The notes: generated by a model not told the origin, from the letters alone. Shown: positions 1 through 38,404, counted from the stretch's first letter. The stretch: DNA of 38,404 nucleotides from Filifactor alocis (GCA_030529565.1 JAUMWQ010000001.1:38982-77385), one strand, 5' to 3'. Numbers and translations are program-made.

Positions 1-39
1 GGGATTAAGAGCATTGATATCGTGGGGCCAAAAACATAA
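1..39 (+). other. possible C-terminal end of a plus-strand gene
   Basis: Frame 1 stays open from the window edge for 12 codons (ending ...VGPKT) and then meets tandem stops TAA TAG. It would be convergent with the peptidase gene that follows. Twelve codons are too few to recognise a family, so this may be chance. Confidence 0.25.
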
Positions 40-55
40 TAGTAAGAAGCCTTCT

Positions 56-1018
56 TTATCCTCGTGCCTTCTTCTGTCTTAGCGAAGAACAGCTCTCTAT
101 ATCTTCGACCTTCTCTGCGGATAGGATCGCATCTAAGACAGCTTCTCTCATAGCTTCCTGCGCCATATAAGATACCTTATCGACATCGGCCTTCACTTTT
201 CCGGAGGCCATACAGAAGATGGTATCCCCGTCCATACTCGTATGAACGGGACGGATGGAGAGGGCATAGCCGTTGTGTGCCGTTTGAGCTACTCTGTTGC
301 ACTGTGCCTTGGTGAGAGTAGCATTGGTGATGATGCAGCCTATCGTGGTGTTCGCCCCCTGCAGGCCACTCTTTTCTCCTCCCATCATCAACTCTCTTGC
401 CGGAAGGATTTTCGTCCCCTCTTCATTCAAAACTCCTGCCAAGATCTCCTTTCCATCATAGACTTCTCCACAGGCATTGACGCAGACGTAAGCTCCTACC
501 TTCAGATCTCCTTCTCCCCCCAATTCATGGTAGCCCGTGCCACCCTTCATGACCGATGCGAAGCCCTTCAATTTACCTACGGTAGCTCCACATCCTGCTC
601 CCACGTTTCCCGTCTCCAGCTCGGTTTTTGCACTCTTTGCCGCAAGATATCCCATCTCCCTGTCAGGGCGTACCTTGGGGTCTCCCACCGCCAAATCGAA
701 GAGGACTGCTCCTGCTACAATGGGTACCTTGGCCACCTGCACATCGAAGCCCACACCTTCTTCTTCCAATCGATCCATCACTCCACAAGCACTCTCTAAG
801 CCAAAGGCGGAACCTCCGGACAATACGACGGCATGGATCTTATCCACAGTTTTTTCACTTTTTAGCAAATCCGTCTCCCTTGTGCCGGGAGCGTTGCCTC
901 TGACATCACAACCGGCTGTTGCACCTTCCGGAGCAAGAATGACACTCACTCCCGTCAAGGATTTTTTATTCTGAGCCGCTCCGATAAAAAAACCTGAAAC
1001 TCCCATCTTCTTTTTCAT
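56..1018 (-). CDS. P1 family peptidase (DmpA/NylC-like Ntn hydrolase)
   Basis: The 320-residue protein resembles the DmpA/NylC (S58, P1) family: self-processing N-terminal-nucleophile hydrolases that act as aminopeptidases or amide hydrolases. The family's glycine-rich segment GNVGAGCGATVGK is at about residues 138-149. The autocleavage site is GANTTIG, where cleavage between N223 and T224 would expose T224 as nucleophile. Length fits the family. There is no signal peptide, so it is probably cytoplasmic. The ATG has GGAGG 6 bases upstream. It stands alone, convergent with whatever ends at the left edge. The true substrate (peptide, beta-peptide or nylon-type oligomer) cannot be read from sequence. 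Confidence 0.85.
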   Translation of the reverse strand: MKKKMGVSGFFIGAAQNKKSLTGVSVILAPEGATAGCDVRGNAPGTRETDLLKSEKTVDKIHAVVLSGGSAFGLESACGVMDRLEEEGVGFDVQVAKVPIVAGAVLFDLAVGDPKVRPDREMGYLAAKSAKTELETGNVGAGCGATVGKLKGFASVMKGGTGYHELGGEGDLKVGAYVCVNACGEVYDGKEILAGVLNEEGTKILPARELMMGGEKSGLQGANTTIGCIITNATLTKAQCNRVAQTAHNGYALSIRPVHTSMDGDTIFCMASGKVKADVDKVSYMAQEAMREAVLDAILSAEKVEDIESCSSLRQKKARG

Positions 1019-1280
1019 GATTGACCTCCAAATTTCTCCCTTAAATTTTTGCCTTCATTTTTGCTTTTGAATCCGTTTTAATGGTTTTATACCTAAATTT
1101 ATCCACCCTTCTCAAAAGGTAGAATTTTTGCTTTCTCGCGCGCATCTCCTTCGACAGGCTAATAGCGTGTCCGCCATCCGTTTTTTCCCCGTCTTGTGCG
1201 GATAAGAATTTTTCTCCACTTTTTTACTTCCCAAAAAACAACAGAAGCGATATCTCTCTTTCTATTATAGCACCAACTTT

Positions 1281-1309
1281 TTGTAATTCTTCGATTTTTA
1301 TGCTATGAT
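1281..1309 (+). promoter_or_regulatory. putative sigma-A promoter
   Basis: TTGTAA at 1281-1286 and TATGAT at 1304-1309 are separated by 17 bp. It reads toward the RlmH-A gene but lies 350 bp upstream, so the link is uncertain. Confidence 0.4.
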
Positions 1310-1372
1310 TTTGATGAATTCAAATATCTTAATTGAAATCAAAAACGATAGATGATGAAACACCTATACTAA

Positions 1373-1513
1373 GAATGCGCCGCACAAAGGCAAACCTCTG
1401 TTTTCTCTTTGAGTTTGCAAAACAGGAAAGTCTTTCAAATCAAAACTTTCAAGGACTTTATCCTTCATATAAAATTAGTTCTATGCTGATTTTTCGAATT
1501 TTGCGGTCTTTTC
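1373..1513 (+). mobile_element. MITE copy A (141 bp)
   Basis: Left end GAATGCGCCGCA followed by CAAAGGCA; right end TATGCTGATTTTTCGAA...TGCGGTCTTTTC. These match the family's inverted ends and its conserved right-hand segment. The length is exactly 141 bp, as in other copies. The flanking tetranucleotides (CTAA and CATA) no longer match, so this looks like an old insertion. Confidence 0.7.
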
Positions 1514-1658
1514 CATAATTATATTTTCTAATCGTCCGGGCATGCAATTTGAATTCTCTGATGACCCAAAATTTTTTGGATAAATATTTTTAGTATAAGA
1601 AGAGAAGTGTAGAACACAATCTCTCTTTATTAGACAGTTTCCCCACAGGAGGATCCCT

Positions 1659-2048
1659 ATGAAAATTACGATCGTCTCAAAACTCAAAAAGCCCCCTTCT
1701 TTTTGCAAGGCTGCCATCGATGAGTACAAAAAGAGGCTCTCACGCTATGCAAATTTTTCCTTGCTTTCAGAGCTTTCGCCACGTTTCAAGGACAAGAAGG
1801 ACTGTTTGATCCTTCAGGTTCGCACAGGAAAAAGAAGTCCTTCCTCGGAGGAGTTTTCCCAAGAGATCTCAAAATACAACCGGGAGGGGATCAGCCATCT
1901 GATCTTCCTTATAGATGACGTACAGGAGGGAGCTTGCGATATGTATCTCTCTTCCTTGGATATCTCCCCCGAACTTAGAACCGTACTTTTGCTCGAACAG
2001 ATCTACCGTGCTTTTCGGATCCAAAACAATGAGCCCTATCACAAATAG
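1659..2048 (+). CDS. short RlmH-like protein lacking the SAM loop (RlmH-A)
   Basis: 129 residues against about 155-160 for RlmH, the SPOUT-fold methyltransferase that methylates N3 of pseudouridine 1915 in 23S rRNA. The N-terminus (MKITIVSKLKK) and the C-terminal LLLEQIYRAFRI...EPYHK (112-129) are typical, including the PYHK tail that reaches the rRNA. The SAM-binding GGxxG loop is replaced by LIDDVQEGA (84-92). The LTLPHPL segment reads LDISPEL, and about 20 residues are missing around position 45. It probably cannot bind SAM alone. The ATG follows CACAGGAGGATCCCT. The second RlmH at 5551 has the opposite defect. It is possibly a partner subunit or a decaying paralogue. Confidence 0.8.
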   Translation: MKITIVSKLKKPPSFCKAAIDEYKKRLSRYANFSLLSELSPRFKDKKDCLILQVRTGKRSPSSEEFSQEISKYNREGISHLIFLIDDVQEGACDMYLSSLDISPELRTVLLLEQIYRAFRIQNNEPYHK

Positions 2049-2066
2049 CGAGTGGGGCTCATTGTT
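2025..2066 (+). repeat. 12-bp perfect inverted repeat over the RlmH-A stop codon
   Basis: Arms AACAATGAGCCC (2025-2036) and GGGCTCATTGTT (2055-2066) enclose an 18-bp loop that contains the last codons and the TAG stop. The right arm touches the first base of parS. The hairpin is strong, but no T-run follows directly. Confidence 0.7.
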
Positions 2067-2081
2067 GTTTCACGTGAAACA
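2066..2081. promoter_or_regulatory. parS: parS centromere site
   Basis: TGTTTCACGTGAAACA is an exact match to the canonical 16-bp ParB/Spo0J binding palindrome. It lies in the convergent spacer between RlmH-A and trkH, about 31-32 kb from oriC. It is the only perfect copy I see. The likely binder is the canonical ParB at 18877-19632. Confidence 0.95.
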
Positions 2082-2094
2082 TTGTTTTATTATG

Positions 2095-2127
2095 AAAGAA
2101 GATGTTCGAAAATCTTCTCTTCTTTTT
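2095..2127 (+). terminator. terminator after RlmH-A
   Basis: AGAAGAT (2097-2103) pairs with ATCTTCT (2112-2118) around an 8-base loop, followed by CTTCTTTTTG. It lies between convergent genes and may serve both, with the better T-tract on the plus strand. Confidence 0.6.
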
Positions 2128-2144
2128 GTTCCTTTTATCTCGAA

Positions 2145-3587
2145 CTATTTTCGAATCCAGGTAGAGGGGAGGAAGATCACGGCTACCGGGAATAACTCCA
2201 GCCTTCCTGCCAGCATATTAAAGGAGAGCACGATCTTGGTGATCGACGTCAAACTACTGAAATTACTTACCGGGTTCGTTACTCCCAAACCCGGGCCCAC
2301 ATTGTTCAAGCAACAGGAGACCGAAGCAAAGCTGGTGATTAGATCCAAACCTTGACTGAGCAGGATAAGGGTCGAGGCTGCAAAGACTACGGCATAGATG
2401 TTCATATATACGTGAACCTCTTCCATGACTTTTTTTCTTACTACTCCTCCTTCGAACCTCGTACTGATCACGCGGTTGGGAGAGAGCATCTTGTTCATCC
2501 CTTCACAGGCATTTTTGACCAGGAGTATGATACGCGACACCTTCATTCCTCCGCCGGTAGATCCTGCCATCGCACCGATGAACATCAACAACAGAAGGAT
2601 ACCCTGTGAGAGATAGGGCCACTGTTCATAGTTTTCGGTGATAAAACCTGTTGTCGTAATGATCGAAGCGACCTGAAAGGCCGATGCGCGAAAGGCGGGC
2701 CAAACTCCTCCGGCTATGTCTATGATGTTAAAGGTGATTGCCGCGATTGCAGCACCTACGATCAACAGGTAGACCCTGAGTTCTTCACTGGAGAAGAATT
2801 CTTTAAGGTTTCCTATCAAGATGAAGTAGTAGAGCTGAAAGTTTATCCCGAAGAGGATCATAAACACCGTGATCACACCTTCAATATAGGCGCTGTTGTA
2901 ATAGGCTACACTGGCATTCTTCGAAGAAAAACCGCCCGTTCCCGCTGTCGAAAAAGCGTGGATCCACGAATCGAAAAAGCTCATCCCCCCGGCTTTTAAG
3001 AGGACGACCTCGAGGATGGTCAAGGTGATATAGATCCCGTAAAGGATCCTTGCCGTCGATGACATCTTGGATACCAACTTCCCGACCTTATGCCCGGGGA
3101 CCTCCGCCTTCATCAAATACATATTATTGTTGTGGTTCTGAGGAAGGACTGCGAAGGCAAAGACCAGAACTCCCATCCCACCGATCCAATGAGTGAAGCT
3201 TCGCCAAAACAGAAGGCCGTTGGACATCACTTCGATATCGTCCAAAATCGTCGAACCGGTTGTCGTAAATCCTGATACCGTCTCAAAAAAAGCATCGACA
3301 TAGGAAGGGATCTCCCTGCTGATATAGAAGGGGAGCGCTCCGAATAAGGATAGTACGATCCAAGCTACCGATACAATGACCATCCCTTCCTTCGCATAAA
3401 AACTCGTATCTTCCGGTCTCTTCCAGGAAAGTAGAAATCCCGTCAGCACAAGAGCCGTGGCTACCCCGAACAAAACATAGGAGACCTGCTCCCGATAGAA
3501 CAGGGATACAAAGCCCGGCACAAGAAGAAGCAAGCCTTCGAGTTTCACGATCAAACCTATAATATAACGAATCATTTTATAGTTCAT
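2145..3587 (-). CDS. trkH: Trk/Ktr potassium uptake membrane subunit TrkH
   Basis: A 480-residue polytopic membrane protein of the TrkH/KtrB superfamily, the ion-conducting subunit of a K+ uptake system gated by cytosolic TrkA. The four pore loops are visible in order: SGFTTTGST, TAGTGGFSS, TTTGFIT and NNVGPGLG, each with the selectivity-filter glycine. Membrane segments run from residue 5 (IRYIIGLIVKLEGLLLLV) to the C-terminus. The ATG is preceded by GGAAGG. It follows trkA with a 4-bp gap, so the two are co-transcribed and probably translationally coupled. Confidence 0.93.
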   Translation of the reverse strand: MNYKMIRYIIGLIVKLEGLLLLVPGFVSLFYREQVSYVLFGVATALVLTGFLLSWKRPEDTSFYAKEGMVIVSVAWIVLSLFGALPFYISREIPSYVDAFFETVSGFTTTGSTILDDIEVMSNGLLFWRSFTHWIGGMGVLVFAFAVLPQNHNNNMYLMKAEVPGHKVGKLVSKMSSTARILYGIYITLTILEVVLLKAGGMSFFDSWIHAFSTAGTGGFSSKNASVAYYNSAYIEGVITVFMILFGINFQLYYFILIGNLKEFFSSEELRVYLLIVGAAIAAITFNIIDIAGGVWPAFRASAFQVASIITTTGFITENYEQWPYLSQGILLLLMFIGAMAGSTGGGMKVSRIILLVKNACEGMNKMLSPNRVISTRFEGGVVRKKVMEEVHVYMNIYAVVFAASTLILLSQGLDLITSFASVSCCLNNVGPGLGVTNPVSNFSSLTSITKIVLSFNMLAGRLELFPVAVIFLPSTWIRK

Positions 3588-3591
3588 AGTG

Positions 3592-4950
3592 CTATCCTTC
3601 CAAAATATCGTTTAAATCTCTCAGATATTTCTGTGTTGTAACAACGATCACCCTATCCTTCTCCTGAATGGTGTCCATTCCTCTGGGATAGATCAACTCA
3701 TTTCCTCTTAAGATATATGCGATCAAAATATTATCTTTTATCGGCATCTCTTCAAGGGTAACCCCCAGTTGAGAAAAGTTTGAGCATACGTTGAACTCCA
3801 GAGCTTCCACTCGGTTCTCCAAGATGCGATAAAGAGTCTCCACGTTGCTGCCCTGTGAATTCTGTTTGGCCCTCACATAGCGAACGATCCTCGTTGCCAT
3901 GATGTCTTTAGGGATCACACAGCTTTCCAAGCCCACCTTTTCCAAGATAGCCAAAAGATTTCGACGGCTGATCTTCGTAATGGTTTTAGACACTCCCTTG
4001 GAGGCCGCATGCATCGATACGATGATGTTTTCCTCATCGATACCGGTTAAAGAAACGCAGGCGTCAAAGTAGGAGATTCTCTCTTCATCGAGTACATCCT
4101 GCAAGGTTCCGTCGCTGTTTATAATCGTAGCCTCCGGAAGTTTCTTGCTGAGTTCCTTGCATCGTTCTTTATCCAGTTCGATAATCTTGACATTGATATG
4201 ATGTTTTATGAGCTTTTGTGCCAGGTAGTAGGAGATCCTTCCCCCGCCTATCATCAATACATCCTTCATTCTTTTTTTGGACAGTCCCTGATGCTTGATC
4301 ATCTTCATCACCTGCTCGGTCGTCCCCGTAACGAAGAGACGATCCTCCGCCTGTATAACGAAGTCTCCCCTGGGGATAAAGAGTTCCTCATCACGAACTA
4401 CTGCACAGACGAGGATATGAAGTCCCTTCCTCTTATGCAGTTCCATCAAAGGAAGTCCTCTGAGGTCGCTTTCTTGCGAAACTCTGATTTCAACGAGGTT
4501 TACCCTTCCCTTTGCAAAGGTTTCTATATTCGCCGCAACAGGAAACTGCAACATCCTAAACATGTCGTTTGCAGCTTCAAACTCCGGATTGATGATCATA
4601 TTGATACCGATCTCGTCTCTCATGAACTCCATCTGTGTCGAGTACTCGGGATTTCTTACCCTCGCTATCGTATACTCTACACCAAGTCTTTTTGCCAGGA
4701 TACAGCACAAAATATTGACCTCATCCGCGTTAGTAACGGCGATGATCATATCCGCGCCTTTGACACCCGCATTCATCTGCACATCGTAGGCGGCTCCGTT
4801 TCCTACGGTACCTATGATATCATAACTGTCGACCAGTTTTTCCACCAAATTGGAATTTTGATCGATCACAACGATATCATGGTCTTCTTTGGAGAGGTTT
4901 TCGATCAAGGCCTCTCCCGCTTTTCCTGCTCCAACTATTACGATCCTCAT
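3592..4950 (-). CDS. trkA: Trk potassium uptake regulatory subunit TrkA
   Basis: A cytosolic NAD(H)-binding gating ring subunit of the Trk K+ channel, 452 residues, with two RCK_N-RCK_C modules as in full-length TrkA. The first Rossmann motif, VGAGKAGEAL, starts at residue 5; the second, MIGGGRISYYLA, at about 222. Acidic residues at the ends of beta-strand 2 (VIDQN and IIELD) favour NAD over NADP. I chose the ATG at 4950 because AAGGTGGAG lies 6 bases upstream and the protein then starts MRIVIVGAG as in its family; a 12-residue extension is possible. First gene of trkA-trkH, with a long leader containing a hairpin. Confidence 0.93.
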   Translation of the reverse strand: MRIVIVGAGKAGEALIENLSKEDHDIVVIDQNSNLVEKLVDSYDIIGTVGNGAAYDVQMNAGVKGADMIIAVTNADEVNILCCILAKRLGVEYTIARVRNPEYSTQMEFMRDEIGINMIINPEFEAANDMFRMLQFPVAANIETFAKGRVNLVEIRVSQESDLRGLPLMELHKRKGLHILVCAVVRDEELFIPRGDFVIQAEDRLFVTGTTEQVMKMIKHQGLSKKRMKDVLMIGGGRISYYLAQKLIKHHINVKIIELDKERCKELSKKLPEATIINSDGTLQDVLDEERISYFDACVSLTGIDEENIIVSMHAASKGVSKTITKISRRNLLAILEKVGLESCVIPKDIMATRIVRYVRAKQNSQGSNVETLYRILENRVEALEFNVCSNFSQLGVTLEEMPIKDNILIAYILRGNELIYPRGMDTIQEKDRVIVVTTQKYLRDLNDILEG

Positions 4951-5090
4951 TTTCTTCTCCACCTTACAAAACTCTTTGTCTAACACGCTCCTGCGTGATA
5001 TTTACGAGGTTTTTCTTTCCGGGATCCCGTCTCATCTTTTTCGGTCCGGTCGAGATCCTTGATTTTTCCTTCACAAAACCAAACCATAGG

Positions 5091-5119
5091 ATGGTTTAAC
5101 AACCTCCTATGGCTCCTGT
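5091..5119 (-). promoter_or_regulatory. hairpin in the trkA leader
   Basis: CCATAGGATGGTT (plus strand) pairs with AACCTCCTATGG around TAAC with one bulged base. No T-run follows on either strand, so it is a structured leader or operator rather than an obvious terminator. Confidence 0.4.
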
Positions 5120-5128
5120 AAAAGCTTG

Positions 5129-5269
5129 GGATACACTGCACAAAGACGATGTCCCCTCCTTGCTATGAGTTCATCAAATACGCAAGTCTTTCAAACTAAC
5201 ACTTGCAAGAAGTTCAGCATTTCCATGAGGTTGATTCTATACTGATGCCTTGCACTGTGCGGTATTTCC
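5129..5269 (+). mobile_element. MITE copy B (141 bp) with CTTG target duplication
   Basis: Ends GGATACACTGCACAAAG and GTGCGGTATTTCC are inverted repeats. CTTG occurs immediately on both sides (5125-5128 and 5270-5273), a 4-bp target site duplication. The interior has no reading frame. Confidence 0.8.
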
Positions 5270-5550
5270 CTTGTTTCCACTATACAAATTTGGGGAAATT
5301 CTCAAGGAAGATCTCCGTAAAACCGGATCTTAAACTCCAAACTTAACGAATGATCGATCCTTCCTTCCCGACTTATATACGACTTCTTATCTTACCACTA
5401 TAGAGCCTTTGTTTCAAGTTCGGGAAAAGGATTTTTTCAACTTCTTTACATTCGAAGAGGCTATCGCATTCTCCCATCTACATTCTCCGTTACCGGAATA
5501 CAAGTTAAAGGAAAGCGAGTTAGAGCTATCGAATTCTTCATTACCTTCGC

Positions 5551-6012
5551 CTAATTTTTTATCTTAGAAAGTGCCTCGCTGATCTGCTCCAAGAGCACGA
5601 TGCGAAAGAGCTGATGAGGAAAGGTAAGATTTGAAAAACTGATGGAAGTCGAGGCTCTCTTCCTAACATTTTCTCCTATCCCCAAACTTCCACCTATAAC
5701 AAAGGCAAGGTCTTTATTCAGTTCCTCACTCCTCCTTAAAAACTCCACGAACTGTTTGGTGTTCATCGGCGGAGCGCCTACATCGAGCAAAACGACCTCC
5801 TCGTTCTTTTGAAGGCAGGTTAAGATCTTTTCTCCTTCGCGTTGTTTTATCTTATCGTTTTCCTTTACAGAGGCTCGCTCGGAAGTTTTTTCATCCTCGA
5901 GCTCAACGATATCGAAGGACACTCTCGAAGAGATTTTTCGAAAAAAATGTGTCCGAGCCTCCCTCAGGTATTCTTCCTTAAGCCTTCCTACCGCTATCAC
6001 ACGGATCTTCAT
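5551..6012 (-). CDS. RlmH with SAM loop but truncated tail (RlmH-B)
   Basis: 153 residues of the RlmH SPOUT family (23S rRNA pseudouridine-1915 N3-methyltransferase). The SAM-binding knot is intact: VIGGSLGIG at 105-113 and NLTFPHQLFRIVLLEQI at 128-144. The protein then ends SEALSKIKN. The usual YRAxxIxxxxPYHK tail, which contacts the rRNA and completes the active site, is absent. I checked the three downstream frames and the tail is not recoverable by a frameshift, so it is a genuine loss. The gene lies 6 bp after exoA in the same operon. RlmH-A at 1659 retains exactly the missing tail. Confidence 0.88.
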   Translation of the reverse strand: MKIRVIAVGRLKEEYLREARTHFFRKISSRVSFDIVELEDEKTSERASVKENDKIKQREGEKILTCLQKNEEVVLLDVGAPPMNTKQFVEFLRRSEELNKDLAFVIGGSLGIGENVRKRASTSISFSNLTFPHQLFRIVLLEQISEALSKIKN

Positions 6013-6018
6013 CTGCCC

Positions 6019-6783
6019 CTAAGCCCTCAAATCCTTGACGGTCAACTCCACGGGACAATGGTCGGAACCGTAGATCTCCGTGTGGATCTTGGCTCCCTCA
6101 AGGTTCTTTTCCAGTTCCTCGGATACAACAAAGTAGTCGATCCTCCAACCGGCATTCTTTTCACGCGCTTTAAAGCGATAGGACCACCAACTGTAGATCC
6201 CGCTCATATCAGGATAAAAGTATCGGAAGGTGTCGATAAAACCGCTGTCGAGCAGGTTCGTCATCTTGGTTCTCTCCTCTATCGTAAATCCAGCGTTTCT
6301 CGTATTCGTCTTGGGGTTCTTGAGATCGATCTCCTTATGCGCTACATTCAGATCCCCACATACAATGACCGGTTTGTTCTCCCTCAGTTTGAGCAGGTAA
6401 GATCTGAACTCGTCTTCCCAAACCATCCGATAATCTAAGCGCTCCAACTCGGTCTTAGAGTTCGGTGTATAGACTGTGATCAGGTAGTAGTCCTCGTACT
6501 CCAGGGTGATCACCCTGCCCTCCTGATCGTGCTCTTCTATACCGATCCCGTAATGCACGGACAGGGGCTCCTTCTTCGTGAAGATGGCCGTTCCGGAATA
6601 ACCCTTCTTCTGCGCATAGTTCCAGTATTGATGATAACCGTCCAATTCAAGATCGATCTGCCCTTCCTGCAACTTTGTTTCCTGAAGGCAGAAGGCGTCT
6701 GCGTCCACCTCCTTAAAAAAATCCATAAAGCCTTTTTTTACGGCTGCTCTTATCCCGTTTACATTCCAAGAAATCAGTTTCAT
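6019..6783 (-). CDS. exoA: exodeoxyribonuclease III / AP endonuclease
   Basis: 254 residues of the ExoIII/Xth family, which cleaves DNA 5' to abasic sites and removes blocked 3' ends in base excision repair. Motifs in order: ISWNVNGIRA (4-13), the metal-binding Glu in LQETK (about 34-38), CGDLNVAH (about 142-149), WRIDYF (about 213) and the catalytic SDHCPV near the C-terminus. The length is typical. First gene of exoA-rlmH-B. A GTGGAC hairpin identical to that behind the plasmid-type parB lies just upstream of its ribosome binding site (AAAGGA). Confidence 0.95.
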   Translation of the reverse strand: MKLISWNVNGIRAAVKKGFMDFFKEVDADAFCLQETKLQEGQIDLELDGYHQYWNYAQKKGYSGTAIFTKKEPLSVHYGIGIEEHDQEGRVITLEYEDYYLITVYTPNSKTELERLDYRMVWEDEFRSYLLKLRENKPVIVCGDLNVAHKEIDLKNPKTNTRNAGFTIEERTKMTNLLDSGFIDTFRYFYPDMSGIYSWWSYRFKAREKNAGWRIDYFVVSEELEKNLEGAKIHTEIYGSDHCPVELTVKDLRA

Positions 6784-6800
6784 ACTCTATCCTTTCCTCA

Positions 6801-6826
6801 AGGTGGACGTGATGTCCACTTTTTTG
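6801..6826 (+). repeat. GTGGAC hairpin, copy 1 (upstream of exoA)
   Basis: GTGGAC-GTGAT-GTCCAC at 6803-6819, followed on the plus strand by TTTTTT. On the minus strand, the direction of exoA and parB, it is followed by CTTGAGG, not T residues. It therefore cannot be an intrinsic terminator for the local genes; an operator or duplicated element is more likely. Confidence 0.65.
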
Positions 6827-6928
6827 TTTTAATCAAAACTCTCTTCGTTGTTATAAAAAGAAGTCCGTACAAAAACAAGTCGGCAGCTCTTCTGCTTATG
6901 GCATCCCTCTTCCACGGTACTTCTATCT

Positions 6929-6956
6929 AAAAAGTGGACGTGATGTCCACTTTTTT
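6929..6956 (-). terminator. GTGGAC hairpin, copy 2, terminator of plasmid-type parB
   Basis: AAAAAGTGGAC-GTGAT-GTCCACTTTTTT, with stems of 11 bp including the A/T flanks. It overlaps the parB stop codon and has T-tracts on both strands, so it should terminate parA-parB transcription. The 17-bp core is identical to copy 1, 131 bp away. Confidence 0.75.
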
Positions 6957-7953
6957 ATTTTTCTTTCTTCTGTAGTTTCAGCACAAGATCGATCAACTCT
7001 CGAACCTCGTCCTCCTCATGAAAAACCGCATGCTGCATTACCCCCTCATGAAAGAAGCTTACCTTACAACTCTGTTTTTCCTGAGTGATCTCCGCCTTCA
7101 TCTTGAGAAGATCCCTCTTTGTCATCCCCGGCTTAAAGTAACTCATCGACTGGGTCGGGTACTTCAGCAGGAGGTCAAGGTAGTTTTTTTCGATCTCTTC
7201 TTGGATCTCCGGCTTCATCACGGCGAGTTTCGCTCCGGTCTCTAAGGAGATTCGTCCGGTATAGAAGAGTTCCAACAGCTCCGGGCGCAGGTTCTCCAAT
7301 TTTCGGTAGCGGTCGATATGCCTGCCGCTCATCTCAAAACTCTCGGCGACGATCTCCCTCGTCTTCCTGTTCCTGTACTCCTCTAGGCCTTCTCTCCTCT
7401 TCTCCTTGATGATCTTGTACTTCTCTATAATACTCTTTGTCAAAAGTTTGGGGCCGAGTTGGCGTTGGGCGTAGTTCGCATCGATGATGATCTCTCTGGC
7501 ATCCGAGTCCGAAAGATTTTCCTTGACGATGGCGAAGATCTCCTTGAAGTCCTCACTCCTCACATCCGTGAGTTCCATCTCTCTCAAGTTGCTGCCCTCT
7601 TCTCGTTCCAACTTTTCAAGTTCTTGACGAATATAGCGATAGGCTCTGACGCGGTTATGTCCCGACAGGATCCTGTTTCTGCCGTCGATATGCTCCACTA
7701 CTATGGGGTGGAGAAGTCCGTGAATCAAAATGGAGCGCACCAATCTTTCAAATTCATCCCCTTCCAGAGGGGGATAGAAGTTCCAATCCGAAGGTGCAGC
7801 CTCGAGTTTGTCTATCTCTATCTTGACGATCTGCTCCTGCTGTGCCTGACGAAGTTCGGACTTTTGTTGCGACAGGGAATAGTCTCTTGTGGAAGCGTTT
7901 TTGAAGCTGGTCATAGAGCCTATGTCGATGTTTTTAACCTTTTTGGGAGACAC
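6955..7953 (-). CDS. ParB/RepB-like partition protein, plasmid type
   Basis: 332 residues. A ParB N-terminal domain at about 42-150 has GHNRVRA (98-104) in place of the GERRxRA box. A helix-turn-helix region follows at about 200-235 (REIVAESFEMSGRHIDRYRKL). The long, charged N-terminus and divergent C-terminus resemble partition proteins of plasmids and integrative elements, not Spo0J. The ENLQRxDLNP motif of canonical ParB is absent. The start is GTG with a near-perfect AGGAGGTGAT, inside the end of parA (20-bp overlap), so the pair is coupled. Its centromere is unknown; the twin GTGGAC palindromes downstream are a candidate. Role: segregation of an integrated element, or an adopted chromosomal function. 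Confidence 0.85.
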   Translation of the reverse strand: MSPKKVKNIDIGSMTSFKNASTRDYSLSQQKSELRQAQQEQIVKIEIDKLEAAPSDWNFYPPLEGDEFERLVRSILIHGLLHPIVVEHIDGRNRILSGHNRVRAYRYIRQELEKLEREEGSNLREMELTDVRSEDFKEIFAIVKENLSDSDAREIIIDANYAQRQLGPKLLTKSIIEKYKIIKEKRREGLEEYRNRKTREIVAESFEMSGRHIDRYRKLENLRPELLELFYTGRISLETGAKLAVMKPEIQEEIEKNYLDLLLKYPTQSMSYFKPGMTKRDLLKMKAEITQEKQSCKVSFFHEGVMQHAVFHEEDEVRELIDLVLKLQKKEK

Positions 7954-8773
7954 GTCGGATCACCTCCTGCGCAAACTCCTTGTACTGCATAGCCGCCCTG
8001 CTGCTCGGAGAATATTCGAGTACCGCTATGCTGTTCCACTGGGCCTTTTCCACTGAAGTATCGAGGTTGATCTTCGTTTCAAACAGGATCTCTTTTCCGA
8101 AGATGTTCTCAATCAGGTTCTGTCCTCTCTGGTTCATAATCTTGTTGTTCGGCTTGTATAAGGTGGTGAGAATGCCCAAGATTTCGAGTTTTTCGTTCAT
8201 AAGGGAAAACTGGTGATAAAAGTCGAGGAAGGTCCTGATCCCTCTTATTCCAAACATCGCCATCGGCACCGGAATGATCACATAGTCCGAGACGTTGAGG
8301 ATGTTCGCCGCCAGATCTCCGAGGTAAGTCGATGTGTCAAAGATGACAAAGTCATATTTCCTGCTCTCAAGAAGAGGGGTGATGATCCTCTTTAGAAGGA
8401 ACTCCCTTTGAAATTCGTGATGAAGGTCGTATTCGATCTTGCTTATATAGTCATCTCCGGACACAAGGTCGACATTCTCGTACCTCGTCGGAGTGATAAA
8501 CTCACTTAGGTCCTGTTTCTGTCTGATCGCCTGATAGATCGTCTTGTTAAAGTCGATCAGTTGCAGGCCGAATTCCGTCAAGGACTCATCGACGGTGAAA
8601 CCCAAGGTGTTGGTCAGATCCATCTGCGAGTCGCAGTCTACGCTTAGCACCTTATAACCCTGTTCTCCAAGGGCAATCGCCAGCATGGATGCAGTCGTGC
8701 TCTTTCCGGAACCCCCTTTTGAATTTGCGATCGAAATCACACGGGTTCTTTCCGGACGATATTTTTTGCTCAA
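7934..8773 (-). CDS. ParA/Soj-family partition ATPase
   Basis: 279 residues with a deviant Walker A, SKGGSGKSTTA, at about 19-29 (signature lysine included). The A' region is SVDCDSQMDLT. The Walker B segment FVIFDTSTYLG lacks the usual IDxPP prolines, a divergence seen in plasmid-type ParA. The start codon is TTG at 8773 with AGGGGAG upstream. It overlaps the downstream parB by 20 bp. It is the only ParA in the window, although the canonical chromosomal ParB at 18.9-19.6 kb lacks one. Confidence 0.9.
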   Translation of the reverse strand: MSKKYRPERTRVISIANSKGGSGKSTTASMLAIALGEQGYKVLSVDCDSQMDLTNTLGFTVDESLTEFGLQLIDFNKTIYQAIRQKQDLSEFITPTRYENVDLVSGDDYISKIEYDLHHEFQREFLLKRIITPLLESRKYDFVIFDTSTYLGDLAANILNVSDYVIIPVPMAMFGIRGIRTFLDFYHQFSLMNEKLEILGILTTLYKPNNKIMNQRGQNLIENIFGKEILFETKINLDTSVEKAQWNSIAVLEYSPSSRAAMQYKEFAQEVIRRVSQKG

Positions 8774-8872
8774 AGTCGCTCCCCTCCCTATTCTCTACTT
8801 TCCCCTATCATATCATAAGTGGTTTGATAATTCCACGGTTTTTCAAGTCCTGTCTTCAAACTTCTCCTCGTT

Positions 8873-8898
8873 CCGTCTTCTAATAGGCTATTTATACC
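8873..8898. repeat. direct repeat unit 1, CCGTCTTCTA...CTATTTATACC
   Basis: A 26-bp unit, repeated almost exactly at 8942-8966 (one base deleted and one or two substitutions). The start-to-start distance is 69 bp. On the minus strand the unit begins GGTATAAATAG. Possible operator for parA-parB autoregulation. Confidence 0.6.
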
Positions 8899-8941
8899 CA
8901 CTTTTGTATCCTTTTCCTGCCGGTGCCGTCGAATAATCGCG

Positions 8942-8966
8942 CCGTCTTCTATAGACTATTTATACC
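8942..8966. repeat. direct repeat unit 2
   Basis: 25-bp partner of the unit at 8873-8898. It contains an internal TCTATAGA palindrome. Confidence 0.6.
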
Positions 8967-9065
8967 TTTTCTCCTCTCCTCTTAACAAAATTCTCCTTAT
9001 ACGATATCATTTTGGCGCAATACATAGTATAATGGATGTGTTAGAAGGAAAGAGCCGTACGGTTT

Positions 9066-9110
9066 TAGAGATCTTGTTCCTATAGAACGAGCAGCCGAAG
9101 AGGATCTCTA
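9066..9110 (+). ncRNA. structured walR leader hairpin
   Basis: TAGAGATC (9066-9073) pairs with GATCTCTA (9103-9110). Inside, GTTC (9076-9079) can pair with GAAC (9085-9088). It lies between the putative -10 and the walR ribosome binding site. No known riboswitch class was recognised. Confidence 0.4.
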
Positions 9111-9215
9111 TCGATGTTACTCATTTGGTTTAGGCCTGTGATGCTTGGATGTACGGAACAAAACAAAGATACTTCATTCGATCTTTCAACCGAAGAAAGA
9201 AAAGGAGGATTTCCT

Positions 9216-9908
9216 ATGAAACACACTATTTTGATTGTAGAAGACGAAAAGCCTATCTCTGATATTGTGAAATTCAACTTGGAAAGAGAAGGCTACGATA
9301 TTGTAACGGCCTTTGACGGCCCCGACGGCTACCAAAAGGGGTTGGACGAAAACATCGATCTGATCCTGCTCGATATTATGTTGCCTTCGATGGACGGTTT
9401 TGAGGTTTGCAGAAAAATCCGCGAAAAATCCGCTGTTCCCATCATTATGGTAACGGCAAAGGAAGAAGAGGTGGATAAGATTCTGGGGCTGGAATTGGGA
9501 GCGGATGACTATATCACGAAACCTTTCAGTTTGCGTGAACTGATCGCAAGGGTCAAGGCGAATCTGAGAAGAACCGGGATGCCTAACCAAAATTCGACCG
9601 AAAAAGATATTATCCGATGCAAGGGCCTTATTATCGATATCGTCAAATACGAGGTCACCAAAAACGATGTTCCGCTGGAGTTGACCGTCCGAGAATACGA
9701 ATTGCTCAAGTTTCTTGCCATGCAACAGGATCAAGTCTTCTCAAGAGAGCAGCTGCTCAAACAGGTGTGGGGATATGAGTACTATGGAGACATCCGTACC
9801 GTGGATGTTACCGTGCGAAGACTGAGAGAAAAGGTGGAGGATGACTCATCCAATCCCTCCTACATCATGACCAAGAGGGGCGTCGGTTACTTCTTTAAGG
9901 GGGAATAA
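9216..9908 (+). CDS. walR: essential cell-wall response regulator WalR (YycF)
   Basis: An OmpR/PhoB-class response regulator of 231 residues. The receiver domain (3-115) has acidic pocket E9-D10, phosphorylation site D53 in LLDIMLPSMDG, and lysine in the ITKPF motif. The winged-helix DNA-binding domain (about 130-230) includes LTVREYELLKFLA and the recognition-helix region RTVDVTVRRLREK. It is paired with WalK and followed by YycH/YycI, the arrangement that identifies WalR, controller of peptidoglycan hydrolase and cell-wall genes. The ATG at 9216 is preceded by AAAGGAGG; a 34-residue upstream extension lacks support. Confidence 0.96.
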   Translation: MKHTILIVEDEKPISDIVKFNLEREGYDIVTAFDGPDGYQKGLDENIDLILLDIMLPSMDGFEVCRKIREKSAVPIIMVTAKEEEVDKILGLELGADDYITKPFSLRELIARVKANLRRTGMPNQNSTEKDIIRCKGLIIDIVKYEVTKNDVPLELTVREYELLKFLAMQQDQVFSREQLLKQVWGYEYYGDIRTVDVTVRRLREKVEDDSSNPSYIMTKRGVGYFFKGE

Positions 9909-9911
9909 TCC

Positions 9912-11720
9912 TTGTTTAAAAGTATTCGTTGGAAATTGATCTCTCTGTATTTTATTTTGGTATTTGTTGCTATGGCGATCGTTGGGCTCTTTATCACGCA
10001 GCAGCTGGAGAGCTACAATCTCTCTACGGTGAAAAGAACCCTTTCGGATGTCTCGAACAATCTTATTAACCAGAGTATCGATCCCGATATCAATGTAACT
10101 GAACAAAGATATGATATCCAAAGGACACTCGACACGACACCACTGCCTGAAGGTTATGAGGTCTCGGTTATTGACCTCTCGACAGGGGCCATCGTCGCTT
10201 CAACAAACCCCAACCTCTTTGACAAACAGGGGATGGATGTCTTCAGTGTCGAGATGATCCTAGAAACCAGCGAGAACAATGTGATTGAAAAAGTCATCGT
10301 CGAAGAAGGTCCCTATAAAACCAGATACCAGCATATGGCGTTTACCTACGATGACGGTCGAGACAAGAACACTGCGTATATTATCTACTCAAGGGCTTCC
10401 CTCGAATCCGTCGATGAATCTCTCAATCATGCAAAGGGTATCTTCCTCAACGCTACCTTCATCGCTTTGGCGGTTACCATCGTTCTGGGGTATGCGATCG
10501 CAATTTCGATTACTGTTCCCATCAATGATTTGAGAAATAAGGCCTTGAAGATGTCTCAAGGAGATTTTTCTCAAAGGGTTCTGATCCAGTCTCATGATGA
10601 GATCGGGCAACTTGCATCTACTTTTAACTTTTTGACGGAGCGTCTCAACGAGACCTTGGCCGAAATCTCATCCGAACAGAATAAACTCAATGCGATCATC
10701 GAACACATGGACGATGCCCTGATCGCTATCGACGAAGTTGGAAAAATCATCCACTATAACTCTTCGGCAGAAGTTCTTTTGAACCTGCCCATTGGGACCA
10801 AAGAATACCTTAAGGAGATTTTTCCCTTGGAGAACAATGAACTCTCTCCTGAACAGATCATGCAGGTGAACCCCCTCGATACTCAGGGTACAGCGAATGA
10901 GCTTCCTGTTATCACGGTAAACAACAAGGCACTGAAACTCTCTTCCGCTTTCTTCAGCGACGACAAGAAGATCCTGAAAGGCTATGTCATCTTGTTCCAG
11001 GACATTACAGAGAGGGAACATCTGGACAATATGCGAAAAGAGTTCGTCGCCAATGTGTCACACGAGCTCAAAACCCCGATCACTACAATAAAAAGTTACT
11101 CCGAGACCCTATTGAACGGCGCCTTGGAAGAGCCGGAGCTTGCAAAGAGCTTTCTCAATGTGATGCTCAAAGAGGCTGATCGGATGACCTCACTGATCCG
11201 CGACCTTTTGCAACTGTCCCATATCGACTTCAAAAAAGTAACTTGGAACTTCGAGTACACGGACATCCACTCTCTTTTGGTCGATGCCGTAGAGAAGATG
11301 AAACTCTTCTATGAAGAAAAACATCAGAGCATCCGCCTCGAATCTCCGGAAAACTTGTTTTTGGTCTGGGCGGATCGCTCCAAATTGGAACAGGTTATTA
11401 TCAACATCCTATCCAATGCGATCAAGTACACTCCGGAATCAGGAACTGTGGATATCTCTCTGATGCTTGTGGATAACACAGTCTTTGTCTCGATCAAAGA
11501 CACGGGTATGGGTATTCCTGAAGAAGACCTTCCGCACATCTTTGACCGCTTCTACCGCGTCGATAAGGGACGCTCCAGAGAACAGGGAGGAACAGGACTT
11601 GGGCTGTCCATAGCTAAGAATATCATAGAGGCTCACAACGGCACCGTCGAAGTGGTTTCAAAGCTAAATGAGGGTACCTGTTTTACAATCAGCCTGCCTG
11701 TGCATAAGTCTGAAATGTAA
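9912..11720 (+). CDS. walK: cell-wall sensor histidine kinase WalK (YycG)
   Basis: 602 residues. TM1 (about 9-28), an extracytoplasmic sensing domain, TM2 (about 176-200), HAMP (about 200-248), PAS (about 255-365), then the kinase core. H384 in VSHELKTPITT is the phosphorylated histidine. The ATP site has an N box (NILSNAIKY, about 497), G1 (DTGMGIP) and G2 (GTGLGLSIA). It phosphorylates WalR. The start is TTG, 3 bp after walR, with its ribosome binding site inside the walR end, indicating coupling. The gene reads toward oriC, so it is transcribed head-on to replication. Confidence 0.96.
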   Translation: MFKSIRWKLISLYFILVFVAMAIVGLFITQQLESYNLSTVKRTLSDVSNNLINQSIDPDINVTEQRYDIQRTLDTTPLPEGYEVSVIDLSTGAIVASTNPNLFDKQGMDVFSVEMILETSENNVIEKVIVEEGPYKTRYQHMAFTYDDGRDKNTAYIIYSRASLESVDESLNHAKGIFLNATFIALAVTIVLGYAIAISITVPINDLRNKALKMSQGDFSQRVLIQSHDEIGQLASTFNFLTERLNETLAEISSEQNKLNAIIEHMDDALIAIDEVGKIIHYNSSAEVLLNLPIGTKEYLKEIFPLENNELSPEQIMQVNPLDTQGTANELPVITVNNKALKLSSAFFSDDKKILKGYVILFQDITEREHLDNMRKEFVANVSHELKTPITTIKSYSETLLNGALEEPELAKSFLNVMLKEADRMTSLIRDLLQLSHIDFKKVTWNFEYTDIHSLLVDAVEKMKLFYEEKHQSIRLESPENLFLVWADRSKLEQVIINILSNAIKYTPESGTVDISLMLVDNTVFVSIKDTGMGIPEEDLPHIFDRFYRVDKGRSREQGGTGLGLSIAKNIIEAHNGTVEVVSKLNEGTCFTISLPVHKSEM

Positions 11721-11737
11721 GCGACATTTAATTTAGG

Positions 11738-11754
11738 TGTAATCGTTTTGTAAT
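11738..11754 (+). promoter_or_regulatory. WalR box
   Basis: TGTAAT-CGTTT-TGTAAT is a perfect match to the known WalR site TGTWAH-N5-TGTWAH. It ends 10 bp before a TATAAT, a typical position for activation. Confidence 0.85.
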
Positions 11755-11764
11755 ATAAGAAGGC

Positions 11765-11770
11765 TATAAT
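11765..11770 (+). promoter_or_regulatory. -10 element of the WalR-box promoter
   Basis: Consensus TATAAT. No consensus -35 lies 17 bp upstream; the WalR box occupies the -35 region, as in WalR-activated promoters. Transcription would start near 11777, about 60 bp before the secreted-protein gene. Confidence 0.7.
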
Positions 11771-11837
11771 ATTTTTAAGTGTAGCCATAACTTCTGTATG
11801 ACGTTACACGACTATTTTACAAAAAAGGAGGTGTTAC

Positions 11838-12323
11838 TTGGTGAAAAAATTTGTCAGTGTTTTACTGCTCTCTCTAATGCTTGTATCTATTTCGGTCTCT
11901 TATGCGAATCCCTCAAGTAATGAAACACTTTCACAAAAAGAAGTTGTGCAGATTTTGGAAAATATCGATACCGAAAACAGTCCGATCATAAAGAAGCCCG
12001 AAGAGTTAAACGTTTTCACAACTTCGAATACCATAGTTGTCTCCGGAAAAGGTCGCGAAAAAGAAAAAGTTACTATCGAACTTTACTATAAGGTAAAAGA
12101 TGATTATGTTTTTGACAAGCAACCGATAGAAGTAACCCTAGGACCTTTAGGCGTCTTCTCAAAAGAAGTCGCTATAAAAAACTCCTTCGGTTCTTCTACC
12201 AAGGAACTTTTTGTGTTGGTGAAGATCCAGAGGAAGAACGAGCTGATCGTCGATGCACGCAAGATTGTATACTCTGATATTTCGGATATCAAAAAATCAT
12301 TGGAAAATATCAGAAAACCGTAA
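11838..12323 (+). CDS. small secreted protein of unknown function between walK and yycH
   Basis: 161 residues. A clear signal peptide (KKFVSVLLLSLMLVSISVSYA) with cleavage likely after SYA at about residue 23. The mature part (about 45-150) is beta-rich and looks like a single Ig-like/Big-type domain (TSNTIVVSGKGREKEKVTIELYY...). I recognise no family. The start is TTG (11838) or the adjacent GTG (11841), with AAAGGAGGTG just upstream. Its promoter carries a perfect WalR box and a hairpin terminator follows, so it can be transcribed alone and under WalR. An extracellular, wall-associated role, perhaps in signalling to WalK, is inference. Confidence 0.8.
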   Translation: MVKKFVSVLLLSLMLVSISVSYANPSSNETLSQKEVVQILENIDTENSPIIKKPEELNVFTTSNTIVVSGKGREKEKVTIELYYKVKDDYVFDKQPIEVTLGPLGVFSKEVAIKNSFGSSTKELFVLVKIQRKNELIVDARKIVYSDISDIKKSLENIRKP

Positions 12324-12346
12324 TATAATAGTGTATATGTATGAAC

Positions 12347-12380
12347 AAAATATCATGATAGAACTATCATGATATTTTTA
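12347..12380 (+). terminator. intrinsic terminator after the secreted protein
   Basis: AATATCATGATA (12349-12360) and TATCATGATATT (12365-12376) form a perfect 12-bp stem with loop GAAC, followed by TTTATT. The A/T-rich stem may allow read-through into yycH. Confidence 0.75.
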
Positions 12381-12406
12381 TTATAAACTACTTTCGGGTG
12401 AATGCT

Positions 12407-13753
12407 ATGAAACTATCGATAGAACCTATAAAATCATTTATGACGATTTTTTTGTTCCTCCTATCCTTTGCTCTGATGTTGACAAAGTTCTACTACCTTC
12501 CTCATCTGATGGAGAATGCAACCGCTTATCGCAGTATTACCTTGGATTATGCGAGGGAAAACACTGTGGAGCCCAACTACATCATCTGTTATCTCGGAGG
12601 AAACAAGATCACCAAGATGTTCGATACCAAGATGGAATCCTACATCAAACTACGCACCCTTATCCGTGAAAACCTGCCCTCGTCCGAAAAAGGCAGTTTT
12701 CATCCGGGAAAGACTCTACCTTCTTCAAGGAATGAACGTGCCGTGGAGATCATCTTCCGTCCTTCCGTCGATGCAAAACTCCTGTCGGGAAGCATCTTCA
12801 ATGATTCGGAGAGGTTGAGAGGTCTATCCAAGGTCTCCACGATCTACCTTTCCTCCATTCAAAACAAACCCCTTTATTTTGAAGGAGAAGAAGGGCTTGT
12901 CGAGTTCTCTATCCAAAAACAGGAGATCAATCAACTTTTGGAGAATCTTCAGCAGTCTTCTTATGTAGGCTATTATAGTCTGAGTTACCTCTTTGAAAGC
13001 AGCAGTCCCGCTTTTGTAAACCAGGATGAGATCGGTAATTTTCCTATCTATAATACCAAGAGTTCTCTGGATCGTGAGATCCGCGAAGAGATCGCACGCC
13101 GGTTGTTCGGGCAACAATTCGACTTTCTAAGTGAAATCACGGAGACAGACGGTCGCTATATCTATTCTTACAACTATGGTCAAAAGGTGTTTAAGACGAC
13201 AAAGGGCGGGATGATGGAATACACCGATGAAAATTTCAAGGTTGGTAAACACGACCTGCAGGAACAGTTCCATGTAGCAGTCGATTTTTTGAAAATGCTC
13301 AACTACGACATTCCTTCCCTGCGCCTCTACGCTCACAGATACGTCAAGATCCACGGCAATGATGCTACGAAGTTTATCTTCAAGCGAATGTTCAACGGTC
13401 TTGAGATCGATTCTACAGGAAACTCTTGTAACATCGAGGTAACTCTCGTGGGTGAAGATGTCTATAAGTTCCGCGGACAAGCGCGAAATCTTTCCGGTTT
13501 GGACTTGAAGTACGATTCGCAGACCATCCCGGGACTCAATGCCTTGGAGAGTGTTTATATCTACTCCAAGAAAAAAGATCCCTCCCTGGATGCGACCTCT
13601 TACTTCAACTCCATCGCCGACTTCACCGTCTCCTATTTTATGGATGAGAACAAGGATCTTCTTCCATGTTACAAGATAACGATGAACAGACGTAATTACT
13701 ACGTTGATATTTATACCGGGGAGGTGCTTGCAAATGAACTGGAACCGAGCTAA
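12407..13753 (+). CDS. yycH: YycH-like WalK regulatory protein
   Basis: 448 residues from the ATG at 12407 (GGGTGA upstream; a GTG three codons earlier is possible). One N-terminal membrane anchor (SFMTIFLFLLSFALMLTKFYYL) precedes a large extracytoplasmic domain. Sequence, position after walRK and overlap with yycI match the YycH family, which with YycI forms a membrane complex that modulates WalK (negatively in Bacillus subtilis, positively in Staphylococcus aureus). The conserved C-terminal YFxDxxxDLLPCYKI...NRRNYYVDIYTGEV hairpin-like region resembles the YycH/YycI fold. Confidence 0.85.
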   Translation: MKLSIEPIKSFMTIFLFLLSFALMLTKFYYLPHLMENATAYRSITLDYARENTVEPNYIICYLGGNKITKMFDTKMESYIKLRTLIRENLPSSEKGSFHPGKTLPSSRNERAVEIIFRPSVDAKLLSGSIFNDSERLRGLSKVSTIYLSSIQNKPLYFEGEEGLVEFSIQKQEINQLLENLQQSSYVGYYSLSYLFESSSPAFVNQDEIGNFPIYNTKSSLDREIREEIARRLFGQQFDFLSEITETDGRYIYSYNYGQKVFKTTKGGMMEYTDENFKVGKHDLQEQFHVAVDFLKMLNYDIPSLRLYAHRYVKIHGNDATKFIFKRMFNGLEIDSTGNSCNIEVTLVGEDVYKFRGQARNLSGLDLKYDSQTIPGLNALESVYIYSKKKDPSLDATSYFNSIADFTVSYFMDENKDLLPCYKITMNRRNYYVDIYTGEVLANELEPS

Positions 13754-14519
13754 GAACTATTTGATCCTTGCCTTGCTTCTCGTGAATATCCTTCTGAGTT
13801 ACAGCATATACACGGAGGTCCAGGCAAACAAGCCAAAACATACCTACTCTGAGGAAATGATCGGACATTTTCATAACTATCTCAAACAGCACGATATCTC
13901 TTTGGACACGACTTTAGTAGAGGAGAAAGAGACGATCTCACCCATCGAGATCAACTATCTCAATATCAGCGAGAGTCTCTATCCTGAACTCTTTCGTGAC
14001 TTCAGTCCCTACATTCGCGTCCAAAAAGGAAAGAAACTCACGATGGCTATTCCTCTTGCGATGATATTGACCGGAGATACCGACCATCTTGAATATACCG
14101 AAAAGTTTATTAAACGATATTTTCCTGATGAGGATATGAGCTTAAAATACACCTCTCGTGATGAACACGGGGAGTTTTATTACTACACGCCTCTCTATAA
14201 GGGGCGACCTTTAGAAGAGGCTTTTTTGACCTTTCAGTTCGACGATACCTTCCATGCACTAAACATCAGCAAGATCAACATAAAGCCCCGAAAATCTTCT
14301 GTAGAAGAGCACTCTGTGTCTTCGCCTATCAAGGCTGTCTCTCAGGTGGTATCACAGATGGAGCCCGGATCCCGTATCACTCAGGTGGAGCTGGTCTACT
14401 ACTACCGTCCCGAGAATGACTCCGACCTCCTGCTTACAGAACGAGCAAGGGCCTTCCCCAGTTGGAGGATCCAAACGTCGAACCATCGGTTCTTCTATGT
14501 ATCGGCCATCCATCAATAA
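13734..14519 (+). CDS. yycI: YycI-like WalK regulatory protein
   Basis: 261 residues starting MNWNRAKNYLILALLLVNILLSY, the short basic N-terminus plus single membrane anchor typical of YycI. A beta-rich extracytoplasmic domain follows and ends WRIQTSNHRFFYVSAIHQ. The ATG at 13734 lies inside yycH (20-bp overlap) behind GGGGAGGTG, so translation is coupled. It is a partner of YycH in control of WalK. The usual next genes (yycJ, htrA) are absent. Confidence 0.85.
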   Translation: MNWNRAKNYLILALLLVNILLSYSIYTEVQANKPKHTYSEEMIGHFHNYLKQHDISLDTTLVEEKETISPIEINYLNISESLYPELFRDFSPYIRVQKGKKLTMAIPLAMILTGDTDHLEYTEKFIKRYFPDEDMSLKYTSRDEHGEFYYYTPLYKGRPLEEAFLTFQFDDTFHALNISKINIKPRKSSVEEHSVSSPIKAVSQVVSQMEPGSRITQVELVYYYRPENDSDLLLTERARAFPSWRIQTSNHRFFYVSAIHQ

Positions 14520-14619
14520 GAGAGATCGCACATAACTCTTGGGGAAAGATGATCGAAAAACACGTATACAAATTTTTAAACCTATAGGGGCAACTTCCCC
14601 ATAGAAAGGAGAGATGATG

Positions 14620-14823
14620 ATGTATTTGGATGAAAGGACCCTTCCGACCTACCTTCAGAGGGATATTGAAGAATTTCAAAAGGCGTTGAAAAGGAATGAT
14701 CGTTTGGATGCAAATGAACTGTGGTGCGAGGTGTACGGTTCGATCAACTCAGCCCAACACGGGTATGAGATCACAAAGGAAGTAGCCGACTATCTGAGAA
14801 AAAAATACTTGGGTCTTGAATAG
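14620..14823 (+). CDS. 67-69-residue protein of unknown function
   Basis: A small, acidic, helical, probably cytoplasmic protein (YLDERTLPTYLQRDIEEFQK...DYLRKKYLGLE). Three in-frame ATGs (14614, 14617, 14620) follow AAAGGAG; the third has the best spacing. It is 100 bp after yycI with an imperfect hairpin between (14582-14604), so it may be the operon's last gene. I do not recognise a family; the codon pattern and strong ribosome binding site support a real gene. Confidence 0.6.
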   Translation: MYLDERTLPTYLQRDIEEFQKALKRNDRLDANELWCEVYGSINSAQHGYEITKEVADYLRKKYLGLE

Positions 14824-14863
14824 GAAGGATGCTCCGGATCTTTCAAGTTATCCGATCCACCGT

Positions 14864-14979
14864 TTATACTATTCTCCATTTGAAATGGCGAGTATACGGA
14901 ACATATCGTTAGTGAAAAACATTTGGATGATCCTATGCTTCAAAGCGTTCAACCCCTGAATTTTAATAGATAATAGTTA
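14864..14979 (-). repeat. R2 repeat, copy next to MITE C
   Basis: On the minus strand this reads like the plus-strand copy at 24163-24276: GGTTGAACGCTTTGAAGCATAGG ... GTATACTCG...TTTCAAATGGAGAATAGTAT. It joins the MITE directly. The TTTGAAG/CTTCAAA-type pair at the two sides can form a hairpin. Confidence 0.65.
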
Positions 14980-14983
14980 TAAA

Positions 14984-15125
14984 GGAAATGCCGCATAATT
15001 TGAGAAATCAGCATAAAATCAATTTTATCTGTAGGATAAAATTCTTGAAGGTGTTGATTTGGCAAATTTTCATTTTTTGCAAACTCAAAAGGAAATCAAA
15101 AATTTGTCTTTGTGCGATGTTTCTT
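14984..15125 (-). mobile_element. MITE copy C (142 bp) with TAAA duplications
   Basis: Ends GGAAATGCCGCATAA and GTGCGATGTTTCTT are inverted repeats. TAAA flanks both sides (14980-14983 and 15126-15129). It is in reverse orientation, with the conserved CTGATTTCTCAAATTATGCGG segment on the minus strand. Confidence 0.78.
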
Positions 15126-15374
15126 TAAAAATGTATGAAGGAGCAAACGGCAAGCGGATAGGCATTTCCTTATCGCCATAGTATGACCTTGACAGGTGAA
15201 CATCGAAAAGAAGTCTATGACGGAAGTCTGTAGATACTGGAATTTCAGGTGTCCGATTTTTTACTGTCTTTAGATGTATGATATTACAAAAATATAATAT
15301 AAAGTAATATTGATTTTCAAAAGATCGGATTATATACTGTAAATACGACATATGTTCTTACAATATGTTAATTC

Positions 15375-15438
15375 AATCTTTGGGAGTAAGCCCCCCACCA
15401 TAAGGGGAGTGCTAAAACCAAAGATTTTTTATTTTTTT
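15375..15438 (+). terminator. large hairpin with T-run, possible solo IS200/IS605-type end
   Basis: AATCTTTGG (15375-15383) pairs with CCAAAGATT (15418-15426), enclosing AAGCCCC...GGGGAGTGCT, and is followed by TTTTATTTTTTT. It is a strong terminator on the plus strand with no gene to terminate. The GTAAGCCCC...GGGGAGTG core resembles right ends of IS200/IS605 elements as I recall them; this identification is unverified. Confidence 0.5.
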
Positions 15439-15583
15439 GATAAACAAAAAAACATATAAATGTTTATGGTAATATAAAACTACAAAAAAGGAAATGAAAA
15501 ATACAAAAAAATAATTGCCGGCACCACCAAAATCCGTTACCCTTTTAAGAGATCCAAAAACTTAGAAGGGGGCAAGAGAGGAA

Positions 15584-15720
15584 GTGCTGACAATTATCAC
15601 TATTAAGTATATACGAGAATTGTATTTTAGGGAAGGAAAATCGCTCAGTGAAATCATGAAACTCACGGAAAGAAATTACCGGACCATCAAAAAATATATA
15701 GAAAAAGAATGTCGTATTTT
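15584..15720 (+). pseudogene. IS21-family transposase (IstA) N-terminal remnant
   Basis: A GTG start with GAGAGGAA upstream opens about 45 codons: VLTIITIKYIRELYFREGKS...ERNYRTIKKYIEKE. This is the helix-turn-helix start of IstA (pattern IRxLYxxxGxSxxEIxxxT..xRxTVxKYL). Similarity then stops. The frame runs on by chance through the antisense of tRNA-Leu, so the transposase is truncated right before the tRNA. No istB is present. Confidence 0.65.
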
Positions 15721-15758
15721 CAACACTTACGACATTCTAATCAAAAACAAATTGGTAT

Positions 15759-15845
15759 TGGTGCGGATGAAGGGACTCGAACCCCCAAGTACTTTCATAC
15801 ATACGGACCTGAACCGTACGCGTCTGCCAATTCCGCCACATCCGC
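15759..15845 (-). tRNA. tRNA-Leu (anticodon CAG)
   Basis: The 7-bp acceptor stem GCGGATG/CATCCGC closes the molecule. The D arm is TGGCGGAATTGGCAGACGC. The anticodon arm TACGG-TTCAGGT-CCGTA places CAG at 34-36, reading CUG leucine codons. A long variable arm, as in tRNA-Leu, precedes the T arm GGGGG-TTCGAGT-CCCTT. Discriminator A and the CCA end are encoded (15762-15759). 87 nt including CCA. Confidence 0.95.
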
Positions 15846-16085
15846 AAATTCTTATGCAATCAAAACTGCTTACAAGCATTTTTATCGTCTTCTATTGTAT
15901 CTCAAAATCGAAGTTTTCGCCATCTTTTTTTGAAAAAAATTTTATTTTTTGGGCCTCTTCTTCCGGTCGCATAACTTCCGACAAAAGGACGCTGATATTA
16001 TTACCGGTACATTGCTTGTATCAAGCATTTGTATCTCGTCAATCCTACTCCTCGTTTGCAAGGTAGAATACTGCTACTTATTTGT

Positions 16086-16197
16086 AATCTCCTCCATTTG
16101 AAGCATAAGGGGTACAGAGTATATAATTGCCGGAAAACCATCCTAAGGATCCTCTACTTCAAAGCATTCAGCCTGTCAATTTTAATAGGTAAAAGTG
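16086..16197 (-). repeat. R2 repeat, copy next to MITE D
   Basis: On the minus strand: AATTGACAGGCTGAATGCTTTGAAGTAGAGG ... ATGCTTCAAATGGAGGAGATTAC, matching the copies at 14864, 24163 and 28881. It directly adjoins the MITE, as in copies C and E. Confidence 0.65.
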
Positions 16198-16201
16198 TAA
16201 A

Positions 16202-16342
16202 ATAAATACTGCATAATTCGAAAAAATCAGCATAACACCAATCTTATACGAAGGATGATATCCTCAAAAAGTTGATATGACAGACTTTCGTATTTTATAA
16301 AACCCGAGAAAAATCAAAAACTTGCCTTCGTGCGGTGTTCCC
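16202..16342 (-). mobile_element. MITE copy D (141 bp) with TAAA duplications
   Basis: Ends ATAAATACTGCATAA and GTGCGGTGTTCCC are inverted. TAAA occurs on both flanks (16198-16201 and 16343-16346). Reverse orientation. Confidence 0.8.
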
Positions 16343-16694
16343 TAAAGTATAACAACTTTCGGTTTCGTACAAAAGGAAATCTCATATCGGTCTTATACCA
16401 TTATCCTTTCGGAGGTAGTTCCTTTCAAACGGTTTTCCATGAAAAAGATATTTACAAAACAAGAAAAAAGAGTTTCCGTCTCCTTTCGAACTGTTAATAT
16501 CAATGTCCTTTATTCCATGGGTGATGAAACAATTTTTGTATTTTCAGTTCTTAACTATAACCACACTTCAATCGAAAAACAGTTCTTCAAGCTCTCTAAA
16601 AATACAGCAAAGCGCGAAACATTCGAAACATTCCCGTTTCGTCTTATTCCTAGGACGATAACAAACCGTGAACTCCGGCCTTACACTCAAACCC

Positions 16695-16895
16695 TTACTC
16701 TTCGTCCTTGGTTTCCATCTTTTTGATCCTTCTTTCAAGTTCGGGACGCTCAATCCAGACTTCTTTTCCGCAGTTTTCACACTTCATCCGAAAATCCATC
16801 CCCGTCCTCGTGATCACAAAGGTATTTCCTCCGCAGGGATGGTTCTTCTTCAAGGTAACCCGATCCCCTACATTGATCTTCTTAGGTTTATACAT
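16695..16895 (-). CDS. DUF951 family protein
   Basis: 66 residues with the DUF951 pattern: VGDRVTLKKNHPCGGNTFVI...MKCENCGKEVWIERPELERRIKKM. Cys21 plus the CxxC pair may bind a metal, which is inference. The family is small, cytoplasmic and of unknown function, and often encoded near parB at Firmicutes origins, as here. GGGGGAAG precedes the ATG. Confidence 0.9.
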   Translation of the reverse strand: MYKPKKINVGDRVTLKKNHPCGGNTFVITRTGMDFRMKCENCGKEVWIERPELERRIKKMETKDEE

Positions 16896-17252
16896 CTTTC
16901 TTCCCCCTTCTTACCGCACTCCTGACGATTCTGTACTTCCATCTTTCAAACCGATTCCCTTATATGAGTCCTTTTATAACCGATCAATCCCCTTAGGCAG
17001 TATCTCACAACTTTCAAAATACAGGAAACCCTTTTCATACAAAAAAACAAAGTGATTGGAGGTATTGATCCTACAAGATCTATATATTCCGTAAAACAAT
17101 AGAAAAAAACAGGCTATACTTTTGCAGGAAGTTCCTTGATTTTATATCCTTGATCTCTCTTCAATACCGGCAAAACAATGCCTGACTTCTCTTTTGACCG
17201 GTCTTGTCCCATACCCTTTCATCCTTTGGTGAGTCCTCGGGCAACACCGCCA
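16896..17252. other. 357-bp spacer, nothing recognised
   Basis: Between the CvpA-like gene and DUF951. I see no gene, repeat or convincing hairpin; a DUF951 promoter presumably lies here. Confidence 0.4.
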
Positions 17253-17789
17253 TCAATAGAACGTATAGATAACAAGGTTGTACTTATAGAGGTAGGGCAT
17301 AAAGAAACTTCTTGTTATTGCAGGACTCACACCCCCACCCATTCTCTGAAAAACAGGATCCAAGATCGCTACGATGATAAAAAGGTAAATAACCGCCTTC
17401 ACTGCTCCTCCAACGATCCCCCACATCTTTTCTTTTTTGCTGCTTTCATCTCCTGCAACCGACTTAAAGACATACTTGATCCCCATATAGATCAAAGGCA
17501 TAAATATTGCAAAAAAGAACAGCATCCTCCAAGGAACATGGGCGATAAAACGAGATACACCTGTCAAAGGTCTTATAAATGCATAAAAAACAGAGTATAG
17601 GATATCAAACATAACACTTCTACTTATCACCTCATAAAAAAAACCATATATAAACCATGCTGCCAACCAAGAACAAAACAACTTGGCCTCTTCAAACAAC
17701 AAGAGTTTTATTCCCTTATGATAACTTCTGATCGAATGATACAGCACAAAGAGTATCATTATGATATCTACAATCGTATATCTTGCCAA
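17253..17789 (-). CDS. CvpA-like membrane protein
   Basis: 178 residues with four or five hydrophobic segments (about 8-20, 35-52, 82-105, 125-145). The beginning, VDIIMILFVLYHSIRSYHKG, matches the CvpA/colicin V production family pattern (D-x3-I...R-G). The start appears to be TTG at 17789, 24 bp after the DUF5711-like gene. Function in this family is poorly defined; it may concern envelope homeostasis. The assignment rests on topology and N-terminal pattern, so confidence is moderate. Confidence 0.65.
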   Translation of the reverse strand: MARYTIVDIIMILFVLYHSIRSYHKGIKLLLFEEAKLFCSWLAAWFIYGFFYEVISRSVMFDILYSVFYAFIRPLTGVSRFIAHVPWRMLFFFAIFMPLIYMGIKYVFKSVAGDESSKKEKMWGIVGGAVKAVIYLFIIVAILDPVFQRMGGGVSPAITRSFFMPYLYKYNLVIYTFY

Positions 17790-17813
17790 TGTTCTCGCCG
17801 ACCTTTCTATCTC

Positions 17814-18851
17814 TTATTCCTTCAAAGTCAGTAGTTGGATCCCTTCCTTAAAAATGACCGCTACCTTCTCTCCGATATCCACAACCTTCATAACATCCTT
17901 GGAATACTGCTTGGACACTGAACCGTAGACCACGGAATTGTCGGTATAATAGAGCAGTTTGCCCTTGTGAAAGAGAATGCCCAGGATCTCCGCCTGTGAA
18001 GACTTTTCCGCCAAAAACTGAAAGTCGTAGTTCAGCGTCTTGACCGAATTATCCGAAGCCAATACATAGATCTCCTTGTCCGTCGCCAGAATATCTTTGA
18101 GATTCAGCGTAAAGTCGAAGCTCGTCGTCTCCTCCATAGCCTTATCCCCCACAATGATGGAAGACACGTCCATCATCACAAACTTGTCCTTGCGAGGCAC
18201 GATCCTGCCCAAGATCGCATTGTTCACCTGAGTTGCGAACTGCAACTCTCCCTTGTTCGTATAGTAGTAGACACTGTTGTCGAGAGAATCGGAATTTCGA
18301 AAGAATCCCGTGACCAAGAATGAAGTCGTATCCACCGGTTGGATCAGGGTGATGGTTACATTCGGGTAGGGCATATCCTTGACTTCCTTCCCGCTCTTCG
18401 AAAATACGCGGATCCCTTCCACATAGACATCCGTAAAATAATGGATGAGGAAACCTCCATCCTCCATCCCCACGATCCTCTTAGGCATATCTCCCGTCTT
18501 TTCTTGGGTGATCACACTGCCTTTTTCGTCAAGGATGAATATACTCTTTTTGGCGATATCCAAGACGAAGATACGGTTCTGCGAGGTGGAGATCGAGTAG
18601 TTGTCCGCATTGATCGTAACATCGAAGACTTCAATACCTTCGCTGTCGATCAGCCTCAACGAAAGTCCGTCATAGGTGAGAAGTCCGTTTTGAAATGAGG
18701 TTACAAAGCTATTGTTTGCATACGAAAACGGAAGATGGACCGTCTTGCTGTTCGTTGTGCGAAACATTCCACCCATCTTATCCAAGGTATAGGGATTAAA
18801 CATCAGCATCAATATCAAAATCCCTATCATCAACACCGATTTCTTCTTCAT
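17814..18851 (-). CDS. membrane-anchored beta-propeller-like protein (DUF5711-like)
   Basis: 345 residues. One N-terminal anchor or signal (KKKSVLMIGILILMLMF), then about 300 residues of repeated beta-strand blades (LLTYDGLSLRLIDSEG, IFVLDIAKKSIFILDEKG, ...DNSVKTLNYDF), typical of a WD40/PQQ-like propeller outside the membrane. It resembles the DUF5711 family of Clostridia; function unknown. GGAGAG precedes the ATG. It follows parB by 25 bp and precedes the CvpA-like gene, so these are probably one operon. Confidence 0.75.
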   Translation of the reverse strand: MKKKSVLMIGILILMLMFNPYTLDKMGGMFRTTNSKTVHLPFSYANNSFVTSFQNGLLTYDGLSLRLIDSEGIEVFDVTINADNYSISTSQNRIFVLDIAKKSIFILDEKGSVITQEKTGDMPKRIVGMEDGGFLIHYFTDVYVEGIRVFSKSGKEVKDMPYPNVTITLIQPVDTTSFLVTGFFRNSDSLDNSVYYYTNKGELQFATQVNNAILGRIVPRKDKFVMMDVSSIIVGDKAMEETTSFDFTLNLKDILATDKEIYVLASDNSVKTLNYDFQFLAEKSSQAEILGILFHKGKLLYYTDNSVVYGSVSKQYSKDVMKVVDIGEKVAVIFKEGIQLLTLKE

Positions 18852-18876
18852 CTGCTCTCTCCTGTCAAGCGACTTC

Positions 18877-19632
18877 CTACTGCCCTGTCAACAGCTCCAA
18901 GATCCGCTCAAGTTCTTCCTTTCCGTAGTATTCTATCACAAGTCTTCCTCTTCTCTCATCGCCTTGGAGTTCGACCTTGGTGTCAAGACGATTCTCCGCT
19001 TCTTCCAAGGCCCGTCTCAAAAACACATCCTCCCATACCGCCTGCTTCTTCTTATGTTTTTTGACCAAGGTCTCGGTCGAACGAACCGACAGCTTGTTGT
19101 CCAAGATGAGTTGAAGAAGTTTTTGTCTTTCCTCTTCGTCGCGGATCCCGGCCAAGGAACGACCGTGTGCCTCCGAGATCTCCTCCTTGAGGACAGCCTG
19201 CGTCGTCCTCTCATCCAACTTCAAAAGTCGAATGGAATTTGCCACATAGGAGCGACTCTTGCCGATGATCGACGCCAAGTCTTCCTGACGATAGGATTTC
19301 TCCTCCATCAAAACCTTCAAAGCCCGTGCTTCTTCGATCGGATTGAGGTCCTCCCTCTGAAGGTTCTCGATCAGGGACACCTCCCTGAAATCGTCCTCAG
19401 TGTGAACAAGGGCAGGAACGGTCTTTGCTCCGTTTAACAAAAGGGCGCGATACCTTCTCTCTCCCGCGATGATGATGTAGTTCTCGCCATCATATCTCAC
19501 CAAGATGGGAGATAGGAGACCATAGCGTCTTATCGACTCCGCCAACTCCTTCAAAGCCTCGGGATCAAACTCCTTGCGAGGCTGATCGGGATCGGGGATG
19601 ATCTTGCTTAAACTAAGTTCGACAACTTGCAT
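18877..19632 (-). CDS. parB: chromosome partition protein ParB (Spo0J)
   Basis: 251 residues. ParB CTPase/N-terminal domain with DPDQPRKEF, GERRYRA (57-63) and ENLQREDLNPIEEA (89-102), the motifs for CTP binding and clamp closure. The helix-turn-helix (YRQEDLASIIGKSRSYVANSIRLLKL) binds parS. A C-terminal dimerisation domain ends the protein. The ATG at 19632 has AGGAG 9 bases upstream, overlapping the rsmG stop; an upstream TTG is too close to that site. Unusually, parA (soj) is missing from its place before parB. The perfect parS at 2066 is its expected target. Confidence 0.96.
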   Translation of the reverse strand: MQVVELSLSKIIPDPDQPRKEFDPEALKELAESIRRYGLLSPILVRYDGENYIIIAGERRYRALLLNGAKTVPALVHTEDDFREVSLIENLQREDLNPIEEARALKVLMEEKSYRQEDLASIIGKSRSYVANSIRLLKLDERTTQAVLKEEISEAHGRSLAGIRDEEERQKLLQLILDNKLSVRSTETLVKKHKKKQAVWEDVFLRRALEEAENRLDTKVELQGDERRGRLVIEYYGKEELERILELLTGQ

Positions 19633-19644
19633 TGCTACCAACTC

Positions 19645-20358
19645 CTACAGGGGTTCCTTGGACGGCTTACCCGCTTTTCTCGGATACTTCTTAGCCGTTG
19701 CCTCCACCTTCTTTATCACAAGGACATTGTGTGCGAGGTCGGTACCTTCCAAGGGGATCTCTACCTTCTTAATCAGTCTCGCTCCTAGGAGTTTGAGGGC
19801 GATCTTCGCCCCGTGAAGTTCCTCCTCGACTTGAGGGCCCTTCTGACAGAGAAGGATGCCTCCCTTTTTCAAAAATGGGATCGTATACTCCAGCAAGGTC
19901 GACAAATTGGCGACAGCCCTGGATACGGCGAAGTCATAAGCTTCCCTGTACAGGGGATCCCTTGCCAAGTCCTCAGCTCTGGAATGGACGTAATCGACCT
20001 TCTCCAAAGAGAGAGCTTCCCCCACCTTTTTTAGAAACTCGACCCTCTTGTTTAAAGAATCGAGCAAGGTGAGATGAAGATCTCCTCTCATGATCTTCAT
20101 CGGAAGAGAGGGAAAGCCCGCTCCCGTTCCGACATCGATCAATCTCGCTCCGATCGGAATGTCATAGGCGTAAAGACAGGAGATCGAATCCAGAAAATGT
20201 TTGGTATAGACCTCGTCTTCCTTCGTAATATTCGTCAGGTTCATCACCTTATTGTATTGGAGCAGAAGGTCCTTGTATATCTCAAAGTCCCTCTCTATAT
20301 CGGGACTTGACTCCATCTTCCAGGATGCCAGTCCCCGTCTTAATATCTCATTGTTCAT
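19645..20358 (-). CDS. rsmG: 16S rRNA (guanine-527 N7)-methyltransferase RsmG (GidB)
   Basis: 237 residues from the ATG at 20358 (AGAGGACAGT upstream; a 16-residue extension lacks a ribosome binding site). Rossmann methyltransferase with SAM motif LIDVGTGAGFPSLPMKI and LLDSLNKRVEFLKKV; the RAVANLSTLLEY segment is typical of RsmG. It methylates G527 of 16S rRNA. Its stop overlaps the parB ribosome binding site. The order mnmG-rsmG-parB is the conserved origin arrangement. Confidence 0.95.
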   Translation of the reverse strand: MNNEILRRGLASWKMESSPDIERDFEIYKDLLLQYNKVMNLTNITKEDEVYTKHFLDSISCLYAYDIPIGARLIDVGTGAGFPSLPMKIMRGDLHLTLLDSLNKRVEFLKKVGEALSLEKVDYVHSRAEDLARDPLYREAYDFAVSRAVANLSTLLEYTIPFLKKGGILLCQKGPQVEEELHGAKIALKLLGARLIKKVEIPLEGTDLAHNVLVIKKVEATAKKYPRKAGKPSKEPL

Positions 20359-20594
20359 ACTGTCCTCTGTATCTTTTCCTATCTTCTCTATCTGTTTATT
20401 ATACATGATTTGCGTGTGGAATAAAACTTAAATAGAAAAATTTGAAGAAATCCGTCCTTCTCGTGTCAACACCTCACAAGGGATGTCTTGTTTTTTCTGT
20501 TGTGTTACATAGTACAAAAACCTCTTAAAATCAACACTTCTAAGGATTTCTTTGGTGATTGCTCTGTTTTTTGATGCGGTGATCTCCATCTTGA

Positions 20595-22478
20595 CTATAC
20601 TTCTTCCTGAGCCGAATGTTGCTTCATATAGATCAGCAGCACCGAGATATCCGCCGGAGATACCCCCGAGATCCTCGAAGCCTGTCCGATATTGACGGGT
20701 TTGATCTCGTTGAGCTTCTGCCTTGCCTCCAAGCGAAGACCCGAGATCTCCTCATAGCGGATATCTTCCGGGATCATCCTCTTCTCCAGTTTTCGAAACG
20801 ACGTTACCTGGTCGATCTGCTTTTTGATATAGCCTTCATACTTCGCCGTGATCTCCGCCTGTTTCTGCACCTGGACAGAGAGACCCTCGTCCGCACGACC
20901 CAGCTTTTTGAGGACGGCGTAATTCATCTCCGGCCTCTTGAGCACCTCGTAGAGCGAGATCGTCTTTGCAAGGGGAGACGCTCCTACCTCTTCCAGATAC
21001 TCTGCAACTTCTTCAGGCCTTATCTTCTCCTTCTTCAGACGCTCGATCTCCCTCTCGATCTCCTCCTTCTTGCTCAAGAACTTCTCGTACCTCTCACCGG
21101 TAACCAGACCGATCTCATAGCCCAGTTCCGTAAGTCGCAGGTCCGCATTGTCCTGACGCAGAAGAAGACGGTACTCCGCCCTCGATGTCATCATCCTGTA
21201 AGGCTCGTTCGTGCCCTTGGTCACCAAGTCGTCGATCAGTACTCCGATATAAGCCGTCGCCCGATCGAGGATGACCGGTTCCTTGCCGTCGATCTTGCGC
21301 ACCGCATTGATGCCCGCCATCAGACCTTGAGCCGCCGCTTCCTCATAGCCACTCGTTCCGTTGAACTGCCCCGCACTGAACAAATTCTCTACTCCCATGA
21401 TCTCGAGCGAAGGTTTCAATCGCAGGGGATCGATGGAATCATATTCGATCGCATAGGCCGGCCTCATCATATGGCAGTTCTCCAGACCGATGACCGTGTG
21501 GTACATCTGAAGTTGGACCTCATACGCCATCGAACTCGAAAACCCCTGAATATAGTATTCTTTGGTGTCGAGACCCTCCGGCTCTACAAAGAACTGATGG
21601 CTCTCCTTGTCCGAGAATCGGACCACCTTGTCCTCGATCGAAGGACAGTATCTGGGCCCCTTACTGTCGATGAAACCCCCGTACATTGCGGAACGCTCCA
21701 GATTCTCACGGATGATATCGTGAGTCTTGGACGTCGTTCTCGTCAAGTAACACACGACCTTGTTTCCGCCCTCCAAACTGTCGTTCATAAACGAAAAAGG
21801 CTCGATCTCCTCGTCGCCTTCCTGAAGCTCCATCTTCGAAAAATCGATGCTGTCCGCATGGACCCTCGCCGGAGTCCCCGTCTTGAACCTTCTCAAAGGC
21901 AGGCCCAGCTCTTCAAGAGAGCTTGTCAACTCTTCTGATGGAAGCTGTCCGAGAGGACCGGAAGAAAAATTCACCTCTCCCATGTAGATCCTGCCCCTCA
22001 AAAAAACTCCCGTCGCGATAACAACCGCCTTCGCATAATACTCGCAGTTCAACCTGGTACGGACCCCCGACACCGACTTTCCGTCATGGATGAGCGACGT
22101 AACCTCATCCATGATCACATCGAGACCCGGGGTATTTTCGATCGTCTTCTTCATCTCCCTGTGGTAGAGGTTCTTATCGGCCTGCGCCCGTATCGACTGC
22201 ACTGCCGGACCTTTGGAGGCATTCAAAGTCCTGCTCTGGATAAAACTCTTATCGATATTGACCCCCATCTCTCCGCCGAGGGCATCGACTTCCTTGACCA
22301 GCTGGCTCTTTCCCGTCCCGCCGATCGCGGGGTTGCAGGGCATATGACCGATGGCCTCCAAAGACATCGTTACAAGAAGGGTCTTCTTGCCCAGGCGCGC
22401 CGATGCAAGCGCCGCTTCACAACCGGCATGGCCGGCACCTATTACTACAATATCGTAATCTCCTGCATGAAAATACAT
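20595..22478 (-). CDS. mnmG: tRNA uridine-34 modification enzyme MnmG (GidA)
   Basis: FAD-binding partner of MnmE in making cmnm5U34 in tRNAs that read NNA/NNG codons. 627 residues from the ATG at 22478 (GGAAG upstream), the family's usual length; the open frame continues 26 codons further without support. Dinucleotide motif [19 protein letters not shown], then the GidA signatures [10 protein letters not shown] and [11 protein letters not shown] and the C-terminal [13 protein letters not shown] region. It lies upstream of rsmG with a 236-bp gap. Unlike the common order, mnmE is not adjacent; degV and a membrane protein intervene. Confidence 0.97.
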
Positions 22479-22607
22479 ATAACTTCCATATTCCTTTCTA
22501 CTATCTTCAACAGGCGGTTCCTTCCGCCATTCTGTAAAGACATACGCTGTTTCCAAGTTTTTTGTTCTATTTTTTTGGGCGATCCTTTCCGCCCTTTTGT
22601 ACAGATC

Positions 22608-22958
22608 CTACTCTTCTTCCTCCCTATCCAAGATATGCACGACCTTGAGATAGATCAGAGCATCGAGGACGATGATTCCTATAAGATACAGGAGAGAGAC
22701 CTCTCCTCCCGAAATAAAACCGATCCGATACAAGACCACCGCCGTCAACAGAGCGATCAGAACCAGAGCGAGGAGCAAATAGACCGTCTTCTTCCAACCC
22801 CTTGTACAGACGGAACTCCAAACAAAATAAGCAGATCCCGTCACACTCAAGGCCAATTTGAAAAAACTCCTGTCCCACTGTTTAAAAAAGATCGACAGGA
22901 TCCACAGTACGATAAAACAGGTCCTCAGTACATTAAGACCTACCTTCTTACGTTCCAT
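22608..22958 (-). CDS. small four-helix membrane protein of unknown function
   Basis: 116 residues with four predicted membrane segments (about 8-24, 33-48, 57-77, 85-107) and an acidic C-terminus (DREEEE). No family recognised. It starts 12 bp after degV with AAGGGG upstream of its ATG, so it is co-transcribed with degV. Confidence 0.65.
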   Translation of the reverse strand: MERKKVGLNVLRTCFIVLWILSIFFKQWDRSFFKLALSVTGSAYFVWSSVCTRGWKKTVYLLLALVLIALLTAVVLYRIGFISGGEVSLLYLIGIIVLDALIYLKVVHILDREEEE

Positions 22959-22970
22959 AGAGATAACCCC

Positions 22971-23864
22971 TTATCCTCTGTTCTTTCCCCAAAAAGCGAC
23001 ACACACGCAGCCCTTGCCCGTATGCGAACCCACAACGGGGCCGATCTCCGTGATCAGGATCTCCGGCTGATACTTCTTGCAGAGATCCAAACTTCTCAGC
23101 ATCTCCTCCGTCTTTTGGGCCTCCTCCTTAGCCTGCGCATGGAAGATCACGATCTCCCTGTGTTCATCCGGCTCCCACATCGCCTCAAACTTTTGGGCCA
23201 AGTTCTTCATCTTTGCCTTGTTTCCTCGACACTTGTCCACCACCTCGAGCTTGCCTTCCTCATTGACCCGAAGGATGGGCTTCACGCTCAACACCGTACC
23301 GATCGAGGCTGACACCGCACTGATACGGCCTCCTCTGGCAAGGTGCTTGAGATCATCGACACTGATCCAGTGCACGATCTTTTTGGAGGCCTTCTCCGTG
23401 ACCCAGGTCGCGATCTCCTCCATCGATGCTCCGTTTTCACGCATCTTCGAGGCAATATAGACTGCAAGACCTTCCCCTCCCGACGCGCAGAGGGTATCGA
23501 CCGCCATCATCTTCACCTCGGGAAACTCCTCCTGCAGATTGCGGATCGCAAGAAGAGAGGCTCCATAGGTCCCGCTCATCCCCGAAGAAAAGCCCAGATA
23601 GATAAAATCCTTTCCCTGACGGGCAAAATCACGAAACACATCCTCGAAATGATTCGGTGTAACCTGACTCGTCGTAGAGTTCAAACCTGACTGTAGAGCG
23701 TCATAAAACTCCTTCGCCCCGTACTCCCTAAAGTCATAATGATGTTGGTAAGAGCTTCCTCCTATATGAAACTCCATCGGAATGACGGTGATCTCATGCT
23801 CCTCTATCAGATCCGGTATAAAATCCACCGTCGCATCCGTTATGATCTCAAATATTCCTGCCAT
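22971..23864 (-). CDS. DegV family fatty-acid-binding protein
   Basis: 297 residues of the DegV (FakB-like) family, which hold a fatty acid for phosphorylation by FakA. ITDATVDFIPD at the N-terminus, the TSQVTPNHFEDVF motif (about 64-77), FSSGMSGTY (about 92-100) and VGSHTGKGCVCVAFWG near the C-terminus are diagnostic. No fakA is seen nearby. GGAAGGGAAGAACAG precedes the ATG. First gene of a pair inserted between mnmE and mnmG. Confidence 0.92.
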   Translation of the reverse strand: MAGIFEIITDATVDFIPDLIEEHEITVIPMEFHIGGSSYQHHYDFREYGAKEFYDALQSGLNSTTSQVTPNHFEDVFRDFARQGKDFIYLGFSSGMSGTYGASLLAIRNLQEEFPEVKMMAVDTLCASGGEGLAVYIASKMRENGASMEEIATWVTEKASKKIVHWISVDDLKHLARGGRISAVSASIGTVLSVKPILRVNEEGKLEVVDKCRGNKAKMKNLAQKFEAMWEPDEHREIVIFHAQAKEEAQKTEEMLRSLDLCKKYQPEILITEIGPVVGSHTGKGCVCVAFWGKNRG

Positions 23865-24032
23865 CTGTTCTTCCCTTCCTTCTGTTTATTTATCAAGCTG
23901 TAACAAACAGCCCACTTTTTCAAGGCAATACCCTGCAAGACACATAAGTTCTCCTCTCATGTTCAAAAAACAGCTGTAAAAAAGATATCCCTTGCATAAT
24001 ATTGTTTTTATATTTATTTACTTGAGTTTTTA

Positions 24033-24158
24033 GGAAACACCGCACAAAGGCAACCCTTCGATTTTATAAAACACAAGGGTTTGTCCTATCAATATTTGTA
24101 ACAATTTCAACCTTCGGAATCGATTTTATGCTGATTTTTCAAATTATGCGGTATTGCC
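24033..24158 (+). mobile_element. MITE copy E (126 bp) with TTTA duplications
   Basis: Ends GGAAACACCGCACAAAGG and AATTATGCGGTATTGCC. TTTA is on both flanks (24029-24032 and 24159-24162). It is about 15 bp shorter than other copies through an internal deletion. The best-preserved ends in the window. Confidence 0.82.
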
Positions 24159-24162
24159 TTTA

Positions 24163-24276
24163 TAGTATTATCTATTCGAATTGACAGGTTGAGCACTTTG
24201 AAGTATAGGCTCATATCCTGTTTTTTGGTAATGATATGTTCTGTATACCCGGCACTTCAAACGGAGAATAGTATTA
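24163..24276 (+). repeat. R2 repeat, copy next to MITE E
   Basis: Begins TAGTATTATCTATTCGAA, followed by TTGACAGGTTGAGCACTTTG, and ends GGCACTTCAAACGGAGAATAGTATTA. TTTGAAGT and ACTTCAAA form inverted arms. ATAGTATTA occurs at both edges. Similar copies lie at 14864, 16086 and 28881. Confidence 0.65.
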
Positions 24277-24399
24277 CTGACGCACCGAGGGCGACTTCAG
24301 CCTCAGAACTTCTTCTCCAGCAATGCTCCCGTCCCTCTTCCCGATGTAGAAAGTTCCGCTTGTAAACCTCTTCCACAGGCACACAGGAAGTGTGCTCTT

Positions 24400-25770
24400 T
24401 TACTTCCCGATACAGAAATTCTTAAATATCGTATCGAGCAGATCCTCCGAGACCGACTCGCCTGTGATCTCTCCGAGAAAGTCCCAGCAGTTTTTGAAAT
24501 CGGTCTCCAAGATATCCAGAGGCAATTCTTCCCTGATCGAACGCAAGGCATCCTCACTGCTTTCGATCGCCTTGGTCAAAGCATCTTTATGCCGTACATT
24601 CGTCAACATCCCCTCACGATCGATCACGACCTCTCCCTTGAAGACAAGGTCCTTGATCATCCTCTTCAAGGCATCGATCCCCTCTTTTTTCAGGATCGAA
24701 GTCTCAAGCAGCCTCTCCTGCGTACCCAATTCCCTCCTCGTCCAAAGAGAAGGCAGGTCGGTCTTGTTGAGCAGGAGGATGCGTTTCTTGCCCTCGCTCA
24801 TCGTCAGGATATCCCTGTCTTCCTGCGTCAGTTCCCTCGATGTATCAAGGATGAGCAAGACGAGATCGGCCTCTTCCATCATCTGCTTGGAGCGTTCCAC
24901 CCCGATCTGTTCCACGATGTCCTCGGTGACACGGATCCCTGCCGTATCTATGATGCGAAGCGGTATCCCCTCTATCGTGATCATCTCCTCGATCACATCT
25001 CGGGTCGTACCCTCAATATCGGTAACGATCGCCCTCTGCTCCTCCAACATCTCATTGAGGAGGGAAGACTTGCCGACGTTGGGCTTGCCGACGATCGCCG
25101 TCTTCAAACCTTCCTTCAACATACGCCCCGTCTCAAAGGTAGAGAGGAGCTCCTTCATCTGCTCGCGGATATCTTTCATACTCTCGTAGAGTTCCTCGTA
25201 GGTAACCTCGGGAGTATCCTCTTCGGGAAAATCGATCGCCACCGTGATCTTGGCGACATCTTCCGTCACCTTATCGCGGATCTTCTTTATCTTTGTCGAC
25301 AAACTACCCTTTAGTTGACTTTGGGCCACCGTATAACTCCTGCTCGTCTTTGCCGAAACGATATCTTGGATCGCCTCCGCCTGGGACAGGTCGATCCTTC
25401 CGTTCAAAAAGGCCCTCTTGGTAAACTCGCCCGGCTCCGCCATCCTCGCTCCGTTGTGCAGGACCCATTCCAGGACGAGCCTTGTCGCTATCATCCCCCC
25501 GTGGCAGTGAAGTTCGACCACATCCTCCGTAGTATAGGTATGGGGCGCCTTGAGATAGACCGCCAGCACCTCATCGAGCTTCTCCTCCTGTTTTACGATA
25601 TGACCGTAAAGAAGCCTGCCCGGATGATCACCGAGTTTTTTGCCCCGAAACGAAGAAAAAACCCCTTCTCCCACCTCCAAGGCGAGCTTTCCGCTTATCC
25701 TTATGATCCCTATCCCGCCCTCTCCGGGAGCGGTAGCGATCGCAGCTATGGTATCATCGATATAATACAT
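24400..25770 (-). CDS. mnmE: tRNA modification GTPase MnmE (TrmE)
   Basis: 456 residues. The N-terminal tetrahydrofolate-binding domain (DTIAAIATAPGEGGIGIIRISG) is followed by helical and GTPase domains: G1 GKPNVGKS (about 226-233), G2 GTTRD, G3 DTAG, G4 NKTD. The C-terminal CIGK carries the conserved modification cysteine C453. It works with MnmG on U34 of tRNAs. It follows ogt by 15 bp and is the last gene of that transcript. Confidence 0.97.
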   Translation of the reverse strand: MYYIDDTIAAIATAPGEGGIGIIRISGKLALEVGEGVFSSFRGKKLGDHPGRLLYGHIVKQEEKLDEVLAVYLKAPHTYTTEDVVELHCHGGMIATRLVLEWVLHNGARMAEPGEFTKRAFLNGRIDLSQAEAIQDIVSAKTSRSYTVAQSQLKGSLSTKIKKIRDKVTEDVAKITVAIDFPEEDTPEVTYEELYESMKDIREQMKELLSTFETGRMLKEGLKTAIVGKPNVGKSSLLNEMLEEQRAIVTDIEGTTRDVIEEMITIEGIPLRIIDTAGIRVTEDIVEQIGVERSKQMMEEADLVLLILDTSRELTQEDRDILTMSEGKKRILLLNKTDLPSLWTRRELGTQERLLETSILKKEGIDALKRMIKDLVFKGEVVIDREGMLTNVRHKDALTKAIESSEDALRSIREELPLDILETDFKNCWDFLGEITGESVSEDLLDTIFKNFCIGK

Positions 25771-25785
25771 CTCTCATCCCTTCCT

Positions 25786-26250
25786 CTATCGGTTTCTCTT
25801 CTCCAAGTCCAGGAGAAACTCCTTGCGTTCCAGTCCTCCTCCGTAGCCGACGAGTTTCCCGTCTTTTCCTATCACCCTGTGGCAGGGAATAACGATGCTG
25901 ATCGGATTTCTGTTGTTCGCCATACCGACCGCCCTCACCGCCTTGGGGTTTCCTATACGTTGCGCGATCTGTGCGTAGCTCACAGTCTCTGCGTAACCTA
26001 CCTTGCACAGCTCTTCCCATACCTTCTTCTGAAAGTCGGTGCCTTCCGCACGCAAAGGAAGGCTGAACTCCCTTCTTCTTCCCTCGACATACTCCTCCAG
26101 CTCCTCCCTTGCCTTTTCCAACAAGGGACAGGTCCGATAAGTCCCTTCCAAGTCCAATGTTCCAAAAGAGATCGAAGTGATATATCCTTCATTACAACTG
26201 ATTGTCATCTCCCCCAAAGAAGAAATGAAAAAGGTTTGGTAATACAACAT
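25786..26250 (-). CDS. ogt: methylated-DNA--protein-cysteine methyltransferase (Ogt)
   Basis: 154 residues. The suicide DNA-repair protein takes methyl groups from O6-methylguanine onto C123 in IPCHRVIG (121-128). The helix-turn-helix TVSYAQIAQRIGNPKAVRAVGMANNRNP contains the arginine finger and minor-groove residues. The C-terminal GYGGGLERKEFLLDLE is typical. Start ATG at 26250. It is co-transcribed with mnmE, which is not the usual origin partner. Confidence 0.95.
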   Translation of the reverse strand: MLYYQTFFISSLGEMTISCNEGYITSISFGTLDLEGTYRTCPLLEKAREELEEYVEGRRREFSLPLRAEGTDFQKKVWEELCKVGYAETVSYAQIAQRIGNPKAVRAVGMANNRNPISIVIPCHRVIGKDGKLVGYGGGLERKEFLLDLEKRNR

Positions 26251-26811
26251 AGGCTCTCCTTACTGATTTTTATACGATCTGTTTCATTGCTACATAAATA
26301 CTGTTATCCTCCAATAAAACTATTGTCCTATCTGTCTGGGATTTTGAAAATTCGTTCCATCCGCTACGAACAGCAAATCGCCGGTATCAACAATGCTATG
26401 AATAACCGCATGGCTATGATCTTCAACAACTCAAATATTTTTGGAAGCTCTATCCTCAGACATCCTGTTTCGATCGGATAACAGCTTAGATTCTTCCTTC
26501 CTATTTTATCAAATTTCAAATTTTTTGTATAGGATGTAAAAATCCCGCCTTTTTTACTTGTTTTTGATAGATTTTGCCCATATATATCGATTTTTCGATG
26601 ACGAAAAACTATGTTGTCTTCTATGGGTCACAGATTGTTTATATCCACAACTCAAAGGAAGAGTAGTATGACACGAAACATAAGGTTTGTGAAAACATTG
26701 ATTTTATAGGATCTTTGCACTTAAAAAACAACAAAACCATCCCAAGATCTATCTTTGTGCAACATCTGTACGGACTATCACTTCGATTGAACAAGACCGA
26801 TCTTCCCTTAT
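26251..26811. other. 561-bp spacer, possible gene remnant and repeat trace
   Basis: The part nearest ogt should hold its promoter. A short coding-like tract at 26338-26481 is listed separately. At 26750-26775 a TTTGTGCAACAT string, like a degraded MITE end, is visible. Otherwise nothing recognised. Confidence 0.4.
26338..26481 (+). pseudogene. possible plus-strand gene remnant
   Basis: About 46 codons ending in TAA read IRYEQQIAGINNAMNNRMAM... and ...SSILRHPVSIG, a protein-like composition with coding-like codons in AT-rich surroundings. The frame extends upstream only as antisense of ogt and mnmE, so no start is evident. I do not recognise the family. It may be the tail of a lost gene or chance. 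Confidence 0.3.
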
Positions 26812-27579
26812 TTATAATTTTAAAACAGAATCCAAGCATAATATCAATGCATATTCAAAAGAGTCCAAACCGAAACTTCTGACATCGTACTGCGCTACAT
26901 CCGCCAATGAATCCGCTGTAAACAAAATTTCTCCCCATATAACATCTCTGAATTTCGTAACAGATGCCAGTGCGGAACATTCCATTTCAACGACGGAGCA
27001 ACCTTCTTCTATTCTATATTGGACTAATTCTACCGTTTCTCTATAAAATCCATCCGTTGTCCAAGTGACCACTTCCTTATATTTCAAGTTATGCTCTCTC
27101 AATGTCTCCTCGATTGCTTTTAATGCCTCCTCACTTATTTCAACAAATCTGGAAGGTTCCAAATAGTGATAACTTGTTCCTTCATCCCTGAGAGCCGATT
27201 TGGGAACCAAAAAATAGTTTTCCGGAAAATCTTCCAGAACCCCACAGGAACCTGCACTGATCACTTTTTCGACACCATAGGCAATCAACCAGTCCAAAAT
27301 CTGTGCAGATGGTGCAGAACCCATGGGAGCCTGAACCAAACATACTTCCTCGCCTTTATAGTCAACGATATAGATCGGATATTTTTTTGTGATCGAATCG
27401 AATTCAGCTACCTTTACAGCCCTTTCTTCCTCGGCAAATTTATCTATATATTCCCCTAAAAAAGCATAGACACATCTTTTGGGAAGATTTAAATTCAGAT
27501 TTGCATGCCCCGGCATAATTACCGATTGCGGTTTGTCATCAAATTCCAAAATAGGAAATTCACTCTTGTGTATACTCAT
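26812..27579 (-). CDS. nucleoside phosphorylase (PNP/UDP family)
   Basis: 255 residues of the PNP/uridine phosphorylase family, which cleave nucleosides with phosphate to base and ribose-1-phosphate. The phosphate/ribose-site segment VCLVQAPMGSAPSAQILDWLI, the ISAGSCGVL strand and VVEMECSALASV (ribose-binding Met-Glu) are diagnostic. The longer N-terminal part (PGHANLNLNLPKRCV) contains a PGH rather than the usual PGDP motif. Substrate (uridine or purine) unresolved. GAGGTGAAGCC precedes the ATG. It is monocistronic in an accessory block between jag and mnmE, with more A/T-rich codons than its neighbours. Confidence 0.88.
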   Translation of the reverse strand: MSIHKSEFPILEFDDKPQSVIMPGHANLNLNLPKRCVYAFLGEYIDKFAEEERAVKVAEFDSITKKYPIYIVDYKGEEVCLVQAPMGSAPSAQILDWLIAYGVEKVISAGSCGVLEDFPENYFLVPKSALRDEGTSYHYLEPSRFVEISEEALKAIEETLREHNLKYKEVVTWTTDGFYRETVELVQYRIEEGCSVVEMECSALASVTKFRDVIWGEILFTADSLADVAQYDVRSFGLDSFEYALILCLDSVLKL

Positions 27580-27817
27580 GGCTTCACCTCATAAAATTGT
27601 TCTATAATTACCTATTGTACCCCTTTCATATGCTTTTCGGATCCTACGATTTTAAATCGTCTTCCTCCTCCTATACTATTCTTCTTTTAAATTATGGATA
27701 TAAACGATGTGTAACTCAAAGAAGACAAAACGATCTTTCATGGTCGAAAATAGATATGACCTCACTTCTATCGGAACTATTCGTCGATATTCAAGCAAAT
27801 AACCTTCTTAGGGCAGC

Positions 27818-28723
27818 TTACCGACCTTCTTGAAAACCTAATTCACAAAACTCTTCCCACAATCTGTTTCCCTGATAAGGCACACAGTCCTGCACCCAAT
27901 ACCACCAGAAATAGCCTCCCACATAGTTTGGGGTATATCGGGGCATTCGGTAGTAGGAGCTCATCCTCCGCTTTTTAACCTCCTCTTCTTCGTGAAGATC
28001 GGAGCAGCCGCATTCTCCGATCCCCAGCTTTACACCCGGAAAGTCTTCTTCCAACTGCCGAAATACCCTGCTCCAATCCGGGAGATAGCTTCCGTTATCA
28101 TCCTCGTAGTAACTTACGAAGAGATAGTCCAGCTCTTCTTTGACAGAGGGAGGAACATAGAGATTCAACCACTCTCGCATTTGATCCTCCTGCCCTTCCG
28201 GAGGTGTGTAATAGGCGGTCAGAGCTGTCTTTGCGCCCTTCTCCGACAGAAGAGAGTGCGCCGCTACCATCTTGTCCGCGATCAATTCGGGGTCATCGCC
28301 CAACCAACCTTGACCGTTGATCTCATTGCCCACCTCCCAGATATCGACATAGTCGTTCAATTCCTCATAGGAAGATAGAAACCTGTCCCGATAGGATCCC
28401 ACCGTCTTATACTCTGCCATATCATAGGAATCTACAGGAGTTGCCATCACAAAGGCGACCTCGTGGATCTGTTTGAACAAAGCCCGGTACTCCTTCGGCT
28501 CCATCTCCTTTGACATCACGATCCTCACCGTAGGTTTGACGGGAAGCGCCTCAAGAGCGTTGACGACCTCTTGCGCCGTCTTATCCTCATACCAGGAATC
28601 ATCGACGGTGAGCCCGTAGATCCATCCGAGTTCTTCCTCCTTCCCGCTTTCTCCGTTGAAGAGAACAAAGAGCAAAACTCCCGCCAAGAGCAATATCCAT
28701 AGGCCTGACTTCTTTATCTTCAA
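27818..28723 (-). CDS. extracytoplasmic glycoside-hydrolase-like (GH-A clan) protein
   Basis: 301 residues. Start TTG at 28723, where AAAGGAGG lies 8 bases upstream. An N-terminal anchor or signal (SGLWILLLAGVLLFVLFNG) precedes a TIM-barrel-like domain. WEVGNEING places a candidate acid/base at E134, and KLGIGECGC a candidate nucleophile at E237, the two glutamates of clan GH-A at the ends of beta-4 and beta-7. WWYW near the C-terminus suits a sugar-binding cleft. Substrate unknown; I cannot assign a GH family. It lies alone, facing away from the origin, between jag and the phosphorylase gene. Confidence 0.65.
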   Translation of the reverse strand: MKIKKSGLWILLLAGVLLFVLFNGESGKEEELGWIYGLTVDDSWYEDKTAQEVVNALEALPVKPTVRIVMSKEMEPKEYRALFKQIHEVAFVMATPVDSYDMAEYKTVGSYRDRFLSSYEELNDYVDIWEVGNEINGQGWLGDDPELIADKMVAAHSLLSEKGAKTALTAYYTPPEGQEDQMREWLNLYVPPSVKEELDYLFVSYYEDDNGSYLPDWSRVFRQLEEDFPGVKLGIGECGCSDLHEEEEVKKRRMSSYYRMPRYTPNYVGGYFWWYWVQDCVPYQGNRLWEEFCELGFQEGR

Positions 28724-28880
28724 TATCCGAGCCTCCTTTATATTGTCTTCACTAAGGCAACAGCGATCATAAACCATACTATACCATCTTCCCCTTGGAG
28801 CATTGATACCAATCTCTCATTCCATGGAAGATGATATGCTCTGCCGCCTGCATTTTCCGCTTCCCTGTACGAACGTTTTT

Positions 28881-28970
28881 TATACTGTAAATTGACAGGT
28901 TGAATGTTTTGAACTACCATCCTCCGTTTTTCAGTTCTGTATATTAGGCATCTCAAACGGAGGACAGTAT
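28881..28970 (+). repeat. R2 repeat, solo copy
   Basis: TATACTGTAAATTGACAGG, then TGAATGTTTTGAACTACC ... CATCTCAAACGGAGGACAGTATT. It matches the R2 copies beside MITEs C, D and E, but no MITE is adjacent. This shows that R2 is an independent repeat. ATACTGT/ACAGTAT are inverted ends. Confidence 0.65.
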
Positions 28971-29004
28971 TTTTTGTATTATTTGTATCATGGGATCCAA
29001 TCAA

Positions 29005-29035
29005 CAAAACCCGAGAAATATCTTCTCGGGTTTGT
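29005..29035 (-). terminator. terminator of the rnpA-yidD-yidC-jag operon
   Basis: AAACCCGAGAA (29007-29017) and TTCTCGGGTTT (29023-29033) form a perfect 11-bp stem with a 5-base loop, followed on the minus strand by TTG. It lies 20 bp after the jag stop. Confidence 0.8.
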
Positions 29036-29054
29036 ATCCATATCGGTCTTATTC

Positions 29055-29684
29055 TTATTTTTTGAGTGCGATAACGACCCTTCGATAAGGCTCCTTGCCT
29101 TCGCTGTAGGTCGTTACATAGGGATCGTCCTGCAAGACGGAATGAGCAATCCTTCTCTCATAGGGATTCATTGCATCGAGCTTGATCGTTCTTCTCTGCT
29201 TTGCTGCCTGACGAGCCATCTTCTTGACATAGTTCGTCAAAGACTCTTCCCTCTTTTGACGATAGTCCTCCACGTCGACCATCACCCTTTGATAATCTTC
29301 CAATTCCTTGTTCACCGCCAAGTTTGTCAAAAGCTGAAGTGCATCCAAGGTATCTCCCCTTCTTCCGATAAGGTAGGACGCATCTTCGCCCTCGATCTTG
29401 GTATGCAACACCTCTTCTTCATCTTTGCTTAAGGAGAAGCTACAGTTGAGGCCGGATACTTCAAACAGCCCTTTTAAGAAGGCATCGGCAGCGTCTTTGG
29501 CTCTGGTATCTTCCAATAAGGTAGCCCTGATCTTACATTCTTTCGAGCCGAACAAGCCCAAAAACTTCGAGGTTTCTTCGATCACTTCGATCTTCAACTT
29601 ATCTCTTGTCACATTGAGTTGCAAAATGGCTTCTTGGATCGCTTCTTCTTTTGTTTTTCCGATCGTTTCAACAGACTTCATCAT
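29055..29684 (-). CDS. jag: RNA-binding protein Jag (KhpB/EloR)
   Basis: 209 residues with Jag-N (1-50: SVETIGKTKEEAIQEAI...), a KH domain (about 85-160, IGRRGDTLDALQLL as the GxxG loop) and an R3H domain (about 150-205, MNPYERRIAHSVLQDDPYVTTYSEG). It binds RNA and affects cell elongation and division in other Firmicutes. Its ATG overlaps the yidC stop by one base (TAATG), so translation is coupled. Confidence 0.95.
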   Translation of the reverse strand: MMKSVETIGKTKEEAIQEAILQLNVTRDKLKIEVIEETSKFLGLFGSKECKIRATLLEDTRAKDAADAFLKGLFEVSGLNCSFSLSKDEEEVLHTKIEGEDASYLIGRRGDTLDALQLLTNLAVNKELEDYQRVMVDVEDYRQKREESLTNYVKKMARQAAKQRRTIKLDAMNPYERRIAHSVLQDDPYVTTYSEGKEPYRRVVIALKK

Positions 29685-30433
29685 TATTTTCTCCTTCCAC
29701 TGACAATTTTTTCTTCTTCTTTGGCAAGTGTCATCCTTTCCACTACCTTACGTTGTGCGATAGAAAACAGTGTCGATACCGCCCAGTACATGGACAGTCC
29801 GGCAGGAAATTGACGTCCCCAGTAAAAGATGAACAAGGGCATCATGTAGGTCATGGACTTTTGCATCCCTTCTCCCGGATTTTCCTTCTCGGGCTCCTTG
29901 CCTTCCTTCTTCTTCTCATGTTTTACCATCATCATCTTAGAATCTATAAACTGAGAAAGAGCTGCGATCAAAGGGAAAATAAAGGGTACCGCAAATCCTC
30001 CCACCATGATGACATCGGGGTTCTTGAGGTTCTCGAGCCAGAGGAAACCCGTATCCGCCGCATCGTAGAGCGCCTGTGTCCCGAACACGTAGAGGACGGG
30101 ATCTCTCAATACCTTGAACAGTCCGAATAAGATAGGCATTTGGATCAATAGGGGAAGACAACCCATCATAGGGTTGACATTGTGCTCTTTGTACAATTTC
30201 GATGTAAGTTCCGCCTGCTTGTTTTTGTCGTTGGGATACTTTCTCTGGATTTCTTGAACCAAAGGTTGTATCTTGTTCATCTCCATCATCGACTTGTTCT
30301 GAGACAAGGTCAGAGGAAGAGTTGCCAGCTTTACAATGATCGTAAATAAGATAATGGAAACCCCATAGTGTCCTACAAGGTTGTAGAGGAGCTTCAAGAG
30401 CATTCCCAGTAAATTTGCAATTGCCGTTGTCAA
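29684..30433 (-). CDS. yidC: membrane protein insertase YidC (Oxa1 family)
   Basis: 249 residues, the short Gram-positive form without the large periplasmic domain. Five membrane segments are expected; YGVSIILFTIIVKLATLPLTLSQ contains the conserved hydrophilic-groove arginine/lysine region (here K37), and MGCLPLLIQMPILFGLF is the family signature. The basic C-terminus (VSGRRK) suits ribosome contact. The start is TTG at 30433 with AGGAGG seven bases upstream. Cooperates with Sec and with YidD upstream. Confidence 0.95.
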   Translation of the reverse strand: MTTAIANLLGMLLKLLYNLVGHYGVSIILFTIIVKLATLPLTLSQNKSMMEMNKIQPLVQEIQRKYPNDKNKQAELTSKLYKEHNVNPMMGCLPLLIQMPILFGLFKVLRDPVLYVFGTQALYDAADTGFLWLENLKNPDVIMVGGFAVPFIFPLIAALSQFIDSKMMMVKHEKKKEGKEPEKENPGEGMQKSMTYMMPLFIFYWGRQFPAGLSMYWAVSTLFSIAQRKVVERMTLAKEEEKIVSGRRK

Positions 30434-30445
30434 ATTTATAACCTC

Positions 30446-30685
30446 CTACTGTTTTTCTGTTTTTTCGGGAACCGGATCGTATCCGCCTTCGTGAAAGGGA
30501 TGGCACTTCAATATGCGTTTGAGTGCAAGATACGTTCCACGAAGGATCCCGTGTTTTTCAATCGCTTCTATGCTGTAAGCCGAACAAGTCGGAGAAAATC
30601 TGCAACTTGGCGCCTTCATCGGAGATATAATAAGCTGATATCCCCGTATCAAGCCTATTATAATCTTTTTTGCTATCTTTGTCAT
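30446..30685 (-). CDS. yidD: membrane protein insertion factor YidD
   Basis: 79 residues with the YidD pattern: a short amphipathic N-terminus, then [28 protein letters not shown] and [19 protein letters not shown] (conserved cysteines). It assists YidC-dependent insertion at the membrane. Its ATG overlaps the rnpA stop by 4 bases (ATGA). Confidence 0.96.
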
Positions 30686-31011
30686 CTCATCATCTTTGTT
30701 TTTCGAAATAAATGTTTTACGGAATGTCTCAATTCGTTGTAATCAGCTTCCTTCGCGCCGCTTCTGGCGATCCATACAAAGTCATAGCCCTCTCGAACTC
30801 CCTGCATCAAGCGAAGGATCTCCTTGAGCCTTCTGCGAAGTTTGTTTCTCTCGACGGCCTTCCCGTATTTCTTTGAAATGGAAAAACCCACCCTGTTGCT
30901 CTCTGTTCCATTCTTGTAATAATAGAGAACAAACTGTCTGTTTGCAAAAGACTTACCCTTGTGATACACCCTCTTAAACTCTTCATTCTTCTTTAAACTT
31001 GAAAAATCCAT
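30682..31011 (-). CDS. rnpA: ribonuclease P protein component
   Basis: 109 residues from the ATG at 31011 (CCGAGGTCGAAAG upstream). The RNR-type motif [17 protein letters not shown] and the N-terminal [18 protein letters not shown] are diagnostic. It binds RNase P RNA in tRNA 5' maturation. The longer open frame (16 extra residues) would overlap the rpmH terminator and is rejected. Confidence 0.96.
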
Positions 31012-31037
31012 CTTTCGACCTCGGTTAACAAAACGTG

Positions 31038-31073
31038 AAAAAAAAAGGCCACATCTCACTGAGCGGCCTTTTT
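31038..31073 (-). terminator. terminator/attenuator between rpmH and rnpA
   Basis: AAAAAGGCC (minus strand) pairs with GGCCTTTTT around a 14-base loop and is followed by more T residues, immediately after the rpmH stop. Partial termination would let ribosomal protein L34 be made in excess of RnpA, a common arrangement. Confidence 0.8.
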
Positions 31074-31074
31074 A

Positions 31075-31209
31075 TTAAGCAGATAGTCTTTTTCTACCTT
31101 TTGCTCTTCTTCTTCTAAGTACATTTCTTCCGGTCGGAGATTGCATTCTTTTTCTGAATCCGTGTACTTTTTTTCTTTGTCTCTTCTTTGGTTGATAAGT
31201 TCTTTTCAT
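31075..31209 (-). CDS. rpmH: 50S ribosomal protein L34
   Basis: 44 residues beginning [20 protein letters not shown] and ending GRKRLSA, with the family-defining HGFRxRMxxxxGRxVLxRRRAKGRxxLSA. It is very basic and of standard length. The gene heads the conserved rpmH-rnpA-yidD-yidC-jag block and is divergent from dnaA, but an ECF transporter gene and a MITE lie between rpmH and the origin. Confidence 0.98.
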
Positions 31210-31764
31210 TCTATCCACCGCCTTCCTTTTCCAAAATACGAACTTGGTTTAAAGTCAAATTCCGCATTTTTACATTATAGAGGTATTATAAGTCCGCGGT
31301 TGTAATATGTCAAGAATTTTTTTCATCTTTTCTGCGCTTTCATTCGTTATAGAAATACCGCACGAAGACAGAGCATCCGTTTTCCGTCGTTTTTAGGGTG
31401 GCATCAAACACAGGAAGAACTTGATCCTGCCGTGTTTTGATACATTACGTAAACCTTGTGAGATCAAGGAAGTACCGCACAAAGATACAAAAGGAAACAG
31501 CTACAAAGACGAACTCCTGACTCCCCTTTGAATCTATTAAAGTACAAAAGCTTATCATATCAATATTTTTGAGAACTACATCCTTCGTATAATATTTATT
31601 TTTAGAATTATACGGCATTGCCAAAATTGTCTGCCTTTGTTTCACAAAATACAGAAACCCTGCCTTTCGAAAATGTATCCGACCCGAAAAACGGGTTCCG
31701 TTCCGATTTTTTAAAAGATGCGACATTTCCTTCAATATATTTTTTCGATCTGCACGGTATTACC
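31210..31764. other. 555-bp spacer upstream of rpmH with MITE G
   Basis: The rpmH promoter should be here. A lone MITE end AGAAATACCGCA is at 31351-31362. A hairpin ATCAAACAC...GTGTTTTGAT is at 31402-31440, then MITE copy G. No gene. Confidence 0.5.
31468..31622 (+). mobile_element. MITE copy G (155 bp)
   Basis: Ends GGAAGTACCGCACAAAG and AATTATACGGCATTGCC are imperfect inverted repeats. The interior has the family's ATCCTTCGTATAAT segment. Flanking tetramers (TCAA and AAAA) do not match clearly, so the duplication has decayed or the copy is older. Confidence 0.7.
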
Positions 31765-32301
31765 CTAGGCTCTCTTCTCAAAATACCTTTGAAGCGAGAG
31801 TTTGTCAAACGCCTTACCTACGACAAGGAAGATCCCCGCTCCCAAACCTGCCTGGATCATATTCTCCGGAACCGATTGCAGAGCTACGATCATACTCGAC
31901 TTCAAGATCGAACCTCCCACAAAGTAGCCTCCTACCATTACCAAACTTCCTGCGATCAGAGCCGTAAACAGTCGGATCGAAAAAAACGCTCCTCCCTCTT
32001 CTTTACGAAAGGCGATGCTTCCCGCAACATAACCCATACAGGCCTTGATGATGAGGGTGAACGGAGCCCAGTGTGCATAGCCCGAAAAAATATCGGCAAG
32101 CATCGAGCCTATTCCTGCGGCGATCAGTCCTTTTTTTCTGCCGAAGAAGATCGCGACCAAAAAGATCATACTGTCTCCCAAGTGAATATACCCGCTGGTC
32201 ATCGGAACGGGGATCTGGATCGACATCGTACTCACGGTAACGAGCGCGATCAGAAGAGCACTTAAAACCAAATCTCTTACATCCTGTCTTTGCTGTTTCA
32301 T
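31765..32301 (-). CDS. ECF transporter S component (substrate-binding membrane subunit)
   Basis: 178 residues, five or six membrane helices. The N-terminal RDLVLSALLIALVTVSTMSIQIPVPMTSGYIHLGDSMIFLVAIFFGRKKGLIAAGIGSMLADIF shows the AxxxA-type segment and the conserved GyihlGD region of S components of the ThiW/HmpT/YpdP type. It would capture a vitamin or precursor for a shared EcfAAT energising module, which is not encoded here. Substrate not assignable. GGAGAATGAAAG precedes the ATG, and TATAAT at 32391-32396 (minus strand) may be its -10. Confidence 0.82.
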   Translation of the reverse strand: MKQQRQDVRDLVLSALLIALVTVSTMSIQIPVPMTSGYIHLGDSMIFLVAIFFGRKKGLIAAGIGSMLADIFSGYAHWAPFTLIIKACMGYVAGSIAFRKEEGGAFFSIRLFTALIAGSLVMVGGYFVGGSILKSSMIVALQSVPENMIQAGLGAGIFLVVGKAFDKLSLQRYFEKRA

Positions 32302-32929
32302 CTTTCATTCTCCTTTTCTGTTTTTATCGGGGATGTTGCCGACCTCTTGTAAAGATATCCTCCGTCCGCACTCCCGACCTCCTACCTACCATTATAGCCG
32401 GATGGGAAAATTTGAATAGGATATCGGCAAAATTTATCCGATTGTATCGATACAATTTTTGATATTGGAGATATGAGCTTTGCAAAAAGAAAAAAGAGGC
32501 AAATAGTTTTATATTTGTTAAAAAAATATTTTTCTTTCGATCTCACCTTCGTTTTCTCTTCTTCCTGTGAATGATTTCTTGAATTTATCCACAAGATTAT
32601 GTTGAAGTTTTTTCCAAGTTTTGTTATATTATTTTTGCATGTGGATAACTTTGAAGGATCTATCCACTTTATCCACATTATGTTTATAAGTATGTGGATA
32701 AGAGGTATTTTTTCTTACCTATCCACACAGATTTATGATCATCGATCGTTTATCCACAGGTTATGGACAACCGATCTTTTTCTATCCGATATCCGCTTTA
32801 TCCACATCTCTTTACACAGGATAGGGATCTTATCCCGATACTTAACCACAGGGTCTTTTCGACAGTGATCCCTGTATTGATCCAAGATATTTTTTGTGGA
32901 TAAATGAATTTTTTCACTAGGGGGAACCA
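32302..32929. other. 628-bp region: ECF leader and upstream half of oriC
   Basis: The first 100 bp are the ECF gene leader, which has GAGGTCGG twice on its coding strand but matches no riboswitch I know. From 32400 to 32580 the DNA is AT-rich without boxes. From 32585 the DnaA-box cluster begins. Confidence 0.6.
32585..32903. promoter_or_regulatory. oriC: oriC upstream DnaA-box cluster
   Basis: Perfect TTATCCACA boxes: plus strand at 32585-32593, 32669-32677, 32750-32758 and 32798-32806; minus strand at 32640-32648, 32693-32701 and 32895-32903. One-mismatch boxes are at 32719-32727 (CTATCCACA) and 32842-32850 (TTAACCACA). The dnaA promoter must lie inside, so DnaA probably represses its own gene. 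Equivalent to the incA/incB regions upstream of dnaA in Bacillus. Confidence 0.95.
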
Positions 32930-34258
32930 ATGAACGTTTTTGACTTATGGGCTTCGATCAAAGAAGCCTACAGAACCCAAGCTCCTTCCAAACACTCCTT
33001 TGATACTTTTATCGAGCGTTTGGATCCTTTGACTATAAAAAACAACTGTCTTATCTTGCTTGCCGACGGCTCGTTCATCTACGAAACCGTCGTAAATACG
33101 CACTTGAGACCCTTGCAGGAGATCTGTGACAAACAGACCAACCGCACGATCAAACTCAAGATCATCGCTTCCATAGAAGAGATGGAAGAGGACTCTTCGG
33201 AGGAAAAACGTTCGGAGACCTTCTCGAACAATGTTACCCTCATTCCGAAATACACCTTCGACAGCTTCGTCATCGGAAAGAGCAACCAATTTGCACATGC
33301 GGCCTGTATCGCGGTTGCGGACTCTCCGTCCAAAGCTTACAACCCTCTCTTCATCTACGGAGGAGTAGGGCTCGGCAAAACCCACCTGATGCACGCCATC
33401 GGAAACCACATCCTTTCCAAAAACAAGGATGCCAAGATCCTCTACCTCTCGTCCGAAACCTTTACCAACGAGCTGATCAACTCCATCAAGGACGATACTA
33501 ATGAAGAATTCAGAAGTAAGTATAGAAGAGATGTCGACGTGCTTCTGATCGATGATATCCAGTTTATTGCAGAAAAAGAAGGGACCCAAGAAGAGTTCTT
33601 CCATACCTTCAATGCCCTCCACGGAGCCAACAAGCAGATCATTATCTCCAGCGACCGGACTCCCAAAGAGATAAGGACCTTGGAAGATCGTCTGCGTTCC
33701 AGGTTTGAAATGGGTCTGATCGCCGATATCCAATCTCCGGACTACGAAACCAGGATCGCCATCCTTCGCAAGAAGGCTCAGGCGGAAAACAGGGAAGTGC
33801 CCAACGATGTCATCGAATACATCACCAAGCATATCAAATCCAATATCCGAGAACTGGAGGGTGCTCTGACCAGGATCTTCGCCTTTGCGGATCTGACCAA
33901 GAAGGAGATCAACTACGAACTTGCCAAGGAGGCTCTCAAGGACATCTTCGACATCAACCGAAACGTCGAGATCACCCCTGTACTTATAAAGGAAAAGGTG
34001 TCTCACTTCTTCTCGGTAAGAGTCGAAGACTTCAGTTCCAAAGCCCGAAAAAGAGAGATCGCCTATCCCAGACAGGTGGCGATGTACTTATGCCGGGAAC
34101 TTACTCCTCTCTCCCTTCCCAAGATCGGCAGTGAGTTTGGAGGCAGGGACCACACTACGGTCATCCATGCCTGCGAAAAAATAGCCAACGAGATCTCCAC
34201 TGATGAGAAGACAAGGAAACTGATCGAGCAGTTGAAGAAGGATATCCATAACTCCTAG
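32930..34258 (+). CDS. dnaA: chromosomal replication initiator DnaA
   Basis: 442 residues. Domain I (1-80, WASIKEAYRTQAPSKHSFDTFIERLDPL) interacts with partners. A short domain II is followed by AAA+ domain III: Walker A GGVGLGKTH (about 142-150), Walker B VLLIDDIQF (about 203-211). Domain IV has the box-reading signature FGGRDHTTVIHACEKI (about 402-417). AGGGGGAACC precedes the ATG. DnaA-box clusters lie on both sides. dnaN, which normally follows, is absent. Confidence 0.98.
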   Translation: MNVFDLWASIKEAYRTQAPSKHSFDTFIERLDPLTIKNNCLILLADGSFIYETVVNTHLRPLQEICDKQTNRTIKLKIIASIEEMEEDSSEEKRSETFSNNVTLIPKYTFDSFVIGKSNQFAHAACIAVADSPSKAYNPLFIYGGVGLGKTHLMHAIGNHILSKNKDAKILYLSSETFTNELINSIKDDTNEEFRSKYRRDVDVLLIDDIQFIAEKEGTQEEFFHTFNALHGANKQIIISSDRTPKEIRTLEDRLRSRFEMGLIADIQSPDYETRIAILRKKAQAENREVPNDVIEYITKHIKSNIRELEGALTRIFAFADLTKKEINYELAKEALKDIFDINRNVEITPVLIKEKVSHFFSVRVEDFSSKARKREIAYPRQVAMYLCRELTPLSLPKIGSEFGGRDHTTVIHACEKIANEISTDEKTRKLIEQLKKDIHNS

Positions 34259-34372
34259 GAAGATACCGGTCAGGAATGGGGGCAACTCCTTCAAATAACG
34301 AAAGTAGCGCACAGAAACAAAGAGGTTTATCGATCTTATCGATATCAAAGGAAGAAATAAAGAATGTTCAAC

Positions 34373-34423
34373 AGGAAGGTAGCTGCCTCTGTCTCAAAAA
34401 TTAAGAGACCGAGCAGCCTTCCT
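34373..34423 (+). ncRNA. long hairpin downstream of dnaA
   Basis: AGGAAGG-TA-GCTGC pairs with GCAGCCTTCCT (34413-34423), then across a small internal loop GTCTC (34391-34395) pairs with GAGAC (34405-34409), with loop AAAAATTAA. No T-run follows, so it is not a standard dnaA terminator. It may be a small RNA, mRNA 3' structure or DNA site. No known family recognised. Confidence 0.45.
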
Positions 34424-34664
34424 ATGGCTTCCGTGAAGGGAACCCGATCCCTGCATGATCCACCAAAGAAGGCTTTATGAAAAAAGACCTTGACAGATCT
34501 CCTTCATACATTTTTACCTTCGTTATTGTATTAACGATTTGAACTTTTTCCTCCTTTGTTGCTACTTCCAAAAACAAACTCTCGGCTCATAGTTTGTTTC
34601 CGATGTTTTTTTCGTATATTTCAAGACTTTTACATAAGATCCGAAGCCTTCGTCCACCCCTTCT

Positions 34665-34767
34665 TTATCCACAATCGGCCTCATTTTTCTCAATCTTATC
34701 CACAGTCGGATTCGAATTCTTTTTCATCCGTCCTTCCGCATCCTACCTACTTATCCACTTATCCACA
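34665..34767 (+). promoter_or_regulatory. oriC: oriC downstream DnaA boxes
   Basis: Perfect TTATCCACA at 34665-34673, 34696-34704 and 34759-34767, and TTATCCACT at 34751-34759. The last two are immediately consecutive (sharing one base), and the final box abuts the DnaA-trio. All are in the same orientation, as required for directional loading. Confidence 0.95.
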
Positions 34768-34772
34768 ACACC

Positions 34773-34830
34773 TACTACTACTACTATATATTGTTTATTA
34801 TTTATATTTATACAAACCGATTTGTAGTAT
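34773..34830 (+). promoter_or_regulatory. oriC: DnaA-trio and DNA unwinding element
   Basis: Five bases after the last DnaA box, TAC is repeated four times, then TAT (34773-34787). The other strand reads 3'-ATG repeats, i.e. the GAT trinucleotides bound by DnaA filaments on single-stranded DNA. An A/T-only-like stretch TATATATTGTTTATTATTTA follows. Box, short spacer, trio and AT-rich tract are in the same order as in the Bacillus subtilis origin. Confidence 0.9.
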
Positions 34831-34968
34831 AATAAAAATCAAAGAGAACAACCTATGGAATCTTCCACTTAAAAAAACATCAAAGAAGACCATCTATTAC
34901 AACCGGAAAGCATATCTGCTCTAGTAAGAGACAAAGAATGATTTTGAATTCTACGGATCACAACGAAA

Positions 34969-35253
34969 AGAAATGTCGTACAAAGGCAAACTTCCGGTTT
35001 TACAATAAGGGTGTAAAGGCAATACCGCACAAATATGAAATTTTGATTTTCCTATTGATTTGCAAGAAATAAAACCTTGTAAAATCAACAATTTAGAGAA
35101 TTCAGTACTTATATAAAGATGACTTTACGATGTTTTTTCTAATTATGCGGTATCTTCTAAAGTATAAAAGTTTGAGATATTAACATGTTCAACCATTTGA
35201 TCCTTCGTATAAGAGTGGTCCTATGCAGATTTTTCAAATAATGAAGTGTCTTA
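34969..35253 (+). mobile_element. MITE copy I, interrupted by copy H
   Basis: Left half 34969-35017 (AGAAATGTCGTACAAAGG...) and right half 35158-35253 (...GCAGATTTTTCAAATAATGAAGTGTCTTA). Removing H and one TAAA leaves 141 bp, the family length, and the rejoined sequence TAAAGTATAAAAG aligns with TAAAGTACAAAAG in copy G. Confidence 0.8.
35018..35157 (+). mobile_element. MITE copy H (140 bp) inserted in copy I, TAAA duplications
   Basis: Ends GGCAATACCGCACAAAT and AATTATGCGGTATCTTC. TAAA flanks both sides (35014-35017 and 35158-35161). The nesting shows real transposition after the family had already spread. Confidence 0.88.
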
Positions 35254-35385
35254 ACATCTTCTATTTAAGCCATAAATATCTTAAAGTTGTATTTCACAGA
35301 GGATGAAACAAATATTCGTACGTCACAGGATCGATATGATCGCTCTTCTATCGGACAATTTATCATTTATCGAGGAGGTATTTCT

Positions 35386-36159
35386 ATGCAAGACCTTAGA
35401 CTGAGGATAGGATCTTTGGATCAAAACATCGGATTCTATTACAAGAACCTTGTAACCCAAGAAGTATATTCCCATAACGAAAAGGAACTTTTTATCCCTG
35501 CAAGCGTGATCAAGCTTCCCGTCCTTGTCGGAGTCTTTTGGCTCGCCTACCAAAAGAAGCTGAGCCTGGAAGATACGCTTTTTGTCAAGGAAGAAGACAA
35601 GTTGCCGAGTTGCGGGGCCTTGAATTCATTCAGCAGAGAGATCGAAGTCGATCTTTTGACCCTTTGCAGATTGATGATCACCATCAGCGACAACACTGCG
35701 ACCAACCTCCTTATCCGTTACTGCGGGCAGGATGTGCTCAATGAACTCTTTTATCGGATGAATCTTAGAGACACCTTGATCAACCGCCTTCTCTTCGATG
35801 AAGAGGCCTCCTCGAAGGGGATCGAAAACCAGACCACAGCCTTCGATATGGGTATCCTGCTCGAGAAACTCTATCGAAGGCAGATCCTGAATGTCGATGC
35901 CTGTGACAGTATCCTCGAGATCCTCTCCAAACAACAGATCAATCACAAGATCAAGGAGAGGCTGCCTCAGGGGACACGGGTAGCTCACAAGACGGGAGAG
36001 GACAGCGGGATCTCCAATGATGTCGGGATCATCTATGCAAGAAGGCCCTTTGTTTTGTCGATCTTTTCCAAGGATGCCGACATTTACAAGGTCAATGATT
36101 TTATGCGAAACATCAGTTATGAATTTTTTGAGAGAAATGATGGACCGGATGTCAAGTAG
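35386..36159 (+). CDS. class A beta-lactamase-fold serine hydrolase
   Basis: 257 residues. The three catalytic motifs of the penicillin-recognising fold are present: S40-V-I-K43 (SxxK), S101-D-N103 (SDN) and K202-T-G204 (KTG). The omega-loop Glu of true class A beta-lactamases is not evident (GIENQTTAFDMG aligns there, with a Glu near). There is no signal peptide, so it is probably cytoplasmic, like many Beta-lactamase2-type enzymes acting on peptides or muropeptides. Antibiotic resistance should not be inferred. The ATG at 35386 has GAGGAGG upstream. It is 48 bp before the sigma-54 regulator gene, so probably co-transcribed. Confidence 0.85.
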   Translation: MQDLRLRIGSLDQNIGFYYKNLVTQEVYSHNEKELFIPASVIKLPVLVGVFWLAYQKKLSLEDTLFVKEEDKLPSCGALNSFSREIEVDLLTLCRLMITISDNTATNLLIRYCGQDVLNELFYRMNLRDTLINRLLFDEEASSKGIENQTTAFDMGILLEKLYRRQILNVDACDSILEILSKQQINHKIKERLPQGTRVAHKTGEDSGISNDVGIIYARRPFVLSIFSKDADIYKVNDFMRNISYEFFERNDGPDVK

Positions 36160-36207
36160 AGGGTCCGAGATATTGTTCTCTCGAATGGTTTGGGGAAAGG
36201 ACAAAAG

Positions 36208-38061
36208 ATGAACGAAAAGATGAAAATGATCGAGGAGCTGACCGACAACCTCTCCATGGGACTGATCTACCTCAACGAGGAAAGAAAGATCCTCCTGTGT
36301 AACCGCAGGGCGAGGGAGATGACCGGTATCCACTTTGACAACAAAAACCATACCCATGAAGAAGGCGATCTACAGGAAGGGGACATCGTTCTCATAGCAG
36401 ACAATGAACTGGGAGCCGATGACGGAGAACTGAACCTTGAAGATCTCAAAATCCTCAATCTCGAAGACCCTAAGATCAAAAAAGGAGATATGCTTCTTGT
36501 GGCAGGTGTCTACAAAACACAGAGTGTCAAGCCTGTCTACAAATACATTAGGGAACGTCAATTGAGCCTTCCCTTCAAACTCGAGACGAACTACTTGGGC
36601 TTTGATCTGCATCTTTGTATCGATCCGAAGGAAAAAAACATCACTATACGTGTCAATGACAGAAACTATGAGATGAACTTTTATCGCTCGATCGGACACA
36701 TGGTCGCCATTGACGGCAAAAGCGGGAAGATCAAGTTTTTTCAACTCCCGGGCTACAGTGCAAGAAAAGAAGAGATCGCCTACCTTCTCAGAGGAAGAAG
36801 GTTTTTGGAAAAGAAGAACAACTCCAACCGTCTTCCCGTCATAGGAAAACACCTCCTCGATGTCTTCGAACCCAGTGAACTCACCGATAAGATCGCCGAT
36901 GTTATGGAGGAGAGGAGACCTTCGATCAGGGACTGCCTCTACGAGATCAACAAAAAACTCTTTCTCTGCTCCCTTATCTCTTCCAAGGACGAGAAGGGAG
37001 AGATCAATGGGCTGTTTATTGCCCTTGAGGATGCGGCGGAGCTGGAGAAGATGTTGGAAGACAGAAACAGCATTATTGATAAGATCGAACAGACTTATAA
37101 GGTGCATGAAAAGGCTCAACCCTGTCTTCCTCAAGATGTACTCAGCGGTTTTGTCGGAAGGAGCCCTTCTCTTCAGCACATCAAATACCTTGCCTACAAG
37201 GCCTCGAAGACGAGGTTCAACGTTATTATCACGGGGGAGAGCGGAACGGGAAAGTCCTATCTGGCACGTGAGATCCATAACTTGGCTTCTTCCGATACAC
37301 CCTTTGTTGAAGTCAACTGTAATGCGATTGCTCCCACGCTTTTTGAGAGCGAACTGTTCGGTTATGTCGCAGGAGCTTTTACGGGAGCTTCTCCTCAAGG
37401 AAGGGCGGGATACTTTGAAGTGGCAAGGGGAGGGACCTTGTTTTTGGACGAGATCGGAGAATTGCCTTCGGAGATCCAGGCAAAACTCCTCCAAGCCCTC
37501 CAGACCAAGGTCATCTATCGGGTAGGATCCTCCAAACCCGTCAAGGTCGATGTAAGGATCATCACAGCGACCAACAAAAATTTGGAGGAAGAAGTCGAAA
37601 AGGGACGGTTTCGCCAAGACCTCTTCTATCGGATCAATGTATTTCCCATTGAGATCCCTCCCTTGAGAGAGAGGAAGATCGATATTTACTTCCTGGTCGA
37701 ACAGATTCTGCGTCGATTGTGTGAGCAATATCAGATCGCAGAGAAACAGTTCTCGGGGGAAGCGCTCAAGAAGATGGCGAACTATCATTGGCCGGGAAAC
37801 GTAAGAGAACTCGAAAATGTCATCGAACGCTCCATCGTCCTCTGCGAGTCCAAACTCATCCATCCCGAGCACATCAATATTGCCGAACGTGAGGGGACGA
37901 TCACGATGAAGGAAAGGCTCCAAAAGGAGGAAGAAAGGATATTGCGGGAATGTCTATGCAGACATAACAACAACTCCTTAAAGGTAATGCAAGAGCTTGA
38001 TATCTCCAAGTCCTCCTACTATGAAAAATGCAAAAAGTATGGGATAGATACGAAGATGTAG
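36208..38061 (+). CDS. sigma-54-dependent enhancer-binding regulator with PAS sensing
   Basis: 617 residues from the ATG at 36208 (GGGGAAAGGA upstream). N-terminal PAS-like segment (about 8-50, LSMGLIYLNEERKILLCNRRA), an acidic insertion (about 50-95), an unassigned domain to about 195, a second PAS-like region (about 200-300). Then the AAA+ domain: Walker A GESGTGKS (about 342-349), GAFTGA (about 389-394, contacts sigma-54), Walker B GGTLFLDEIGEL, and the arginine-finger region FRQDLFYRIN. A C-terminal Fis-type helix-turn-helix (EERILRECLCRHNNNSLKVMQELDIS) ends it. Targets unknown; no -24/-12 promoter was found in the window. Confidence 0.92.
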   Translation: MNEKMKMIEELTDNLSMGLIYLNEERKILLCNRRAREMTGIHFDNKNHTHEEGDLQEGDIVLIADNELGADDGELNLEDLKILNLEDPKIKKGDMLLVAGVYKTQSVKPVYKYIRERQLSLPFKLETNYLGFDLHLCIDPKEKNITIRVNDRNYEMNFYRSIGHMVAIDGKSGKIKFFQLPGYSARKEEIAYLLRGRRFLEKKNNSNRLPVIGKHLLDVFEPSELTDKIADVMEERRPSIRDCLYEINKKLFLCSLISSKDEKGEINGLFIALEDAAELEKMLEDRNSIIDKIEQTYKVHEKAQPCLPQDVLSGFVGRSPSLQHIKYLAYKASKTRFNVIITGESGTGKSYLAREIHNLASSDTPFVEVNCNAIAPTLFESELFGYVAGAFTGASPQGRAGYFEVARGGTLFLDEIGELPSEIQAKLLQALQTKVIYRVGSSKPVKVDVRIITATNKNLEEEVEKGRFRQDLFYRINVFPIEIPPLRERKIDIYFLVEQILRRLCEQYQIAEKQFSGEALKKMANYHWPGNVRELENVIERSIVLCESKLIHPEHINIAEREGTITMKERLQKEEERILRECLCRHNNNSLKVMQELDISKSSYYEKCKKYGIDTKM

Positions 38062-38131
38062 CAAACCAAACACTTGAAAATGGAAATAAGTAGGAATGAT
38101 AAGATAAACTTTGTTTCCAGCTTATTTTCAG

Positions 38132-38159
38132 AAAAAAAGAGCCGAAAGGCTCTTTTTTT
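38132..38159. terminator. bidirectional terminator
   Basis: AAAAAAAGAGCC-GAAA-GGCTCTTTTTTT: a 12-bp stem with a GAAA tetraloop. It serves the sigma-54 regulator on the plus strand and the convergent glutaredoxin-like gene on the minus strand. Confidence 0.9.
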
Positions 38160-38211
38160 GATTTTAGATCGCTCCTTCTTCTCCAATACGGGTGAGAAGG
38201 AGTGTATTCCC

Positions 38212-38404
38212 CTAGAAATTCTTTAAGATCTCTTCTTCAAACAAGATGGCACCTTCTGGAGTCAAGAGGCAGGGAATACCCATATATCCGTTTTTTCGTG
38301 CATCCTCGAACTCCGCCCGGTGATCTCTCAGGGCAGTAAATTCCTTTAGGTTCTTCATCGATTCCGTGATATTGACAAACTCAAACTCGACGGATCTCTT
38401 CTCC
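38212..38404 (-). CDS. glutaredoxin-related protein (C-terminal part)
   Basis: 63 codons and the TAG stop are present; the N-terminus lies beyond the window. FVNITESMKNLKEFTALRDHRAEF and GYMGIPCLLTPEGAILF fit the thioredoxin-fold glutaredoxin-like proteins of Clostridia: ...NITESMxxLKxFLxxRD...GIPC, where the Ile-Pro is the cis-proline loop next to the substrate. The catalytic CxxC would be in the missing part. A hairpin at 38172-38202 and the bidirectional terminator follow. Confidence 0.75.
   Translation of the reverse strand, partial: EKRSVEFEFVNITESMKNLKEFTALRDHRAEFEDARKNGYMGIPCLLTPEGAILFEEEILKNF

Follow-up and report, generated by a model that had tools for sequence, protein, structure and literature searches.

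The closest described system is RlmH (YbeA/OrfX; PF02590/TIGR00246), the N3-methyltransferase of pseudouridine 1915 in 23S rRNA, which belongs to the same family as the two proteins analysed here, has the same fold and forms a composite active site across its dimer (PMC5430550). In the Escherichia coli enzyme, as the initial annotation of this locus had correctly stated, the SAM pocket is provided by one protomer and residues E138, R142, Y152, H153 and R154 by the other, with K11, K42 and R43 assigned to the SAM side and R25, R26, R142 and R154 to the tail side (Koh 2017, PMC5430550). In the same study, the E138A, E138Q, Y152F, H153F and R154A mutants were inactive, and R142A lowered kcat/KM at least 30-fold (PMC5430550). 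Crystals of the dimer contained two bound SAM molecules, the second site having an affinity of about 1 mM and being empty below 500 µM (PMC5430550), and a review infers that one site only is probably involved in catalysis (PMC9508554). Known RlmH is thus a homodimer encoded by one gene, each chain of which carries both halves of the site. The system described here resembles it half by half, with the SAM pocket in one protein (RlmH-B, hereafter B) and the E-R-Y-H-R/K tail in another (RlmH-A, hereafter A), and differs in that each half resides in a different gene. It is reported here as RlmH in two genes, that is, as a known enzyme previously described as a one-gene homodimer; no prior description of a two-gene RlmH was found in the literature searched, which left most subscription journals outside.

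Archaeal tRNA splicing endonucleases have passed from homomeric to heteromeric forms, in which catalytic and structural duties are divided among paralogues. These are nucleases of another fold, and we know of no description of them in which one common helper clade led to truncation again and again. Trm6–Trm61 likewise consists of paralogous subunits, one of which has lost SAM binding. This tRNA m1A58 methyltransferase is a two-subunit enzyme (PMC5007650). It differs from the present case in its Rossmann fold, its tRNA substrate and its derivation from one ancient eukaryotic event, whereas here a SPOUT enzyme is concerned, the resident tail of which appears to have been lost repeatedly.

The window is a 38,404-nucleotide stretch of Filifactor alocis DNA (GCA_030529565.1, JAUMWQ010000001.1:38982-77385), in which two convergent RlmH reading frames are present where the initial annotation had placed them. 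A, the putative tail donor, is encoded on the plus strand at positions 1659–2048 (129 residues). It is preceded on the same strand by a good ribosome-binding site (1640–1658), recognised from an AGGAGG shortly upstream of the start codon ATG, and closes with the predicted catalytic tail, EQIYRAFRIQNNEPYHK plus stop, at 1995–2048 of the plus strand. B, the putative SAM-pocket donor, is encoded on the minus strand at positions 5551–6012 (153 residues). A lies 3.5 kb away on the 3′ side of B, and the interval is occupied by a trkH-like K+ transport gene (2145–3587, minus strand; PF02386) and a trkA-like gene (3592–4986, minus strand; PF02254/PF02080), both of which fall outside the system. As A and B are on one contig, both come from one organism. 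Each matches PF02590 (SPOUT_MTase) over the curated cut-off, with E-values of 8.9e-19 for A and 5.3e-39 for B, and the RlmH assignment of both is further based on residues, structural model and nearest solved folds. The NCBIfam RlmH models score B below their curated cut-offs (153.9 vs 172 bits and 118.5 vs 149.7) and A far under (67.7 vs 172 bits).

The translations confirm the motif assignments made initially, namely that A keeps the tail without a GGxxG loop or a PHQ/PHP motif and that B keeps GGSLGIG and LTFPHQL and stops before YRAF...YHK. In detail, A retains K25/R26 (within EYKKRL), E113-Q, Y116, R117, I121 and Y127-H128-K129, with E113, Y116, R117, I121 and Y127-H128-K129 equivalent to E. 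coli E138, Y141, R142, I146, Y152, H153 and R154. B, which ends in LLEQISEALSKIKN, further retains GRLKE, DEK and EGEKIL. The losses extend beyond the motifs first listed: together with the GGxxG loop, its helix alpha4 and the FPHQ segment, A is missing positions 43–58, the DEK...EG region on the SAM side, and in B the tail-side EYxKRL (positions 22–26) is replaced by THFFRKI. The AlphaFold models are confident, with a pLDDT of 92.8 for A, in which helix alpha4 is absent, and of 94.2 for B. The nearest solved fold to the B model is OrfX/RlmH 4fak (TM 0.95), and the A model superposes on Bacillus RlmH 1to0 with a TM of 0.82 and a larger deviation than that of B. With neither the glycine loop nor helix alpha4, A may be a SPOUT domain with the knot altered or lost.

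To follow the partition of residues, A proteins (35), B proteins (33) and canonical RlmH (68) were aligned and numbered as in E. coli. R26, Y141, R142, I146, Y152, H153 and K154 are found in 35/35 A proteins, such that Y, R, I, Y, H and K of the tail are invariant, and the Y152/H153/K154 tail is found in 0/33 B proteins, among which R142 persists in 11 and R26 in five. G9, E56, G103, S105, G107, T126 and H129 are present in every one of the 33 B proteins; three of these, E56, G107 and H129, occur in none of the 35 A proteins. Among the first 19 pairs, B preferentially retains the residues that Koh 2017 placed on the SAM side, and A those placed on the tail side (rank test, p=1.3e-4). Neither chain alone has all the defining RlmH features, A failing in the SAM pocket and B in the tail, and jointly they cover the residues published for the composite site (PMC5430550). 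E138 is the exception, with E in 29 and D in four of the 33 B proteins, although the tail donor alone should need this residue, and with K in the A protein of one genome (G750 in our numbering, used below); its role is accordingly not neatly divided between the two proteins. The two-way pattern recurs in 35 genomes, the only intermediates being graded tail lengths in B, and given this recurrence the complementarity is far more than chance is expected to produce. Identity to the A protein of the window is low among the other A proteins (27–35%), so function could differ between lineages.

Searches were performed with PF02590 over the relatives and the order, and with a profile of A proteins over the class and the phylum. 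A was found in 33 genomes, which represent at least a dozen families, and also in G028, where both genes carry frameshifts, which may reflect homopolymer sequencing errors or decay. A collection of named genomes added A in Thermoanaerobacter wiegelii Rt8.B1 and Youngiibacter fragilis 232.1. These two were the only true A carriers in a contig scan with the A alignment, which returned mostly canonical RlmH because the most conserved stretch of A is the shared tail. As to the co-occurrence that the initial annotation had proposed to check in related genomes, a tail-less B accompanies A in all 35 A-bearing genomes except G557, the contig of which ends at A, and a full-length RlmH was found in none of the 35. 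Seen from the side of B, a tail-less RlmH is joined by A in the same genome in 8/8 cases among 118 relatives and in 6/6 among 157 class genomes, as counted from matches listed one by one, with contig-end and frameshift cases excluded and the window included in both sets. B alone, which the initial annotation had named as evidence against an obligate pair, was encountered in none of these 118 relatives and 157 class genomes.

Four further genomes (G072, G077, G229 and G523) at first seemed to carry a split RlmH and were rejected, as each has a single full-length gene interrupted by a frameshift or a contig break, and A is absent from all four. The viral contigs scanned contained two ordinary full-length RlmH genes and no A, so that phage carriage of A is not supported. 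In the assembly of the window itself (2.15 Mb, 259 contigs, 79.8% complete), A and B are the sole PF02590 matches, although at this completeness the absence of a third copy there is not proven. In the closed T. wiegelii genome (NC_015958.1), PF02590 matches no genes other than one A and one B, at 2700543–2700938 (plus strand) and 2700953–2701402 (minus strand); a third intact rlmH, which the initial annotation had named among the findings against the pair, was thus seen in neither. The genome of the window also contains four PF00849 matches, which are pseudouridine synthases of the RluA/RluD superfamily.

It is well supported by the comparative evidence, and in our view very probable, that A and B together make up one RlmH enzyme as subunits of different kinds, in an obligate heterodimer with a single site for methylation of pseudouridine 1915. 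What was observed is the complementary residues and their fit to the published site, the co-occurrence and linkage of the genes, purifying selection and the fold; the heterodimer, its activity and its target nucleotide are all things that we infer. B, as the resident RlmH, would bind SAM in its knot and supply the SAM-side RNA contacts. A, unable to bind SAM, would dock on B via the usual head-to-tail RlmH interface and insert its tail (the E138-R142-Y152 triad, H153 and K154, plus K25/R26) over the SAM of B. The completed A–B site, one per dimer, would then methylate N3 of pseudouridine 1915 in 23S rRNA. Since A–A has no SAM pocket and B–B no catalytic tail, only A–B should work, an expectation that is supported by the dead homodimer mutants of Y152, H153, R154 and E138.

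Alternatively, B might be active alone, with another of its residues or a ribosomal contact serving as the general base, and A might be a separate factor or regulator, for example an RNA-binding chaperone or a dominant-negative RlmH partner. Such a division would accommodate the whole SAM pocket and the E138 (29 E and four D of 33) retained by B, and equally the missing SAM pocket of A, which would leave A with no catalysis of its own. It has, however, only a small chance of being correct when set against the inactivity of Y152F, H153F and R154A in E. coli, the loss of the B tail only where A is present, on at least six independent occasions (see below), and the exact catalytic tail residues retained by A, which would be needless for a pure regulator.

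For the origin of the pair, a duplication followed by mutual subfunctionalisation had been proposed initially. When A, B and canonical proteins were placed in one tree, a single branch (SH-aLRT 99) separated every A protein from the canonical RlmH and B of its own genome, and deletions at positions about 43–58 and 103–110 are common to the A proteins. One clade with common deletions implies that A most likely arose once, as judged from a quick tree with long branches plus the shared deletions. For B, the tail columns were removed before tree building to keep the trait from influencing the topology; a second tree was computed with six more genomes added and the long-branch B proteins of G050, G172 and G193 left out. 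A single clade of B was rejected (p-AU 2.75e-5), and the B proteins of G473, G501, G806, G1012/G1137 and G154/G169/G187 fall in with the full-length RlmH of their respective families. Well-supported branches of the second tree require a minimum of six switches between the full-length and the tail-less form; in bootstrap trees the number is 9–12. As regain of a tail is unlikely, we read these changes as six or more independent losses of the resident tail, each with A present.

With A as one old clade and B polyphyletic and, in several lineages, nested within the full-length RlmH of its own family, the pair did not arise from one duplication with mutual subfunctionalisation, and the initial proposal is replaced by one in which a single helper lineage (A) was combined with repeated tail loss in resident RlmH. 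A variant that would be compatible with the heterodimer, in which rlmH was duplicated and mutually subfunctionalised anew in each family, could explain why linked A/B pairs occur in many families. We give it a slim chance, as it is at odds with the placement of all A proteins across one well-supported branch apart from the RlmH and B of their own genomes, with the deletions that they share, and with the grouping of B from G473, G501, G806, G1012 and G154 with canonical RlmH of the same family.

The likely history is taken to be that of a naturally split, obligate heterodimer: a single SAM-dead helper lineage would have reached the genomes of many scattered Clostridia-like bacteria, in each of which the resident tail was lost. 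A would have originated once as a SAM-dead RlmH paralogue and would then have spread by transfer or been widely lost; its arrival in the genome of the window is a step that we infer. Thereafter, the process may have acted as a ratchet: in the presence of an A capable of pairing, the resident tail would become redundant, and its loss would render A indispensable. Loss of the second site would cost little, since a single site appears to be all that the E. coli homodimer uses. Graded stages of this process may be preserved in the B proteins. That of G473 is a complete RlmH ending in EQIYRAFKILNNEP, short by YHK alone and with R25/R26 still present, and those of G501 and G699 retain parts of YRAF, which suggests that the tail was lost first and the tail-side RNA residues later.

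Selection was assessed between close relatives in several genera, with the values of saturated pairs left out and the window's own A outside the measured set. The dN/dS ratios are 0.09–0.29 for A and 0.08–0.25 for B, and both genes are under purifying selection; in the genera measured, A is accordingly no pseudogene under relaxed selection, a state that the initial annotation had named as incompatible with its reading. As for gene order, among pairs within 1 kb, A lies 3′ of B in 24/24 and never 5′, with 14 pairs convergent and ten in tandem, the latter mostly overlapping or with operon-like spacing. Five genomes have a 10-bp overlap between the converging 3′ ends, the TGA stop of B being antisense to bases of the Tyr-His codons of A. 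In the two loci that were read, the htrA–rlmH context is kept, with A at its end.

These observations bear on decay, whereby A would be a degrading duplicate and B a degenerate-ended but working RlmH, with both drifting and the 1915 modification lost. RlmH is non-essential in E. coli, as attested by the deletion strain in Koh 2017, PF02590 is wholly without a match in some members of the order, and both genes are frameshifted in G028, all of which would be in keeping with decay. Nevertheless, we regard it as very unlikely, since it would not preserve YHK throughout the A proteins and GxSxG throughout the B proteins, and it is opposed by the low dN/dS of both genes in several genera, by the opposite sets of catalytic residues held invariant in A and B across 35 genomes, and by the adjacent, overlapping or closely spaced genes. 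An intact rlmH in the unassembled part of the window genome, with A and B as accessories, is allowed for by the 259 contigs and 79.8% completeness of that assembly and is extremely unlikely, given that no third copy exists in closed T. wiegelii or in many pair-bearing assemblies that are 95–100% complete.

The 3′ end of rlmH (orfX) is a known insertion hotspot, occupied by SCCmec in staphylococci, and the invariable position of A 3′ of B is reminiscent of it. SCC differs in that it preserves the reading frame and the tail of rlmH, and no recombinase gene was seen beside A among the neighbours of the two loci read. A link to SCC-like insertion, suggested by the 3′ position of A, is thus only a lead.

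Current annotation calls both halves RlmH or misses A, which can occur because A scores far below the NCBIfam cut-offs, and one enzyme may in this way be recorded as two. The culturable hosts of the A/B pair include T. wiegelii. A natural one-site enzyme, if the heterodimer is real, would show directly whether both sites of the RlmH dimer matter. The conversion of a homodimer into a heterodimer would then be both repeated and observable, with G473 caught with just YHK missing, and one helper clade, at least six truncations and graded stages would together constitute a clean natural experiment on the origin of heterodimers.

In the closed Thermoanaerobacter wiegelii genome, the genes of the tail donor RlmH-A (A; L263, 3962-4363, forward strand) and the resident RlmH-B (B; L263, 4354-4821, reverse strand) overlap at their 3' ends. 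The same 10-bp overlap was found in genomes G1012, G1137, G324 and G375, and in these pairs the stop codon of B is the antisense of part of the Tyr-His codons of A. An apparent early stage of the split is preserved in G473, whose RlmH (L114, 1498-1971, reverse strand) is complete except for the final three residues, YHK, and which also encodes an A (L083). A clean partition of catalytic E138 (E. coli numbering) between A and B does not fit G750, where this position is occupied by K in A (L086, 1498-1896, reverse strand) and by D in B.

Relative to G039, both genes of G028 (L040, 2870-3900) carry single-base frameshifts, two of which fall at homopolymers, reflecting either sequencing error or joint decay. 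Frameshifts also break full-length rlmH in G072 (L044), G229 (L064) and G523 (C29:97868-98342; at position 132, immediately ahead of the tail), three genomes from which A is absent. Two long frames represent either fusions or missed start codons. In G388, a 401-aa open frame (L053, 1495-2700, reverse strand) terminates in RlmH, with no Pfam match over its first 260 residues; in the 229-aa frame of G358 (L057, 1336-2025, forward strand), the RlmH match starts at residue 56 and spans 173 residues, which implies an internal insertion.

Separately, at 6955-8773 and 18877-19641 the window has, besides its ordinary parB, whose neighbours in the dnaA region are rsmG and mnmG, a ParA-like gene with a weak ParB-like partner near the walRK-like genes.

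A PF02590 search of 118 relatives yielded no significant RlmH match in G022, G033, G034, G066, G085, G096 and G101, all from the same order. Most of these genomes are nearly complete, and their lack of a match suggests that the m3-pseudouridine 1915 modification has been lost in these members of the order.
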